Shown here: positions 1-64,000 of the stretch, piece after piece
Position numbering within the stretch: the stretch's first letter is position 1
How the letters are laid out: every line of letters starts with the position of its first letter
DNA from: a bacterium
GTDB taxonomy: Bacteria > Planctomycetota > Planctomycetia > Pirellulales > Pirellulaceae
Direction of reading: 5' to 3'
NCBI GenBank assembly: GCA_030430075.1
Contig: JAUIGN010000002.1
Span: 1-64,000 of the forward strand
DNA length: 64,000 nucleotides
Program-made: the position numbers and the translations under genes
Notes under the pieces: model-generated
The model's input: the letters and a program-made list of their open reading frames with translations, nothing else
What the model was told of the DNA's origin: nothing
Databases searched by the model: none

Positions 1-2
1 AA

Positions 3-125
3 AATCGAAAAAACGATCACCCACCGGGTTGGCAAGTCATCTGGGAAGGATGGAAGGAACTACTCCCCATGGTCATCGGATACGACGTTGCAAAAACAAA
101 GTACAAGAAATGTGGCCAAACCTAA
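3..125 (+). mobile_element. IS4-family (Tn5-like) transposase, C-terminal fragment
   Basis: The first bases of the window are the last 40 codons of an open frame that began upstream of the window and stops at TAA 123-125. The peptide contains PPGWQVIWEGWKELLPMVIG followed by a short charged tail. This matches the C-terminal helix of IS4/IS50 DDE transposases; Tn5 transposase has the equivalent LWEGWEALQ...DGFLAAK. Only the C-terminus is present, so catalytic residues and full length cannot be judged. The right end of the element must lie between about 126 and 140, because the cytochrome reading frame on the other strand leaves its family pattern there. No inverted repeat can be assigned without the other end. 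The family call is a recognition from a short segment. Confidence 0.72.
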
Positions 126-1551
126 GCTCTAGAGAGGGCCGTTGAGGGCCCATCGTTTCATGCAGCATCACGTAGGCGGCGCCCAGCGTCGCGTGATCCG
201 GCCGTACGGTGGGCCAGGCGCTGACAAGCTGGACGTTCGAGGCATTCGACAAGAGCGTGGTGGCGCTGCGATCGATCACTTCCTGAGCGGGGCGCTCCCG
301 CAAAATGGCGTGATCGGTAAAGACCAGATGGATCCCTTCCAACGACGAACGCTGCGGCATGTGACAGGCAACGCAATTCGAATCGCCGTCAGGCGTTTCC
401 TCACGCCTACGATCGCAGGACTCAGGCAGGTGGCAAGTGGCGCACTTGCTGTTGTAATGCGCGGCGGAAAAATCCGCGGTCGGACGGTGGGGATCGTGGC
501 ACAAGGTGCAGGTCAACGCTCCGTCACTCGCCGTATAGCAGCGGCTCCGCAGCATCCGCGCACCGTGGCTGGCAACCCCCAATCTCGTAGCGTCCCCCGA
601 GTCAACGAGGAAGTCGTGGCGATCGTCAAGCAGCCGCTCGCCAGGCGGAAGTTGGAGCGGCACCTCGGTCGACGCATACACCGTGGCATCTCCCTGCAGG
701 TGACACTGCAGGCAAACGTCATTGGCCGCACCGGGCGACATCTCGACGGTCGCCGCCAACGATGGGCTCGGCACCGCAGCCGGGTCGTCCGTCGCCGTCG
801 ATACGCCACCCCCCGTTGCCGCATCGGCCGCCGACCAGTAGACAACATGCGACTCGGTCTGGCCATGGCACCGCTGGCAGGTGATTCCCGCTCCAACGGG
901 CGCGTCATATCGATTCGCGGTTGGGCTTTGGTGGACCGCCGTCGCGCCATGGCAGGAGAGACATCCGGGCGTGATCGGACGGTCGAACCGATGATTGTGC
1001 AGTTCGAACCCGGGATTCATGCGCCATGCCTGGTCGTGGCGAAACCAGGCGGCCGGCATCTGCGTGAGGTAGCCGTTCTCGGTCGTCACCGCCGCGGTGG
1101 CGTGTTTCCCCGAGCCAATCAGATAGGTCGCGTGACGGCGAAGTTGGTGGGACGGGCGGTCCGCCCGCGACTCGATCTGTTCAATGCCGGCATCGGTTGC
1201 CCGAATGTGGTACCGATAGCCGGCAGCGTGATCAACAACATCCGCCGTGCCGCGAACCCCCGGGGCCACGCCCGCGGCAACGGCACGCCACGTTTGCGAC
1301 ATGCCGCTCCGCGCGTAGCTGGCGACGATCTCAGCGTGACACGCGATGCACTCACGACTGTCGTTCGGCGACCACGTCGACGGCTGCCCCAAGCTCGGCT
1401 GCGGCACGTCGTCAACGTCCGGAGATGCCGCCGGCACAGGATTGACCGTCGGCACCGGTGTGCGTGCCAACTTCACCACGGCCACGATGCCGGCAACGCC
1501 CAGCACCGCGGCCAACGCGCCGGCCGCCTTAGTCCTGGAGTTTAAGATCAA
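73..1551 (-). CDS. Multihaem cytochrome c (seven CxxCH), 3' end truncated by IS insertion
   Basis: The protein has an N-terminal membrane anchor (about residues 8-28) and seven CxxCH haem sites at residues 68, 197, 225, 280, 348, 370 and 393, so it should be an exported electron-transfer protein. Related planctomycete multihaem proteins usually continue into a TPR region; here the frame runs only to GAAYVMLHETMGPQ (about residue 470) and then enters the IS4 element, ending in about 20 unrelated residues read antisense to the transposase. All haem sites are retained, so partial function is possible. The start is uncertain: the first candidate is TTG at 1551, which overlaps the 3' end of the upstream lipoprotein gene by 23 nt, suggesting translational coupling. 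The C-terminal loss is inferred from family knowledge and the junction, not from alignment. Confidence 0.75.
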   Translation of the reverse strand: MILNSRTKAAGALAAVLGVAGIVAVVKLARTPVPTVNPVPAASPDVDDVPQPSLGQPSTWSPNDSRECIACHAEIVASYARSGMSQTWRAVAAGVAPGVRGTADVVDHAAGYRYHIRATDAGIEQIESRADRPSHQLRRHATYLIGSGKHATAAVTTENGYLTQMPAAWFRHDQAWRMNPGFELHNHRFDRPITPGCLSCHGATAVHQSPTANRYDAPVGAGITCQRCHGQTESHVVYWSAADAATGGGVSTATDDPAAVPSPSLAATVEMSPGAANDVCLQCHLQGDATVYASTEVPLQLPPGERLLDDRHDFLVDSGDATRLGVASHGARMLRSRCYTASDGALTCTLCHDPHRPTADFSAAHYNSKCATCHLPESCDRRREETPDGDSNCVACHMPQRSSLEGIHLVFTDHAILRERPAQEVIDRSATTLLSNASNVQLVSAWPTVRPDHATLGAAYVMLHETMGPQRPSLELRFGHISCTLFLQRRIR

Positions 1552-1999
1552 GCTCGGTCTCGCCGTCGTTGATGAGCGCCGTCAACTTGGTCGTCGCCGG
1601 GTCTCCGTAACCGAGCGGAATCGGGGGCTTTTGACCCATGCCAAATTCGGCGCCGGGGAGCCCCAACTCGTCCCCACCCGCCGACTCGTCCGGAAAAACC
1701 TGAACCGTGACCTTGTAGTTGCCCGGCGCGGCGCCGTCGTTCGGCTTAAACGAAGTCAGTTGAAACGTGCCATCAGGCTGAATCTGGCCAGTGGCACCGT
1801 AACCTTCGCCCTCGGGAATGAGCGCGATCGTTCCCGATTTCAGTGGCTCGCCGTTGTAAGAGATCTTGCCGGTCACCTTGACCGTTTTGGGATTGCTGTC
1901 GCCGCATCCGATCGCCACGACGGTAGCGAGCAACAGACAGAGTGTCGCGCCGGCAACAACAGGGCGACGAATGATGGTTGGCGAATTTTTCCAATTCAC
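1529..1999 (-). CDS. Small lipoprotein with carboxypeptidase-regulatory-like fold
   Basis: A 156-residue protein starting at GTG 1999 behind GGAGG with an 8-nt spacer; longer in-frame upstream sequence lacks a comparable ribosome site. The leader has a hydrophobic stretch ending in VVAIGC, a lipobox with Cys near residue 32. The rest (VTGKISYNGEPLKSGTIALIPEG...) resembles the beta-sandwich carboxypeptidase-regulatory-like lipoproteins common in planctomycetes. No catalytic motif is visible. It ends inside the start of the multihaem cytochrome gene, so the two are probably co-transcribed. The function is unknown; a periplasmic structural or binding role is an inference. Confidence 0.75.
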   Translation of the reverse strand: MNWKNSPTIIRRPVVAGATLCLLLATVVAIGCGDSNPKTVKVTGKISYNGEPLKSGTIALIPEGEGYGATGQIQPDGTFQLTSFKPNDGAAPGNYKVTVQVFPDESAGGDELGLPGAEFGMGQKPPIPLGYGDPATTKLTALINDGETELDLKLQD

Positions 2000-2430
2000 G
2001 AGGAGATCCTCCAGTTGTAGTGACGCGCGTCCATCGGTTGAGACCGCGCGGATCGTGTTGAGTGAGCTTCTTGCGATGCCGTCCATGCGGTCTGACCGGA
2101 TGGTTGCGCTGCCTGCCGCGCGGGAGGCGGACGAGCCGCTTCCCAGCGGAGTCAGGAAACTGCAGATGCCCGCTTCTGTTCGCGGCACACGGTTGGCGAG
2201 GTTGGATTCAGAACGTCACTGGGCAATCCCGCCAAACCTGTCGCGCCGACAATCGACATTCCGCCGGTGCGTTGAAGCCGGCCAGCACGACAGTTTGGCG
2301 AATTCGCCTTCCCGGACCACCTCAATCGATCGCCAGCGCGGCCCACGGTCGACCGCTCCGCCGCGTGGGAGGCCCGGCGTCAGCGAACCAACGTCCAGAG
2401 CGTTCAGGTTTCGGCGTTGGCCACGCCGCG
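2000..2430. other. Gene-free stretch, 431 nt
   Basis: Lies between the DUF1559 stop and the lipoprotein start, both read leftwards. It should hold the promoter of the lipoprotein/cytochrome pair. No convincing coding sequence, RNA gene, tandem repeat or terminator was seen. Confidence 0.5.
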
Positions 2431-3357
2431 TTAGGGATTGTTAAACCCACCAGTCGGGAGTGCATCGGCCATGTGGCCGAGTTGAACGTAGGTGTTGAAA
2501 TCCATGGTCTCGGCGAGGAAGTGAACGCTTCCATCACCCATGGCAGCCTCCACGCCGCCCGGGTGCAGGCTGATGGCACCGTACTTGATTCCACCCTGTT
2601 CGGCCGGATTCGGTGTCGGCCACGTCTTGCGGGCCTGGTTGATGGGGTAACGTGTCACAATCCAGGCACCGTTGCCCGCCGCCCAGGAACACCAGGGCGA
2701 CCAACTCGGGGATCGCTCGCCCAACATCATGACGTTGGAAGTGCCATCGAGCATATCGCGAAATTTAACACCCTGACACGGGCTCCGTTCGAACACCCCG
2801 TCGGGCGGGCAGGTGTCGAACCACCAGCCCTGGTAGCCCATATAAGTTGTGATTCCGGCCGGTCCGCCTTGGCTCACAGGCTGAGTCGGACTTGGCTCGG
2901 CCGGCCACGCCCACCAGCGGGCCAGATTGTTGCGAACCGCTTGTGTCGGATCGGATGGGCAGAGGAGGGTGGGGATGACGGCTTGGATGCGGCCCCAGTT
3001 GGTATTGATGTCGGTGGGCGTCCCGTCCTTGAGCGAGCGGTTGAAATCCAGCGTGTCGTGTAGCGGCTGCTGCTCCAGGAAGGGTAGCACCTTGGCAATC
3101 CAGCTAAACCCGTTGGTCGGCAGCTGCGGGCGCGGGTCGCGATGATTGGCGCTGGTGGGAAACACCTTGTACGTATCATGATAGTTATGAACGGAGAGTG
3201 CCAACTGCTTGAGATTGTTGTTGCAGGACATTCTGCGCGCGGCCTCGCGTGCAGACTGAACCGCCGGCAACAGCAATGCAACCAGGATTCCGATGATCGC
3301 TATCACGACGAGCAATTCGACGAGGGTGAACCCTGAGTCTCGTTTTCGCCTGAACAT
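2431..3357 (-). CDS. DUF1559 prepilin-like protein
   Basis: A 308-residue protein of the DUF1559 family, which is massively expanded in Planctomycetes. It begins with a type IV prepilin signal: basic MFRRKRDSG, then FTLVELLVVIAIIGILVALLLP, so prepilin peptidase would cleave after Gly9 and methylate Phe10. The conserved SAREAARRMSCNNNLKQLALSVHNYHDT segment follows, and the C-terminal region has the typical LHPGGVEAAMGDGSVHFLAE motif. The start is supported by AGGAGA five bases upstream of ATG. The product is likely a pseudopilin-like surface or periplasmic protein; its role is not established. The nearest gene upstream on the same strand is the LRR membrane protein, 120 nt away. Confidence 0.93.
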   Translation of the reverse strand: MFRRKRDSGFTLVELLVVIAIIGILVALLLPAVQSAREAARRMSCNNNLKQLALSVHNYHDTYKVFPTSANHRDPRPQLPTNGFSWIAKVLPFLEQQPLHDTLDFNRSLKDGTPTDINTNWGRIQAVIPTLLCPSDPTQAVRNNLARWWAWPAEPSPTQPVSQGGPAGITTYMGYQGWWFDTCPPDGVFERSPCQGVKFRDMLDGTSNVMMLGERSPSWSPWCSWAAGNGAWIVTRYPINQARKTWPTPNPAEQGGIKYGAISLHPGGVEAAMGDGSVHFLAETMDFNTYVQLGHMADALPTGGFNNP

Positions 3358-3477
3358 GTCTGTCTCCTAACTTAGTAAAGAAAAAGAATAACGACGATTC
3401 TAGAAACAGAGAGGGACTTCAGCTCACGGCAGGCCTGCCCCCTGCGAGCGATGCCAGGCAGTTGCAGTGTTACTCGG

Positions 3478-4290
3478 TTACTCGTCGGGCTCCCAGATCA
3501 TGCATTTGGGAAGCACCTTGTGCAGTTCTTCCAGAGCCGGACGAGTGACGGCCGTGTTGTAGACTTTCAGCACCTCCAGGTTCTTTAAACCCTTCAAGTG
3601 TTCGATCCCTTCGTCCGTAATCTTGGTATCGACGCAAGAAAGCTCTTTCAACGTGATCACACCACTTAAATGAGCCAGACCGGCGTCGGTAATATTCGCC
3701 CCGTCAAGGAACAGATGTTCCAACATGGGAATTTGGGCGACATGCTTAAGGCCTTCGTCCGAAATCGGCGTATTACTTAGCGACAAGACCCCCAGGCTCG
3801 AGAAGTCCCCCAACTGCTCCAGGCCTTCGTCCGTCACCTTCGTATCCGCCAAGTGCAACGTATAGAGGTTCGGCAGCCCCTTGAGATGCTGCAGTCCCGC
3901 CGAGGTCACGCCCGATCCTGCCAGTTCCAGTTTCTGCAGGGAACGCAGGCCAGCCAGGATTGGCAAGTCGTTATCCGTGACGGTCGGACTGCGCATGTAA
4001 ACGTCGGTCACCTCTTGGGCATACTCGTCGCCAAAGATCTGCGCGACACCTGGGATCAATATCGGCTGCGTCCGCGCTGGAGCATTCATCTTCTTGAGGG
4101 CCACGATGGCATTCCGCTGGGCGACTTGGCGAGGAACGTAGACCACCGCCAACGCCAGCAACACCAGGGGAATCAGTAAGAGGACACGCCCGCGAAAGTG
4201 AAACCACTTGGTTCCGGAACCAGACGGCGACTCAACCGGGGTCTCAGATTCGACCGTGGGCGTGTTGGTTGTCGCGGATTGTTCGACCAC
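3478..4290 (-). CDS. LRR membrane-anchored protein
   Basis: A 270-residue protein if started at GTG 4290, which has AAGGAG six bases upstream; an upstream in-frame extension has no ribosome site and a different composition. A Pro/Ser/Thr-rich N-terminal tail of about 35 residues precedes one transmembrane helix (LLLIPLVLLALAVVYV), so the bulk probably faces the periplasm. From about residue 100 there are roughly six 24-residue leucine-rich repeats of the pattern LxxLxLxxTxITDxGLxxLxxL, ending in a short Glu/Asp tail. These repeats normally bind proteins; no enzyme domain is present. The partner is unknown. Confidence 0.85.
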   Translation of the reverse strand: MVEQSATTNTPTVESETPVESPSGSGTKWFHFRGRVLLLIPLVLLALAVVYVPRQVAQRNAIVALKKMNAPARTQPILIPGVAQIFGDEYAQEVTDVYMRSPTVTDNDLPILAGLRSLQKLELAGSGVTSAGLQHLKGLPNLYTLHLADTKVTDEGLEQLGDFSSLGVLSLSNTPISDEGLKHVAQIPMLEHLFLDGANITDAGLAHLSGVITLKELSCVDTKITDEGIEHLKGLKNLEVLKVYNTAVTRPALEELHKVLPKCMIWEPDE

Positions 4291-4833
4291 ATTCGGCTCC
4301 TTGTAAGTTCCACAGGGCCATTTGCGGGAAGTATAAGCCCTACCGATGGCCGGGTGCAAGAAAAATCTCAGCCACGTCTTGAGCGTTCGCTTACCACCGA
4401 CGGCCGGAGATCGCCAAGAGCACGAAGCTGACCGCCTGCTAACGCCTGATCGTCGCGGGAGTAAACGCGGGCCGGCCGCATCAACCGGCATGGCCCGCGC
4501 CTTGCCGCCGCGGGAAACGAGATGCAAAAGACTGCGTGGAACACCACGCAGTTGGCGTCTGCGAATTTTGCTGAAGCGTATCCGGTTCGGCAAGGCGAGC
4601 AAAACGCTGAGTAGACTGACCGGTTGTCGTCATGCGGTTTCACCACCGCCCTGGCGGTTTACGCACCCGGACAAGAAGTCCGACGAATCACGTCAGGCGA
4701 CAAAGCAAGCAGCGACAAAGCAAGCAGCGGTACGGCGGCAAACGACACGGCGGCCGACCCGGGGCGAGAGACACAACGGCGCGACCCGCGGACGCGAGAC
4801 CGAGTCCGCGGGTGCGCGTCGTGCGGTTGCGGC
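4291..4833. other. Gene-free stretch, 543 nt, with a short direct repeat
   Basis: Lies between the LRR gene start and the stop of the TlpA-like gene. The only structure seen is a 15-bp direct duplication of GCGACAAAGCAAGCA at about 4697-4726. No protein-like frame or RNA gene was recognised. Confidence 0.5.
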
Positions 4834-5925
4834 TTACGATTCGCTCGCCTTACCCTCTTTCAGCAAGGTATCCACGGCTTGATCCATGGCATCGCCGCGC
4901 ACATTCTTGTAGCGAATGACGCCCTTCTGGTCGAGCACATAGATGGTTGGCCATCCACGGACATTCCAGCGGGAGGCAATCGGTCCCGAGGTCGTGCCGC
5001 CGTCCCAGAAGGAACGCCACGTAATATTGTCGCGTTTCATCGCGGCCAGGACTCTTTCTTTGGGATCGCTGTTCACTCCGATCAGTGCGAAGGGTTCATT
5101 GGCGAGCCTCTTCACGAGCGACCGCTCGTGCGGGTACATCGCCCGGCAGGGACCTCACCAATCACCCCAAAAGTCGATCACCACGACTTTGCCCCGGTAG
5201 TCGCTCAACTTGAACTCGACACCGTCCACGTCCTCGCCGACGATCTCGGGCGCCAGCTTGCCGATCCGCAAATGCTCGAAGGCGAACAGTTCATTGTCGA
5301 CCAGGTCGGCCAGCGTTCCCCGTTCCTGACCTCCCGGATAGACCAACTTCACATCGCCGTAGTCGCGCGTGATGCGCTCCATCAACGGTTTGACCTTGGC
5401 GACGTTCGCTTCCGTCAGTTGTCGGCCTTTGGCCTTGGACATCTGAAAATACAATGCGACGCCTTGTACCGAGCGACTCTCGGATTCATCGACCAGCTTG
5501 GCCAGCGTCGCTTCGTCGTTTGCCCACATGCTGACCGCCTGGGCGAACGCATCCTGATCGCGGTAGTCGGCCAGCAGGGTCTGCTTGGCCTGGTCGGCAA
5601 GTTCCTTACCGGCCGGAGTGCGTCCCGCCAGTGAGCAGGCCATCACCAGGGGCTCGATCGCAGCCGGGGTACCGGCGTGTGCCTTGGCGAGATCCTGAAA
5701 TTTCTCGGCGAACGTTTTCGACAACTCGGGCAACCGCTTGGAAACGATCTCCTGCTTCTTCTGGGGATCTTTCTCCGCACGGTAGTCGGCAACGACCTCC
5801 TGAAAGGCCTCGTTGTACTCCTCGTTGATCGCTTTGATTTTCGCGGCGACATCATCGTCGGCCCGCAACGGCGGTACCAAGAGAGTCGCCATCAAGGCGA
5901 TCGGGAACATGATTCGTCGGTTCAT
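4834..5925 (-). CDS. TlpA-like thioredoxin-fold protein with in-frame TGA at the active site (candidate selenoprotein)
   Basis: Two adjacent frames are one gene interrupted by a single TGA at 5155-5157, with no frame change. Read through, it encodes 363 residues: signal peptide (MNRRIMFPIALMATLLVPPLRA), a helical domain (about 25-215), then a TlpA/AhpC-TSA-like thioredoxin domain starting at IGKLAPEIVGEDVDG. The TGA is codon 257 and falls exactly where the first redox cysteine belongs: FWGDW-TGA-GPCRAMYPHE, family form WCGPC. Downstream the fold is intact, including the cis-proline region GWPTIYVLDQKG. An 18-nt hairpin 24 nt after the TGA fits a bacterial SECIS. The start is ATG 5925 behind GAGGTG. 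The likely role is an exported thiol (selenol) oxidoreductase. Alternatives are a nonsense mutation or base-call error (TGC or TGT to TGA). Confidence 0.78.
5113..5130 (-). promoter_or_regulatory. Candidate bacterial SECIS hairpin
   Basis: On the coding strand CACGAGCGGTCGCTCGTG forms a perfect 7-bp stem (CACGAGC/GCTCGTG) with the four-base loop GGUC. The stem begins 24 nt after the in-frame TGA (5155-5157), putting the loop 31 nt from it. Bacterial SECIS elements are known to sit within about 16-37 nt of UGA and to carry a G in the first two loop positions; the E. coli fdhF loop also contains GGUC. Chance hairpins are common in GC-rich coding sequence, so this is supportive only. Confidence 0.5.
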
Positions 5926-6258
5926 CGGACACACCTCACATGAAAAAGATTCTGGATCGTGACTGCCGCGACACGCAGGTCCTGCTCCCGCTTTTATAAC
6001 CGATCCACCGCGGCTCGTCGCAGGAAAAGGCGAAACGGCCGTCAAGCGGACCGCCACGATCAGGCGCAGCAGGGGGTACCGATGCCGGTGCTCCAGGTCT
6101 CGCCGTGCGCCGGCCCCATGCTTCCTGCACGATGGTTAGTTTCCCGGCAACCAACCGCACGCTTGTCACGGTTTGAATGGCATGGACCATTTGCGGGGTT
6201 GGCTTGTAAACTGTGTGGCTTGACCAATCCCCCGAATCCGTGAAGGAATGCGACGAAA
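5926..6258. other. Divergent intergenic region, 333 nt
   Basis: Separates the leftward TlpA-like gene from rightward glyQS and should hold both promoters. No T-box-like element, RNA gene or repeat was recognised. Confidence 0.5.
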
Positions 6259-7950
6259 ATGCAAATGGAAAAACTTGTTTCGCTCTGCAAACGGCGAGGT
6301 TTCTTGTTTCAGTCGAGCGAAATCTACGGCGGCCTCCAGGGGTTTTGGGATTATGGACCGCTGGGCGTCGAACTGAAGCGGAACGTCAAGGAGGCCTGGT
6401 GGCGCGACATGGTCAATGCTCACGACGACCTCACGGCTCCGGCAGGCGCCCCGTCACCCTATGAGATGACCGGCCTGGATTGCACAATCATCATGCACCC
6501 CCAGGTATGGAAATGCTCGGGCCACTACGACCTGTTTCACGACCACATGGTCGATTGTCGAGAGACCAAGAAGCGGTATCGCCACGATCAGGTGCGTGGC
6601 CGCTGGGTGGAAGCGAAGGATCAAAAGGTCTTCGTGACCACGATGGCGGCAATCGAGGACGAGCAAGCCGATGTCCAGGCCCGGGCCCTCAAGTTCTTTC
6701 ATTTGCGTGCCAAGCATGCCGACCAGTTGAAGTGGGTCGGCGACTTTCTCGCCTTGCCGGAAGTCGACGACATGAGCCAGGTGCTCGGCCCGGACGCCAA
6801 GTCGCTGGATACGCTCACCGCCCCGCGCGAATTCAACTTGATGTTCAAAACGACAATCGGCGCCCTGGGCGGGGAGGACGACGTCTCGTTTCTGCGGCCG
6901 GAAACCGCCCAAGGCATCTTCGTCAACTTCAAGAATGTGCTTGACAGCAGCCGCGTCAAGATACCGTTCGGCATCGCCCAGGCGGGCAAGAGTTTTCGAA
7001 ACGAGATTACGCCTCGCAATTTCACCTTCCGCTCGCGCGAATTCGAACAGATGGAAATCGAATTCTTCTGCCACCCGGACACGTCCCATGCCTGGTACCA
7101 GTACTGGCGCGACCGCCGCATGCAGTGGTACACGGACATGGGATTGGCGGGCGAACGGCTGCGGCTGCGGGAACACGACCCCGACGAATTGAGCCATTAC
7201 TCGACCGGTACCGCCGACATCGAGTACGCCTTTCCGTTCCTGCCCGCAGGCGAATTTGGTGAATTGGAAGGGATCGCCCACCGAGGCGATTTCGACTTAC
7301 GGAGCCACATGGAAGGCAAGCTGGACGAAAAGAGTTCGCCGCTGGAAGTTCAATTGGGGCCGGACGGCAAACCAAAATGGCGGGGCAGCGGCAAGGACTT
7401 GTCGTACTTTGACGACGACGCCTGGGAACGCGACAAGGAACAACTGGGAATGAAGTCGTTCAAGGAATACCTCAAACAGAACAAAGACGCACCGCGTCCA
7501 GGCGCCCCCTATCAGTTTATTCCGCACGTCATCGAACCTTCGGCCGGCGCCGACCGGGCGACGCTGGCGTTCCTCTGCGAATCGTACGACGAAGATCAAG
7601 CGCCTGACGAAAAGGGAAAACTGCAGACGCGGACCGTGATGCGGTTTCATCCACGGTTGGCCCCCGTCAAAGCGGCCGTTTTTCCGTTGGTCAAGAAAGA
7701 CGGCATGCCCGAGTTGGCCAAGCAGGTGTACCGCAACCTCAAGGCCAACTTCAATGTCTTCTATGACGAAAAAGGGGCCGTCGGCCGACGTTACCGCCGG
7801 CAAGATGAAATCGGAACGCCGTTCTGCATCACCGTCGACGGACAAACACTGGACGATCAGACCGTCACCGTCCGGGACCGGGACTCGCTGGAACAATGGC
7901 GCGTCCGCATCGATGAGATCGTCGACGATCTGCGCCCGCGGCTGGTGTGA
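6259..7950 (+). CDS. glyQS: Glycyl-tRNA synthetase, dimeric class II type
   Basis: A 563-residue class II aminoacyl-tRNA synthetase that charges tRNA-Gly in the cytoplasm. It starts KLVSLCKRRGFLFQSSEIYGGLQGFWDYGPLG, the diagnostic N-terminus of the single-chain alpha2 GlyRS rather than the split GlyQ/GlyS type. Motif 2 is seen in SFRNEITPRNFTFRSREFEQMEIEFF and motif 3 around the ADRATLAFLCESYDED segment; the C-terminal anticodon-binding domain runs from FHPRLAPVKAAVFPLVKK to the end (DEIGTPFCITVDGQTLDDQTVTVRDRD). Two ATG codons lie six bases apart (6259, 6265); the first is used because AAGGA lies upstream. It stands alone, divergent from the TlpA-like gene. Confidence 0.97.
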   Translation: MQMEKLVSLCKRRGFLFQSSEIYGGLQGFWDYGPLGVELKRNVKEAWWRDMVNAHDDLTAPAGAPSPYEMTGLDCTIIMHPQVWKCSGHYDLFHDHMVDCRETKKRYRHDQVRGRWVEAKDQKVFVTTMAAIEDEQADVQARALKFFHLRAKHADQLKWVGDFLALPEVDDMSQVLGPDAKSLDTLTAPREFNLMFKTTIGALGGEDDVSFLRPETAQGIFVNFKNVLDSSRVKIPFGIAQAGKSFRNEITPRNFTFRSREFEQMEIEFFCHPDTSHAWYQYWRDRRMQWYTDMGLAGERLRLREHDPDELSHYSTGTADIEYAFPFLPAGEFGELEGIAHRGDFDLRSHMEGKLDEKSSPLEVQLGPDGKPKWRGSGKDLSYFDDDAWERDKEQLGMKSFKEYLKQNKDAPRPGAPYQFIPHVIEPSAGADRATLAFLCESYDEDQAPDEKGKLQTRTVMRFHPRLAPVKAAVFPLVKKDGMPELAKQVYRNLKANFNVFYDEKGAVGRRYRRQDEIGTPFCITVDGQTLDDQTVTVRDRDSLEQWRVRIDEIVDDLRPRLV

Positions 7951-8050
7951 TTGTCCGGCGACGTTGGCCGGAAGTGACCGTGGCCGGAAATGACGCTGGC
8001 GAGATGCGTCGTGCAACGGAACGGTACGAGGCCTTGATCCGGTCGCCCGC

Positions 8051-9190
8051 TCAGTTCTCACCCAATCCCGGCCGGTCGCAGGCCAGGAAGTCGATCGGCA
8101 ACGACGTCTGGCCGTGCAACGTCAAGTCGGCCAGAACCTCGCCCAGGACACTGGCAAACTTGAACCCGTGGCCTGACAGCCCGGCCGCGAATGAGACGTC
8201 ATGATGGCGAGGGTGCCGGTCGACAATGAAGTGGTCGTCCGCCGAGTTGGTGTAGTAGCAGACGGCGTGGTCGAGCGGCCGGAGGTCGACTCCGGGCAGG
8301 TGCCGCCGCAGGAATCGCTCGACGCGGGCACGCTCGGCCGGGTCAACCGACTTGTCGTCCCTGAGCGGATCCTGAATCAGCGTCCCGCCCCCATGCGCGG
8401 CGACCTTGAGGCCCCGTTCGTCGATCTGGGGAAACCCATAAAAGAACCCCTCGCCGGTTTCGTAAAAGAACGCCGGGCAGCCGTGTTGCTGGTGGTAACG
8501 GGTCGCGTCGCAAGCGAACCAGTGGAGATGCTGCCGGCGAACGTCGAGCGGAATCCGCAAGGATCGCAGCAGGTCACGGGCCCAGGCACCGGCCGTGATC
8601 ACCAGCTTGCGAGCATGCCAGCGGGTCGTCGTCGTCTGAACCGTGACGCCGCCGGCGGTCGCGTTCCAGGCGATCACTTCCTGTCCGCTATGAAACTCGG
8701 CCCCAGCGTCCGCCGCAGCGGACAGGTGGGCCAATACACAGTCTTCAACCAGCAAGAACCCCGCTTCACGCTCGAAGACCGCATCCGCGCCGGGCGGCAG
8801 GCGAAAACCGCGGTAGGTTTGCTCGAAGTCCTTCGGCGCCAGTTCGACAACATCCAACTGGTGTTCGGCCGTGCTTTGCCGAACGCCGGGGATCACCACT
8901 CCGTCAGGCGGCCCGATTTCAATCAGCCCTGACTCCCATAAGAGTTGCTTCCCGTGGATGGCCTCAAGCTCCCGCCAGAGCGTGTAGGCACGCTGCAACA
9001 GGGGCACATAGCTGGGATGCTCGAAGTAAGCTTTACGAATGATCCGCGATTGACCGTGGGAACTGCCCTGGTCGTGGCCGCCCGGGAATCGATCGAGGCC
9101 AAGGACGCGGAGGCCGCGCCGAGCCAGATGGAAGGCGGCGGCGCTTCCCACACCGCCCGTCCCGAGAACAATCACATCGTACGCGGTCAT
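8051..9190 (-). CDS. solA: Sarcosine oxidase / N-methyl-tryptophan oxidase-like flavoenzyme
   Basis: A 379-residue FAD-dependent amine oxidase of the monomeric sarcosine oxidase (MSOX/MTOX) family, which oxidatively demethylates N-methyl amino acids, producing formaldehyde and H2O2. The dinucleotide fold GTGGVGSAAAFHLARRG is at residues 10-26, and SSHGQSRIIRKAYFEHPSY is a strong family signature. Cys311 in VCYYTNSADDHFIVDRHP corresponds to the cysteine that binds FAD covalently in MSOX. The start ATG overlaps the stop of the upstream lipoprotein gene as ATGA, so translation is probably coupled. The exact substrate cannot be read from sequence; the gene symbol is family-level. Confidence 0.88.
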   Translation of the reverse strand: MTAYDVIVLGTGGVGSAAAFHLARRGLRVLGLDRFPGGHDQGSSHGQSRIIRKAYFEHPSYVPLLQRAYTLWRELEAIHGKQLLWESGLIEIGPPDGVVIPGVRQSTAEHQLDVVELAPKDFEQTYRGFRLPPGADAVFEREAGFLLVEDCVLAHLSAAADAGAEFHSGQEVIAWNATAGGVTVQTTTTRWHARKLVITAGAWARDLLRSLRIPLDVRRQHLHWFACDATRYHQQHGCPAFFYETGEGFFYGFPQIDERGLKVAAHGGGTLIQDPLRDDKSVDPAERARVERFLRRHLPGVDLRPLDHAVCYYTNSADDHFIVDRHPRHHDVSFAAGLSGHGFKFASVLGEVLADLTLHGQTSLPIDFLACDRPGLGEN

Positions 9191-10683
9191 CGAATCCAGA
9201 ACTCGATATCAGCCTGGTTGGACTTATTCCCTTTCACATCCTGCATCGTCAATTGCAAGGTGTAATGGCCCGCTTCAATCTTCTCAGGCAGGAAAACGCG
9301 ATAGGCGATAAAGTAGTCGTGGCGGCGGTTGGTGCTGACCTGTTTGTCCAGCGGCAACACGCTGCTCGCGACCCGCTTGCCGTCCGTGTCGAGAATCGCG
9401 TACTCGCCCTGAAGTTCGGTCTCATGACGCCCCGGCGTTGATTCCGCCGCAAAGTTTTCGACTTCGACATACAGCAGCACCTCCTGGCCCGGCTTGAAGC
9501 CATTCGAGTCAAATTCATCGAAGTAGCCGTAACTGATGACGCGGCGGCAAAAAGCCAGGTTGCGCAGATCCAGCGTGCTAAGATTGGCCAGGTGGTCGGC
9601 CGCTTTACGCAGGCTGCCGAGCGCCAGGGCCGATCGGCGGCCGGCGGTATTCTTTTCGTCGGCATCGAGGGCGTGCAGCAAACCCATTGTCACGTGCTTC
9701 CAATACCCCCGCTCGTCCTCGCCGACTTCCTCGATCGGCTCAAGAGCCTTTTCGGAATCGTTCAGGATCGCGTGCAGGAGTCGGGTGTTTGCATTCAAGC
9801 GGCTCCGCTGCTGGGCAGTCAGTGCATCGCTTGCCAACTCTTGTTCCAGGGCCGCCAGGGCCGCTTGCGTCGCAGCGCGCCACGCCCCAGGTTGCGCTGG
9901 AGCCTCCGAGGCGGGAGTGGTGTGGGACGCAGGTACGACGGCGCCGCTCGTCGACGCCATCTCGCCGACACGCGCGGCCTCTCCCTTTGCCGCGGGTGCG
10001 GCAGCGGGTGACTCGCCTTCCGCGTTGTCCGCAGCCGGAGCGGCCGTCGGCTCGTTGGGGGAGTCGAGCTGTTCGTCGTTGACGTTGAAAGCGGCCGCGC
10101 GACGTTCAGCCGGGCTGAGCGTGCTCGCCCCGCTTGTGCCGGCCACGCTGGCGTTCGTTCCGCCTGGTGCCGCAGCAACGGTTTGAGGTTCACCTGCGGT
10201 GGTTGAGCTGAGGCTCTCACGGATCACTTCGGCAATGGCCTGCTTGAGTTCGCCCGCCGCCGTGTTGCCCGCCGCAGTTGTCGGAGGCGGCTCTTCATAT
10301 ACCGACCGGTACTCGGAAGTGCGCGCCTCCAAACTGCCGCCTGCCGGCGGTGTGGAGAATTGCTGCGCATAGTCAGCCGGCGTAGGGCTCCGTTGGCCGG
10401 CCGGCGAGGCGGCCCCGGGCAAGCCTCCGTCAACCAGCGGGTGAGGCGGCAAGGGTTGCTGGGACTGATCGGAAAACGACAGTGCCGTGGACGTCAATTC
10501 GCCGTGCGTAGCCGGGTCGGCAGCGAGCGCCGCATCCCGATGACTCATGCGCTGCGAGGGGAGGGCGGAAGCGGTCCGTCCCGCTTCATTGCCGCGACGG
10601 GAAAACCACGACTTCCCCGCACAACCGGTGCAGGCGACTAGAATCAGGACAACTCCAAGGTATTTTTGCACCACGATCGTCAT
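9187..10683 (-). CDS. Large lipoprotein of unknown function, coupled to the sarcosine oxidase-like gene
   Basis: A 498-residue protein with a leader ending in ILVACTGCAG (lipobox Cys at about 18), so probably membrane-anchored. A long Ala/Pro/Glu-rich low-complexity section (about residues 25-270) leads to a helical region (AAWRAATQAALAALEQELAS...) and a C-terminal beta-rich domain of about 130 residues (SYGYFDEFDSNGFKPGQEV to DIEFWIR). That domain looks like an immunoglobulin- or transglutaminase-associated sandwich. No catalytic motif is evident. The stop overlaps the start of the flavoenzyme gene by 4 bases. The functional link between a lipoprotein and a predicted cytoplasmic oxidase is unexplained. 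Confidence 0.78.
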   Translation of the reverse strand: MTIVVQKYLGVVLILVACTGCAGKSWFSRRGNEAGRTASALPSQRMSHRDAALAADPATHGELTSTALSFSDQSQQPLPPHPLVDGGLPGAASPAGQRSPTPADYAQQFSTPPAGGSLEARTSEYRSVYEEPPPTTAAGNTAAGELKQAIAEVIRESLSSTTAGEPQTVAAAPGGTNASVAGTSGASTLSPAERRAAAFNVNDEQLDSPNEPTAAPAADNAEGESPAAAPAAKGEAARVGEMASTSGAVVPASHTTPASEAPAQPGAWRAATQAALAALEQELASDALTAQQRSRLNANTRLLHAILNDSEKALEPIEEVGEDERGYWKHVTMGLLHALDADEKNTAGRRSALALGSLRKAADHLANLSTLDLRNLAFCRRVISYGYFDEFDSNGFKPGQEVLLYVEVENFAAESTPGRHETELQGEYAILDTDGKRVASSVLPLDKQVSTNRRHDYFIAYRVFLPEKIEAGHYTLQLTMQDVKGNKSNQADIEFWIR

Positions 10684-10997
10684 TCCACCCGTAGTAGTTT
10701 TCGTCGAAAAGGCGGCGGATCATAGAAGAAGCCACCGATCGGCTCAAGGGTGATGGCATCGCAGGCGACTGCTAGCAACGCCCGGGATGCGGAACGATCG
10801 ACTGGATCATCAGTTCCGGAGTTCGTGCAGTGCATGACGTCGCGCGGTCTGGCTTCAGGCTAGAACTGCCATCACCTATGCCCGTCTCGCTAAACGTACA
10901 GGGCCGCTCAACGTACAGGCCCGCTCAACGTACAGGCCCGCTCAATTTACGGCCCTGCAGAAACGGCGGCGGTCATTTGCTGACGCGTCTCCAAGCT
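10684..10997. repeat. Intergenic region with a 17-bp tandem repeat
   Basis: This 314-nt stretch upstream of the lipoprotein gene contains about three copies of a 17-bp unit (CCCGCTCAACGTACAGG) at roughly 10889-10955, the last decaying to CCGCTCAATTTACGG. A weak copy of the GTGCAGTGCATGAC palindrome family lies at 10824-10838. No gene was recognised. Confidence 0.6.
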
Positions 10998-13241
10998 TTA
11001 TGACCGCGGGCGTTTCGGCTTGCCCGCCATCTTCTTGAAGGTCCGTCGGCTGGAATGCGTCTGCGTCCGCTTGGCGGCAACGCCCGGTTTGCCGGCGGAT
11101 CTGGCCTTGTCAGCATACGCACGGTTGTCGGCGTTGCTGAGTCGGGAAAGATGCAGACGCCTTCCGGCGACCGAGACGCCTTGCAAGGTCCGCACGGTCG
11201 AGTCGGGCAGGCTCTCGGGTAGGTCAACCGTGCTGTAGGTGTCATAAATCTGGATGCGGCCGATCGCGGCACTGTCGAGGTCTGCTTCATTCGCGATGGC
11301 CCCGACAATGTTGCCCGGCTTGACCTGGTGCGTCCGGCCAACCTCGATGCGATACGTCTGCATGCCCGCTTCGGCGCCCTGCCGCTTGCGCTGGTTACGA
11401 GCGGCACCGAAGGACGTCGACTTGTCACGATCGGACCGCTTTCCCTTTCGCCCCCCCTGTCGGTCTGCACCAAACTTGGCCGGCTTCAGCGCTTCGGTAA
11501 TAAGGAGCGACTGGCCGTCGTTGGCGAGTACGGCGAGCGACGCGGCGATGTGTTCGAGCGGGACGTCGTTCTCGCGCTGGTAGTGCTCGATAATCGCCTG
11601 ATATGTCTCCAACTCGCCGTGCGTCAGGCCCTCCGTGATCCGCTCGTGAAAACGGGCCACGCGTTGCTTATTGATGGAACGATTGGTGGGCAGGTCCATC
11701 GGTTGAATTGGTTGCCCGGTGTCGCGTTCCAGCCGCTTCAGCATGCGCTGCTCGCGGGGATGCAAAAACAGAATCGCCTCGCCGCTACGGCCAGCTCGCC
11801 CGGTCCGTCCGATGCGATGCACGTACGATTCACTGTCGTAGGGCAAATCATAGTTCACCACGTGGCTGATCCGCTGCACATCCAGTCCACGGGCCGCAAC
11901 ATCCGTCGCGACAATCACGTCGATCTTTCCGGCCCGCATCTGCTCGATTGTCCTTTCACGCCGCTTCTGCGGAATATCGCCGTTCAACGCAGCCGTCTTG
12001 TGGCCGTGATTCGCCAGGTATTCTGCCAGCGGTTCCGTGGTGCTCTTCATCTTCACGAAGACCAGGACCCCGTCGGTCGCCTCGCCCTCCAGAATGCGTC
12101 CCAACGCCATTTGCTTCTGATGCGGCGCCGCGACGACGTAACGTTGGCGGACGGTGTCCGCGGTCGCCACCCGCTGTTGAATCGTGACCGTGGCCGGCGA
12201 TTTCAGATAGGTCTTGGCAATCTTGCGGATCGGAGCCGGCATGGTGGCGGAAAACAGGGCAATCTGCCGGCTCTTCGGTGTCTGCGACAGGACCCACTCG
12301 ACGTCCTCGGCAAACCCCATCCGCAGCATCTCGTCGGCTTCGTCAAGGACCAGACCGCGCAGGTCATTCAGGTCGAGCGTTCCGCGGCGCATGTGGTCCA
12401 TGACCCGTCCCGGCGTGGCAACGATCACGTGGACGCCACGGTCAAGCTGGCGGAACTGCACCTGGTAATCCTGCCCGCCATAAATGGGCATCACACGCAG
12501 GCCCTTCATGTGCGAACCATATTTTTCGAATGCGTCGCAAACCTGGATCGCCAGTTCACGCGTCGGCGCGAGGACAAGAATTTGCGGCCGCTTTTGCTTC
12601 AAGTCGACCAGTTCCAACATTGGCAGCGCAAAGGCGGCCGTCTTGCCGGTCCCCGTCTGGGCCTGCCCAATCACATCCCGTCCTTCAAGGAGCAATGGAA
12701 TGGTCTGGGCCTGAATCGGTGTCGGTTTCGTGTATCCCGACTTCAAGACGGATTGCAAGAGAGGATCGCTGAGCTGCAATTGGGAAAAGTCGGCAACCGC
12801 CAGCGGTGTGCCGTCTGTGGTCGTCGGCTCGTCGTAGCCGGCCCGCGGCTCCAAGTAGACCATGTCCGGTTCGACGTGGCTGGCCTTGATCGGCTCACTC
12901 GCCGCGGCAGCCGGCTCGTCTTCAGCCGACGGTTCTCCCGAGGCTGTCACATCCGGCCGTTCCTGTGCCGATGGTTCCGGAACCGGCGATGCTGTGACCG
13001 ACGGTTCGATCCTCGGTTGTGACGATGTCGGTTGGTTGCCGGCCGGTTCATGACGGTCACCCGCTTCAACAGGCTCGGCAGCGGGGGCGTCGACTTCGTC
13101 GTCCGGGACGGCGACTTCCGCCAAGAAGACGTCATCCGCGGCGGTCGGCAATCGGCCCGATGCCTCGTCGGGATGAGCTGCGGCCGCGGCGGGATCGGGC
13201 GCATCGGAACAGGGGTTCGAATCGTCGGTAGGGACAGACAT
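10998..13241 (-). CDS. deaD: DEAD-box ATP-dependent RNA helicase, DeaD/CsdA type
   Basis: A 747-residue helicase if started at ATG 13241 (AGGA upstream). An N-terminal tail of about 150 residues is Ala/Pro/Glu/Asp-rich and probably disordered. The core follows: DFSQLQL and the Q motif near residues 151-180, AQTGTGKT (194-201), PTREL, DEAD (300-303), SAT, DVAARGLDVQRISHVVNYDLP and HRIGRTGRAGR. After the core is a DbpA-type RNA-binding domain (TYRIEVGRTHQVKPGNIVGAIANE to LHLSRL) and a Lys/Arg-rich tail. It unwinds structured RNA in ribosome assembly, cold adaptation or decay. The DbpA domain plus basic tail favours DeaD over RhlE; the N-terminal extension is unusually long. Confidence 0.93.
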   Translation of the reverse strand: MSVPTDDSNPCSDAPDPAAAAAHPDEASGRLPTAADDVFLAEVAVPDDEVDAPAAEPVEAGDRHEPAGNQPTSSQPRIEPSVTASPVPEPSAQERPDVTASGEPSAEDEPAAAASEPIKASHVEPDMVYLEPRAGYDEPTTTDGTPLAVADFSQLQLSDPLLQSVLKSGYTKPTPIQAQTIPLLLEGRDVIGQAQTGTGKTAAFALPMLELVDLKQKRPQILVLAPTRELAIQVCDAFEKYGSHMKGLRVMPIYGGQDYQVQFRQLDRGVHVIVATPGRVMDHMRRGTLDLNDLRGLVLDEADEMLRMGFAEDVEWVLSQTPKSRQIALFSATMPAPIRKIAKTYLKSPATVTIQQRVATADTVRQRYVVAAPHQKQMALGRILEGEATDGVLVFVKMKSTTEPLAEYLANHGHKTAALNGDIPQKRRERTIEQMRAGKIDVIVATDVAARGLDVQRISHVVNYDLPYDSESYVHRIGRTGRAGRSGEAILFLHPREQRMLKRLERDTGQPIQPMDLPTNRSINKQRVARFHERITEGLTHGELETYQAIIEHYQRENDVPLEHIAASLAVLANDGQSLLITEALKPAKFGADRQGGRKGKRSDRDKSTSFGAARNQRKRQGAEAGMQTYRIEVGRTHQVKPGNIVGAIANEADLDSAAIGRIQIYDTYSTVDLPESLPDSTVRTLQGVSVAGRRLHLSRLSNADNRAYADKARSAGKPGVAAKRTQTHSSRRTFKKMAGKPKRPRS

Positions 13242-13536
13242 ACAATCGCTTTCCTGAGCGTTCAACGGGGGAGACACAGACGAACATCGGCAAGTCTCGC
13301 GAGTCCTTGCCGGCGGCAGGTCTTGGTTTGCACCCTGCCTGATATGATCGAACGCGTCACGAACGGCTCGAGGCCGTGGGAATCTGGAGGTAGGCCCACG
13401 GAGTAAAGCTGGCCGGCATTGGCTCAATCACCAGCTTCAGACTATCGCACGCCTGGCGAATCCGCGAGGCCAAATCGGGCGAATCTCCAGGATTCTTCGT
13501 CGTCGGGACCCGTTCGCCCGGCGGCGGACGGCGGGC

Positions 13537-14565
13537 TTATGCATCTGTGGCGAGCCAACCTCGGAAAGCTTCCTCGTCCACGTTCCGGCCGCTGATCACC
13601 ACGACCAGATCGCCCGTCCCATCCAACTCGCCCGTCCCATCCAATTCGACCGTGCCGCCCAGCAACGCAGCCGTGGCAATGGCCCCAGAGGGTTCCGTCC
13701 GCAGGCCGTGCTGTTCATACAGCCAACGCATGGCCCGACAGGTGTCCGGGTCGGAGACGGAAACGGCGCGCGTCACGCGGTCTCGCAGGATGGGCCAATT
13801 ATGCTCGCCGACATCGTAAGAGAGGAGGCCATCGCAGATACTCGCCGGCCGCTCGATCCGGACGCGTTTCCCGGCCTCCAGCGATCGGCAAAAATCGTCG
13901 GCTCCAGCCGGCTCGACGCCGACAATGACGGCCTGGGGAAACCCATCGGCGATCGCCAACGCGTGGCCGGCCATCAACCCGCCGCCGCTGACCTGGCAGA
14001 AGAAGTGCGAGACGTCCCGGTCCTGACGTTGGAGTTCCTGCACGATTTCCAATCCACCAACGCCGTTGCCGGCGATCACGTCCGGGTCGTCATACGGCGA
14101 GGCCTGGATCCCCCGCAGTTCCTCGGCGATCTCCCGCGTCAGCCGATCCCGCACTCCCGTTTCGTGATCGTTGGAGGCATCGTAGGTCTTGACTTCCGCG
14201 CCGAAGGACCGGGTCAATTCGAACTTGGCCCGCGGCGCCTGCTCAGGCATCACCACGATCACCCGTTTGTCGAATTGCCGACCCGCAAATGAAATCCCGG
14301 ACGCGAAATTTCCGGACGAATGTGCCGCCACCGGGCGGTCCCCGATCTGGTCGGCATGGTTCGCCATCCAATTCAATGCGCCCATCAGCTTGAATGACCC
14401 TGACGGTGTCCATCCGTAGTCCTTCAGCCAGACACGGCGACCGCCCTTGAGCCCCAGTTGCCGCTCGAGGCGATACGATCGCACAAGCGGTGCCGGCGAG
14501 ATGAAACGGCGAATGACGGACTCGGCCCGGTGAACGTCATCGATGGTGGGGATGCGTAACGTCAT
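13537..14565 (-). CDS. Threonine/serine dehydratase-like PLP enzyme
   Basis: A 342-residue fold-type II PLP enzyme, start ATG 14565 behind GAGGAA. The PLP lysine is Lys59 in SGSFKLMGALNWM; HSSGNFASG binds phosphate-side groups, and the glycine loop QVSGGGLMAGHALA is present. These place it with threonine ammonia-lyase, serine racemase and related beta-eliminating enzymes. It is shorter than biosynthetic IlvA (about 500 residues) and lacks the C-terminal ACT regulatory domain, so a catabolic or deaminating role is more likely than isoleucine synthesis. No pathway neighbour helps fix the substrate. The 295 nt before it (13242-13536) hold no recognisable gene. Confidence 0.85.
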   Translation of the reverse strand: MTLRIPTIDDVHRAESVIRRFISPAPLVRSYRLERQLGLKGGRRVWLKDYGWTPSGSFKLMGALNWMANHADQIGDRPVAAHSSGNFASGISFAGRQFDKRVIVVMPEQAPRAKFELTRSFGAEVKTYDASNDHETGVRDRLTREIAEELRGIQASPYDDPDVIAGNGVGGLEIVQELQRQDRDVSHFFCQVSGGGLMAGHALAIADGFPQAVIVGVEPAGADDFCRSLEAGKRVRIERPASICDGLLSYDVGEHNWPILRDRVTRAVSVSDPDTCRAMRWLYEQHGLRTEPSGAIATAALLGGTVELDGTGELDGTGDLVVVISGRNVDEEAFRGWLATDA

Positions 14566-14641
14566 GTGCACGTTCCTCAAGCGGCGTAAAGGTCAGGCGG
14601 CTGTTGTGCCATCCGCTGTGGGCCACGTCAATCCTGCCTCC

Positions 14642-14788
14642 CGAACTTGTTCGTCCCAGGTCTCCGAACTTGTTCGTCCCAGCTATCCGAACTTCTTCGC
14701 CGCGAGTCTCCGTGCTCGTTCGGCGCGGGTCTCCATGCTTGTTCGGCGCGGGTCTCCGACCCCGCCGAAACCGCTGACCGCAGGTCTC
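14642..14788 (-). repeat. Tandem array of a 23-bp unit ending in a dispersed 50-nt element
   Basis: Five 23-bp units (14642, 14665, 14688, 14711 and 14734; e.g. CGAACTTGTTCGTCCCAGG plus TCTC) are followed by a longer divergent unit (14757-14788). Read on the minus strand, 14788 to about 14739 matches 50015-50064 on the plus strand at about 47 of 50 bases, including CGGTCAGCGGTTTCGGCGG and AGACCCGCGCCGA. Copies degenerate progressively away from the shared element. Confidence 0.8.
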
Positions 14789-14905
14789 CACCTCGCATCA
14801 TATTCACCGTTACCAGCCTCAACGACGAGCCACCAACACTTGCCCGTCCCCACTGTCCGGCAACGGCACCAACAGGTGACCTACAGCCGCCATGATTCCA
14901 CCGTT

Positions 14906-14965
14906 CCGCAGGTCATGCTGTGCATGACGGGATACGGCCTCCATCGCCATGCGGCCCGGCACTGT
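14906..14965 (+). repeat. Dispersed palindromic repeat, complete copy
   Basis: Centred on GTCATGCTGTGCATGAC (14912-14928), a perfect 7-bp inverted repeat with a 3-nt loop. Related copies are at 28803-28819 (inverse), 43248-43264 and 23106-23160; weaker ones at 10824 and 52185. Similarity to the 23.1-kb copy continues downstream (ACGGCCT...ATCGC.ATGCGGCCCGGC), so the element is about 60 nt long. Confidence 0.7.
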
Positions 14966-14990
14966 GCAGGAACGCACCACCAACACGACC

Positions 14991-15146
14991 CCAAACTTCC
15001 AAACTTCCAAACTTCCAAACTTCCAAACTTCCAAACTTCCAAACTTCCAAACCACAAACCACAAACCACAAACCACAAACCACAAACCACAAACCACAAA
15101 CCAAAAACCACAAACCAAAAACCACAAACCAAAAACCACAAACCTC
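14991..15146. repeat. Short-period tandem repeats (8-bp, 7-bp, then 14-bp units)
   Basis: Seven copies of CCAAACTT (14991-15046) change abruptly into a 7-bp unit (ACAAACC, about 15049-15100) and then a 14-bp unit (CCAAAAACCACAAA, about 15101-15143). The tract ends eight bases from the sulfatase stop codon and would be transcribed as a G/T-rich 3' untranslated region. Protein-like frames through it are by-products of the repeat. Confidence 0.9.
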
Positions 15147-15153
15147 TCAAAAA

Positions 15154-16644
15154 CTACTCCCGACTCGTTCCTTCGCCAGCCGGCTTCCGCCGAGGAAAAA
15201 CCTCGTTCAGCAACCGTTGAGCGCGCCGCAGTTCGTCGGCATCCGGCGGCGTGTTGACGATGTTCCGATTTTCTGCGGGGTCGGCCTGGTGGTCGTAGAG
15301 CTCGCGGGCGACCACGTGGCCGGTTTGAAAACTGCGCCACTCGGTGTACCGCGAACGGTCGGTGCGCACCGAGCATCCCATCACATCCGGTTGCCCTTTG
15401 TAATAGGCCGGCCTCGGATGCTGGGTGTAGGCGGCCGATTTGACGCGTGTTGCGGGCCGGTCCAGGACTCGTTTGAGGCTCACGCCTTCCAGCCCGGCCG
15501 GTTTGGGCAGGCCGCAGAGGTCGACCAATGTCGGATAGAGATCAAGCAATTCGACCAACGCATCCGTCGTTTCACCCGCATTTTTTCCACCGGGTGGCAC
15601 AATGATCAGGGGGACGCGCGCATCAAGCTCGAAGTTGGATGTCTTGCACCACAGACCGTGCTCGCCCAGGTGAAAGCCATGGTCCGACCAGAAGACGATC
15701 ACGGTTCGATCTTCCAGCCCCTGCCGTTTCAGCTCGGCCAACACTTTGCCAACCTGCGCATCCAGGTAACTGATGCCGGCGAGATAGCCATGGCGTAGTT
15801 CGACGATCTCCTCGCGGCTCAACGTCCGCGCATTCTTCCCCGCCCCCAGCAGTTCGCGGCCGTTATGCAGCGCAATCTGCGGAACGTCCCGCGGCGGCTG
15901 CGAATTCTCAGCTGGAGCAAAATCAGAGCGCCGATAGAGGTCCCAATACTTCTTGGGTGGGTTGAAGGGCAGGTGCGGCTTCCAGAATCCAACCGCCAGG
16001 AAAAAAGGCTCGCCCCGGTCCTTCAGATCTGCCAACGCCTCGACAGCCAGGTTGGCAATTCGGCCGTCAAAGTACGCTTCGTCCGGTACATCTCGACATT
16101 CGTTGCGTGGGCCGATGGTCAGATCCGGCGGGACATCATGGCCCTCGATGCTGGGAAGATCGCTACCGTGCGTGGCGTAGTGCATGACGGCCGGCACGGA
16201 CCAGGAGGCCGGGTCGCCGTGAATGGCCTGTCGCCAGTTGTGGAAGATCTTGCCGATGTTCTGCGTGAAGTAACCGTTCCGCTGGAAGTGTTGAGGAAGG
16301 GTGATCACGTCGGGGGCCACTTCCCGGAAATGGGTCGGCAGGTCCCAGATCCCCAACGTGTCGGGCCGGCGTCCGGTCAGCAGTGACGCGCGTGACGGGT
16401 TGCAGACCGCCTGCTGGCAGTAGGCCCGATTGAAGGTGACCCCGCGGCCCGCCAGTTCGTCCAAGTGGGGTGTCTTAACCAGTGGGTGGCCGTAACAGCC
16501 GAGGTCGTTGCGTAGATCGTCGGCGGCGATGAACAACACATTCAGCCTGGCGGGTTCGGCAGCAGCCTGCCGCACACCGTGCACTCCGATGGCCAGGACA
16601 CCGAACAAGAACAGCGAAACGGGGCGAATTTGCAACGTTCTCAT
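15154..16644 (-). CDS. Secreted sulfatase, iduronate-2-sulfatase-like
   Basis: A 496-residue alkaline-phosphatase-superfamily sulfatase with a signal peptide (about 1-29). The metal-binding AADDLRNDLGCYGHP segment is at 40-54. The catalytic motif C81-N-P-S-R85 carries the cysteine that is oxidised to formylglycine by an anaerobic or FGE-type maturase encoded elsewhere. The CxPSR with Asn at position two and the NIGKIFHNW segment resemble iduronate-2-sulfatase and choline-sulfatase-like S1 subfamilies. It likely desulfates exported polysaccharide or other sulfate esters. The SMP-30 gene lies 187 nt upstream on the same strand, possibly the same transcript. The substrate is inferred only at family level. 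Confidence 0.93.
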   Translation of the reverse strand: MRTLQIRPVSLFLFGVLAIGVHGVRQAAAEPARLNVLFIAADDLRNDLGCYGHPLVKTPHLDELAGRGVTFNRAYCQQAVCNPSRASLLTGRRPDTLGIWDLPTHFREVAPDVITLPQHFQRNGYFTQNIGKIFHNWRQAIHGDPASWSVPAVMHYATHGSDLPSIEGHDVPPDLTIGPRNECRDVPDEAYFDGRIANLAVEALADLKDRGEPFFLAVGFWKPHLPFNPPKKYWDLYRRSDFAPAENSQPPRDVPQIALHNGRELLGAGKNARTLSREEIVELRHGYLAGISYLDAQVGKVLAELKRQGLEDRTVIVFWSDHGFHLGEHGLWCKTSNFELDARVPLIIVPPGGKNAGETTDALVELLDLYPTLVDLCGLPKPAGLEGVSLKRVLDRPATRVKSAAYTQHPRPAYYKGQPDVMGCSVRTDRSRYTEWRSFQTGHVVARELYDHQADPAENRNIVNTPPDADELRRAQRLLNEVFPRRKPAGEGTSRE

Positions 16645-16831
16645 GACAGTCTCTGGGACCGGGGTAAAACAAGATCAACCGGGGCGACCGTGCCCCAATG
16701 TGGCTTGCCCGCGAAGCCAATTCAAGCCGCTCCGTGCCCTCGATCGGCCATGCGTACGACCGGTCGTGCGATCTGCGGGAGGACGAAAGCCGACGATGTT
16801 GAAGGTCGCAACGGTGGTGTGGCAGGTAATG

Positions 16832-17725
16832 CTAACCGGCGAACGCCGTCGAGGGCACGCCGGGGACTGAGACACGGGCATGGAACAACCCACCGGCGTG
16901 CGGTTGGTCGTCCAACAAATCTCCCGTCAGATCGCGCCGAGCGGTGGTGATATACATGTCGGTCAGCTCGGGCCCACCCAGCGCGCACGCGGTGACTTGG
17001 GAGGCGCCAACATCGATCTTCTCCAGCAGCTCGCCGGTCGCCGGATCGAACCGGGCGACTCCCCACCCGGCCCAGAGCGCGACCCACAGCTTGTCTTCGG
17101 CGTCGATGGCCATCCCATCCGGATAACCGATCCCTTCCGGCAGTGCCACCGCCGTGCGCCGGTTGGCGATCTCCCCCGTGGCGTCGTCATAGTCGAACGC
17201 GTCGACACGCCGCGTGGGGCTGTCGATGAAATACATGGTCGTTTTGTCCGAACTCCAGACGATTCCGTTGGAAATACCCACCTTGGTGACACGAGGCTCG
17301 ACGCGTCCATCCGGATACATGCAGTAGAGCGTCCCAGCCTGCATGTCCTCTTCCACAGATTGCAACGTGCCGGCCCAGAAACGGCCGGCCGGATCGCACT
17401 TTCCGTCGTTGAACCGGTTTCCGGGCAAGTGGGCTTCCGGATCCGCGAGCACGTCGAGCTGCCGCGTCAGGGGATCGTAAGCGGCAAAGCCGTGTTCGAC
17501 GGCCAGCATCAGCCCGCCCGACGTTCGTGGGACGACCGTTCCAACGCGCTGCCCAAGATCATACGTCCGGCATCGGGACTCACTGTCCGCAGCCGCCTGC
17601 GGATCATAGCGGTGCAGGCGGTGCTCGTTGATATCGATCCACCACAGCACCTGCTCGCGCGTGTCCCAGATTGGACCTTCGCCCAGGGTCGCTTGTGCAT
17701 CAAGGAGAAGTTGGGCGGTCGTCAT
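16832..17725 (-). CDS. SMP-30/gluconolactonase/LRE family lactonase
   Basis: A 297-residue six-bladed beta-propeller of the SMP-30/regucalcin family. Family hallmarks are LGEGPIWDTREQVLWWIDI at the N-terminus (metal ligand Glu15), NRFNDGKCDPAGRFWAGTL with metal-binding Asn and Asp, and SNGIVWSSDKTTMYFIDS. No signal peptide is visible, so it is probably cytoplasmic. Members hydrolyse sugar lactones in uronic and aldonic acid catabolism. Its position beside a sulfatase would fit sulfated sugar breakdown, but that link is inference. Confidence 0.9.
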   Translation of the reverse strand: MTTAQLLLDAQATLGEGPIWDTREQVLWWIDINEHRLHRYDPQAAADSESRCRTYDLGQRVGTVVPRTSGGLMLAVEHGFAAYDPLTRQLDVLADPEAHLPGNRFNDGKCDPAGRFWAGTLQSVEEDMQAGTLYCMYPDGRVEPRVTKVGISNGIVWSSDKTTMYFIDSPTRRVDAFDYDDATGEIANRRTAVALPEGIGYPDGMAIDAEDKLWVALWAGWGVARFDPATGELLEKIDVGASQVTACALGGPELTDMYITTARRDLTGDLLDDQPHAGGLFHARVSVPGVPSTAFAG

Positions 17726-18055
17726 CGTTGCTTCGCTCGCAAGAGAACAGGAGAGGTCAATCGTTCCGGCGCAGCGACATTATGCGACATCCGGCCCGAA
17801 GAGGGTAGGGTCTCGTCTCTTCCTTCGAAACGAATCAGGCATGACCTCCGTAGACGCCGCGGTATTGACGGATGGGCGTTGGTTGATGCCACGTTCCCGC
17901 CGGATGTCCAACCGCACGACGTGCGGAATGGCAAGAGAACGATTGCAGCACCCTGCCGGTAGCGACGAAACCGGACGTGTCGCCTCGCGCGTGCGCCAGG
18001 TGCGTCACGGTGTACGCTGTTGGTAGCACGTCGTGCGACGATCCTGAGCCGCCGC
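17726..18055. other. Gene-free stretch, 330 nt
   Basis: Upstream region of the SMP-30 gene. No protein-like frame, RNA gene or repeat was recognised. Confidence 0.45.
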
Positions 18056-18589
18056 TTACCCGAGCAGCAATTGGGGCGATTCGCCGTCCCGACGCTCCCA
18101 TTCGCGGCGCACTTCGCGCAACCCGTAGGCGCACAGATCAAAGTCGCAGCTCAGCCGTTCCAGAATGTCGGCCGGTGCCGCCCGCTCGTCGTCGGTCTCG
18201 ATGCTGCTGGCGATCAAGTAGGCTCGCTTGCCCTGCGAGCAGTAATCGATGAAATGGTCCTTGCTTTCCGGCGCTTGTTTGGCACGCAGCATCTCCGGAT
18301 AGACGCCGGCCCAGAACAAGGTAAAGTCGCCGATATGCCGGTGCACATCACGCCGTGCATTGCCGATCCGAGCATTCGCCTCGGCCAGCATCTCGGCAAC
18401 TTCGGTCAACGGCTGCCCTGTCGGGTTGCGCACCCGATGCATCGTGTCGCAACGCACGAAGCGCATCAAGAGGCCACTGACGTAGTCGACCAGAGGCGGG
18501 TCGACGACCCCGAGCTCCGCATGAAAAACGTACTCGGCGAGACCAGCGAAGTACCGCCACAAGGCAGAAGTTGGGCGAGACGATGTCAC
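18056..18589 (-). CDS. Conserved-looking hypothetical protein downstream of trpBA
   Basis: A 177-residue soluble, helical protein without signal peptide or membrane segment. It is Asp/Glu/Arg-rich with a well-balanced composition (VFHAELGVVDPPLVDYVSGLLMRF..., HIGDFTLFWAGVYPEMLR, DHFIDYCSQGKRAYLIAS), which is why it is called real despite no family match from memory. It lies 276 nt after trpA on the same strand. Function unknown. Confidence 0.7.
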   Translation of the reverse strand: MTSSRPTSALWRYFAGLAEYVFHAELGVVDPPLVDYVSGLLMRFVRCDTMHRVRNPTGQPLTEVAEMLAEANARIGNARRDVHRHIGDFTLFWAGVYPEMLRAKQAPESKDHFIDYCSQGKRAYLIASSIETDDERAAPADILERLSCDFDLCAYGLREVRREWERRDGESPQLLLG

Positions 18590-18865
18590 GATGCACCTCC
18601 GTCGTTAGGCAACGGTCGGTCAACCGAACATCACACTGGCAATCTGCCGCAGGCAACCTGCCAGCTCGAATTGCTCGGTGGAACTCTCATCAACGGTCGA
18701 TCGAACGACCGCATTTTCAACTCTAATTGCGACTTCTGACCTACGTCAAGATTGGTTTTCAGGGAACCCGGCCGTCACGTGCTAACCTGTTGCCAGACCG
18801 CTCGTTAGACAGCCTGCGAAGCCCCAGAAGATCCTTCTGCCGCGGACACATTTGCCGGCCGACAG

Positions 18866-19678
18866 CTAGGTCGTGGTCTCTTCCAGCGCTTCGATCAAGC
18901 GGGCCGCAAAGTCACCGATCTCCGCCAGCACGGCCTCGCGCGGCCGCTCGGAGGCGGCCGCCATCCGCCGGACAAATGCCGAACCGACGATCAATCCGTC
19001 GGCCACCGGCGCCAAGGTCCGCACATGTTCGGGCTGACTGATGCCGAAGCCGATACAGATGGGCAGGTCGGTTTGGGATCGCAACCAGCCGACATTCTCA
19101 GAGACTTCCGCCGGCAGCGCCTGACGCTCGCCGGTGATCCCCGTGACGGAAACATAGTACAGGAATCCGGTCGAGCTCTCTGCAATCCGCAGGGCCCGTT
19201 CGCGCGGCGTGGTGGGGGTCACCAACTGGATCAAGCTAAAGTCTTCTCGCCCGCAAATTTCGGCCAGCGGACCGGCCTCTTCCACCAGCAGATCGGGGAC
19301 GATGGCGCCAGCCACCCCGGCCGCTTTGGCGTCCGCCACGTACTTTTCTAAACCGTGACGGTGGATAATGGCATAGCTGACCATCGTCACGATCGGCATT
19401 GCGATTTTGCCCGTTGTGTCTTCCAACATAGCCAGGATTTGGGCCAGCTTGACGCGGTTGTCCAAGGCACGCGTGTAGGAAGCTTGGATCACCGGTCCGT
19501 CGGCGATCGGGTCACTGTAGGGAATCCCTACTTCGCACATCGTCGCACCGCGCGACGCCAGTTCCTGGATCACGTTCGCGGTGAACTCGATGTCCGGATC
19601 GCCGGCGGTCACGAAGGGCATCAACGCCTTCCGCCCATGCTGCTTCAGTTCCGTGAACAACTGGTCAATCACCGACAT
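18866..19678 (-). CDS. trpA: Tryptophan synthase alpha subunit
   Basis: A 270-residue TIM-barrel subunit that cleaves indole-3-glycerol phosphate to indole and glyceraldehyde-3-phosphate and passes indole through a tunnel to TrpB. The catalytic residues Glu49 and Asp60 sit in CEVGIPYSDPIADGPVIQ with canonical numbering when the start is ATG 19678 (GAGGAA upstream). The phosphate-binding GFGISQPEHV and later GSAFV segments are present. It follows trpB by 137 nt. No other trp genes are in the window, so the pathway is dispersed. Confidence 0.96.
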   Translation of the reverse strand: MSVIDQLFTELKQHGRKALMPFVTAGDPDIEFTANVIQELASRGATMCEVGIPYSDPIADGPVIQASYTRALDNRVKLAQILAMLEDTTGKIAMPIVTMVSYAIIHRHGLEKYVADAKAAGVAGAIVPDLLVEEAGPLAEICGREDFSLIQLVTPTTPRERALRIAESSTGFLYYVSVTGITGERQALPAEVSENVGWLRSQTDLPICIGFGISQPEHVRTLAPVADGLIVGSAFVRRMAAASERPREAVLAEIGDFAARLIEALEETTT

Positions 19679-19815
19679 GGTCTTCCTCAATCGCTTGCAG
19701 TATTCCGGACGGCAGAGTTGTTATGGGGACGAGGGTGACGGCGGTCAACGGCTCCAGACAAGGTGACCGGCGTCGCCATGGACGGCAAGCCGCAGATTGC
19801 TGCGACCCTCGGGAA

Positions 19816-21075
19816 TCAATCGCCAGCGCCAGCCCCGTTTGCAGCGGGCGTCGCTTCGTCTCCGTCGGCCTGCTTGAGCCGAGCAATCTCGTTCGCGTCT
19901 TTGTCACCTCGCCCGGAGAGACAGACCAGGACCACTTCGTCCGGGCCCCGCTTGGCGGCGATCTCCATCGCCTGGGCGATGGCATGCGAACTTTCCAGGG
20001 CGGGCAGGATGCCCTCGTTTCGAGCCAATGCATCAAAGCCGCGCATCGCCGCACCATCCTGGCAACTCGTGTATTCAACGCGTCCGGTCGCTTTCCAGAA
20101 ACTGTGTTCGGGGCCGACCCCGGGGTAGTCCAGGCCGGCCGACATCGAGTGCACGTCGCAGGTCTGACCGTCTTCGTCCTGCATCACGTAGCTGTAGCTG
20201 CCGTGGAGGACGCCCGGACTGCCGAATGTCAGGGGAGAAGCATGTTGCCCTGGCTCGGCCCCCAACCCACCGGCTTCGACACCGACCAATTCAACGCCCT
20301 GGTCCTCGACGAAAGGATAGAACATGCCGGCCGCGTTGCTGCCGCCGCCAACACAGGCGACCACGCAATCGGGCAAGCGGCCCACGCGGGCCAGCATCTG
20401 GGCTCGTGCTTCCGTGCCGATCACCGCTTGAAAATCGCGGACGATCATGGGGAAGGGATGAGGTCCGACCACCGAACCGATAATGTAGTGGGTCGTCTCA
20501 ACGCTCGACATCCAATCCCGCATCGCCTCGTTGATCGCGTCGCGGAGCGTCCGTGAACCGGTCTCGACGGCACGTACCTCGGCACCCAGCAGCTTCATGC
20601 TGAAGACGTTCGGCGCCTGGCGGCGGATATCTTCCGCCCCCATGTAGACGACACACGGCAGTCCGAAGCGAGCACAGGCGGTGGCACTGGCGACTCCATG
20701 TTGACCGGCGCCCGTCTCCGCGATCACCCGTTGCTTACCCATCCGCTGCGTCAGCAAGGCCTGGCCGAGCGTGTTGTTGATCTTGTGAGCCCCCGTGTGG
20801 TTCAGATCCTCACGCTTCAACCAGATCTGGGCTCCACCCGCCTCCTCGCTCAAACGCCGAGCGTGATACAGGGGAGACGGCCGCCCGACGTAGTTGTGCA
20901 GGAGATCGTCGAGCTCTTCCTGGAACGTTGGGTCCCGTTTCGCTTTTTCATATTCCTGCGCCAGCTCGTCCAACGCGCGGGTCAGCGTCTCAGGAACGTA
21001 GCGCCCGCCGAAATCACCAAAGCGGCCAGCCGCGTCGGGGACGTGTTTTGTCGCAGTGGGCGAAGAGTCGGTCAT
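19816..21075 (-). CDS. trpB: Tryptophan synthase beta subunit
   Basis: A 419-residue PLP enzyme condensing indole with serine to make tryptophan. The PLP lysine is Lys98 in [24 protein letters not shown] at the N-terminus and the glycine-rich [15 protein letters not shown] phosphate loop are typical of the TrpB1 type that pairs with TrpA. The C-terminus carries about 15 extra Ala/Gly-rich residues. The start chosen is ATG 21075, which removes an upstream extension lacking family character. Divergent from mutM. No attenuator or T-box was recognised upstream. Confidence 0.96.
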
Positions 21076-21300
21076 TTCAACGATTCCGCTGGGTGCGTAT
21101 GATGAGGTGCAAGCAGGGCAGGGGAGTGACGAATTTTCGTCGGCCACAGCACGTTCCGATTCTGGACCGTGCGAGAAATCCGGTCAAGGCGTGGCACGTG
21201 CCGGACAAAGGACGGTTCGCCCGGTGACAGCGAGTCGTCGCGATGGCAACCGGCCTCGCTTGCGTCCCGACCAACCATTGCCTCCAGCGATTCGAAACGC

Positions 21301-22173
21301 ATGCCGGAACTGCCCGAAGTTGAGACGATGCGACGTGGGATCCTGGCAATTGCGGGTACCCGGATCGAAGACGCGGTCCGGCTCCCATGCCGCCTCAGAC
21401 CGATCCAGATCCGACCTCGGATTGACCGTTTCCGACGCCGAGCGGCCGGCCAGTTGATCGTGGACGTGGGGCGTGTCGGCAAGCGTGTCATCCTGCGATT
21501 GGACAGCGGAGATCGGATCGTCTTCGAGCCCCGTATGACGGGACTCGTGCTGTTGGCCGATCCGCCGAGTCCCGCACATCTGCGGTTTCGGCTGGATCTG
21601 GTCGGCGATATCACCAACGTCTGGTATTGGGATCGCCGCGGGCTCGGCAACGTGCGTCTGCTTTCGCCGGAAGAGTTCGACGAACAGCTCGGCCCGGCCA
21701 GGCTGGGGACCGATGCCTTGGCACTGGCCCCCGGAGAGATGCGTGAGCGGCTACGCGGCAGCCGCAGGGCCATCAAGGTCGCCCTCTTGGATCAAGGTGC
21801 AATTGCCGGGATCGGCAACCTTTACGCCTCAGAGATCCTGCACCTGGCAAACGTTCACCCGGCAAAGGCATGCAACCGCCTGGTCCACCAGGAATGGGAG
21901 CGGATTCAAGCCGCCACGACCGAGGTGCTCGAATTGGCGATTCGCTTTGAAGGCTCAACCCTTTCCGATGGAACCTACCGCAATGCCTTGAATCAGGCCG
22001 GCGGCTACCAGAACCATCATCGCGTCTATGACCGTGCCGGAGAACCGTGTCCGAGGTGCCGCGGCAGCACGGTCACGCGCATCGTGCAGGCTCAGCGGGC
22101 CACCTTCTTTTGTCCAACCTGCCAACCCAAACGCCGTCCACCGCGATCAGGTAAGACCGCGAAGGTCGAATAA
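21301..22173 (+). CDS. mutM: Formamidopyrimidine-DNA glycosylase
   Basis: A 290-residue base-excision repair glycosylase/AP lyase that removes 8-oxoguanine and formamidopyrimidines. The start is fixed at ATG 21301 because the mature enzyme needs Pro2 as nucleophile: MPELPEVETMRRG also supplies Glu3 and Glu6. Lys61 in GRVGKRVIL matches the conserved beta-hairpin lysine. The helix-two-turn-helix KVALLDQGAIAGIGNLYASEILH and the C-terminal zinc finger with cysteines in CPRC...CPTC are intact. A short basic tail follows the finger. The gene precedes an epimerase-like gene by 74 nt. Confidence 0.96.
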   Translation: MPELPEVETMRRGILAIAGTRIEDAVRLPCRLRPIQIRPRIDRFRRRAAGQLIVDVGRVGKRVILRLDSGDRIVFEPRMTGLVLLADPPSPAHLRFRLDLVGDITNVWYWDRRGLGNVRLLSPEEFDEQLGPARLGTDALALAPGEMRERLRGSRRAIKVALLDQGAIAGIGNLYASEILHLANVHPAKACNRLVHQEWERIQAATTEVLELAIRFEGSTLSDGTYRNALNQAGGYQNHHRVYDRAGEPCPRCRGSTVTRIVQAQRATFFCPTCQPKRRPPRSGKTAKVE

Positions 22174-22247
22174 ACGCCATGGCGCATCGCACGCCCCGGA
22201 ATGTCCGGCCGCTTCGTAGAATGAAGAACTCGTAGAAAGAAGTACCC

Positions 22248-23075
22248 ATGAAGCCCGCTTTGAGCCAGGTCAGCTCACTCCATTCGCCTTTCGACAAGGA
22301 CCTTGAAGACTATGCGGCCGGTCAATGCGACGCCGTTGAAGTGTGGCTGACGAAACTGGAGACATATCTGCAAACCAGGTCGCTCGACGACGTCCGCAGC
22401 CTGCTGGCGGACCACCGCGTCAGCCTGCCGGTGGCCAGCTACCAGGGGGGGCTACTGACCAGCCAAGGGGACGCTCGGCGCGAGGCGTGGGCGCTCTTCG
22501 AACGGCGATTGACCCTTTGCCGTGACCTGGAGATTGGTACGATCGTGGTGGCCTGTGACGTGTTCGGTTCGCTGACCGAGCAGGATCTCGAGCGGATTCA
22601 TGTTTCGCTTGACCAGGCCGCCCGGATGGCCGCCCGGTACGAGGTCCGCATCGCCCTCGAGTTTCAATCGGGCGCCGCCCTGGGAAACAACCTGCTGACA
22701 GCGGCCGCCCTGGTGGCCCGCGTCAACCATCCCCACCTGGGAATCTGCCTCGACGCTTTCCATTATTACGTCGGGCCGAGCCAGTCCGAGGATCTGGGCG
22801 CGCTCTCGAAAGAGAACCTGTTCCACGTTCAGCTCTGCGACCTCGCCGACACGCCGCGCGAACTGGCAGCCGACGCTCAGCGAATTCTGCCCGGTGACGG
22901 CGACATCCCGCTGGCTCCGCTGGTGGCCCGCCTGCGCGAGATCGGGTACGACGGATTCGTCTCTGTCGAGCTGCTCAACCCGCAACTATGGCAGGTGCCA
23001 CCGCGGCAATTCGGAGAAATCGGCCTGACGGCCCTGCGATCCGTATTGGGCATCGCCAGCATGGATGCGGGCTGA
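22248..23075 (+). CDS. Sugar phosphate isomerase/epimerase-like TIM barrel
   Basis: A 275-residue protein of the xylose-isomerase-like TIM barrel superfamily. Likely metal ligands are Glu in RIALEFQSG, Asp and His in HLGICLDAFHYYVG, His in NLFHVQLCD and the terminal Glu in DGFVSVELLNP, the standard order for divalent-metal epimerases/isomerases. No signal peptide. Substrates vary widely in this family (myo-inosose, keto-sugars, hydroxypyruvate), and nothing nearby fixes one. ATG 22248 follows AAAGAAG. Confidence 0.85.
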   Translation: MKPALSQVSSLHSPFDKDLEDYAAGQCDAVEVWLTKLETYLQTRSLDDVRSLLADHRVSLPVASYQGGLLTSQGDARREAWALFERRLTLCRDLEIGTIVVACDVFGSLTEQDLERIHVSLDQAARMAARYEVRIALEFQSGAALGNNLLTAAALVARVNHPHLGICLDAFHYYVGPSQSEDLGALSKENLFHVQLCDLADTPRELAADAQRILPGDGDIPLAPLVARLREIGYDGFVSVELLNPQLWQVPPRQFGEIGLTALRSVLGIASMDAG

Positions 23076-23105
23076 CTCGGGCGCGGGCAGCAGCTGCAGC
23101 AAACA

Positions 23106-23160
23106 GTTCGTGCTGTGCACAACGCAGTAACGGCCTGCTATCGCAATGCGGCCCGGCGGC
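23106..23160 (+). repeat. Dispersed palindromic repeat, divergent copy
   Basis: GTTCGTGCTGTGCACAAC is an imperfect palindrome, followed by ACGGCCTGCTATCGCAATG and CGGCCCGGC, which aligns with 14906-14965. Lies between the epimerase gene and rpsT. Confidence 0.55.
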
Positions 23161-23277
23161 TTACAACCAGGCACCATCGATGGCCTGCCCGGACGAGGTC
23201 TCGGGTCAAATCGGCGGCCAGCGCAGCAACCGGGCGGCCAGCACAGCAACCGGCGAAATGGCAGGGAACGAGGCGAC

Positions 23278-23556
23278 CTATTCTGCCGACGCCTGCTTGG
23301 CCTTCTTGATCGCCTTCTGCAGCCGGGACTTGGTCCGACTCGCTGTGTTCGGATGCAGAATCTTATGGCTGCCGGCGCGATCCAACTTCTTGGCGACCAC
23401 GATGTACTCGGCCTCGGCCAGCGCTACATCGCCGGACGCCACCGCCTCGCGCACCTTACGCAACTGTGTTCGCAAGGCCGACTTGGTGGCACGATTACGA
23501 TCGCGGCGGGTCGCATTTTGGCGGAGTCGTTTGGTCGCACTTTTTGAATTTGGCAT
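23278..23556 (-). CDS. rpsT: 30S ribosomal protein S20
   Basis: A 92-residue highly basic helical protein. The N-terminus MPNSKSATKRLRQNATRRDRNRATKSALRT and the C-terminal HPNTASRTKSRLQKAIKK are the S20 signatures; length is typical. It binds 16S rRNA helices early in 30S assembly. It lies 84 nt after the TPR gene on the same strand and may be read from that transcript or its own promoter. Ribosome-binding site is not obvious. Confidence 0.96.
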   Translation of the reverse strand: MPNSKSATKRLRQNATRRDRNRATKSALRTQLRKVREAVASGDVALAEAEYIVVAKKLDRAGSHKILHPNTASRTKSRLQKAIKKAKQASAE

Positions 23557-23640
23557 AGTTTCGTTTCGCAGTCCGTCGTGTGTTGATTCTTTTGCTGGGA
23601 GCTGGTGTTTCGGTCGCAGCCATGTCTCGACCGGAAGCCA

Positions 23641-25065
23641 CTAGTTATGACCCATTTGGCGAATTTTGTCCAGTCGGGCGACCCCATCTTTGTAATCGGG
23701 ATCGAGTTTCACCAGCCGATCCAGCAGATCGATGGCCGATCCATGGTCTTTGAGGCCGGCGGACAACACGCCCGCTCGGTAGAGTGCCAGCTTCACCAGC
23801 TCGGCCTGCTCCGCCCGCTCGGCCCGGTCCAGTCCTCGCAAATAACACTCCAGGGCCTTGCTGTATTGCTTCTGCCGCTGGAGGCACTCGCCCAGCTCGA
23901 GGACCGCGTGGGCCCGCCGCTCGGGCAGTTCCGCCGCAGCCATGAAGCATTTGACCGCTTCCGGGAGGTTGTCCATCGCTTTTTGCCGCAGTCCCAATTG
24001 AAACAGCAGCTCCAGATCCTTCGGGTAGCGGGCCGACCGGGCAGCATAGATATCGAGCTCGAAGCGATTCAGGTCCCCCTGCAGGTCGTGCACCAGTTGC
24101 TGGGTTTCTTCGCCGGGCGATTTGGCCGCCTGCTGCTGAGCGATCGCCAAGTGGCGTTTCTTGCGGAGGACTTCGACGTCTTCCAGGCGATGCTGGATGC
24201 GAATGTCGCCACCGGTCGCGGAGAGGCCCTTCTGCAGCAGGTGCTGAGCGTCGCCCAGGTGGTCCTGCTCCAGATGCAGCTGGGTCAATTCGAGATAGGC
24301 GTCTACGTCGGTCGGGTTGTTGACGATCGCCTGTTCCATTTCCTGCCGAGGCGTCAGGCGAATCTCCCGCCTTGGCGGCTCGGCCTCGCTCGCCCCTGCC
24401 GGCTCAGCGCGGTCACGCTCATCCTGAACCCGCTCGCGGCCCTTCCCCAAGCCGACCTGTGTCTTTTCAATCTGCAGTTCAGACATCATCTTCTGCGCCT
24501 CGGCGTCCCCCCGTCGCGCTTCGTCAACACGGTGCCAACAAGCGATCGCCTGATCGTAGTATCCCTGACGCGTCAGCGATTTCGCGCAATGTCGATTCAC
24601 ATCGACGTCGTTAGGATTCCGTTCCAGGGCAAACCGCAGGTACCGGAGCTCCGTCTCCAGGTGGCCCAGCGCCGCACATCCCTCGGCCAAGGCGCGCAGC
24701 GTGGCCGTGTCCCAGGGATTCGATTTCAGAATGGCGGGGCCCGTTTTCAACACGTCATCCCATTGCTGCCTGGCATGGGCCTTCTTGAACGCGCCTTTGC
24801 CGCCAAAGTTGAGCAGCGCACCCCGCTTGTTGTTCTTGTACTTGCGACGCAAATTCTCGAACATCGCTTCCAGGTAGACTACGTTGCCCGGATCGCGACT
24901 GACGCATTCGCCAAGCATGGTGTGGGCATAATCGTAGTCGTACGCTTCCTGCTTCATCAGCTTGCCGGCGTGCTCGAAACACTCATGCAAGCGGCGCCGC
25001 AAATGGGGCGTCATCGCCGACGGTTCGGTATTGTGAGCGTTCGGCGGTTTCGATTCGGAGACCAT
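23641..25065 (-). CDS. TPR-repeat protein
   Basis: A 474-residue soluble protein made of tetratricopeptide-like helical repeats with a charged linker (about 190-240: EKTQVGLGKGRERVQDERDRAEPAG). Repeats are seen at ALAEGCAALGHLETELRYLRFALERNPNDVDVNRHCAKSL, VDAYLELTQLHLEQDHLGDAQHLLQKGL and AHAVLELGECLQRQKQYSKALECYLRGL. No signal peptide or membrane helix. Such proteins usually scaffold complexes. A long open frame also exists on the opposite strand here, but it has no protein character. Confidence 0.88.
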   Translation of the reverse strand: MVSESKPPNAHNTEPSAMTPHLRRRLHECFEHAGKLMKQEAYDYDYAHTMLGECVSRDPGNVVYLEAMFENLRRKYKNNKRGALLNFGGKGAFKKAHARQQWDDVLKTGPAILKSNPWDTATLRALAEGCAALGHLETELRYLRFALERNPNDVDVNRHCAKSLTRQGYYDQAIACWHRVDEARRGDAEAQKMMSELQIEKTQVGLGKGRERVQDERDRAEPAGASEAEPPRREIRLTPRQEMEQAIVNNPTDVDAYLELTQLHLEQDHLGDAQHLLQKGLSATGGDIRIQHRLEDVEVLRKKRHLAIAQQQAAKSPGEETQQLVHDLQGDLNRFELDIYAARSARYPKDLELLFQLGLRQKAMDNLPEAVKCFMAAAELPERRAHAVLELGECLQRQKQYSKALECYLRGLDRAERAEQAELVKLALYRAGVLSAGLKDHGSAIDLLDRLVKLDPDYKDGVARLDKIRQMGHN

Positions 25066-25537
25066 CGGCGGCGGTCCAGAGTGACAAAATGTGATTCGCG
25101 ATCAATCGGCCGCACCAGCAGCCGACAAGGTTGGTCCAGATCCCGACGTCGGAGGGCCACTTCCGCTCGCGATCCACTGTCACGGGGACTTGCGGCCTCT
25201 CCTCCCCGCCGACAACTCGAGTCCCGGCACGTCGAGCCGGGTGGCGGATCAAGGAAACCGATGCGAGACGCTACAATGCGCCAATACCACCATCCGCCCG
25301 ACACGGACACACTGCATGCTGATGAATTGACCGTCCCCTATTCTAGCCGTTTGCCGCCGCCAGCCAAGGACGAGCGAGCGGCTTCGGAACCCCCAAGTGG
25401 CGAACGGTCGAGGGACGTCCTGTGATCGCTAGCTGAATCGAGTATCCGCTCGGATGGTAGAAGTCACGATCGAGGCGGATGGATCTGGTAGGCGACCAAC
25501 GCGCGCATGTCACAACGCAAAACTCGAAGGACCGTTC
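25066..25537. other. Divergent intergenic region, 472 nt
   Basis: Lies between the leftward TPR gene and rightward cobA-hemD and should contain both promoters. No cobalamin-riboswitch-like core, RNA gene or repeat was recognised. Confidence 0.45.
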
Positions 25538-27070
25538 ATGGCTGACGAAAACCAGCGACCGGCGGCGCCGAATCGGCCCGGAAAGGTGACCCTCGTGGGT
25601 GCCGGCCCGGGCGATCCCGGGCTGATCACTTTGCGAGGCATCGAGTCGTTGCAGCATGCCGAGGTTGTGGTTTTCGATTACCTGGTCAACTCAGCGATCG
25701 TTGAACACGCGCCGGCATCGGCCGAACGCATCTGCCTGGGCAAACACGGTCGATCCCGCATTTGGCCTCAGGAAGAAATTAACCGCTTGCTGGTCGAGTT
25801 GGCGACGGCGGGTAAACAAGTCGTCCGCCTGAAAGGTGGTGATCCGGCCATTTTCGCGCGAGGCGCCGAAGAGCTCGACGCCCTACAGCGGCACGGGATC
25901 CCGTTTGAAGTTGTCCCCGGCATTACGGCGGCGCTGGCGGCCGGCAGCTACGCGGGCATTCCCGTTACGCACCGTCAGCTGGCGTCGGCGGTGGCCCTGG
26001 TCACCGGTCACGAACAGGACAATAAGGAGGGCATGGCGCTCGACTACGGTGCTCTGGCCGATTTCCCCGGCACGCTGGTTGTCTACATGGGCGTCACCAC
26101 CGCCCCCAGTTGGACGGCGGCCCTGATTTCCGCCGGACGGGCAGCCAGTACTCCCGCCGCCATCGTGCGCCGGTGCAGCCTGCCGGACCAAACCGTCATC
26201 TCGTGCTCGCTGGGAGAAGTGGCGGAGAAGATGACGGGTGAAAACCGAATTCGTCCACCCGCCATCGTAATCGTCGGCGAAGTCGCGACACTCAGCGATT
26301 CCCTCTCCTGGTTCACTCGCCGCCCACTCTTCGGCCAGACCATCATGGTCACTCGCCCCGCCGCGCAGGCAGCCACCCTGGTGCGCCCGCTCGGCGAGTT
26401 CGGCGCCGAAGTTGTCGTCCAGCCGGCGATCGAGATCGTCGAGCCGGAGGACTGGCGGCCGGTCGACGACGCGCTGGCCCAGCTCGATCAGTACGATTGG
26501 GTGGTGTTCGCTAGTGCGAACGGCGTCCGCTTTTTCCTGAACCGCCTGCTGGCCCAGGGTTGGGACGTCCGCCGGCTGGGCAGGGCCAGGCTGGCCGCGG
26601 TCGGGCCGGGCACCGCCCGGGAACTGGCCACCTTTCACCTTCACGCAGACCTGCAACCCGAGCAATTCCACGCGGAAGGACTGGCGGCGCGGCTGGCCGC
26701 CGAGGCGGCAGGCAAACGAATTCTGCTCCCGCGTGCCAGTCGGGGCCGCTCGACACTGCCCGACGAACTGCGGGCGGCAGGCGGAAGCGTGCATCAGATT
26801 GTTACCTATCGCAGCCGGGATGTTGCCGTCGCCGACGAACAGTCACGGTCTCGCCTGGCCGCCGGCGAGATTGACTGGATCACCGTCACCAGTTCGGCAA
26901 TCGCCCGCTCGCTGGCCAACCTGTTCGGTCCTGATTTGCGCAAAGCGCGACTGGCCAGCCTGAGTCCGATCACGTCGGCAACCCTCCGTGAGTTCGGCTT
27001 CGACCCCGCGGTGGAGGCAGGCGTCCATACAATGACGGGCCTTATTGAAGCGATCCGCGAGTCGGTCTAA
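25538..27070 (+). CDS. cobA-hemD: Fused uroporphyrinogen-III C-methyltransferase / uroporphyrinogen-III synthase
   Basis: A 510-residue two-domain protein. Residues about 15-255 are SAM-dependent uroporphyrinogen-III methyltransferase (CobA/SUMT): VGAGPGDPGLITLRG, VVRLKGGDPAIFARGAEE and PGITAALAAGSYAGIPVTHR. Residues about 265-505 are HemD, the cyclising synthase: FGQTIMVTRPAAQAATLV, DWVVFASANGVRFFLNRL and WITVTSSAIARSLANLFG. The fusion makes uroporphyrinogen III and methylates it towards precorrin-2, the branch to sirohaem and cobalamin. Start ATG 25538 has AAGGA upstream. The same fusion occurs in other bacteria, including planctomycetes and firmicutes. Confidence 0.93.
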   Translation: MADENQRPAAPNRPGKVTLVGAGPGDPGLITLRGIESLQHAEVVVFDYLVNSAIVEHAPASAERICLGKHGRSRIWPQEEINRLLVELATAGKQVVRLKGGDPAIFARGAEELDALQRHGIPFEVVPGITAALAAGSYAGIPVTHRQLASAVALVTGHEQDNKEGMALDYGALADFPGTLVVYMGVTTAPSWTAALISAGRAASTPAAIVRRCSLPDQTVISCSLGEVAEKMTGENRIRPPAIVIVGEVATLSDSLSWFTRRPLFGQTIMVTRPAAQAATLVRPLGEFGAEVVVQPAIEIVEPEDWRPVDDALAQLDQYDWVVFASANGVRFFLNRLLAQGWDVRRLGRARLAAVGPGTARELATFHLHADLQPEQFHAEGLAARLAAEAAGKRILLPRASRGRSTLPDELRAAGGSVHQIVTYRSRDVAVADEQSRSRLAAGEIDWITVTSSAIARSLANLFGPDLRKARLASLSPITSATLREFGFDPAVEAGVHTMTGLIEAIRESV

Positions 27071-27356
27071 CGTGGCAGGGGCACCATCACCATTGCGAGC
27101 GTACGAACGCACGGCACCACGCGCCTGCTCGAATGACACAACCCCAGCGGGCGCAGCACCTTGCGCCCGGTACATGACAGCCCTCCGCGGCGGCGAGGAA
27201 TATCCCATACCATCCGACCGCGTTTGCACTTCGACCTTCGCAGGCAGTGCAAGGCGGTGTCCGGCAAATTGCGGCTGCCAATTATTCGCCCATCGAGTGC
27301 GAAGATATACTCAAAGGAACCGTGCAAATCTTTCTTTCTGCGTTTGGCATCTTCCA

Positions 27357-28628
27357 ATGAAAAAACGATATATCTTCCTGGCTGTCCTGGGGCTGCTGGT
27401 CGCCGCGGCTGTGTTCGGCTACGAGCCGCTCAAGGAGCTTCAAAAGAAGCGGGCGACGCCCAATTGGCGGACCGTTGAGGTCAAGCAGGGTCGGCTGGTC
27501 TCCGTGGTTAATTCGACGGGCACCGTCCAACCCGTGTTGTCGGTCCAGGTCGGCGCATTCGTCTCCGGGCCCCTCCAGGAAGTGCTCGGCCAGTTCAACC
27601 AGGAAGTAAAGAAGGGCGATGTTTTGGCTCGCATCGACCCGCGGCTCCCCGAAGCGGAACGCAAACGGGCCACCGCCACCCATGAGACGACATTGGGCGA
27701 GGTCAAGCGGATCGAGGCGCTCCTGCAGCAGGCCCGCAACGACGAAGCCCGCGCCCTGGCGCTGCGGGAGGAGAACGAAGACTTCATCTCTCAGGCGGAA
27801 CTCGACCAGTTCACATTCGCCACCATGTCGCTTGAAGCACAACTCGAAATCTCCCTGGCCTCCGTCAAGCAGGCGGAAGCGGCTTTGGAGAATGCCAACA
27901 CGAACGTCGGCTACACAACCATTGCTTCGCCCGTCGACGGGATCATCATCGACCGAAAGATCGAAGAGGGACAAACGCTGCAGTCGGGTTTCCAGACGCC
28001 TGAGTTGTTCGTTGTTGCCCCGGGCATGCGTGAAAAGATGCACATCGTGGCGGCGGTCGACGAGGCGGATATCGGCCTGATTCGGGAAGCCAAGGCCAAC
28101 GGGCAGCCGGCCCATTTCACGGTGGACGCCTATCCGGCCGACCTGTTCGAAGGAGTCATCGAGGAAGTCCGCTTCAGCTCGACCGAACTGCAAAATGTGG
28201 TCACTTACCCCGTCATCGTGGCGGCCGCCAACCCGGAACTGAAATTGCTACCCGGCATGACCGCCAGCATCTCGTTTCGGGTTGACGAGCGGAAAGACGC
28301 CGTCAAAATCCCTAACGCGGCGCTGCGATTCTACCCGGACAAGAAGCACGTGCGGGAAGAGGACAAGAAGCTGCTGGAAGGTACCAATTGGGAACAGGAC
28401 CAAGGCGAGGAGCAACCGGACGTCATGCTCTCTGCGGAAGAGAAGGCCCTCGCCCGAGTAAATCGCAACAAGCGCCACATTTGGGTCGCGGCGGGCAGCA
28501 AGCTCAAGGCGGTGGCGGTTGAGACGGGGCTGAGCGACAGCAAGTTCACCGAACTCGTCTCCGGCGACGTTACGCCGGGCATGGAACTGGTCACCGGCAT
28601 CAACCCCAAACCGGGTTGGGGCGGCTAG
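27357..28628 (+). CDS. MacA/HlyD-like periplasmic adaptor of a tripartite exporter
   Basis: A 423-residue membrane-fusion protein starting MKKRYIFLAVLGLLVAAAVFGYEPL, one N-terminal anchor. The biotinyl-lipoyl half VNSTGTVQPVLSVQVGAFVSG...VKKGDVLARIDPRLPEA, a coiled-coil hairpin (about 95-180) and the return lipoyl strand GYTTIASPVDGIIIDRKIEEGQTL are clear, followed by beta-barrel and membrane-proximal domains. It should link the inner-membrane ABC permease to TolC. An unusual charged insertion (REEDKKLLEGTNWEQDQGEEQPD) interrupts the C-terminal domain. It precedes the permease gene by 288 nt. Confidence 0.9.
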   Translation: MKKRYIFLAVLGLLVAAAVFGYEPLKELQKKRATPNWRTVEVKQGRLVSVVNSTGTVQPVLSVQVGAFVSGPLQEVLGQFNQEVKKGDVLARIDPRLPEAERKRATATHETTLGEVKRIEALLQQARNDEARALALREENEDFISQAELDQFTFATMSLEAQLEISLASVKQAEAALENANTNVGYTTIASPVDGIIIDRKIEEGQTLQSGFQTPELFVVAPGMREKMHIVAAVDEADIGLIREAKANGQPAHFTVDAYPADLFEGVIEEVRFSSTELQNVVTYPVIVAAANPELKLLPGMTASISFRVDERKDAVKIPNAALRFYPDKKHVREEDKKLLEGTNWEQDQGEEQPDVMLSAEEKALARVNRNKRHIWVAAGSKLKAVAVETGLSDSKFTELVSGDVTPGMELVTGINPKPGWGG

Positions 28629-28802
28629 GATCAATGCCGTTCCATGGGAATCGGGTGATACCATCCTCAACGCGTGGCATGACAATGGGCTTGCGGGGCT
28701 ACCAGGTAGACGCGGTGTTCCCGCTACCATTAAAGGAAAACAACGGCCGGCGAAATCCGATGGGGCGGAATTGCGGCGAGGGAGTTTGAGGAAGTCCGGA
28801 AC

Positions 28803-28819
28803 GTCATGCACAGCATGAC
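28803..28819 (-). repeat. Dispersed palindromic repeat copy
   Basis: GTCATGCACAGCATGAC, the exact reverse complement of the palindrome at 14912-14928, followed by CTACGG as in the 43.2-kb copy. It sits between the adaptor and permease genes, where a stem-loop in the mRNA could affect readthrough or stability. Confidence 0.7.
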
Positions 28820-28847
28820 CTACGGAAGTGCGGCTGAGTTGAATGAG

Positions 28848-28881
28848 TCATCAGCCGTTGGGCGTTCGCCCCGGCTCCGTT
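28848..28881 (+). repeat. Dispersed CATCAGCCGTTGGGCG element, partial copy
   Basis: TCATCAGCCGTTGGGCGTTC followed by GCCCCGGCTCCGTT matches 49785-49818 and the inverse strand at about 54599-54632. It ends 36 bases before the permease start. Confidence 0.7.
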
Positions 28882-28916
28882 AATAGCCGAACAAAGCCGA
28901 CTGCGGAGAACGTTCG

Positions 28917-30158
28917 ATGAATACACTCCTCACCATTCGCGTCGCATTGCGAGCATTGCGCAAGAACAAGCTGCGGGCCAGCCTGACGGTCCTGGGTGTT
29001 GTCATCGGCATTGCCGCCGTCACGGCGATGGTGTCGATCGGACAGAGTGCAAGCGGCCTCGTGCAGGGGCAGTTCGAAATGCTGGGCACAAACGTGATCC
29101 TGATCTTTCCCGGCGCCCAACAGCGGGGCGGCGTGCGGCAAGGGCGAATCACCACGCTCACTGCCGACGACGCAGTGGCCATCGGCGCAGAATGCCCGGC
29201 GGTCCTGGCGGCCTCGCCCCTGGTCGGCTCGGGTGGCCAGGTGATCTATGGGAATTCGAACTGGAGTCCCAAGGAGATGCACGGTGTCGATCCCAACTAC
29301 CTCCTGGTGCGAAACTGGCAACTCCGGCACGGCGGATTCTTTACCGATCGGGATATCACCTCGTCGGCCAAGGTGTGCGTGATCGGCCACACGGTCCTTA
29401 CCAAACTGTTTCAGACCCAAAATCCACTCGGCGAAACCATTCGGGTCCGCAACATTCCGTTTCGCGTGGTCGGGGTCCTGGAGCAGAAAGGGGCGAACAT
29501 GGTGGGTGAGGATCAGGATGACATCATCTTGATGCCGTACACCACGGTTCGCAAACGGCTTTCGGGCTCGGAGTTCAACGATGTGCACGCCATCTTTGCG
29601 TCGGCCCGATCGGTGAAACAGATGGCGGAGGCGGAACACCAGATCAATCAACTGCTGTTCGAGCGGCATCGCATCCCGCCGGGGGAGGCACCCGATTTCA
29701 TGGTGCAAAACACCACGGAAATCGCCAACATCCTGGGCGTGATTACCGGAACGATGACTCTCATGCTGGCCTCGATCGCCGGGATCTCCCTGCTGGTCGG
29801 CGGCGTGGGGATCATGAACATCATGCTGGTGTCGGTCACCGAGCGGACGCGTGAGATCGGTATTCGGATGGCCGTCGGGGCGCGTGGCCGGGATATCCTG
29901 CGTCAATTCCTGGTCGAAGCGGTGTTGCTCTCCTGCATCGGCGGCGTGATCGGCTTCGTGCTGGGGATCGGCGCGTCGACCGGTGCAACCATGCTGATCA
30001 ATTCATTCACGACCGGGACGAAATGGCCGATCGTGATCTCTTTCCCGGCGGCTGGGGCAGCCATTCTGTTTTCGGCGGCGGTCGGCATCTTCTTTGGCTA
30101 CTATCCGGCACGTCGCGCCAGCCGGCTCGACCCGATCGAAGCCCTCCGCTACGAGTAG
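28917..30158 (+). CDS. MacB-like ABC transporter permease (FtsX/MacB_PCD fold, no ATPase domain)
   Basis: A 413-residue type VII ABC permease: first transmembrane helix about 20-45 (LTVLGVVIGIAAVTAMVSIG), a periplasmic MacB-PCD domain (about 50-270) and three C-terminal helices with the FtsX signature (SIAGISLLVGGVGIMNIMLVSVTERTREIGIRMAVGARG; PARRASRLDPIEALRYE at the end). Unlike E. coli MacB it lacks a fused nucleotide-binding domain; the matching ATPase is encoded at 32347-33141 on the other strand. Probably exports peptides, lipids or drugs through TolC using the adaptor upstream. Confidence 0.93.
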   Translation: MNTLLTIRVALRALRKNKLRASLTVLGVVIGIAAVTAMVSIGQSASGLVQGQFEMLGTNVILIFPGAQQRGGVRQGRITTLTADDAVAIGAECPAVLAASPLVGSGGQVIYGNSNWSPKEMHGVDPNYLLVRNWQLRHGGFFTDRDITSSAKVCVIGHTVLTKLFQTQNPLGETIRVRNIPFRVVGVLEQKGANMVGEDQDDIILMPYTTVRKRLSGSEFNDVHAIFASARSVKQMAEAEHQINQLLFERHRIPPGEAPDFMVQNTTEIANILGVITGTMTLMLASIAGISLLVGGVGIMNIMLVSVTERTREIGIRMAVGARGRDILRQFLVEAVLLSCIGGVIGFVLGIGASTGATMLINSFTTGTKWPIVISFPAAGAAILFSAAVGIFFGYYPARRASRLDPIEALRYE

Positions 30159-30241
30159 GGCTGGGTGGTCTCACGGACGATCTGTAGCGGCGATACCGCC
30201 GTGCTGTGCTTGAGCCCCGCTCGGCATCTCCCGCTGTCTGG

Positions 30242-32284
30242 CTACTCGACGTACACCTCCGGCACCAACACCTCGGGCACGGTTGTCGGCAGCGGCGACA
30301 CAGGCGCTGGGGCCGGTCTGGGTACCGCCGGCACGGGGGCAGACAGGGGTGGGGCAGACGAGGGCTCGGCAGGCGAGGGCAGGGCGGGCGGCGTGGGGCG
30401 GGGTGCTGGAGGCCTCTCCGGCGGCACGGGTTGGCGTGTCGGGCCAGGGGCCGGCGGCACCGCTTCACGCAGACGATCCCTCAGTTTCCGGCGCAAGTTT
30501 TCCGGGGGCGTCAGGTCAAACGAATTCTCTGCCGGACCGTCACCTTGCGGATAGCGATCGTCGTTCAGCGTCGGTGGGAGGCGTTCCGGATAGCATTGGT
30601 CACGATGCCAGCGGCCCAACGGGCCGATCGATCCATACCGCTCTTCGATCATTCTGACTCCATGCGTTTCCAGGATCGTGCCGCTCTCGCGTTCCAGGTT
30701 GGCCAGCTCAATGTTGTACTGGACCAGCGAGGACGCTTCGTTGCTGACCGAGTTGCCCCAGGAAGTGATGGCCTGAAAAACGATCAGGAAATCGTCGAGT
30801 TGACTCTGGTAGCGCGCCATCTGGACTTTCAGGTTGGTCGTCGCGGCGGCCCGGGTCTCGCGGAAGGCGAGGTACTGTTCATGAAACTGGGCCAGGTTTC
30901 TCAGGTTGGCCGCAATGGTGTGGGACGCCGCATGGAGCCCTTGTTGGAGGTTGGCCCGGTCGCGTGAGATCAGCAACTCCTGCCGCCGCATCAAGGCCCG
31001 TTCGCGACGCAACCCCAGCGGCACGGAGAAATTCACCGCCAGCGTCCAGTCGGCAAACTGACCGGGCCGCGACGAAACGGTCGGCATTTCGCCTTCCAAT
31101 CCGTTCCAGCGGTAGAGTGCGACGGCGTCCAGGCTGGGGCGCACCTGATTGCGGGACTGCAGCAACCGTTGCTCGTCCGCCTCCAGCACGAGCTTTAGTT
31201 CGATCAGGTCGGGTCGATACTGTTCGGCCATCACCAGCAAGGACTCCCAGTCCATGTCAACTCGCTCGCGGGCCGGCGGCGAGGTCGGCACCAACTGGTG
31301 CGTGTCGTAGGGTGGAAATCCCAGCAGGTTGCGAAAGCCGGCCTCCCGTTGCAGCAAGGTCGCCCGCGCGCCAATCACCGCGCTGCGGAAGTCAGCCAGA
31401 GCGACTTTCGTGAGCGCGAGATCTCCGGCATTGGCCCGCCCGATCCGTTGGTTCGCTTCGGCCTGGTTATAGGCAAACTGCGCCTGGTCCAGTTGCTGCT
31501 GTCGTGCCCACAGGTCGGTACGGGCAAAGACCAGCCCCCAATACGCCTCGACCGTGCTGCGGACGAGTTCCTGCAGTGCGTCCTTGAGTTGAAAGTAGGA
31601 GCGTTCCGTGTCCAGGCGGGCGAGAACGATGGGCGCCATGTTGACGCGCCACCCGCCGCCTTGCAGGAGGGGCTGCGTGAGACTGATCTCTGCGGAAGAC
31701 CGCGTCTGTGGATTGAGCAAGAATGCGCCCGGGCGGAGCCTGGTATTCAACGCGTCGACGCGTGCATTGAGCGTGCCGCCGGTGATCGTGGTCTTGGAAA
31801 TCCCGGCGTCCAGGCGATAATCGTCGGAACGGACGCCGCCGATGACGTCCGGCCCCGGCTCGAAAACGGGTGTCTCGATCCGGTTGAAACCGTTCTGGGC
31901 CTGGAAGATGGGATCGAACCGAGCGTGTGCCTCGTCGATGCCGTTGTTGACGATCGCCGTGTCGTAGATCGTCTGCCCGCTGGATACGGCGGTCACGCCG
32001 GCCAGCACCCGGACGACCTCCGCATTGGCCAACGCCGTGCGAATCGCTTCGTCCAGCGAGATCGGTCGTTCCGGCAGCGTTTCGATCGACGAAACGGTCG
32101 GCGGCGGCGGTGTCTTGGGAATTGGGGCGTGGGCCAATTCACTCGGATCCCGCACGTTCACCGTCCGCTCTTCGGGGAAGATGAAGGGGATCACTTTCTG
32201 GGCCCGCGCAAGGTCAGCGCCTACCGCGATCGAGACGACCGCGACCACTACGACAACCGATGTTCGGATTTTGCCGCTTCCCAT
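30242..32284 (-). CDS. TolC-family outer-membrane efflux protein with proline-rich C-terminal tail
   Basis: About 680 residues from ATG 32284, giving a clean signal peptide (MGSGKIRTSVVVVVAVVSIAVGADLARA). A longer form from TTG 32350 would overlap the ATPase stop as TTGA. The body has the duplicated TolC helical hairpins (ISLTQPLLQGGG, YWGLVFARTDLWARQQQLDQAQFAYNQAEANQRIG, and LRNLAQFHEQYLAFRETRAAATTNLKVQ). The last 75 or so residues are a Pro/Ala-rich tail, not usual for TolC, which could span or bind peptidoglycan or simply be disordered. Together with the adaptor, permease and ATPase it completes a tripartite exporter. Confidence 0.9.
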   Translation of the reverse strand: MGSGKIRTSVVVVVAVVSIAVGADLARAQKVIPFIFPEERTVNVRDPSELAHAPIPKTPPPPTVSSIETLPERPISLDEAIRTALANAEVVRVLAGVTAVSSGQTIYDTAIVNNGIDEAHARFDPIFQAQNGFNRIETPVFEPGPDVIGGVRSDDYRLDAGISKTTITGGTLNARVDALNTRLRPGAFLLNPQTRSSAEISLTQPLLQGGGWRVNMAPIVLARLDTERSYFQLKDALQELVRSTVEAYWGLVFARTDLWARQQQLDQAQFAYNQAEANQRIGRANAGDLALTKVALADFRSAVIGARATLLQREAGFRNLLGFPPYDTHQLVPTSPPARERVDMDWESLLVMAEQYRPDLIELKLVLEADEQRLLQSRNQVRPSLDAVALYRWNGLEGEMPTVSSRPGQFADWTLAVNFSVPLGLRRERALMRRQELLISRDRANLQQGLHAASHTIAANLRNLAQFHEQYLAFRETRAAATTNLKVQMARYQSQLDDFLIVFQAITSWGNSVSNEASSLVQYNIELANLERESGTILETHGVRMIEERYGSIGPLGRWHRDQCYPERLPPTLNDDRYPQGDGPAENSFDLTPPENLRRKLRDRLREAVPPAPGPTRQPVPPERPPAPRPTPPALPSPAEPSSAPPLSAPVPAVPRPAPAPVSPLPTTVPEVLVPEVYVE

Positions 32285-32346
32285 GAAAATGACAAATCGG
32301 CCGGTTGTTCCGGGCAATTCAAAGGAAACCGCCGCGGTGGTTGGAA

Positions 32347-33141
32347 TCAAGATTCCGGGCGTTCGTCATCTGCGGGCTCGGCATCCGGTTCCGACTGGGC
32401 AAGCTGTTCCGGAGATTCATGTTGTGCCGGATGTAACGCCTGGAGGGCCACCTGGAAGTCCGACGTGTCGGCAACGATCCGTCCATCTCGCAGGACAACC
32501 GTGCGACGGGCGTTACGGGCGACCTCCTGGTCGTGGGTGACCAGGATCACCGTGAGCCCATCCTCGTCGTTCAGCTTTTCGAAGAGTTCGATCACTTCCT
32601 TGCTCGTCCGCGTATCCAGGTTCCCGGTCGGCTCGTCCCCCATCAGCATCGATGGATTGTTGACCAGCGACCGGGCGATCGCGACGCGCTGCTGCTGCCC
32701 ACCGGAGAGCTGTCCCGGATGATGGTCGAGGCGATCGCCAAGCCCCACCAGGTGGAGTTTCTCGATCGCCAGTTGCCGGCGCTGGCGAGCCGAAATACCG
32801 CTGCCGTAGAGCAAGGGAAGCTCGACGTTCTCAATGGCCGACGTTCGCGTGAGCAGATTAAAATTCTGAAAGACAAACCCAATGTGGTCATTTCGAATCG
32901 CGGCCCGTTGATCGCGGCTCATCGAAACCACTTCTTCACCCGCCAGGCGATAGCTGCCACGTGTCGGCCGGTCAAGGCATCCCAAAGTATTCATCAACGT
33001 CGACTTGCCGGATCCCGACTGCCCGATCAGGGCCACGTACTCACCCTCGGTCACGTCAAGATTCGCCCCGCGCAAGGCTTCAACTTTGACCTCCCCCAGG
33101 TCATAGATCTTCCAGAGATCGCGTACTTCGATCAGTGACAC
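32347..33141 (-). CDS. ABC transporter ATP-binding protein, MacB/LolD type
   Basis: A 264-residue ATPase starting at GTG 33141 behind GGAAG. Walker A is GQSGSGKST (40-48), the Q-loop is FVFQNFNLL, the signature LSGGQQQRVAIARSL starts at 145, Walker B is MLMGDE (165-170) and the switch His is in VTHDQEVA. The sequence DLWKIYDLGEVKVEALRGANLDV is the family start, supporting the GTG over the longer upstream frame. The C-terminal 30 residues are Glu/Pro-rich. It should energise the MacB-like permease at 28917-30158. It is followed by the TolC gene. Confidence 0.95.
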   Translation of the reverse strand: MSLIEVRDLWKIYDLGEVKVEALRGANLDVTEGEYVALIGQSGSGKSTLMNTLGCLDRPTRGSYRLAGEEVVSMSRDQRAAIRNDHIGFVFQNFNLLTRTSAIENVELPLLYGSGISARQRRQLAIEKLHLVGLGDRLDHHPGQLSGGQQQRVAIARSLVNNPSMLMGDEPTGNLDTRTSKEVIELFEKLNDEDGLTVILVTHDQEVARNARRTVVLRDGRIVADTSDFQVALQALHPAQHESPEQLAQSEPDAEPADDERPES

Positions 33142-33281
33142 AAGCGGCTTCCGTTCAGCGTACAGGGTGGAGTCGATCAGCGGGGCGCGCGGGGCGTCTT
33201 CCGGCCGGATGGATGCGCCTGTCCGGCGCACCGTCTGGGCGCGCCCGATCCGGCCGCTCGAGCTGCGTGAATGGGCCGGCG

Positions 33282-34595
33282 TTACAACTGCGAGATCGCC
33301 GGCAGTTCAAACGGTTTGCGGTAGACGGGACGGGTCGCGAACCGATTCGCCTCGTCGTCTCCCAGCGAGTACGTGGCGGGATCGAAACTGATGGTTCGCC
33401 CCAGCCGCCAGGCGGCGTTGCCCAGATGGCAGAGCAAACTGGAAGGGTGCCCGACCGTCTCCAGGTCGGCCACCGGCTTCTTGCGACTCCGCATGCATTC
33501 CACGAAGTTCCGGGCGTGCCCAATGTCGTTGTAGCGACCGCTTTCCTCGCGCACCAGTTTGCCTTTGGCATCGAATGCCCTCCACCGGCTGTTGCCGATG
33601 ACCAGGTAGCCGTTGTCCCCCAAGACTGCCGCCCCTTCTCCCTCGTCGTGCAAACGGTAGGCATTCCAGACGCGCATTTCGTACGTCAGCAGGTAACCCG
33701 GGTAGTCGTACGTGACCATCAAGGTATCGGGCCATTCCTGAGCGTCGTCGAAATACAGTTTGCCGCCATGGGCGGAAATGGCCGTCGGGTAGGTCGGCAA
33801 CGACTCGCCCTGTGCCTTCGCCGCGGTCTCAAGCGCCCAGCGGGCAACGTCGAGGCGGTGCACGCCGTCGTTGCCGAGGTCGCCTGACCCGTAGTCGAAG
33901 AACCACCGCCAACTGCCGTGAAACCGCCGCCGGTTGAAGGGCCGTTTGGGCGCCGGGCCCAGCCAGGTGTCGTAGTCGACGTTGGCCGGCGCCTGCTCGT
34001 CGGCCGGATAGCCAATCGCGGACTGGCGCGAACTCTCCCATGCCTTGGCGAACCGCACCTTGCCAAGATGGCCCTCTGCCAGATAGGCCATCGCGCTGGC
34101 CTGCAGTGGGCCGCTGCGGGCCTGCGTCCCCAACTGGACGACACGGCCATGCTTCTTCATGGCGGCAACCATCGTCCTTCCTTCGAGAATGTTGTGCCCA
34201 TCCGGTTTCTCCACATAGACGTCCTTGCCCGCAAGGCAGGCGTGGATTGTGGGCAACGCGTGCCAGTGATCGGGAGTGCCCGCCACCAGGGCGTCGACTG
34301 ACGGGTCGTCCAACGCCCGACGATAATCCTTGATCGCCTTCGGTCGACGTCCCGTTTTGCCGGCAACTTGCTGCACGCGGGCGGCGAGCACATCTTCGTC
34401 CAGATCGCAGACGTATTTGACATCCACATCGGGCAACGAAGCGAACGTGCTGAGAAGGCTGCCACCGCGGCCGCGGACCCCCATGACACAAACGGTAACG
34501 CGGTCGTTCGCCAACCCGGCAGCTCGGCCGACCGACGCCCATGCGGCACTGCCGACACCGGCAGCCGCCCCCTGCAAGAACAAACGACGATCCAT
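33282..34595 (-). CDS. Gfo/Idh/MocA family oxidoreductase, exported by a Tat-like signal
   Basis: A 437-residue NAD(P)-dependent oxidoreductase. MDRRLFLQGAAAGVGSAAWASVGRAAG is a twin-arginine signal (RRLFLQ). The Rossmann segment VTVCVMGVRGRGGSLLSTF is followed by DVKYVCDLDEDVL, and EKPDGHNILEGRTMVAAMK carries the conserved Glu-Lys-Pro. Exported Gfo/Idh/MocA proteins are abundant in planctomycetes and act on sugars or sugar derivatives; the substrate is unknown. A sulfatase and lactonase elsewhere in the window suggest a carbohydrate-degrading lifestyle, but no direct link is visible. Start ATG 34595 is preceded by AGGAGGC. Confidence 0.9.
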   Translation of the reverse strand: MDRRLFLQGAAAGVGSAAWASVGRAAGLANDRVTVCVMGVRGRGGSLLSTFASLPDVDVKYVCDLDEDVLAARVQQVAGKTGRRPKAIKDYRRALDDPSVDALVAGTPDHWHALPTIHACLAGKDVYVEKPDGHNILEGRTMVAAMKKHGRVVQLGTQARSGPLQASAMAYLAEGHLGKVRFAKAWESSRQSAIGYPADEQAPANVDYDTWLGPAPKRPFNRRRFHGSWRWFFDYGSGDLGNDGVHRLDVARWALETAAKAQGESLPTYPTAISAHGGKLYFDDAQEWPDTLMVTYDYPGYLLTYEMRVWNAYRLHDEGEGAAVLGDNGYLVIGNSRWRAFDAKGKLVREESGRYNDIGHARNFVECMRSRKKPVADLETVGHPSSLLCHLGNAAWRLGRTISFDPATYSLGDDEANRFATRPVYRKPFELPAISQL

Positions 34596-34762
34596 GAGAT
34601 GGGCCTCCTAATGAGAGTCGATGGAAATTTCTCCAGCGGTCGAACTGCGAGGAATCTGTCGCTGCCGGCCGGCGGGGCGTCACGCAGCCCAGGTCTGTCG
34701 GCGACCAGCGGCGTGCCGCCGCCGGCGAGGTCGATCCCCTGGTCCTGGCGATCCGCCCGACG

Positions 34763-36334
34763 CTAATACGTGTACAAAATCTGCAGCTTGGCAATGTCCG
34801 GTCCCAGCGCGCCTGCGACCTGGCTGAGCGCGTTGCGGTGAGCCGGCGCAAATTCGGAGAACGTCGCAGTGACCCGCTGCCAGGACTTCGCCACTTCCAG
34901 CGAATCCACTCGCAGGTGCTCGTCGTCTCCGTGGTGGATCAGCGTTTCATGCAGGTGACCGGCAGCCGCCTGAAACTCTCTGGCCGCTTTCTGAGCGGCG
35001 GAACGAAAGCCGGAGGGATACTGGTTGGAACTGTTCACCAACTGCACCGCTCGGGATGCCAACAAGTCCGCGTTGTGGTGGATCGACGCAATTAACTCGA
35101 CCACTTCGTCACGGTCAACGGAAAGATCCTGTCCCAGGGCGTGAACCAGGCTGTCCATGGCTCGCTGCGCGGCTGCCAGTTGCTGCGCGAAATCGGGACC
35201 TCGCACGGATGCGAGATGGTTGCGCGCGGTCTGCCACTCGACCTCCAGCACCCGGAAGTCCCAGACCAACTCATCGAGCCCGGTTTGCGCGGCCAGCGCT
35301 TTGGTGAGCTCGACGCTGGCGCTGTTGAGCGCCAGAATGCTGGCCAATGCTTCCTGCGGCTGCGGATGATCGATCAATTCATTCAGTGTTATCTGGCTGC
35401 AGATCTGGTGCACGTCCCGCTGAAACGTCTGCATGATCGCCTGTAACTGGTCGCGATCGAGGGGCATGGGAAGCCACAGGAGTTCGTGGATCGCTTCATG
35501 ACTGGCCTCGATCCGTTGCATCCTGCGGGTGAGGTACCGTTCGTCCAGCGACCGCACCTGTTTGGCCAACTGCCGCCAACGTTCGTAGAGCCGCTGGTAT
35601 TCGGCGACAACCGCCTGGTGGGCCGAATTCCGGTCGGTCAGGCGGCTGAAGCGATCCACCTGAGCCAACAAGGTTTGTCCTTCCACCAGCAACGCGCGGC
35701 GCCCAGACTGGTAGGTCAACTGGTACGACAGGTCCTCCAACAGGGTCTCCAGCCCGGCCCGCATCAGGGCCACCTCCTGAGCCAGGGCGTTGCGGTCGAA
35801 CTGCGGTGTCAGGTTTAACAGCTCGCAGATCTGCTGGTCGTAGAGATCGAGTTTCTCGACATGCCCCAGACACTCGCGGCCCACCCCGGGAATCTGCCGC
35901 ACCCGATGACCGGTCACTCGCCATTGCCGGTCGATCGGCTGGTACTCCTGAGAGAGCTGCTCCAGGCTGAGCCCCGGAACGCGGCGGAGCAAAATGTCGG
36001 CGTTGGCCTTGATTCTAACGACGTCCCCCAGCAGCGAGCGGTAGCCGGGATTGGATTGTTCTTCGCGTCGCAGGGCAGTCATCAGCCGGCCGGCTTCCCC
36101 GGCGAATCGCTCGAGCGCCTGCCGGGACGCGGCAACGCGTGGATCACGAATCGGGAGGCGATTCGGACGCCCCGGGTTCGGTGGCTGCTGCCGGTCAAGC
36201 TGCGAATCGATCAGCGACCGGAGAATTCCCTCGAAGAATTGCCGTCGCCGATCGTTGGCGTCCTGCGCAGCGCTCAGGTCGACAACCACCAGGAGGAAAC
36301 CGATCGCCAGGGGCAGGCAACGATGTGCGCGCAT
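34763..36334 (-). CDS. Secreted helical protein of unknown function
   Basis: A 523-residue protein started at ATG 36334 (GAGG six bases upstream). A signal peptide (MRAHRCLPLAIGFLLVVVDLSAAQ) leads to an Arg/Pro-rich segment and then almost uninterrupted alpha-helix, with repeated patterns of Leu/Gln/Arg (ALERFAGEAGRLMTALRREEQ, LYERWRQLAKQVRSLDERYLTRR). No cysteine pattern, metal site or catalytic motif is seen. It may be an exported coiled-coil or spectrin-like structural protein. No recognised family. Confidence 0.72.
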   Translation of the reverse strand: MRAHRCLPLAIGFLLVVVDLSAAQDANDRRRQFFEGILRSLIDSQLDRQQPPNPGRPNRLPIRDPRVAASRQALERFAGEAGRLMTALRREEQSNPGYRSLLGDVVRIKANADILLRRVPGLSLEQLSQEYQPIDRQWRVTGHRVRQIPGVGRECLGHVEKLDLYDQQICELLNLTPQFDRNALAQEVALMRAGLETLLEDLSYQLTYQSGRRALLVEGQTLLAQVDRFSRLTDRNSAHQAVVAEYQRLYERWRQLAKQVRSLDERYLTRRMQRIEASHEAIHELLWLPMPLDRDQLQAIMQTFQRDVHQICSQITLNELIDHPQPQEALASILALNSASVELTKALAAQTGLDELVWDFRVLEVEWQTARNHLASVRGPDFAQQLAAAQRAMDSLVHALGQDLSVDRDEVVELIASIHHNADLLASRAVQLVNSSNQYPSGFRSAAQKAAREFQAAAGHLHETLIHHGDDEHLRVDSLEVAKSWQRVTATFSEFAPAHRNALSQVAGALGPDIAKLQILYTY

Positions 36335-36768
36335 GATTCGCCTCACGTGTTCATGGTTTATTGATACTTGCGCAGCGAATGGACCAGGACGACCAACGGG
36401 AGTCCGCAGATATACGGCCGCGCGTTGCTTGCCGAAGGCTCATTTGCCGCGCAGCCGTCAATAGGATCGGGACGCACGCCAAGCGGCACAACGGCCCCGG
36501 GGACTGCTGCGGGCGCTTGGGGTCGGCCCTTTTTCGCATTGCGTACAACCTCATCGCATAACGCGGCAACGCCTGGCCGGACTCAATCACGGGCAAACGA
36601 CAACCCAGTGCAAATCGCCGCATCGCCAACAACTGAAGGGAACGTAGCCCAGACGCCGCCCCACTCAGCCGGACTGCGTTCGCGCCCGATTTGCCCGGCC
36701 AACAACCGATTGCCCGGCCAACAACCGACTCACCGGCTCGAGATAAACAACGTTGACGCAGACGCAAG
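36335..36768. other. Gene-free stretch, 434 nt, with a duplicated 19-bp segment
   Basis: Upstream of the helical secreted protein. The segment TTGCCCGGCCAACAACCGA is tandemly duplicated at about 36690-36728. No coding or RNA gene was recognised. Confidence 0.5.
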
Positions 36769-37143
36769 TTAGCTCGGCTTATGCTGCGAATGACAGTTCT
36801 TGCAGTTCGCTGCCTTGGTCAACGCGGCCCCGGCATCGGCATCCCCGGAAACCGCTGCCTGCGCTGCTTTGATCAGGGCCGCATTCTTCTCCTTCCAGCT
36901 ATCGGCATCACCTTTGGGTGGTTTGTTCTTGGCCATCGCTTGGAACAGCTTCAACAACTCGGCCTTCTCGGCATCACTCGCCTTGCCCGTGGCCACCTTC
37001 TTGGTCAGCGGTCCCTTGAAGGCCCGCTTCATGACCTGCTTGGTCGTCGTCTTCGCATCACCTTCGTTGGCGGCATTGGTCATGGTCGTGGACATCGCAA
37101 CGGCCAGGGCCAGCAGCATCAGGGCAGCAATCAGCTTCTTCAT
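36769..37143 (-). CDS. Small secreted monohaem c-type cytochrome-like protein
   Basis: A 124-residue protein with a signal peptide (MKKLIAALMLLALAVAMSTTMTNA) and a single CxxCH haem site at Cys114-His118 (CKNCH) very near the C-terminus. The body is Lys/Ala-rich and helical, with no obvious distal Met, so the sixth ligand is unclear. It has a strong AGGAG ribosome site six bases before ATG. It could be a periplasmic electron carrier or haem-binding sensor. The pattern resembles small planctomycete 'cytochrome c domain' proteins, but no family name is certain. Confidence 0.82.
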   Translation of the reverse strand: MKKLIAALMLLALAVAMSTTMTNAANEGDAKTTTKQVMKRAFKGPLTKKVATGKASDAEKAELLKLFQAMAKNKPPKGDADSWKEKNAALIKAAQAAVSGDADAGAALTKAANCKNCHSQHKPS

Positions 37144-37373
37144 TCGTTACTCTCCTCAGTGGTAAAACCTCAGTGGCAAAACATGGGCAACCAAATGCCG
37201 GCTACGGGACGAACGGCGGGCGTCGCCGAGCGTGACCGACATCTTACATTGTTTCGGCAGCGCGTGTCGCGTCGATCGGGGCCCTCCCATGTCGGCCGGC
37301 CAACCGTCGCCGACGCCCCGTCTTGCTGGCAATCCCGGGTAACGATCCTGCGTCCGGGTTCAAACCACGGCGC

Positions 37374-39617
37374 CTACTTACCGAGCTGCTCTGCCAGCCA
37401 GTCGTACGCTTTCCCGCGAATCGCGTCGGGAAAATCGTGCCCGCAATCGGGATAGACGGCGGTCAACCGAGCAGTCGCCTCTCGGAGTTCGTAAACCGGC
37501 TCGACGGCGGCGACCGCCTTCCGCACGCCGCCGACCTCAAAGTTGCCGTCATGCAGGGGCGCATTGACAAAGACGGCACGCGGCGCGATCGCGGTCAGAA
37601 CTTCGTAAAAATCAAACGGCACGCGATCGGGGTCGTTCTGGTAGACCGTCCGGAGGCGGGGCATATAACGGTCGCTGGTCCAGCCGGCGATGTTTCCGCC
37701 GTAGTAGTCGTGAAAGGGCGTGAACCCGCAACTCGTCACCACGGCTCGAATTCGCTGGTCGAAGGCGGCAGTAAAGAGTCCGTGATGCCCGCCCAGAGAG
37801 TGCCCGATGCAGCCGATCCGATCGTGGTCGACCTGTGGCATGGTCTCCAGCACATCGATCGCCCTGAGGTTGTTCCAGATGGCCTTCATCGAGCCGCTGG
37901 CGTAGTGGCTGCCCTGCTTGGAATAATCATAGGTCGACTCGCCAAACGACGGATAATCGGGCACGATGCAAACCAAGCCGCGTCGGGCCAGTTCATCCGC
38001 ATAGTGGAGCGTCGGACGTCCACGAATCCCGGCCGGTTCGTCCTTCCCGGCGGCTGTCGTCTGGTGCAGGCAGAGCACGGCAGGGCAGGGGGCCGACAGC
38101 GCATCGGGAATCAGCACGTAAGCGGCAACGCGGTCGCCCGGTTCCGCGGCAAACGTGATCTTGCGCCGCAGGTAGGCCCCGGTTTCAACTTCGTCTACCA
38201 CCTCCACAGCCAACGGCACACGTTGATGGCTGGTGGGAAGCGCGCCCATCGCCAACTGCATCCCGCTCAAAATATGGCTCCGCCGAATTGCCAGTTCCGC
38301 GGGCGAGGCAATCGGTTGGAGGGTTCCGGCCTGGTCAAGGTAAACGGAGACGTCGGCATGGTCCGGATAGCGGGCCGCCACCTCAAACTCGGCGAACGCG
38401 TCCGGCCGCTCGGGCGGTACCGCTGCGACCGCCGGGGCCTGCTCCTGATCCACCAGGCGATTCTCGAACCAGTACAGGCCGCTCCGCCCGGGCCCGACCA
38501 GGTCGAGATCGCCGTCACCATCCAGGTCCGCGACTTTGGGATCGAGCCCGAAGCCGGCCCGCCCGCCGGGAGCGATCGTGCCCCGGCGCCAGGTCCGAGC
38601 GGTCTCGTCAAACTTGTACCAATAGGCAACCAGCGGATCGTATTCGCCCGGATCCTTGCCGCCGTGTCCCATATAGCGTTTGCCGGCAATTAACTCGGCC
38701 CGCCCATCCTGATCCAAGTCGGCTTGCAACAGGCTGTGCGGCTGCGACCAGCTGGTGTCGATGGCATGTCGTATCCAGCGTGTCGGGCCCGCGTCCTCCG
38801 CTTGTTGCTCCAACCAATACAGACCAATGCGGTGGCCACGCCCCCAGATCAGGTCGGCATCCCCGTCCCCATCGACATCGGTGACGAGGATCGGGAGGCC
38901 GCAGTCGCGGTCCAGCACGAAATCCGGGTGCCAGATCCAACGTTGGCGGCGGGGATCCGCCGGCGCCTCCGCCCAGCCCTGCGGTCCAACCACGTCAATC
39001 CGACCGTCCCCATTGATGTCTCCCGCCCCAATCCCGTGGCCGGCCACCTCGGGCGGCAGTTCATGGCGAACCCAAGCGGGTGGGGACCCCGGCTTGGTCA
39101 GCTCCCACCAGGCGGCAAACTTCACCCCGTTGGGAAGCAGGTCCAGTTGCCCGTCGCCGTCGAGATCGATCAGCCGCCCCGTCTCCATCGCACCCGGCTC
39201 GGCGATCACGTGCTTTTTCCACAAGCCCAGCGACTCGCCCGGGTGCTCGACCCAATAGAGCGACTGGCTGCGGTAGTTCGCACTGACGATGTCCGGCCAA
39301 CCGTCACCATTCACATCCAGGGGAAGGTTGGCGTAGTCATCGTAGCGTCCCCGAATCACCTGGACGTCCCGCACGCGGTGGCGCTGCCAAGTGGGCGCTT
39401 CGTACCACCAGCCACCCGAAAACACGTCCAGCTTCCCGTCCCGGTTGACATCGACGACTGCACAGGCGGAGTAGGTCGAATTCTCGTTCAAGACGTGTAT
39501 TCGGAAGGTCGGGTCGGCCGCTGGAGTCAGCCGAACGGATCCAATCAGCAACCATGCCACGCAGCAGATCGTCACACCCAGGAGAGAATGGCGGCCATTC
39601 CGGATCGATCCAAACAT
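37374..39617 (-). CDS. FG-GAP/VCBS repeat protein fused to an alpha/beta hydrolase
   Basis: A 747-residue exported protein (signal about 1-33). Residues about 40-400 hold seven FG-GAP calcium-type loops (DVNRDGKLD, DVNGDGWPD, DLDGDGQLD, DINGDGRID, DVDGDGDAD, DLDQDGRAE, DLDGDGDLD), suggesting a beta-propeller. From about 430 the chain becomes an acetyl-xylan-esterase/dienelactone-type alpha/beta hydrolase: PAVLCLHQTTAAGKDEPAGIRG, nucleophile Ser in IGHSLGGHHG, likely acid Asp in APLHDGNFE and His in DCGHDFPD. The combination suggests a surface esterase acting on polysaccharide, with the propeller as binding module. AAGGAG lies upstream of ATG. Confidence 0.88.
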   Translation of the reverse strand: MFGSIRNGRHSLLGVTICCVAWLLIGSVRLTPAADPTFRIHVLNENSTYSACAVVDVNRDGKLDVFSGGWWYEAPTWQRHRVRDVQVIRGRYDDYANLPLDVNGDGWPDIVSANYRSQSLYWVEHPGESLGLWKKHVIAEPGAMETGRLIDLDGDGQLDLLPNGVKFAAWWELTKPGSPPAWVRHELPPEVAGHGIGAGDINGDGRIDVVGPQGWAEAPADPRRQRWIWHPDFVLDRDCGLPILVTDVDGDGDADLIWGRGHRIGLYWLEQQAEDAGPTRWIRHAIDTSWSQPHSLLQADLDQDGRAELIAGKRYMGHGGKDPGEYDPLVAYWYKFDETARTWRRGTIAPGGRAGFGLDPKVADLDGDGDLDLVGPGRSGLYWFENRLVDQEQAPAVAAVPPERPDAFAEFEVAARYPDHADVSVYLDQAGTLQPIASPAELAIRRSHILSGMQLAMGALPTSHQRVPLAVEVVDEVETGAYLRRKITFAAEPGDRVAAYVLIPDALSAPCPAVLCLHQTTAAGKDEPAGIRGRPTLHYADELARRGLVCIVPDYPSFGESTYDYSKQGSHYASGSMKAIWNNLRAIDVLETMPQVDHDRIGCIGHSLGGHHGLFTAAFDQRIRAVVTSCGFTPFHDYYGGNIAGWTSDRYMPRLRTVYQNDPDRVPFDFYEVLTAIAPRAVFVNAPLHDGNFEVGGVRKAVAAVEPVYELREATARLTAVYPDCGHDFPDAIRGKAYDWLAEQLGK

Positions 39618-39947
39618 ATTTTCTCCTTACCTGATTGAGCGAGAAAACGGGGCAAACCCCATTTTTCGCGGGCCTTCTTCGGCGTGCGATGCGGCCGGTG
39701 TTGTACCACAAATGGGACGTGCAGACTGCTACAGGCGGGACGCCGGGGTGTCTGAGCAAACTTGAGAATTTGTTGGGGCCGACGTTTAAGCCTCCCCGGC
39801 TGCTCATTTAAGACAATCAGAAAAGTCGACCCAAGCTTCTTGAATTGCCAAGATTTGGTGGTATGTTAGTGGAAGTTGGAAAAACAGTCAAAGTCGACGT
39901 TGGTCAATTCACTTTATTCTCCGTTCAGACAGGGGGGAGCAACACTG
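39618..39947. other. Divergent intergenic region, 330 nt
   Basis: Between the leftward FG-GAP hydrolase gene and the rightward TIGR03000 gene. It contains the promoter-like sequence listed separately; no gene was recognised. Confidence 0.45.
39840..39867 (+). promoter_or_regulatory. Candidate sigma-70 promoter for the TIGR03000 gene
   Basis: TTGAAT (39840-39845) and TATGTT (39862-39867) are separated by 16 bases, about 80 bases before the ATG. Close to the consensus but unverified; planctomycete sigma-70 boxes are poorly defined. Confidence 0.3.
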
Positions 39948-41030
39948 ATGACACATTCTTTTGGTCGGATTATCGGTGCCGCCGCTATCGCATTGTTTGC
40001 GATGGGGGCTCAAGCACACGCGGGTCACGGCAGCTACGGTAGCTGGGGATCCAGCGGTGGTAGCAGTGGCGGCTATGCCAGCTCCGGCGGAAGCAGCGGT
40101 GGCTACGCTAGCTCCGGCGGCAGCCATGGGTGGCACGGCGGACTGTTCGCTCGCTGGCACGCCCATCATCGCGTTCACCATCATCGGGTCCACTACTCGT
40201 CGCATTCGAGTGGTGGTTCGTGGGGATCGAGCGGTGGATCGTGGGGCTACCACGGATCGAGCGGTGGATCCAGTGGTGGTTCGTGGGGCGGTTCCCACGG
40301 TTGGCACCGGGCCCACTATAGCTGGGGCTCCAGTGGCGGATCGAGCGGTGGATCGAGTGGCGGATCGAGCGGCGGCGTGGTTTACTCGTCGCCCGTCTAT
40401 GCCGCCCCGGTTCAGAAGGGCGCTGTGATTGACGGCGGTACCGTGATCGAGCAAGAGGGTGCGGCTGAAGGTGAAGGTGCCGTCGCACCTCCTCCCGTTG
40501 ATTCGACCCAGAACCGGGCTGCCTCCGAAGCGACCCTGACCGTCAATGTGCCGGCCGAGACGAAGATCTTCGTCAACGGCGCGCCGACCCGAAGCCGCGG
40601 TGAAGTCCGCCGCTATGTGTCGCGTGGTTTGACGCCGGGACAAGAGTACAGCTACGAAATCAAGGCTGAACTCGATCGCGACGGCGCCGCGGTCCAGGAG
40701 ACCAAACTGGTCAAGGTCCGTGCCGGCGAAACGATTCAGGTTGCGTTCGAGCTGAACTCGGATGCAGCCCCCGAAACGGTCGTGACGGTGAACGTCCCGG
40801 AAGACGCCAAGGTCTACCTGGCGGGTAACGAGACGAAGGGCGAAGGATCGGTCCGGATCTTCCGCACCAACAAATTGGCAAAGGGTGCCAAGTGGGCCGG
40901 TTATACCGTGCAGGCTTCCGTCGAGCGAAATGGCAAGACCATCACTCGCGAGCGGACGCTGGACCTTCAAGCGGGCGACAGCCGAACCCTGACGTTCGAC
41001 TTCGATGCCCCGCAGGTTGCCACTCGCTAA
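39948..41030 (+). CDS. Gly/Ser/His-rich secreted protein with two TIGR03000 domains
   Basis: A 360-residue protein from ATG 39948 behind GGGGGGAG. The signal peptide (IIGAAAIALFAMGAQAHA) is followed by about 130 residues of low-complexity tandem peptide, mostly SSGGSSGG, SYGSWG and HxxHH-type segments (WHAHHRVHHHRVHYSSHS). Two copies of the planctomycete-specific TIGR03000 domain follow at about 192-269 (ATLTVNVPAETKIFVNGAPT...) and 276-354 (TVVTVNVPEDAKVYLAGNET...). TIGR03000 domains resemble PEGA-like beta folds. The protein may be a surface or periplasmic component; the His-rich section could bind metal. A rho-independent terminator follows. Confidence 0.92.
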   Translation: MTHSFGRIIGAAAIALFAMGAQAHAGHGSYGSWGSSGGSSGGYASSGGSSGGYASSGGSHGWHGGLFARWHAHHRVHHHRVHYSSHSSGGSWGSSGGSWGYHGSSGGSSGGSWGGSHGWHRAHYSWGSSGGSSGGSSGGSSGGVVYSSPVYAAPVQKGAVIDGGTVIEQEGAAEGEGAVAPPPVDSTQNRAASEATLTVNVPAETKIFVNGAPTRSRGEVRRYVSRGLTPGQEYSYEIKAELDRDGAAVQETKLVKVRAGETIQVAFELNSDAAPETVVTVNVPEDAKVYLAGNETKGEGSVRIFRTNKLAKGAKWAGYTVQASVERNGKTITRERTLDLQAGDSRTLTFDFDAPQVATR

Positions 41031-41060
41031 CAATCAACGCCGTTGATTGAACGCTTATAA

Positions 41061-41100
41061 CCCTCGCGTCGAGCATATTCGGCGCGAGGGTTTTTCTTTT
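41061..41100 (+). terminator. Rho-independent terminator after the TIGR03000 gene
   Basis: Stem CCCTCGCG (41061-41068) pairs perfectly with CGCGAGGG (41083-41090) around a 14-nt loop, followed by TTTTTCTTTT. It begins 30 bases after the stop codon. Confidence 0.9.
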
Positions 41101-41434
41101 GCGCCGATGCGTCTGGCGCCGCGGGTGAGGTTGACGACGGGAAACCGGAATGCCGATGAATGGCTTGGAACGTCTCCACCACCAACGCCGATCATCCATG
41201 GATCATCAATGGTTCACGGCAGGTCGCGGTGTTGAATTCGTTTTCCGTGGACGTACCCGCAGCGTTGCCCAAATCACCCGGAACGCGTTGGCGTTCGGTT
41301 TGCCCGGCAATCAACGGAACCGGTACTGACGGCCGAGGGCTGGTGAATTATCCAGGCGAACGTTCTCGATCAGCACCGGTAACGGGAACGCTTGGGCTGC
41401 ATCGAGCAATCGCCGACCCGGACAGTGCAAGCTC
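41101..41434. other. Gene-free stretch, 334 nt
   Basis: Lies between the terminator and the HTTM partner gene. No feature recognised. Confidence 0.45.
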
Positions 41435-42133
41435 ATGTCGAAAGAAAAGCCGCAGAATACGAAGACAGCGAACCCAACGGCGTCTGGCGACGATTCGCGT
41501 GACGGCAGTCCGCCATTCGCCTGGTCGCCCCTGACACGGGCGTTGCTCAGCGGGTGGCTCGTCATCCACATGGCGGCCGTTTTTCTCCCACCGTTCGCTT
41601 TCCAGACATCATCCGTACCCGGCAGCGGTTCACCGTTGGCCGTTCCGCTGATGCAATGGATCAGTCCCTATGCCGACGGGCTCTACTTGAACCACGGTTA
41701 TGCATTTTTTGCGCCCGACCCCGGTTCGAGTTTCCTGCTGCGGGCATCGATGGAATTCGACGACGGCCGCGAAACGATCCACCGCACGATGCCCGACCTC
41801 GACATCGATTGGCCCCGGCTGCGGTATCACCGCCATTTCATGCTCAGCGAGCATCTGAATGCGTCGTTTATACCGGCGCAGCCGCCGCCGGAAGTGGCTG
41901 CGAATCCGGCCGACCTGGAGGTCTGGCAACAGCGTCACGCAGTCTACGCTTCCAGGCGCGAGGCGATCATCAACCACCTCAAGAAGAAATACGGCGCGGA
42001 CCGCGTCAGGCTACGACGCGTTGAACACCGACTGCTGGACCCTTACGAGTTCACGCAACCCAACCGCCGTATCGATTCTCCGGAGACGTACATCGAATTG
42101 TCGGAAACTCCCCAGCCGAGGGCCACACCGTGA
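41435..42133 (+). CDS. Membrane-anchored partner of the HTTM protein
   Basis: A 232-residue protein with a charged cytoplasmic tail (about 1-35), one hydrophobic segment (LTRALLSGWLVIHMAAVFLPPFAF), and a soluble region with conserved-looking YADGLYLNHGYAFFAPDPGSSFLLR and HRHFMLSEHLN. Such proteins typically precede HTTM genes in planctomycetes. Its stop overlaps the GTG start of the HTTM gene by 4 bases (GTGA), so the two are translationally coupled and probably work together. Function unknown. Confidence 0.82.
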   Translation: MSKEKPQNTKTANPTASGDDSRDGSPPFAWSPLTRALLSGWLVIHMAAVFLPPFAFQTSSVPGSGSPLAVPLMQWISPYADGLYLNHGYAFFAPDPGSSFLLRASMEFDDGRETIHRTMPDLDIDWPRLRYHRHFMLSEHLNASFIPAQPPPEVAANPADLEVWQQRHAVYASRREAIINHLKKKYGADRVRLRRVEHRLLDPYEFTQPNRRIDSPETYIELSETPQPRATP

Positions 42134-43182
42134 ATCACCTGATGACCTGGGCAACGCATTGGCTGAAGGAGATCGTCGCGGGGTGGAATCAGTTCTGGTT
42201 TGCGGAACAGCAGCCGCACACGCTGGCCCTGATTCGCATCCTGGCCGGCCTGATGTTGTTTTATACGCATGCCGTGTGGACACCGGACCTGATGAAGTTC
42301 CTCGGGCCGGACGGCGTCCTCCCCAACCAGGTGGCCCGCGACATCCACGGCAACAGCGTGGCCTGGAGCTACCTTTGGTACTTCGAGTCACCGACGGTTT
42401 TGGGCGCGTTGCATCTCTTTGCACTCGTCGTGTTCGCCATGTTCACGGTCGGCTTCTACACGCGCGTCACGTCGATCTTGGCGACGATCATCACGTTGGC
42501 CTACTGCCATCGGCTCTCGGGCGTTTTCTTCGGCCTGGACCAGGTGAACGCCATGCTGGCCATGTACGTGATGCTCGGCCCCAGCGGCGCGGTCTACTCG
42601 GTCGACCGCTGGCTGGCGGAGCGGCAGGCGGGGCAGGGGGGACGTCAACCCGAGCCGGTCCGGCCGACAGCCAGCGCCAATCTGGCGATTCGCCTGATCC
42701 AACTGCAGATGTGCGTTATCTACCTCTTCGGTGGCGTCAGCAAGATGCGGGGCGAAATGTGGTGGGATGGCAGCGCGGTCTGGTTTGCGGTGGCGAATCT
42801 CGAATACCAGTCGATGGACATGACGTGGCTGGTGCGGAGCCCCTGGCTGATCGCCCTCCTGTCGCACATCACCGTCTTCTGGGAGGCCTTCTATTGTGCC
42901 CTGGTATGGCCCCGGCGGACGCGCCCCGTCGTATTGTTCCTCGCCGTCTGCGTCCATGGCGGCATTGGCCTCTGCTTGGGAATGTGGACGTTCGGCCTGG
43001 CGATGATCATCGCCAACTACGCGTTTGTGCCGGCCGAATTGACACGGGCCCTCGTCTCCGCCGGCTCGACGTCGCTCCGCCGGCTCGCCGGCGGGGCAGG
43101 GGGGCGCCAATTGCAGCCGGCGGCCGATGCCGAACCAACCCGGAAGCAGCTGCGCGGAAAACTGCGCGGAAATGCGAATTAG
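42130..43182 (+). CDS. HTTM-domain membrane protein (vitamin-K gamma-carboxylase-like)
   Basis: A 350-residue polytopic protein with about seven hydrophobic segments, starting GTG 42130. TLALIRILAGLMLFYTHAVWTPDLMKFLGPDGVLP, RLSGVFFGLDQVNAMLAMYVMLGPSGAVYSVDRWL and LIQLQMCVIYLFGGVSKMRGEMWWDG are the features of the HTTM family, related to the membrane half of gamma-glutamyl carboxylase. Bacterial members usually lack the carboxylase lumenal domain, as here; biochemical activity is not established. Coupled to the preceding gene. Confidence 0.9.
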   Translation: MNHLMTWATHWLKEIVAGWNQFWFAEQQPHTLALIRILAGLMLFYTHAVWTPDLMKFLGPDGVLPNQVARDIHGNSVAWSYLWYFESPTVLGALHLFALVVFAMFTVGFYTRVTSILATIITLAYCHRLSGVFFGLDQVNAMLAMYVMLGPSGAVYSVDRWLAERQAGQGGRQPEPVRPTASANLAIRLIQLQMCVIYLFGGVSKMRGEMWWDGSAVWFAVANLEYQSMDMTWLVRSPWLIALLSHITVFWEAFYCALVWPRRTRPVVLFLAVCVHGGIGLCLGMWTFGLAMIIANYAFVPAELTRALVSAGSTSLRRLAGGAGGRQLQPAADAEPTRKQLRGKLRGNAN

Positions 43183-43637
43183 CAACGGCAACCGCAGCGA
43201 CAGACAACAAGCGGCAAGTGCGTTCGCCCTCTGCCGTCGTTCCGTAGGTTATGCTGTGCATGACGCGATGCGTTCCGGCTAATATGTGCGGTGCCGCGGG
43301 GCCGTTGACCACAAACGACGGTGAAACCACGACTGGCACCGAACGCAGTACGTTCACGCATGATCCGGCGCGAATCGACGGCCCCAGCGCCCCCCAGCCG
43401 TCCCGCAACCCAGCCGCCAGCCGTCGCGCAACCCCAGCCGTCGCGCAACCCAGCCGTCGCGCAACCCAGCCGCCAGCCGCTTCCCACCAGCGCCGAACTC
43501 GCCACCAGGGACTGCGGCCACGCTCTGTCCGCGCCGCCACTGGGAAGCCGTCCCCAAACGGCATATACTGAGTAGCTTGCCCATGCGGACCTTCTCCAGC
43601 CGGGAGTTGGCAGCCAGAAACACAGGAGACAGATGCG
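43183..43637. repeat. Gene-free stretch with dispersed palindrome and GC-rich minisatellite
   Basis: Contains a GTTATGCTGTGCATGAC palindrome copy (43248-43264) with flanking CCGTAGG, and a tandem array built on a 15-16-bp unit (CAGCCGTCGCGCAACC) at about 43394-43480. No gene was recognised; asd starts at the right edge. Confidence 0.7.
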
Positions 43638-44645
43638 GTGATTGAGACTTTGGCCCTGGTCGGTGCAACGGGTGCCGTCGGACAGATCGTGCGGGACTTG
43701 CTGGAACGACGCAATTTTCCGCTGCAACGAATCAAGTTCCTTGCCTCTGCCAGATCGGCCGGCAAGCAGATCACCTTTCGGGGAGAATCGCATCCGGTGG
43801 AAACCCTGTGCCCGGAGGCATTCGAAGGCGTCGATCTGGCGATCGGGAGCACTCCGGACGACGTGGCAGAGCAATTTGCCCCGTGGGCCGTCGAGCGGGG
43901 GGCGGTTGTCGTGGACGAAAGCGGCTTCTGGAGAATGCACGACCACGTGCCGCTGGTGGTTCCCGAGATCAACCCGGAAGCGGCCCGCAACCACCAGGGG
44001 ATCATCTCGAGCCCCAACTGCTCGACGACCCAGATGGTTGTCGCCATGAAGCCGCTGCACGACGCGGCAAGGATCCGGCGTGTCGTGGTCAGCACCTACC
44101 AGGCGACCAGCGGCGCGGGCGTGGCCGGGGAACAGGACTTGGAACTGGGGAGCCGCGCCGCGCTGGCCGGCGAGCCGTACGACTACCAGGCCTTCGCGCA
44201 CCCGATCGCGTTCAATCTCATCCCGCAAATCGGCAGCCACAAGCAGGCGGGCTACACCTCGGAAGAAATGAAAATGGTCTGGGAGACGCAGAAGATCTTC
44301 GGCGATCCGTCGATTCGCGTTTGCCCCACCTGCGTGCGCGTCCCTGTCACCAATTGCCACAGCGAAAGTATCATGGTTGAGACCGATCGCAAAGTCTCCG
44401 TCGCCGAGGCGACCCAGTTGTTCCGCGACTTTCCCGGCATCACCGTCATCGATGACCTCGCCAACGGCGAATACCCCATGCCGTTGAGCAGCAACGAAAA
44501 CGACGATGTCTTCATCGGACGGATTCGCGAAGACCTCTCCAGCGACCATGGGCTGACGTTCTGGTGCGTCAGCGACAACCTCCGCAAAGGGGCGGCGACC
44601 AATGCCGTGCAGATCGCCGAGCTGCTCTGCCGCCAGACGACCTGA
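43638..44645 (+). CDS. asd: Aspartate-semialdehyde dehydrogenase
   Basis: A 335-residue NADPH-dependent enzyme that makes aspartate semialdehyde, the branch compound for lysine/diaminopimelate, threonine and methionine. The Rossmann start LALVGATGAVGQIVRDLLERRNFP, the catalytic Cys128 in SSPNCSTTQMV, and the later TYQATSGAG and RVPVTNCHSES (His) motifs fit the family. The GTG start at 43638 has AGGAG 10 bases upstream; length is normal. It heads a rightward cluster with truA and a glycosyltransferase, unrelated in pathway. Confidence 0.96.
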   Translation: MIETLALVGATGAVGQIVRDLLERRNFPLQRIKFLASARSAGKQITFRGESHPVETLCPEAFEGVDLAIGSTPDDVAEQFAPWAVERGAVVVDESGFWRMHDHVPLVVPEINPEAARNHQGIISSPNCSTTQMVVAMKPLHDAARIRRVVVSTYQATSGAGVAGEQDLELGSRAALAGEPYDYQAFAHPIAFNLIPQIGSHKQAGYTSEEMKMVWETQKIFGDPSIRVCPTCVRVPVTNCHSESIMVETDRKVSVAEATQLFRDFPGITVIDDLANGEYPMPLSSNENDDVFIGRIREDLSSDHGLTFWCVSDNLRKGAATNAVQIAELLCRQTT

Positions 44646-44726
44646 TCCGAGAGACGGCGTCTCGCACCGGCCTGACCGAAAGGGGACCGTGCCCGGTCAC
44701 GATGTCATTCATTAGCAACGATTGCG

Positions 44727-45488
44727 ATGCGCTGCTTTCATCTTACCGTGGCTTACGATGGCACGGCGTTTTTCGGCTGGCAGTGGCAGCCTGACCGCCG
44801 CACGGTCCAAGGTGCGATCGAAGAGGCGATTTATCGCGTTACCGGAGAGCGGCTGCGGATCGTCGGCAGCGGCCGTACCGACACCGGCGTGCACGCCCAC
44901 GGACAGGCGGCCAGTTTCCGTTCAGCAACCGATCTCGAGGCGCACGTGCTGCTGCGGGCGCTCAACGCCAACCTGCCCGCTGATGTGCGAATCGTGGCCT
45001 CCCGCGAGGCTGCGGCCGACTTCTGTGCGCTCCGCCAGTCGACCGGGAAACGGTACCGCTACCTGATCCACAACGCAGAGATCCCGGACGTGTTTCTGCA
45101 AAATCGCGCCTGGTTTGTCTACGATCCGCTGGACGTCGAAGCCATGAACGCGGCCGCCCAGGGTCTGCACGGCAGACATGACTTCAAGAGCTACGAAACT
45201 TCGGGATCGCCGCGCGTGGACACCTGCCGTACACTTCGCGATCTCACCGTTCGCCGCTCCGTTGACGAAGACGCCCGAAGTCTTGTGTCGATCGAAGTGG
45301 AAGCGGACGGATTTCTCTATAACATGGTGCGAAACCTGGTCGGCACATTGGTCGAAGTGGGGCGGGGTAAGCGGCCGATTGAGTGGCCGGCGGAGATCCT
45401 CCCGGCCCGCGATCGACGGCTTGCCGGTCCGACCGCTCCGGCGCACGGGCTCTACATGCTCCGCGCCTTCTTTCCACCAACCCCGTAG
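44727..45488 (+). CDS. truA: tRNA pseudouridine(38-40) synthase
   Basis: A 253-residue pseudouridine synthase acting on positions 38-40 of the tRNA anticodon stem-loop. MRCFHLTVAYDGTAFFGWQWQ and the catalytic Asp52 in GSGRTDTGVHAHGQ are diagnostic; FLYNMVRNLVGTLVEVGRG is the conserved C-terminal segment. Full length. The neighbouring glycosyltransferase starts 30 bases after its stop. Confidence 0.96.
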   Translation: MRCFHLTVAYDGTAFFGWQWQPDRRTVQGAIEEAIYRVTGERLRIVGSGRTDTGVHAHGQAASFRSATDLEAHVLLRALNANLPADVRIVASREAAADFCALRQSTGKRYRYLIHNAEIPDVFLQNRAWFVYDPLDVEAMNAAAQGLHGRHDFKSYETSGSPRVDTCRTLRDLTVRRSVDEDARSLVSIEVEADGFLYNMVRNLVGTLVEVGRGKRPIEWPAEILPARDRRLAGPTAPAHGLYMLRAFFPPTP

Positions 45489-45517
45489 CCCGCTTCGACC
45501 GCAACAGGCAACACCTC

Positions 45518-46690
45518 ATGCGCATCGCCCATCTGATTACCCGCATGATCGTCGGCGGTGCCCAGGAGAACACGCTTTACACCTGCCAGGATCTGGTCCG
45601 CGAACACGGCGACGACGTGCTGCTGGTCACCGGCCCTGCGCTCGGCCCCGAAGGCGACTTGCTCACCGGCGGGCGAGGCGACGACGTACCGACGGCCCTG
45701 GTCCCCAGTTTGCGCCGCGCGATTCATCCTGGCCTGGACCTGCTGGCGTACCGAGCATTGCAACGTCAATTGCGGTCCTGGGCACCGGACGTCGTGCATA
45801 CACACAGCGCCAAAGCGGGGCTCCTGGGGCGATTGGCTGCCCGCAGCCTGCGAGTCCCGGTCGTCGTACATACCGTCCACGGCGCGCCGTTTCACAATTA
45901 TCAGGGCAGGGGGGCGCGGTCGTTCTTCCGCCAGTGCGAATCGTTTGCCGCCCGCCGGTGCGACGCGCTCATCAGCGTGGCCGACGCCATGACCGACCAG
46001 TTGGTCGCGGCGGGTGTCGCGCCGCGTGAAAAGTTCACCACCATCTATAGCGGCATGGATGTCGAGCCGTTCCTGCATGCGGACGACACGCGTCGGCAGA
46101 CACGCGCCGCGTTGGGGTTCGGTGACGACGACGTGGTGGTCGGCAAGATCGCGAGGCTGTTTCATCTCAAGGGGCACGAGTACCTGATTGAAGCCGCCGC
46201 CACGGCGGTCCAGCAGTGTCCGAATCTCAAGTTTCTGCTGATCGGGGACGGCATTCTGCGTCCCGCGCTGGAGTCCCAGATTGCCGCCGCCGGGCTCGGT
46301 GAACACGTTCACTTCGCGGGACTCGTCGATCCGCAGGAAATACCGGCCCTGGTCGGAGCAATGGATGCCCTGGTGCATTGCAGCCTGCGGGAAGGACTGG
46401 CCCGCGCGCTGCCGCAAGCGTTGATCGCCGGCAAGCCGGCCATTAGCTACGATATCGACGGGGCACGCGAAGTCGTGATCAACAACGAGACGGGATACCT
46501 GCTCCCGCCAAAGAGCATCGAACCGCTAGCTGCAGCGCTGGTCGAAATCGCCACCGATCCCCACCGGCGCCGGCGGCTGGGCCGAACCGGCCAGCAGCGT
46601 TTCACGGAGCAGTTTCGTCACCAGTTCATGACGGCCCGAATTCGTGAACTCTACCTGCGGCTGCTCGGGGAAGCAGCCTGTCCCCGGTGA
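45518..46690 (+). CDS. GT4-family glycosyltransferase
   Basis: A 390-residue GT-B fold glycosyltransferase (family 4/1). The N-terminal acceptor half starts MRIAHLITRMIVGGAQENTLYTCQDL, the usual opening of GT4 enzymes; the C-terminal nucleotide-sugar half has VGKIARLFHLKGHEYLIEA and the HCSLREGLARALPQALIAGKPAISYDIDGARE segment, where the acidic donor-binding residues lie. No membrane helix. The likely role is polysaccharide or lipid-linked glycan synthesis; donor and acceptor are unknown. The start chosen is the first ATG that keeps the family N-terminus. Confidence 0.92.
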   Translation: MRIAHLITRMIVGGAQENTLYTCQDLVREHGDDVLLVTGPALGPEGDLLTGGRGDDVPTALVPSLRRAIHPGLDLLAYRALQRQLRSWAPDVVHTHSAKAGLLGRLAARSLRVPVVVHTVHGAPFHNYQGRGARSFFRQCESFAARRCDALISVADAMTDQLVAAGVAPREKFTTIYSGMDVEPFLHADDTRRQTRAALGFGDDDVVVGKIARLFHLKGHEYLIEAAATAVQQCPNLKFLLIGDGILRPALESQIAAAGLGEHVHFAGLVDPQEIPALVGAMDALVHCSLREGLARALPQALIAGKPAISYDIDGAREVVINNETGYLLPPKSIEPLAAALVEIATDPHRRRRLGRTGQQRFTEQFRHQFMTARIRELYLRLLGEAACPR

Positions 46691-46737
46691 ACGCGGTTCC
46701 GGCGCGCCGCGATTCGGATGCACGACCGCCGGATACC

Positions 46738-46812
46738 GGAAGGCAGGGGCCAGGGCAGGCAGGGGCCAGGGCAGGCAGAGGACCAGGGCAGGCAGAGGAC
46801 CGGGCAGGCAGC
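46738..46812 (+). repeat. GC-rich tandem repeat
   Basis: About four copies of a 17-18-bp unit (CCAGGGCAGGCAGAGGAC with variants GGGGCCAGGGCAGGCAG) immediately downstream of the glycosyltransferase gene, before the protein kinase. Confidence 0.75.
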
Positions 46813-46981
46813 CGCAATCCGACCAGTCTTCCCCTTCCCAGAGGGTTGATCTACACTGGCGCAAATACCTTGCTTTTCCGCACCGTGATGGAAAGGTAAG
46901 CAGTGCGTCGGGAGGGTACCAGACCGTTCGGCCTGCCCCAGCGACGTACGCGTCCCGGCGAAGCACCAGGCGAACCTGATC

Positions 46982-47851
46982 GTGAGCAAACTACCCGACT
47001 TCCTTGGCCCCTACCGGCTGGCAAAATTCATCCGCTCCGGTAATGCAACCCAGATCTGGGAGGCCATTAAGGACGACGGGAGTGGTCGCTATGTGCTGAA
47101 GGTGCTCAATCGGGCCCTCTGGGGCAATCGCGAAGAGATCGGCTACCTGAAGCACGAGTATGACGTTGCTCATGGGATCGACCATCCCAACGTGATCGAC
47201 GTGATTGACTTTAAAATCGACAACAAGATCGGCTATCTGGTCCTGGAAGTGTTCACCGACCTGAACATCAAACAATACATGCGCGAGCACGGTCATGAGA
47301 GCCTGCACGACAATTACACCAAGGTGGTCGAGCAGGCGTTGCTCGGCCTCCAACAGCTCAACGAGGCCGGCTGGGTTCACTGCGACGTCAAGCCGGACAA
47401 CTTTCTGCTGAGCTCGGAGATGGAAGTGAAACTGATCGACTTCACAATCTCCAAGCGGATCACCAAGGGGTTCGCCGCCATGTTCCGCAAGCGGGGCACG
47501 ATCCGCGGAACGCGGAGCTACATGTCGCCCGAACAGATCCGCAACGAACCGCTCGACGCTCGGGCCGACATCTATAGCATGGGATGCGTGATGTACGAAT
47601 TGCTGAATGGTCGTCCGCCATTCTCCGGTGAGAGCCCGAATGACTTGTTGAACAAACACTTGAAAGCGCCCATTCCAAGCATCCTTGTCGCCAACCCCAA
47701 GGTTTCCAACGACATGGCCGCGCTCCTCCAGCGGGCGATGGCGAAGGACCGCGACAAGCGGCCGGAGTCAATGAAACAGTTGCTCGGCGAGTTGCAGTCG
47801 ATCAACGTCTTCAAGCCTGTTCTCAGAAACAAGGCTGGCGACGACAAATGA
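46982..47851 (+). CDS. Atypical serine/threonine protein kinase (DFG replaced by DFT)
   Basis: A 289-residue stand-alone kinase domain, GTG start. The ATP lysine is Lys40 (VLKVL), catalytic Asp135 is in HCDVKPDN and the activation segment ends MSPEQI (SPE at 182). Three canonical features are changed: the glycine loop reads SGNATQ instead of GxGxxG, HRD is HCD (a non-RD kinase) and DFG is D153-F-T155. The metal-binding Asp and Asn are kept, so catalysis is possible but atypical. There is no transmembrane helix or sensor domain, unusual for the many receptor-type kinases in planctomycetes. Substrate unknown. Confidence 0.9.
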   Translation: MSKLPDFLGPYRLAKFIRSGNATQIWEAIKDDGSGRYVLKVLNRALWGNREEIGYLKHEYDVAHGIDHPNVIDVIDFKIDNKIGYLVLEVFTDLNIKQYMREHGHESLHDNYTKVVEQALLGLQQLNEAGWVHCDVKPDNFLLSSEMEVKLIDFTISKRITKGFAAMFRKRGTIRGTRSYMSPEQIRNEPLDARADIYSMGCVMYELLNGRPPFSGESPNDLLNKHLKAPIPSILVANPKVSNDMAALLQRAMAKDRDKRPESMKQLLGELQSINVFKPVLRNKAGDDK

Positions 47852-48011
47852 CCGGACGCCCCGCCGCGACGAGCGGAGCCAGGCGCCAGGAAACTGCCGG
47901 GGCCGCGTTCCGGATTGAGCACACCAAACGTCGCTTCGCCCCCCTGACCTGCGGCCCGCCGCCACGCAAATCAAGCACCACCTAAACCAACCTCCCCACG
48001 AGTTCGTTGCT

Positions 48012-49013
48012 ATGGAAGCTCCCGCCCCAGGATTTGAGTTTGAACAACCGATCTTCGAGCTGCAATTGCGGATCGCGGACCTGCAAAAACAGGAACAGAC
48101 ACCCGAGCTGCAGGATGAGGTGCGGAAACTGCGGCGCGAAGAAGCTGATCTGACCAAGCAGATCTACGGAAGCCTCTCGCCGTGGGAAACCGTCAAGGTC
48201 TCTCGACACAAAGATCGTCCGCACACGGTCGACTACTTGTCGCTCGTGTTCGACGATTTTGTCGAACTGCACGGCGATAAGTTTTTCGGTGACGACCGTG
48301 CGATGCGGGCCGGATTTGCCAAGCTGGATCAGTTCAAGGTCCTCGTCGTGGGCCATGAAAAGGGCCGGACGTACAAAGAGAAGAGCGCCTGCTATTTCGG
48401 ATGCGCCCATCCGGAAGGCTATCGAAAAGCCATGGCCAAGATGCGGATGGCGACCAAGTTCAAGCTGCCGGTCATCTGCCTGATCGACACGCCGGGCGCC
48501 TATCCGGGAATCGGCGCCGAAGAACGCGGACAGGCGCAGGTCATCGCGGAGAATATGTTCGAGATGTCACGGCTGGATACGCCGATCCTCTGCGTGGTCA
48601 TCGGCGAAGGCGGTAGCGGAGGAGCCTTGGGTATCGGCGTCGGCGATCGGGTTGCCATGCTCGAGCATTCGTATTACTCGGTAATCAGCCCCGAAGGTTG
48701 CGCGGGCATTCTCTGGAAGAGCCATGAGTATGCCGAACGGGCCGCCACCGCATTGAAGTTCACCTCGTCCGATCTGAAACGCCTCGGCGTGGTCGACGAC
48801 GTGATCCCGGAACCGCTGGGCGGCGCCCACCGGGATCACCATCAGACGGCCCGTCGGGTCAAGGCACACCTGATCAAGTCGCTGCGAGAATTGCTCGCGA
48901 TCCCCAACGACGAGCGGCTCGCCCAACGGTACGAGAAGTTCCGCCGGATGGGCCAGTTTCTCGACGGCAACCTCGCAGCGCAAGCCGGTTCGACCGCAGA
49001 CGAATCGGCTTGA
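48012..49013 (+). CDS. accA: Acetyl-CoA carboxylase carboxyltransferase, alpha subunit
   Basis: A 333-residue subunit that with AccD transfers carboxybiotin's carboxyl group to acetyl-CoA, giving malonyl-CoA for fatty acid synthesis. The N-terminal coiled-coil FEQPIFELQLRIADLQKQE, then RPHTVDYLSLVFDDFVELHGDKFFGDD, LIDTPGAYPGIGAEERGQ and EGGSGGALGIGVGDRVAMLEHSYYSVISPEGCAGILWK are the family motifs. Length is normal. accD is not in the window. Confidence 0.96.
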   Translation: MEAPAPGFEFEQPIFELQLRIADLQKQEQTPELQDEVRKLRREEADLTKQIYGSLSPWETVKVSRHKDRPHTVDYLSLVFDDFVELHGDKFFGDDRAMRAGFAKLDQFKVLVVGHEKGRTYKEKSACYFGCAHPEGYRKAMAKMRMATKFKLPVICLIDTPGAYPGIGAEERGQAQVIAENMFEMSRLDTPILCVVIGEGGSGGALGIGVGDRVAMLEHSYYSVISPEGCAGILWKSHEYAERAATALKFTSSDLKRLGVVDDVIPEPLGGAHRDHHQTARRVKAHLIKSLRELLAIPNDERLAQRYEKFRRMGQFLDGNLAAQAGSTADESA

Positions 49014-49780
49014 TCCAAGACAGCCGACGGACGTGCCGGGGCCGGCTTGAAGACCCGGAGACGCGGCGATTTCCAGCCCGTTTGTGCCTCGATTTCAACG
49101 GCACACCAACGTCCGATAATGTTTCTTATGTTCGGTTGTGGATGGGGTTTTCCCCGTGTTTTGGGCGGTTTTCGAATTCCGCCCTGTTTCAAACGGACGT
49201 TGGCGATCGAGCGTCGATGTGAAAGCGATCGGTATGCTGTGCTCAACACTCAAAGCTGCCTCCAGCCGGGCCGCGCACCGCTCGTGCGAAGACTCGCAAC
49301 CCAGTGATCACACGCGGTTCATTTCGGGCCAGCGACGGCAGAATTCCAGCCGCGTGCCGACTGCCTGAGTTGGCGCCGCGTGGATCGAAAGGGGTCCGCG
49401 ACTGGGTCCTGGAGGCCGACGGAACGGAGACCGAAATCAGACACTCCGGACCGTCCCAACCGCGTCCCGATATCGGCCAGGCTCCCTCCCCCTCCCCATG
49501 GCAACCAACTCGCCGCGAGCCCGCTCATCCGTCCCCGGCGGCCGTGGCGAGCGATCGAATGTTTGGTTGCCTGTTGCAAGCCCCCAGACGTCGCGCTTAA
49601 ATGCCAGTCCCCTTGTGTCATTTCGCCCAGACACTGGCACGCTATGTGACGTTCTTCTGACACCGGCGTCGCCGGACAACTGCCGTTCGTGGTGCGTGCG
49701 TGCGCAGGACCGACCGTAAGCGCGGAACCAATCAACGATCGATCGACCGGTTGGGGGCGGGTGGCACGCGCTAGCCCGGA
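49014..49780. other. Gene-free stretch, 767 nt
   Basis: No convincing protein was found here; open frames have no family character. An inverted repeat TGCCAGT (49602-49608) / ACTGGCA (49633-49639) with a 24-nt spacer is present. Together with the repeats that follow, this is the longest non-coding part of the window. Confidence 0.5.
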
Positions 49781-49851
49781 TGATGCATCAGCCGTTGGGC
49801 GTTAGCCCCGGTTCCGTCGAAGGCTGCACCAACCGGACGCTAACGCGTTCC
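49781..49851 (+). repeat. Dispersed CATCAGCCGTTGGGCG element, full copy
   Basis: ATGCATCAGCCGTTGGGCG, TTAGCCCCGGTTCCGTCG and GACGCTAACGCGTTCC. The same blocks in the same order are on the minus strand at 54559-54632; the first two are also at 28848-28881. Confidence 0.75.
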
Positions 49852-49942
49852 GACTGCTGTGCGCGGCGATTGGGATAGGCTCACTGAGAACGAATGCGGC
49901 ACAGCGACATGCAGTGAATCTGTGTCCATGCATGGATCATCC

Positions 49943-50016
49943 GGGCTCGTGATTGGGCTCGTGATTGGGCTCGTGATTGGGATTGGGATTGGGATTGGGA
50001 TTGGGATTGGGATTGG
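49943..50016 (+). repeat. 12-bp and 6-bp tandem repeats, G-quadruplex-capable
   Basis: Three copies of GGGCTCGTGATT (49943-49978) lead into GGGATT hexamers. There are six GGG tracts (49979, 49985, 49991, 49997, 50003, 50009) with three-base ATT loops, a strong G-quadruplex pattern on the plus strand. Confidence 0.85.
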
Positions 50017-50182
50017 AGACCTTCGGTCAGCGGTTTCGGCGGGGTCAGAGACCCGCGCCGAGCAGAAGGGGGCAGAGACCCGCGCCGAGCAGAAGGGATC
50101 AGAGACCCGCGCCGAACAGAAGGGATCAGAGACCCGCGCCGAGTAGAAGGGGTCAGAGACCCGCGCCGAACAGAAGGGGCGA
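50015..50182 (+). repeat. Dispersed 50-nt element followed by a 27-bp tandem array
   Basis: 50015-50064 matches the reverse complement of 14739-14788 at about 47 of 50 positions. Five 27-bp units (starting 50046, 50073, 50100, 50127 and 50154; core AGACCCGCGCCGA) follow, then decay into looser copies to about 50250. Confidence 0.8.
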
Positions 50183-50282
50183 AGACCCGCGCAAGGAAAG
50201 GGTGGAGATCCACGGCCAGGATAGGGATGAAGATCCGCGCCGGGCAGATAGGGATCGGCAGGGTACGAACAGGTACGGGTCG

Positions 50283-50975
50283 CTACCGTCGCACGCCTTC
50301 GTCCCCGAACTTTTCTTCCAGTGCGTCGGTCGCGCGGCGTTCGAGGACCTGCAATAGATCATCCGCCGGAATCAGTTCGACGCCCCCCAGGCCGATTCGC
50401 GGACTTTCGTCTTGGTCACGCTCGACGTGGTGATCCTCGGCTGAATCATGATCGTGCCCGGCATGGTCGACGCGCTCGTCCAGCGTATGGATGTAGGGGT
50501 GCAGCACGTCGTGAAGTTCGCTGGGCATGACCTGGTGTGACTTGTCGAGAACCACGGCGATGTAGTAACCGCTGCGGGAGCTCACGATCGCGCGCCGTTG
50601 ATCGTCGCCGAGCAGCGTCATGGCGAACAACGTGATGATGACACAGAAGAGGACTCCCTTGGCAAATCCGAGCAACCCGCCGAGTTGCCGGTCGAACTCC
50701 TTCAGCTTCAACCGATCAAGCACGTTGGAGACGTAGCGAAAGCCAACCCAAATCAAGAACGAGGTGCCCACGTAGAGAATGAGCATCGCCAGAAACATGT
50801 CCCATGGCGGCGTGGCATCGATCAATTCGGCAACCTGGCCGCGAAAACTGACCGCGACAAAATAGCTGGCGACGATAGCACCCACGGAAGCAACCTGCCA
50901 GGCGAGCCCTTTGTAGGCACCGAAGAGGGTCGCTCCAACCAGGACCACAATCATGATGATATCGTAGACTTGCAT
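50283..50975 (-). CDS. CvpA-family membrane protein
   Basis: A 230-residue protein with four hydrophobic segments in the CvpA arrangement: MQVYDIIMIVVLVGATLFGAYKGLAWQVASVG, FVAVSFRG, MFLAMLILYVGTSFLIWVGFRYVSNVLDRLKLKEFDRQLGGLLGFAKGVLFCVIITLFAM. The C-terminal 75 residues are cytoplasmic or periplasmic and His/Asp/Glu-rich (HAGHDHDSAEDHHVERDQ), beyond the usual CvpA length. CvpA proteins affect colicin V production, envelope stress and bile resistance in enterobacteria; the role here is unknown. Confidence 0.9.
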   Translation of the reverse strand: MQVYDIIMIVVLVGATLFGAYKGLAWQVASVGAIVASYFVAVSFRGQVAELIDATPPWDMFLAMLILYVGTSFLIWVGFRYVSNVLDRLKLKEFDRQLGGLLGFAKGVLFCVIITLFAMTLLGDDQRRAIVSSRSGYYIAVVLDKSHQVMPSELHDVLHPYIHTLDERVDHAGHDHDSAEDHHVERDQDESPRIGLGGVELIPADDLLQVLERRATDALEEKFGDEGVRR

Positions 50976-51348
50976 CGCAGTTGCCGCCGGGTTTCACGTC
51001 AGGAACATCGGGAAAGATGGCTGCGGGTGCCGCATCTTCCTCACGCCGCCCGCACTTCGGTCGGACGGCGAATTCAGACGGCAACTGTAGCCGATCGCGG
51101 CCCACCAGGCCAAGGGCACTTGCCGCATGAGATGCTATTCGCTGCCGGGTCGGATTTCTCTATACTCGGCGACCGTTTTTTCTGAGGGGAGGGGACTGTC
51201 AGGGCGGTCTCCAACGAAGTGACTTCGGCAGCGATTCCGGCGCGACCGTCGACCACCCGTGGAAGGCGAGGCCCGCCGTCCGGCACCGGACGGTTGGTTG
51301 TGGCAACGGTCTGAAGTCGTTTCGCAGCATGCCGCGGCGAGGGCGCCT
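50976..51348. other. Divergent intergenic region, 373 nt
   Basis: Promoter region for the cvpA-like and YdjM-like genes. No other feature was seen. Confidence 0.45.
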
Positions 51349-52149
51349 ATGGCCGATTTCAAAACACACATAACGACCAGTTCAGCGGTCGGCGTCGGCT
51401 ACGGCCTGGCAGGCCACTTTCTCCTCGACGCACCGATCCCGTCCTGCATCTTGTCGGCCGGGCTGTGCGGGCTGGCGGGCATTCTGCCGGATCTGGATAG
51501 CGATACCGGCGTGCCGATCCGCGAAACGATGGCCTTTGCTTCCGCCGTCGTTCCGATGCTGATGATTGACCGCTTCCAAACCATGGGGTGGCCGCACGAA
51601 ACGATCGTGATGGTCGGCGGCGTCATGTACCTGGTGATTCGCTTTGGTGTCGCGAATCTTGTCAAGCGCTACACCGTTCACCGCGGCATGTGGCACAGCC
51701 TGCCCGCGGCCGCCATCTTCGGCCTGCTGGCATTCCTGATTTGTTCCTGCCAGGACATGACGCTTCGCCTCTTCAAGACGGGTGCCGTGGTGCTTGGCTT
51801 CCTGATCCATCTGGGGCTGGACGAACTGTGGGCCGTCGACCTCAAACGGCTGCGTTTCAAGAAATCATTCGGAACCGCCTTCAAACTCTGGGGCAACAAG
51901 CGTTGGGCCAACTTCTCCGTCTATGCCAAACTGGGTCTGCTGACGCTGCTGGCCTTTGGTGATCCCATCATGATGGACCGATTCGGTGGCCACGCTCATG
52001 ACGTTCCCCACCTCGCCAGCGACATGTTCGGCGGCGGTTCCCCCGACACGGCAGCACCCACGGCCGAACCGCCCGCACCAGAAGCCGGCCTCGAGACAAC
52101 CGGCAAGCCGTTTGATCCCTGGGATGCGATCCCCACAATTCAACGGTAA
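51349..52149 (+). CDS. YdjM-like inner-membrane metal-dependent hydrolase
   Basis: A 266-residue protein from ATG 51349 behind GAGGG. It has the PF04307 layout: early His in KTHITTSSAVGVGYG, the LAGILPDLDSDTG acidic motif, HRGMWHSLPAAAIFG with two His, and a late HLGLDELWAVD. About five hydrophobic segments put it in the inner membrane. E. coli YdjM is LexA-regulated; some family members act as phospholipases or hydrolases, but no activity can be assigned. The last 40 residues are Pro/Ala/Glu-rich. Confidence 0.88.
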   Translation: MADFKTHITTSSAVGVGYGLAGHFLLDAPIPSCILSAGLCGLAGILPDLDSDTGVPIRETMAFASAVVPMLMIDRFQTMGWPHETIVMVGGVMYLVIRFGVANLVKRYTVHRGMWHSLPAAAIFGLLAFLICSCQDMTLRLFKTGAVVLGFLIHLGLDELWAVDLKRLRFKKSFGTAFKLWGNKRWANFSVYAKLGLLTLLAFGDPIMMDRFGGHAHDVPHLASDMFGGGSPDTAAPTAEPPAPEAGLETTGKPFDPWDAIPTIQR

Positions 52150-52378
52150 TTGGCCAGGGGCATGGCGTGCGCCGGATTCCGTCGGTCATGCAATGCAAGA
52201 CGAAATGTGGGCTGGCATGCGGCAGGAACGTGCCATCAACGCGTTCGCGCAGGTCCGTAGCGTTGGTGTTACGGACGTTGTTGCTGCATCATCTCCCAGG
52301 CCTTCGTCGAGTTACCGCTCGGCCTTCACAGAGCGACCGTGATCCCAATTGCTCCCCCCCCGCTACCACGATCGCAGG

Positions 52379-52822
52379 TTACCTCTTGCTTTCCAGCCAC
52401 AGGGTAAACGGGCCATCGTTGACCAGTGCGACTTCCATCTGAGCGCCGAACCGGCCGGTCGCCACCGGCACACCTTGTCGACCAACCGCCTCGACAAAGT
52501 GTTCATACAATCGCTCGCCGAGCTCCGGCGGTGCCGCCCCCACGAAACTCGGCCGCTTCCCTTTGCGACAGTCGGCCATCAACGTGAACTGGCTCACCGC
52601 CAACAGCGCGCCGCCCATGTCGTGAAGTGACAGGTTCGTCTTGTCGTCCGCGTCGGCGAACATCCGCAGATCGCAGATTTTCTTCGCCAGCCATTCGGCA
52701 TCCACTTCACTGTCCTCGGCGCCCACGCCCAAGAGGACGAGCAGACCGGCGTCGATCTTGCCGACGATCTCGCGGTCGACCGTCACGCTGGCCTGCCGCA
52801 CGCGTTGGATGCAAGCTCGCAT
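52379..52822 (-). CDS. dtd: D-aminoacyl-tRNA deacylase
   Basis: A 147-residue DTD that hydrolyses D-aminoacyl-tRNAs (and Gly-tRNA-Ala), a translation proofreading step. [33 protein letters not shown] is the family N-terminus; the active-site loops [19 protein letters not shown] and [14 protein letters not shown] (the cross-subunit Gly-cisPro NDGPFT) are intact. Full length. Two bases separate it from the upstream membrane-protein gene, so they form an operon. Confidence 0.96.
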
Positions 52823-52824
52823 GC

Positions 52825-53622
52825 CTACTCCACACCCTCCTCGGCCGTTCCGGTTTCGCCGGTCTTCGCGTCGCGATTGCCCCCGTCGCGATTGTCCCCG
52901 TCGCCATGGTCTCCGCCGCCAGCCTCCCCGTCATTCGACTCGCCCCGCCCTGCATGGAGGGCGGCCCGCCGTTCTTCAACGTGCGACAAGATGGTACCAA
53001 TGACCTGATAATTGGCGCCGACTGCCACCACCTGAGAAAAGAACGCCGCGCCAATGACGACCGTCCCTGCCATGGCCAGCCCCCAATGCGCGGTCACCCA
53101 TGTCGATGGATGCGAGGTCGTGGAGTTGTAGGGATCGGCCGCAGCGCCCAGGCTGGCAATCGCCAACGTCGTAAGAATCCCCACCAGGGCCCACGGAAAC
53201 GAACGGCGTTTCAGTCGTAAGCTTTGGGCCGCCAGGTCCGGATCCAACTCGTATGCATCGACGACCTCGCTGCACCAGCGGCTGGTGCCGATGAAGTAGG
53301 TGATTGAGATACTGTGGACCAGCAGATTCACCATCGCGGCAACGATGCCCAACCAGATGTGGATCCAGAAAGACTCGCGCTGCGCCACCATCCGCTTCCC
53401 CGCATCTCTCAGCCCAACCCGGGCTGCCGCAATCCGCTCAAGGGTCACGTCGGCAGCCCCTTCCAACGTCTCGTAGTTCGCCTTGGCGTCATCGAATTCG
53501 GCGGACGACTTGCCAAAGTCTCCTTTTGTCAGGCCGATCGTGAGGTTCACGAGCAACAGGCTGACGGCAACAATCGCCAAAACAAGGAAGATACGGGCCA
53601 CAACGATTCCGTTTGTCGGCAA
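52825..53622 (-). CDS. Four-TM membrane protein of unknown function, operonic with dtd
   Basis: A 265-residue protein. Hydrophobic segments are at about 7-30, 88-112, 144-163 and 178-205; the region between the first two is a helical, charged stretch ([40 protein letters not shown]) likely periplasmic. The C-terminus is a hydrophilic Gly/Asp/Asn-rich repeat ([11 protein letters not shown]). No known family is recognised. Its stop is two bases before dtd. Confidence 0.8.
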
Positions 53623-53816
53623 GAGGGCGGAGGATAAAGGGGGCCAATGGATCGGGCAATTCTAGATCGATTTGGACTCGCTGCCCAGGGTGCGGCCGAC
53701 GCCCCCCACGGCCCGCTGGAAGAAGCGTGCCTCAGTCCCTAGAATCCAGAACCGTTCCGCGGAGCAGCCCCCCTGCCCTGCATTCCCCTGCCTCCGACCT
53801 GCAGCAATCCGACCTC

Positions 53817-54455
53817 ATGCCACCAACCAATTCCTCCGACGCCTGCATCCTGTTCATGATTCGCCACGGAGCAACCGACAACAACCTGGCGGATCCACCC
53901 CTGTTGCAGGGTCGGTTAGACGTGCCGTTGTCGGTCGACGGCCGGCAGCAGGCAGAATGCACCGGCCGGCTGCTCGCAACTCAGTCGATTTGCCGGGTCT
54001 ATTCCAGCCCCCTGCTCCGAGCTCGACAAACGGCGGAAGCGATCGCCAAACCGCATCGCCTGGAAGTTGACATCATCGAGGACCTGCAGGAAATCGACGT
54101 CGGTGATTGGGAGGGTCGAAGCTGGCGGGAGATTTCCGCGACCGAACCCGAACGCTATCAGCAGTTCATGGCGAATCCCGCCGAGCACGGTTATGCGGGC
54201 GGCGAAAACGTGACTGAACTGTTTCAACGCGTGAATCCGGCCATGGAGCAACTGCTGTCCGCCAACCTGGGCGGCCAGGTGGTGATGGTCGGCCACAACC
54301 TGGTCAATCGGACCTGGCTCGCGAGCCTGCTCGACATCCCGCTGCCCCAGGTTCGAGTTGTCCACCAAGACAACTGTGGCGTGTCGGTCGTCCGCTATCG
54401 TGATGGCCAGGCGAAGCTGCTGTCTTTGAACTCGGCGTTTCATCTCTATGAGTAG
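53817..54455 (+). CDS. Histidine phosphatase (phosphoglycerate-mutase-like)
   Basis: A 212-residue phosphatase of the histidine phosphatase superfamily, start ATG 53817. The catalytic motif is MIRHGATDNN (phospho-His in RHG); the second arginine is in VYSSPLLRARQTAEAIA, the acid is in LQEIDVGDWEGRSW and the second His in VMVGHNLVNRTWL. It lacks the residues of true dPGM mutases, so a phosphatase (for example cobalamin-pathway CobC-like or general) is likelier. The substrate is unknown. Confidence 0.9.
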   Translation: MPPTNSSDACILFMIRHGATDNNLADPPLLQGRLDVPLSVDGRQQAECTGRLLATQSICRVYSSPLLRARQTAEAIAKPHRLEVDIIEDLQEIDVGDWEGRSWREISATEPERYQQFMANPAEHGYAGGENVTELFQRVNPAMEQLLSANLGGQVVMVGHNLVNRTWLASLLDIPLPQVRVVHQDNCGVSVVRYRDGQAKLLSLNSAFHLYE

Positions 54456-54558
54456 TTCGCAGCTTCTCGCCCGGGAGCGCTCATGAACGAGCAACGATTC
54501 AGTACAGGTCGCTGTGCCGTCGTTATTCGTGGTGCGTTACTCGAAGCGCCGCGACTCT

Positions 54559-54655
54559 CGGCTGGAACGCGTAAGCGTCGGCCTTGCTCTGCGGCCGACA
54601 GAACCGTGGCTAACGCCAAACGGCTGATGCATGACTCGCGTTACGGCGGCTGCAT
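54559..54655 (-). repeat. Dispersed CATCAGCCGTTGGGCG element, inverse copy
   Basis: On the minus strand GCATCAGCCGTTTGGCGTTA, CCACGGTTCTGTCGGCCG and GACGCTTACGCGTTCC match 49785-49851. A partial second copy with GCATGATTCGCGTTAGCGTC follows at about 54651-54673. Confidence 0.7.
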
Positions 54656-54720
54656 GATTCGCGTTAGCGTCGGTTGACTCGGCGACCAACGAAGGCGTGA
54701 GCGAACGTCCCAGCGGCCGA

Positions 54721-57700
54721 TCAATCATCCAGGCGAGCACTCGCCCGCGGCAACGATACCTGTTGCGGCGACATCAGGTAAGCGATCAAGTCGCGTGCCT
54801 GCTCGGCAGTCAGCGCATCCAGCATTCGCTCGGGCATCAGCGACAGGTTCGATTGACGAATCTCCTCGATTTCGTCCTGCGCCAAGACGAGCCGTTCGGT
54901 CGGCGTTTGCAACGTCAGCGTGCGATCATTCGCCGCGGAAACGATTCCGTTGAGCACCCGCCCGTCGGAGGTGATCACCACCGACATGTGAAAGTCCTTG
55001 GAAACCGTTGCGCTGGGGTCGACAATATTCTCGAGCAGGTAATTCAAGTTATGGCGCTGGGCCCCCGTCAGATCCGGACCGATCTGCCCCCCTGCCCCGA
55101 ACAGTTTGTGACACTGCACGCACGTACGCTCGAAGACCGCGCGTCCCGCCGAGGGATCCGCGGCGGCCAGCGCCTCCGGACTCAGCTGCTTGCGGAAGGC
55201 GACAATCGACTCGACCTTCTCCGCCGAGACGCGCTGCAGTTCGGGCCACAGCTTGGCAATCTTGCGGTCAATTGCTGGCAGCCCCAGGGTCTGCATCTGC
55301 CGTAGTTGGAATGGTGAAACGTGGTTCCGATCGATCCTCCCTGCCGCGACGGCGTCGAGCAATTGGTCGGCATAGATGGGGCGCGAAACGAGGACTGCCA
55401 TGGCCGCTTCGCGAGGCACTTGCCGAAAGCCGGGAAACGCCTGAATCAGCAGTTCGGCCGTTTGCGGGTGATCGAAGGCGGCCAATCCCTGGGCAGCGTC
55501 GGTTGCCAATTCACGATGCTTCAAGAGCTTTTGCAAGAGGGGCACAATCTGTTCGTCCCGCGCCCCGACCAGCGCCCGAATCGCCGCTCGACGTGGCTCA
55601 AGCTCTGTTGCGTTGGCGGCGATGGTCCGTAATTCGTCCATGGCGCGCCCATCGCCGAACACCAGGGAGAGTTCGCGAGCGAGGGCGCGAACCTGCTCGT
55701 CCGGATTCCGGCTCAATTGCTGGGCCACCTCCGGCCAACCGGCGGGAGGTTTGGCACGCCGCCACCCTTTCAGGGCCATGGTCATCCCCCTGAGAATATC
55801 ATGCCGTGCCTCGGCCGGGTCGCTGCGCGAGAGCAACTCGACGAGCGCCGCGACCGCTTGGGGTTGGCGATCGATTTCGGCCGTCACGCGGCGCGCGACA
55901 AACTCCCGGACTTTGCCGACGTTCGCTCGACCAACCAGTGCCACGGCCTCCTCCGGCTGCTCGACCACCGCCGGTTCAATTCCGTACCACACCATCAAGG
56001 GAAAAACCGGGTCGGCAGCCAGTTCGGCGTGCTCCGCCAATTGCGACGCCAGCGTCCAACGATCGGCGTGCGGCAACCGGCGGAGGGCGGACGCTAGAAA
56101 GGTCAGCACCAACCCGGAATGCTCGTCAGACGCCAGTTGTTCGAATGCATGCTGCGCCGACGGCGAAACGCGGCCGTCGTCGACCAGCAACTGGATTGCC
56201 CAGGTCCGCAGATGTTCATTGGGGTGTTGCAACAGCTTCAAGAGCCGGCCCTCACTCAGCCCATCCGTTCCGTGGAGACACCAAAGGGCCCGCAGCACGC
56301 GGGTTTCATCGTCGGCGTGCTGCTCCATCAGCGTTTCCAATTGCCGATGAATCGCGGTAACGTCCCCGCCGGCCGCGGCCCGCTCCTGGAGCAAACGCCG
56401 GGCCTGCCGGACGTACCAGTCGTTGTGATGCAGTTGCAGTTGCACGAGCTCAGAGGCGTCGAGTTGGTGGAGGTCGAGCCCTGCGGTGGGCCCCCCTCCC
56501 CTCCCCTGCTCGCCATACGTCACCTTGTAGATGCGTCCCGAGCCGCGGTGGACGCCATCGTTCTCGTGGCATTCGCCGATGTCCGACCAGTCGGCCAGGT
56601 AGACGCCGCCATCCGGCCCGCCGCAGAGCTCGACACATCGAAACCAGGGGTCGGCTGTGGTGAGCAGATCGGGCTCGTGGCGGCCGCGGTACGTGGCGCC
56701 GGCCCGCTCCAGGCGGTCGACATTGATGCGCCGACCGTGCAGGTTTGCGGTGAACAACTGGCCCCGATATCGGGCCGGCCATTGATCGCCCAGGTAGATC
56801 ATCATGCCGCAATGGGCGTGGCCACCGCCGGCCTCGTCCGTCGTCTTGGTGACCCCCAGCTTGCGAATGTCGCTCCATGCCTCGGACGTGTCCCAGTGAT
56901 AGTGATCGGCAGTCTGCCCGATCAGCTCGAACCGATCCGCATCGAGATGCTCGCCATACATCCGCTGCATGTAGGCGCCCGGGACAACGTGCCACAAGTG
57001 GCCAATGACGGTGTTGATGAAAAACATCTGTCCGTGATCGTCCCAGTCCATTCCCCAGGGATTGGTGGTGCCGCGGCAGACAACTTCGAACGTTTTCCTG
57101 GTGGGGTGAAACCGCCAGATGCCGCAATCCATTCGCAATCGATGTTCTTGCGCGGTTCCCGGCAACCCGACCAGCGACGTGGCGGTGATGCCGTGGCGTC
57201 CATACAGCCAACCGTCCGGGCCCCAGCGGAGGCCGTTCACAATATTGTGACGGATCGCGTCGCCGTTCCATCCATCCAACATGACCACGGGCGGGCCATC
57301 GGGAATGTCGTCATGATTCGCGTCCGGGATGAATAACAGGTGGGGTGCACAAAGGGCCCAAACGCCACCGAATCCGACCTCGATGCTGGTCAACCGCACA
57401 CCCTGGTCCCAGAACACGGTTCGCTTATCAAATGTTCCGTCGCTATCCGAGTCTTCAAGGATCACGATCCGGTCACGGAGCCTGGTGTCGTAGTCAAGTT
57501 GGCGCTCGGCATACGTGTAGTTTTCCGCCACCCACAACCGACCGCGGGCATCCGTGGCCAGGGCAATCGGCTGCTGCACGTCCGGCTCGGCCGCAAACAG
57601 GGTGGCGTGAAAGCCGTCCGGAAGTTCGAGGCTGGCGAGTGCCTGCTGGGGAGTCAGCAAGGGAATCGCTTCGGCCTGGCTGTCATACGGCTGAGGGAAT

Positions 57701-57879
57701 TCGGGCCGTGCGTCGTCCGCCCCGGCAATGGACCAGGCAAGACTGCTCCAACAGAGGCAGCCGGTCAGATACGCCCACGCCAGCCTCCGCGGCCGACTCC
57801 GTCTCCGCAAGGGGTTGCCGGCCGCTGCGGGCTCCGCAGGGAGAACTGCCGGGCCGCTCTGTGAATCCGATTGCAACAT
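54721..57879 (-). CDS. PVC-type beta-propeller/HEAT/cytochrome c membrane-bound dehydrogenase-like protein
   Basis: A 1052-residue protein from ATG 57879 (GGGAG upstream). N-terminal anchor or signal (about 30-55), then an N-terminal propeller (PVC-type 'membrane-bound dehydrogenase' fold: FHATLFAAEPDVQQPIALATDARGRLWVAENYTY, GLRWGPDGWLYGRHG, GGHAHCGMMIYLGDQWP). The central part is a run of HEAT-like helical repeats (about 470-870), and the end is a c-type haem domain with Cys920-His924 (CVQCH) and VVITSDGRVLNGIVSAANDRTLTLQTPTERLVL. This architecture is a planctomycete hallmark of unknown biochemistry, presumed redox or polysaccharide-related. Confidence 0.95.
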   Translation of the reverse strand: MLQSDSQSGPAVLPAEPAAAGNPLRRRSRPRRLAWAYLTGCLCWSSLAWSIAGADDARPEFPQPYDSQAEAIPLLTPQQALASLELPDGFHATLFAAEPDVQQPIALATDARGRLWVAENYTYAERQLDYDTRLRDRIVILEDSDSDGTFDKRTVFWDQGVRLTSIEVGFGGVWALCAPHLLFIPDANHDDIPDGPPVVMLDGWNGDAIRHNIVNGLRWGPDGWLYGRHGITATSLVGLPGTAQEHRLRMDCGIWRFHPTRKTFEVVCRGTTNPWGMDWDDHGQMFFINTVIGHLWHVVPGAYMQRMYGEHLDADRFELIGQTADHYHWDTSEAWSDIRKLGVTKTTDEAGGGHAHCGMMIYLGDQWPARYRGQLFTANLHGRRINVDRLERAGATYRGRHEPDLLTTADPWFRCVELCGGPDGGVYLADWSDIGECHENDGVHRGSGRIYKVTYGEQGRGGGPTAGLDLHQLDASELVQLQLHHNDWYVRQARRLLQERAAAGGDVTAIHRQLETLMEQHADDETRVLRALWCLHGTDGLSEGRLLKLLQHPNEHLRTWAIQLLVDDGRVSPSAQHAFEQLASDEHSGLVLTFLASALRRLPHADRWTLASQLAEHAELAADPVFPLMVWYGIEPAVVEQPEEAVALVGRANVGKVREFVARRVTAEIDRQPQAVAALVELLSRSDPAEARHDILRGMTMALKGWRRAKPPAGWPEVAQQLSRNPDEQVRALARELSLVFGDGRAMDELRTIAANATELEPRRAAIRALVGARDEQIVPLLQKLLKHRELATDAAQGLAAFDHPQTAELLIQAFPGFRQVPREAAMAVLVSRPIYADQLLDAVAAGRIDRNHVSPFQLRQMQTLGLPAIDRKIAKLWPELQRVSAEKVESIVAFRKQLSPEALAAADPSAGRAVFERTCVQCHKLFGAGGQIGPDLTGAQRHNLNYLLENIVDPSATVSKDFHMSVVITSDGRVLNGIVSAANDRTLTLQTPTERLVLAQDEIEEIRQSNLSLMPERMLDALTAEQARDLIAYLMSPQQVSLPRASARLDD

Positions 57880-58015
57880 GGAATGTCTCCCGATCGCGGC
57901 GTCTGCCCCAAACGTGGCGAGACCACCGCCCACAAGGAAGCGCGCCGACGTTTGGCCGCTTCCGCTGGTACAAAAAGCTTGAATCCCGTTGGACCACGTT
58001 GGCCCCATGAGCGAG

Positions 58016-59452
58016 CTACCGCACGATGTTCAAGTCCGGCAGGGCCGCCTGCAACTTGTTGACATCCTCGTCCGTAACGTCGGCACAGAACGGAATGTTG
58101 AGTTGTTTCAATCTCTTCAGCTTCGCCAGCGCCTCCATGCCGGCCGAACCAATCTTGGCATGGCCCAGGTGCAACGATTCCAGGTTCTCCAGGCGGCTGA
58201 GTTGTTGGACGCCCTGATCCGTCAATTCGATATTGTCCGCCGGGACACCGACACTGTCCAAGTTCAGGGACGTTAGCGTGGTCATCGTACTGAGGTATTG
58301 CATCCCGTCGTCCCCCACTCGCGTTCCCCAGAGATTGAGCTTTTCCAGCTTCGGCAGCGTGGCCAATGATTCCAGCCCCGGGTTGCCGACAATCGACTCG
58401 CTCAAGTCCAGCTCGCGCAACTCGGTCAGCCTGGCCAGGTCGGGCATGGCGTCTTCGTTGACCAGCGTGCCTCGCATATCGAGCCGCCTCATCTTGGAGA
58501 GCTTCGCCAGTTCGGGCGTGCCTTCGCTGGTAATGAAGCAACGCATGAGGACAAGCGTTTCCAGATTGGGCAGGCTGCCGACCTTGCTCATGCCGCTATC
58601 GGTGACGCCCGTATCCTGGAGCGACAGCACCTTTAACTTCTGCATGCCCTGGAGGTGATCCAGCCCGGCATCGGTAATCTGCGAGCCCCACACCTTGAGA
58701 TCCTTGAGGTTGTCGAGACCTGCCAGATGGGCCAACCCGGCATCGGTGAGCAGATTGCAGTCGCGAAAATCGAGCAGTTCCAGGCTTCGTTTGTCTTTGA
58801 GGTGCTCCAGTCCGGCGTCGTCTGTAAAGGTCCGGGCAGCGCGGATGCGCTTGAGCCGCGGAAACTCGCTCAAGTGCTGGTAAGCGGCTTCGGTGATGCT
58901 GGTTCGTTGCAGGTTGATCTCTTCGACGTTGGGCAGCGTCTTGAGCATGCCGACCCCCTCATCGGAAATCGCACTCTCCGACAGATCGATCACCCGCAGT
59001 CGTGCGAGCCCCAAAAGGCTCTGCAGGGATTCGTCGTCCACGTCCGGCAGCGGCAGGCGCACCACCTCCAGGTAGGGCAGACCGGCAAGTTGAGCAACAT
59101 GCTCGCGCTTGCCGCGCGAGGTGAGATTGACACCAACGACGTGTCCATGCTCGTCACGGCGCAGGATCTCGTTTCTGCCGGCGTCATCGGCGGCCAAAGC
59201 AGCCAACGTCTCTGCGGCAGCCTGTTCGATACCGCCAACCACCTCCCGCAACTCAGCCAGCTCGGCCTGCCCCGCCTCGCGCGCCGCATTCGCTTCCGCG
59301 GCAGCGGCTTCTGCCCGTTCAAGCTGTGCTTTGAGCTTTTCCAATTCAGCCGTCTGCGTGTTGCTGGCGGTCGGCGGGCACCCGGCCAGGGCGGCAAGCA
59401 GCGCCAGCGAACAGACAGGCATGGCCAGCGAACGGGGGGACACGATTCTCAT
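58016..59452 (-). CDS. LRR lipoprotein
   Basis: A 478-residue protein with a lipobox (ALLAALAGC, Cys25). Residues about 35-75 form a coiled coil (TAELEKLKAQLERAEAAAAEANAAREAGQ). The remainder is roughly thirteen 24-residue leucine-rich repeats of the same type as the protein at 3478-4290 (LxxLxLxxTxITDAGLxxL). It precedes the PVC protein gene by 137 nt on the same strand, so may share its transcript. It is probably a periplasmic protein-interaction surface; partner unknown. Confidence 0.88.
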   Translation of the reverse strand: MRIVSPRSLAMPVCSLALLAALAGCPPTASNTQTAELEKLKAQLERAEAAAAEANAAREAGQAELAELREVVGGIEQAAAETLAALAADDAGRNEILRRDEHGHVVGVNLTSRGKREHVAQLAGLPYLEVVRLPLPDVDDESLQSLLGLARLRVIDLSESAISDEGVGMLKTLPNVEEINLQRTSITEAAYQHLSEFPRLKRIRAARTFTDDAGLEHLKDKRSLELLDFRDCNLLTDAGLAHLAGLDNLKDLKVWGSQITDAGLDHLQGMQKLKVLSLQDTGVTDSGMSKVGSLPNLETLVLMRCFITSEGTPELAKLSKMRRLDMRGTLVNEDAMPDLARLTELRELDLSESIVGNPGLESLATLPKLEKLNLWGTRVGDDGMQYLSTMTTLTSLNLDSVGVPADNIELTDQGVQQLSRLENLESLHLGHAKIGSAGMEALAKLKRLKQLNIPFCADVTDEDVNKLQAALPDLNIVR

Positions 59453-59633
59453 GGGGAGGGTCTTCCTTGTGACGGCTTGCGAGGGCTGGGGTTCAGAGGC
59501 TGCTTGGCAAGCGGCGAGCGCTGGAGAGGGGAAACGGCGTGGACAAGCTCAACCGCACCGCCCCGAACCTCATTCCACCGCCTGCCGGTTCGGGAGCGAC
59601 GTGATACCGGATTGGCAAGTAGTGCGGGGGCGA

Positions 59634-60092
59634 TTAGGGAGGGGAATCCGGACCGGGCTGCGTCTCTTCTTGCGAGGATGCCGCACCACCTCGGGTCGCA
59701 TCGGTGACACCTTTTTGCAGCGCTCGTCCGATCGAGCGAAACAGCGAACGGGGCGGTGAGACAGCCGGTTCGTCCGCCGCGGTACCGGATCGATCATCTG
59801 CTGGCTCCTCGGTTGCGAATGCCTGGGCCGCCAGGTCGGCATCGGACAGCGGGGCACCTGCGTCCGCGGCCTGCTCTGCCGGCGCGGCGTTACCGGCTCC
59901 CATCGCGGCGGGCTGACCGGCCGGCGCGAGGTCATCCGCCGGCGCCGGGTCCGGCGCGGCAACGGGAGTCGGAGCTGGCGTCTGGGACGAGCTGTCGACC
60001 GGTGGCGCACCACCACACCCCAGGACCAGCGGAGTCAGGAACGTCACGGCGACAATCGATCGAAAGACGATCAATGGGTTAACCTGTTTCAT
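59634..60092 (-). CDS. Small Ala/Pro-rich lipoprotein
   Basis: A 152-residue protein from ATG 60092, with AGGAG six bases before. Leader ends LTPLVLGC (lipobox Cys near 26); the remainder is Pro/Ala/Asp/Gln-rich with no fold signature, ending in SLFRSIGRALQKGVTDATRGG. It overlaps the end of the upstream membrane-protein gene by 14 bases, so the two form an operon. Function unknown. Confidence 0.78.
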   Translation of the reverse strand: MKQVNPLIVFRSIVAVTFLTPLVLGCGGAPPVDSSSQTPAPTPVAAPDPAPADDLAPAGQPAAMGAGNAAPAEQAADAGAPLSDADLAAQAFATEEPADDRSGTAADEPAVSPPRSLFRSIGRALQKGVTDATRGGAASSQEETQPGPDSPP

Positions 60093-61017
60093 GTTGTGCT
60101 CCTGCCGAGTGCTTGGGAGAGGGCAACCGTTCCGCGATCCAGTCACGGGACACAAATCGCCGCAAGAGGTTCTGCAAACCTTGTCGGCGAACCCGGATCG
60201 CGTCCGCTGACAGGCTGGTTTTAATTTTACCGCCAGCGGCCGTCTGAAAACCAGACCAGCGAAGCACCAGGTCGGAATTGGTCAACGCAGACGCCGCATT
60301 CACACGCTCGGCCAGCCTCAGTGCCCAGAATACCCCGAAGAGATCGCGGAACTCGAGCCACAATCGATCCAGCGGCTCGGCCGACGGACGCCCCCGCCGG
60401 ACAACCCACCACATGGGTACCGTGGAAACGCTCAGCAGTCCAAAGCCGGCGCTGATTCGGTACGCCTGATCAAGCCGCGGCACGAACGACGATAGTGGAA
60501 ACCCCGCAGGCATCAGCAGGAACTGCCCGGCGGCGAACAGGAGGCCGCACAGCCAGACCCGGGTCATCAGTCGATTCAGCAAGCCCATCACAATCATTCC
60601 GAGCATGAAGTAGGCCAGCGCCGGCGGCATCGACATCGGCTGCCCTGGTCGGAGCAGCCCGACATGCAGGGCCGGCAGGGCCAGCACCACCCACAGCGAA
60701 AAGACAATGAAGTGCCAGGCACGATCCTGCGGCCGCTTGGCGCCCATCAACGCGATCAGCGGGCAGAATGTCAGCGTGACCGCAACGTACCGTAACGGTT
60801 CGGCGGCTCGCGGCAGCGTCGTCTCGGCCATTGCCGCCAGCCAGATTTCAATTCCCCCGATCGCAACCAGGCAACTGGCCAGCCAGGCCTGGGCGCCGAT
60901 CAGGGTCGTGCCCCAAATCCGGCGAGCCGTGGCAGCGACCGCCGTGACGGCCAACAACATCAGCGGGATGTAGACCGCGATGGCCTGGCCGAAAGCGAAC
61001 TGGTCCGCGCCGTTCAT
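60079..61017 (-). CDS. Polytopic membrane protein of unknown function
   Basis: A 312-residue protein with about seven hydrophobic segments (IAVYIPLMLLAVTAVAA, AWLASCLVAIGGIEIWLAA, YVAVTLTFCPLIALMG, FIVFSLWVVLALPALHVG, LAYFMLGMIVMGLLNRLM, VWLCGLLFAAGQFLLM, ISAGFGLLSVSTVPMWWVVRRG). A C-terminal soluble section of about 85 residues includes DLVLRWSGFQTAAGGKIKTSL. No family recognised. It is operonic with the small lipoprotein downstream. Confidence 0.78.
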   Translation of the reverse strand: MNGADQFAFGQAIAVYIPLMLLAVTAVAATARRIWGTTLIGAQAWLASCLVAIGGIEIWLAAMAETTLPRAAEPLRYVAVTLTFCPLIALMGAKRPQDRAWHFIVFSLWVVLALPALHVGLLRPGQPMSMPPALAYFMLGMIVMGLLNRLMTRVWLCGLLFAAGQFLLMPAGFPLSSFVPRLDQAYRISAGFGLLSVSTVPMWWVVRRGRPSAEPLDRLWLEFRDLFGVFWALRLAERVNAASALTNSDLVLRWSGFQTAAGGKIKTSLSADAIRVRRQGLQNLLRRFVSRDWIAERLPSPKHSAGAQHETG

Positions 61018-61474
61018 ACGTTCTCTACCCGCAATGCCTCATCATTGACCCGCCACGGGCCGCCGCTCCGCTGCGACAGGTCAGCCCGCGAAATTCGCGC
61101 TTCCCCAGATCGCTTCCGAGGTCGCCGGAGGTGAACGGATCCAGGCCGTTAAATCCGGCCCGACCGGCCCACGCCGGCAGCTCCCAAGCGTCACTCGGCC
61201 GATTCTCGGACAGCGCCTGATCTTAGCGCCGTCCGGCATGACCGCAAAGGGGGAGCAGGGAAGGGATAGCGATCAGGTGATTCAGAAAAAATGCAACGGT
61301 TGCATTTGCTAAACATCAAATTCCGTCCCATGTTTCTACAGCAGCAGATTTTGCCGCCCGTACGAATCACGTCACCCGTACGCCATGCGGATCATGTTTC
61401 CGCGATCACGGCTTCGCAAACCAGGGCTGCGTTTGACCGTCCATTCCATCGTACCAAGCCAGGGAGTCAGATCG
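61018..61474. other. Divergent intergenic region, 457 nt
   Basis: Separates the leftward membrane protein gene from the rightward His-rich protein gene. It contains the 19-bp palindrome listed separately; nothing else was recognised. Confidence 0.5.
61289..61307 (+). promoter_or_regulatory. 19-bp perfect palindrome, candidate operator
   Basis: AAATGCAACGGTTGCATTT: 9-bp arms around one central base, 167 bases before the His-rich protein's ATG. Perfect odd-length palindromes of this size in a promoter region are typical of dimeric repressor or activator sites. The regulator is unknown. Confidence 0.5.
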
Positions 61475-62461
61475 ATGAAAACGTTTCCCCTCGCGATCGT
61501 CGTGGCGTTTGCCACGTTCAGTTCCCCGCTCTACGCGGGCATCTTCGACCACCTTCAAGAAGATGCGGCCGCCGCTCCGGTTCCGCTGAACGACGAGGCC
61601 GCCGCCGTCGTGCCGCCAGCACCCGAGATGGACGCGGAGACGCCGTCCATGGATTCGGCCTATTCAGACTACGATCTTGGTTACTCGACTTACGGACCGA
61701 GCCAGACCGGCTACGGGTACCCGTTTAAGACGGGTTGCTGCCAGCCGCACAACCCTCACGCGGCCAAACTCTGGAGAGGTTACTGCCGCGGCTGGCACCA
61801 GGGCCACGGCTTCGGCCACGGCTGGAACCTAGGCTACGGGCCCGGTTACGGGCATGGCTGCAAAGGCCACTGTGAGACCGGTTATCCAAAGTACGGTGGC
61901 TTCGGCAAGGGCCTGGGGCACGTCCAGCACAAAGGACACGTGCAACACAAGGGTCACGTGCAACACGGTAAAGGACACTTCGGCTGCGGAACCTGCGGAC
62001 AATCCCCCTGCGGATGCCACGCGAAGGGCCACCATCAGAAGCTGTGGGGCTTTGGGTTCCACGGCAAGCACATCGGCCACGGCAAGGGGCACTGCGGACC
62101 GGGCATGGGTTGCTACTCGCCGGCCTACGGCAAAGGCTACAAGCATCACGGGCGGCTTGGCCTCTTCGGCCACGGTCATCACTGCGACATCTGCGGTAAA
62201 TCGGCCGGTTTCGGCTTCGGCAAGGGAGGATGCGACTGCGGCGGCTCGTTCGTCACGAAGGGGCATTCCCAGAAAGGTGGAGTGATCTGGAGCGACAGCC
62301 AGACGCTGGAAGCACCCTCCATGGACGAACCGACACCCGCCGACGCCCGCCCGATGGAGTTGGAAGCCCCCGAAGCGCTGCCGGTACCGGCGGCACCCAC
62401 GGCACATTCGGCCGGCCTGCGTCCCCTGACGCGCAGCCTGGGGTACGACTTCCAGGAGTAA
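61475..62461 (+). CDS. Secreted His/Cys/Gly-rich protein, candidate metal-binding
   Basis: A 328-residue protein from ATG 61475 (GGGAG upstream). A 21-residue signal peptide (MKTFPLAIVVAFATFSSPLYA) is followed by an acidic section and then about 170 residues extraordinarily rich in His, Gly, Lys, Tyr and Cys: HQGHGFGHGWNLGYGPGYGHG, a threefold GHVQHK repeat (about 148-165), CGTCGQSPCGCHAKGHHQK, CGPGMGCYSP, GHHCDICGKS and CDCGG. Multiple His and CxxC/CxC sites suggest transition-metal or zinc binding, or a cross-linkable surface matrix protein. No known family. A terminator follows. Confidence 0.85.
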   Translation: MKTFPLAIVVAFATFSSPLYAGIFDHLQEDAAAAPVPLNDEAAAVVPPAPEMDAETPSMDSAYSDYDLGYSTYGPSQTGYGYPFKTGCCQPHNPHAAKLWRGYCRGWHQGHGFGHGWNLGYGPGYGHGCKGHCETGYPKYGGFGKGLGHVQHKGHVQHKGHVQHGKGHFGCGTCGQSPCGCHAKGHHQKLWGFGFHGKHIGHGKGHCGPGMGCYSPAYGKGYKHHGRLGLFGHGHHCDICGKSAGFGFGKGGCDCGGSFVTKGHSQKGGVIWSDSQTLEAPSMDEPTPADARPMELEAPEALPVPAAPTAHSAGLRPLTRSLGYDFQE

Positions 62462-62533
62462 AGAAAGAGACCAACCGTTCGGAATCGAGATCGGCTGGGG
62501 AGACCCGATCACGATTTCGGATGGAAGGAACTG

Positions 62534-62568
62534 AAAGCCGGACGAGCGGTCGCTTGTCCGGCTTTTTT
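62534..62568 (+). terminator. Rho-independent terminator
   Basis: AAAGCCGGAC (62534-62543) pairs with GTCCGGCTTT around a short loop and is followed by further T's, 72 bases after the His-rich protein gene stop. Confidence 0.85.
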
Positions 62569-62902
62569 CGTGCGCGTCAAGCATCGTCCGCATCCGACGT
62601 CATGAGTCAGGTATTCCACAAGCACCGCCCGACCTGCGAAAGGCGCATGGGTGGGGACGATGCACGTCCGGTATGCTTGTCGAAAGTGGCCCGCCTGCAC
62701 CGACCGCAGATGACGGAATGCCAAGATTCTGCCGCCCCATCCTCAGCACCCGCCGACGCTCGGCGGCCACCGGTCTACACTACGGTTAAGTTGTTTACAC
62801 TGTTGGCTGTGATCATCGCCGCGTTGCGGCTGATCGTAAAATCGCCCCCCTTCCCTCTCGCCGGACCTGGTTGATCTATTCCGTTTTCTCGAGGAGTGTT
62901 CC
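62569..62902. other. Gene-free stretch, 334 nt
   Basis: Precedes the HAD phosphatase gene. No gene or repeat was recognised. Confidence 0.45.
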
Positions 62903-63922
62903 ATGCGGTACCCAATGTTTGTCCTCGTCGCATCAATTCTGACCCTCCACGCCGGCTCCGGCACGCGCCCGATCGGCGCGGCGGAAAAAGCCCTCCTCCC
63001 CTCCTGGACTGCCGGCCCCACGCGCTCCGCGATCATTGAATTCGTCGAGGCGGTGACCCGTGAAGGTGGGCCCGACTACGTCCCCCCCGCGGAACGCATC
63101 GCCACCTTTGACAACGACGGCACGCTATGGGTCGAGTACCCGATTTACACCCAGTTGCTGTTTGCCGTCGACCGGGTCAAGGAACTCGCCTCGCAACATC
63201 CTGAATGGAAATCGCAACAGCCGTTCAAGGCCGTGCTGGAGGGAGACCGAAAGGCGGTCGCCGCCACCGGCATGAAGGGGTTGATGGAGATCGTGGTGGC
63301 GACCCATTCGGGCATGAGCGAAGAAGCGTTTGCCGCCCAGGCCGGCGAGTGGTTGCGGACGAAACGCCATCCCAGATTCCAACGTCCGTTCGCCGAATGC
63401 GTCTACCAGCCGATGATCGAACTGCTAAGCTACTTGCGCGAAAACGAATTCTCGACGTACATCGTGTCAGGAGGCGGCGTTTCGTTCATGCGTCCCATCA
63501 CGCAAACCGCCTACGGAATCCCTCCAGAACAAGTGGTCGGCTCGCGGGTCGCCACCGAGTATCAGGTGAAGGACGGCAAAGGGATGGTGGTCCGCCTGCC
63601 CAAGATTGATTTCATTGATGACAAGGCGGGCAAGCCGGTCGGCATCCAAACGCTGATCGGCCGACGACCGATCCTCGCTTGCGGCAACTCGGACGGCGAT
63701 TTCGAGATGCTCGAATACACCACGACGGGCAACGGCCGCTGCCTGGGAATCCTGATCCATCACACCGACGGCGACCGGGAATTCGCTTACGACCGCGAGA
63801 GCCACGTCGGCAAGTTAAGCAGGGGGCTCGATCAGGCGGCGACACGTGGTTGGGTCATTGCGGACATGAAGCGCGATTGGAAGCGAATCTTCGCGGAGAA
63901 GTCGCGGAAGGTGCTTCAATGA
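62903..63922 (+). CDS. Secreted HAD-superfamily phosphatase
   Basis: A 339-residue hydrolase with a signal peptide (about 1-27). HAD motif I is RIATFDNDGTLW with nucleophile Asp70 and Asp72; motif II is YIVSGGGVSFM, motif III Lys is in RLPKIDFIDDK and motif IV is CGNSDGDFEML. The fold resembles phosphoserine-phosphatase-like HADs that are exported in planctomycetes; an inserted cap region (about 100-170) fits C1-type caps. A periplasmic phosphatase role is likely; the substrate is unknown. The ATG has GAGGAG close upstream. A 16-bp direct duplication (GAAGAGCGCCACATGC) follows the stop. Confidence 0.9.
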   Translation: MRYPMFVLVASILTLHAGSGTRPIGAAEKALLPSWTAGPTRSAIIEFVEAVTREGGPDYVPPAERIATFDNDGTLWVEYPIYTQLLFAVDRVKELASQHPEWKSQQPFKAVLEGDRKAVAATGMKGLMEIVVATHSGMSEEAFAAQAGEWLRTKRHPRFQRPFAECVYQPMIELLSYLRENEFSTYIVSGGGVSFMRPITQTAYGIPPEQVVGSRVATEYQVKDGKGMVVRLPKIDFIDDKAGKPVGIQTLIGRRPILACGNSDGDFEMLEYTTTGNGRCLGILIHHTDGDREFAYDRESHVGKLSRGLDQAATRGWVIADMKRDWKRIFAEKSRKVLQ

Positions 63923-64000
63923 AGAGCGCCACATGCGAAGAGCGCCACATGCAACGCTCCGCGCCACGACAGACGTCCTAGTCCGGCGAAGCAAGCACGC

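Follow-up and report, generated by a model that had tools for sequence, protein, structure and literature searches.

We found that a minus-strand gene of a Pirellulaceae planctomycete almost certainly encodes a selenoprotein, in which an in-frame UGA would be recoded as selenocysteine (Sec) at the first position of a thioredoxin-type active site. The gene lies in the window, the whole stretch of 64,000 nucleotides that was analysed (contig C8 of an assembly of 9.24 Mb in 101 contigs, 94.99% complete). Its features are as follows.

4834..5925, minus strand: predicted selenoprotein gene, 363 amino acids with Sec257, ATG at 5925 and TAA at 4834-4836; TGA stands at the same codon in homologues.
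5155..5157, minus strand: in-frame UGA, predicted Sec codon 257, the first active-site residue in WUGPC.
5131..5145, minus strand: likely mini-stem CGGG/CCCG between the UGA and the SECIS hairpin, from covariation.
5113..5130, minus strand: putative SECIS hairpin with a 7-bp stem and a GGUC loop, covering codons 266-271 (HERSLV).
5863..5925, minus strand: probable Sec-type signal peptide, residues 1-21, recognised by eye; an unstructured, low-confidence start in the structure model.
5272..5862, minus strand: all-helical N-terminal domain, residues 22-218, in a whole-protein model of pLDDT 94.7.
4837..5271, minus strand: ResA/TlpA-type thioredoxin domain, residues 219-363, from Pfam and Foldseek.

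The frame from 5925 to 4834 on the minus strand is open from ATG to TAA, interrupted solely by the TGA at 5157-5155, which lies within D-F-W-G-D-W-TGA-G-P-C. This bears out the first-pass annotation, which had described a single TGA with no frame change, reading W-TGA-G-P-C for WCGPC. The second active-site position is encoded by TGC, and the motif is UxxC rather than UxxU. An ORF list made without recoding breaks the gene in two (4834-5139 and 5155-6057); such UGA-split genes are easily overlooked or shortened in plain ORF lists. The divergent neighbour at 6259-7950 on the plus strand encodes a class II tRNA-synthetase core and an anticodon-binding domain. Clustering of 539 ORFs around the loci revealed no conserved gene neighbourhood; the largest group comprised only 8 loci at scattered positions, and the gene therefore looks stand-alone. 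One upstream neighbour group (four loci) appeared FeoB-like by eye. Among plasmids, one from Planctomyces carries a TlpA-family match (45.5% identity, query coverage 51%).

The protein search covered the window's genome and 59 relatives and gave matches in 60/60 genomes, among the matches listed. We compared 50 loci, namely the best match from each of 30 genomes plus 20 hand-picked loci, 16 of which already had an internal stop listed; the hairpin played no part in either choice. Codon 257 was TGA in 24 of these homologues, Cys in 22, Ser in 2, Tyr in 1 and Phe in 1, so that the UGA aligns to the redox Cys of homologues, as is expected for a bacterial selenoprotein. The same-genus orthologue (77% identity) carries TGA at the exact codon, and so do the three genomes that rank after it (64, 55 and 47% identity). 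The early concern that close relatives might all have Cys, with further disabling mutations in this strain, did not hold up: the four closest relatives carry TGA, no other stop was found in the frame, and the region after the TGA is constrained. Furthermore, selA was present in 14/14 genomes with TGA at codon 257 versus 27/46 others (60 genomes, p=0.002; this and the other Fisher tests and shuffles take genomes or sequences as independent, uncorrected for phylogeny). Two loci, L068 in this genome (G000:C24:50100-50970) and L044, have Ser at the first active-site position (SPQC, SPAC), and their redox function has probably been changed or lost.

Compared with the same-genus orthologue, dN/dS was 0.077 over the 106 codons 3' of the TGA and 0.156 across the helical domain, which indicates purifying selection on the stretch 3' of the TGA. 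Against two other relatives, the synonymous sites are mostly saturated.

The first-pass annotation had also described a 7-bp hairpin with loop GGUC 24 nt downstream of the TGA, and we located it at 5130-5113 (CACGAGC / GGUC / GCUCGUG, -10.7 kcal/mol). The bacterial SECIS constraints were taken from the review PMC13188914 (Fig. 2A). The hairpin has a loop of 4 nt, a stem of 7 bp, G as the first loop base, a UGA-to-loop distance of 31 nt and an energy below -7.5, all within those constraints; its proposed place inside the bacterial SECIS distance range, with an early loop G, agrees with that source. As a single sequence, a 27-nt piece folded with a z of -2.09 (7/200 shuffles equally good), and four pieces of 40-70 nt starting from the TGA folded no better than shuffles (z +1.40 to -1.27). 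No SECIS family of Rfam matched at the gene. A weak Rfam match to an archaeal leader elsewhere in the gene (E 3.4) was taken for chance. The SECIS is thus unproven by the single sequence, and its significance comes from the relatives.

Among the 50 loci, the 12-nt hairpin core GAGCGGTCGCTC was found in 23/24 TGA homologues and in 0/26 non-TGA homologues; the remaining TGA homologue differs by one change that retains a G-U pair. Synonymous identity in the TGA homologues reached 1.00 at codons E267, R268 and S269 (276 pairs each), 0.92 at codons 266 and 270, and 0.32 at codon 271, against a background that averages 0.43. The hairpin codons of the non-TGA homologues are unconserved (synonymous identity 0.31 versus 0.39). 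HEREL, a peptide similar to HERSLV, occurs in 3/26 non-TGA relatives (L035, L057, L061), where different codons are used. When the pattern allowed a shorter hairpin and variable spacing, it matched the window gene and one other site of the genome (C4:401774); the latter was taken for chance because the backwards control likewise gave one site.

The exact pattern TGA-N25-hairpin was present in 65/392 phylum genomes. The backwards control pattern gave none in the same 392 genomes, among the matches listed, and TGC/TGT-N25-hairpin occurred in 0/392. At a threshold of E<=1e-60, selA was found in 61/65 genomes with the TGA-hairpin versus 181/327 others (p=1.8e-10). The four hairpin genomes without selA (G208, G230, G269 and G321; completeness 84, 77, 77 and 91%) are perhaps incomplete assemblies. 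Since the same TGA and hairpin recur in 65/392 phylum genomes, a base-call error is untenable. More broadly, a sequencing error or recent nonsense mutation, with a pseudogene or a hidden Cys codon behind it, could be entertained on the ground that one assembly only covers the window, but we consider it extremely improbable: the same-genus genome, other genera and genomes across the phylum share this TGA and hairpin, the region 3' of the TGA is under purifying selection, and the frame has no other stop.

A scan of named genomes with a 44-nt pattern gave at least 123 exact matches on at least 119 stretches, and 122 of these matches fall in the protein family of the window gene. The one false hit, L092 (titled Myxococcales), matches the exact pattern outside the protein family. 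The 80 titles inspected, from at least 119 stretches, are all metagenome assemblies; 12 bear Verrucomicrobiota names and most others are Planctomycetota. Odd titles among them are Bacillota (two contigs, one MAG), Proteobacteria (one) and Deltaproteobacteria (one), which may be mislabelled. The active-site motifs in the at least 122 family matches were UGPC (77), UPPC (33), other UxxC (4) and UxxU (8). At the sequence level, relatives belonging to two bacterial phyla share an almost identical putative SECIS hairpin. At five loci (L025, L135, L147, L190 and L202), though not in the window, the TGA-hairpin occurs twice, ~0.6-1.7 kb apart.

A likely mini-stem precedes the hairpin on the 3' side of the UGA; in it, positions 13-16 could pair with positions 24-27. 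In a covariation sample of 150 of 154 distinct TGA sequences, mini-stem and hairpin together had 24 cells changed on both sides, and 0/500 shuffles were as high (the mini-stem shuffles are uncorrected for relatedness of the sequences). Their covariation was 0.055, versus at most 0.029 for slid versions of the structure. However, only 5 pairs were changed on both sides, a number reached by 34/500 shuffles, and the version slid by -3 has 25 both-side-changed cells. In 126 sequences Arg261 is encoded by CGN; where the third base is G, the first base of codon 265 opposite it is C in 109/109, and where it is another base, C is mostly absent at codon 265 (11/17). The pair is possible in 120/126, and 0/20,000 shuffles gave as many. 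The three inner pairs of the mini-stem can form in 113/154 TGA sequences versus 4/21 non-TGA sequences (21 of 26 tried), and the outermost pair is missing in 90/150. These data suggest that the mini-stem is likely real.

The first-pass annotation had made its reading hinge on sel genes and a tRNA-Sec gene, and selA, selB, selD and tRNA-Sec were all found in the genome, the set by which a bacterial selenoprotein is judged. The tRNA-Sec scores 66.9 bits (cut-off 47), and its anticodon is tca (ARAGORN). The selB gene (355.9 bits) lies on contig C23, and the C-terminal end of SelB matches the winged-helix family SelB-wing_3. The selA gene (555.8 bits) follows ~330 bp behind selB on the same contig, with a family match along the full length of SelA. 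The selD gene (354.9 bits; L071, G000:C94:132435-133361) carries its own in-frame TGA, SCAGUAGK, and is thus itself predicted to be a selenoprotein gene; this TGA presumably occupies the usual Sec/Cys place of SelD. One predicted fold of the region 3' of the selD UGA contains a UGA-proximal hairpin and then a second hairpin with loop GGUCG, which begins at position 36, compared with 35 in the window gene. A second SelD match (L072, G000:C83:191079-191990, 258.5 bits) lies in a TGA-free open frame of 764 aa and is perhaps a SelD fusion protein. Together, the sel genes, the conserved TGA and a hairpin confined to TGA homologues support the original proposal that Sec replaces the first redox Cys.

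At least two genes of this genome, SelD and the window gene, contain a TGA that is read through, which could also point to genome-wide reassignment of TGA to a standard amino acid. The probability of such a reassignment is vanishingly small: of seven window ORFs that we checked, four end in TGA (Pfam support is clear for five of the seven, absent for 9187-10683 and limited to weak cytochrome-type matches for 73-1551), the TGA of the family is tied to one hairpin, and no TGC/TGT copy has the hairpin at that spacing. Comparative genomics strongly supports the recoding of this UGA as Sec.

The product was described at the outset as TlpA-like with an N-terminal helical domain, and both descriptions were confirmed. 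Over residues 221-346, Pfam detects AhpC-TSA at 73.1 bits and Redoxin at 65.3 bits. AlphaFold models the full protein with a pLDDT of 94.7, with a helical domain at 22-218 followed by a thioredoxin fold to the C-terminus. The thioredoxin domain has profile matches to ResA, TlpA and related chains, and Foldseek gave TM values of 0.81-0.88 over the listed ResA chains. Pro326 in GWPT, opposite the active site, is conserved; we take it to be where thioredoxins have their cis-Pro. The domain therefore has what defines a ResA/TlpA-like protein, namely a thioredoxin fold, a WCxxC-type site and the conserved Pro, with Sec predicted for the first Cys. For the helical domain, no Pfam match above cut-off and no PDB fold at E<=0.001 was found (best E 0.096). 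The signal-like N-terminus, recognised by eye, points to export of the protein.

All 15 NCBIfam models that were listed for the protein score below their cut-offs; ResA scores 65.9 of 170, TlpA 50.3 of 230 and DsbE 45 of 123.15 bits. By these scores the window protein is a fold-level relative outside the named NCBIfam ResA/TlpA/DsbE families. The Cys forms ResA, TlpA and DsbE resemble it in the thioredoxin domain, by profile and fold, but have Cys first, whereas the window protein has a predicted Sec first and an extra helical domain. NCBIfam NF041054, the ResA-like WAxxUGC motif protein, is likewise a selenoprotein of ResA-like fold; however, its motif is UGC rather than UxxC, and the window protein scores 32 bits (cut-off 300).

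A SECIS-dependent UGA always competes with the release factor. It is therefore conceivable that the UGA acts mainly as a regulated stop, giving mostly a truncated helical protein and Sec only when selenium is plentiful. The helical domain modelled alone (pLDDT 96.5) is confident without the thioredoxin domain, in keeping with that idea. We nevertheless judge it very unlikely, because conservation is highest in the thioredoxin domain: all 17 invariant columns of alignment A1 fall within it (7 of them, 257 and 266-271, partly due to row selection), and dN is 0.056 in the thioredoxin domain versus 0.221 in the helical domain.

The 8 UxxU cases among the at least 122 family matches are ULTU (5), UPTU (2) and ULGU (1). 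TGA at both active-site positions (ULTU, UPTU or ULGU), with one shared downstream hairpin, was observed at L041, L043, L059, L067, L086, L091, L111, L121, L131, L153, L154 and L182; ten of these loci were included in a tree. This tree, built from 67 thioredoxin domains after masking both active-site positions, groups all ten UxxU rows into a single clade (100/99). UxxC requires 6 changes in this tree, and the number of Cys-Sec switches is unsettled because 23/63 inner branches are open. SelL, attributed to Shchedrina et al. in 2007, is reportedly a diselenide UxxU selenoprotein. SelL and this sister clade share UxxU at both active-site positions; SelL is Prx-like, while the UxxU clade sits inside the ResA/TlpA-like family. 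The window gene is UxxC, and the SelL-type motif belongs to 10/67 tree rows, all of them relatives. The available part of PMC2398784 mentions SelL as a Prx-like protein.

Selenoproteins of these Pfam families, with UxxC and in some cases UxxU, are catalogued in PMC13188914, PMC9312934 and PMC2398784. The entries include the 'Prx-like thiol:disulfide oxidoreductase' (PF00578, UxxC and UxxU) and the 'Redoxin family protein' (UxxC) in the parts of PMC13188914 and PMC9312934 at hand. They are like the window gene in their Pfam families, in UxxC with Sec first and in a SECIS within the coding region. They differ in being named by domain, so far as these portions go, whereas the window gene has a helical domain at its N-terminus and a single near-invariant hairpin. 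The main text of PMC13188914, PMC9312934 and PMC2398784 makes no mention of planctomycetes, and their available parts make none of a fixed-sequence SECIS. The Sargasso Sea set already included UXXC Prx-like proteins (PMC1088965), and planctomycete selenoproteins are reported, with a candidate table S9, in the accessible part of PMC4807772. The main text of PMC5029168 contains no redoxin, planctomycet, verrucomicrob, TlpA or thiol-disulfide. UxxC selenoproteins of this fold are thus already known, and we do not claim that the window family is unpublished. What the present data add is the near-invariant SECIS, the likely covarying mini-stem and the UxxU sister clade behind one hairpin.

In the proposed mechanism, SelB with Sec-tRNA-Sec would bind the hairpin at 5113-5130, so that the UGA at 5155-5157 is translated as selenocysteine. 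The resulting protein would be exported and would consist of the helical domain and a thioredoxin domain of ResA/TlpA-like type, with Sec257-Gly-Pro-Cys260 as its active site. Sec257 may attack substrate disulfides or meet a peroxide-like oxidant, and Sec257 and Cys260 would then form a selenenylsulfide that a membrane reductant resets. The fold and the signal-like N-terminus are the grounds on which we infer Sec chemistry, export and an extracytoplasmic reductase role.

For the family as a whole, we hold it an evenly balanced proposition that these genes make up a large clade of exported selenoproteins that has hardly been described and has one fixed SECIS cassette (an 18-nt hairpin, near-invariant in its first 17 letters, the fixed 24-nt distance and, ahead of the hairpin, the mini-stem, which varies in sequence yet covaries). 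In such a clade, the RNA would dictate the peptide HERSLV, the cassette would be common to Planctomycetota and Verrucomicrobiota, and one clade would be UxxU with both UGAs served by a single hairpin. The 44-nt pattern, with 19 fixed bases, is a ready search tag for the family. The constancy of the hairpin, and the UxxU cases in which one hairpin serves two UGAs, would make SECIS sequence requirements beyond the well-studied bacteria testable with reporters.
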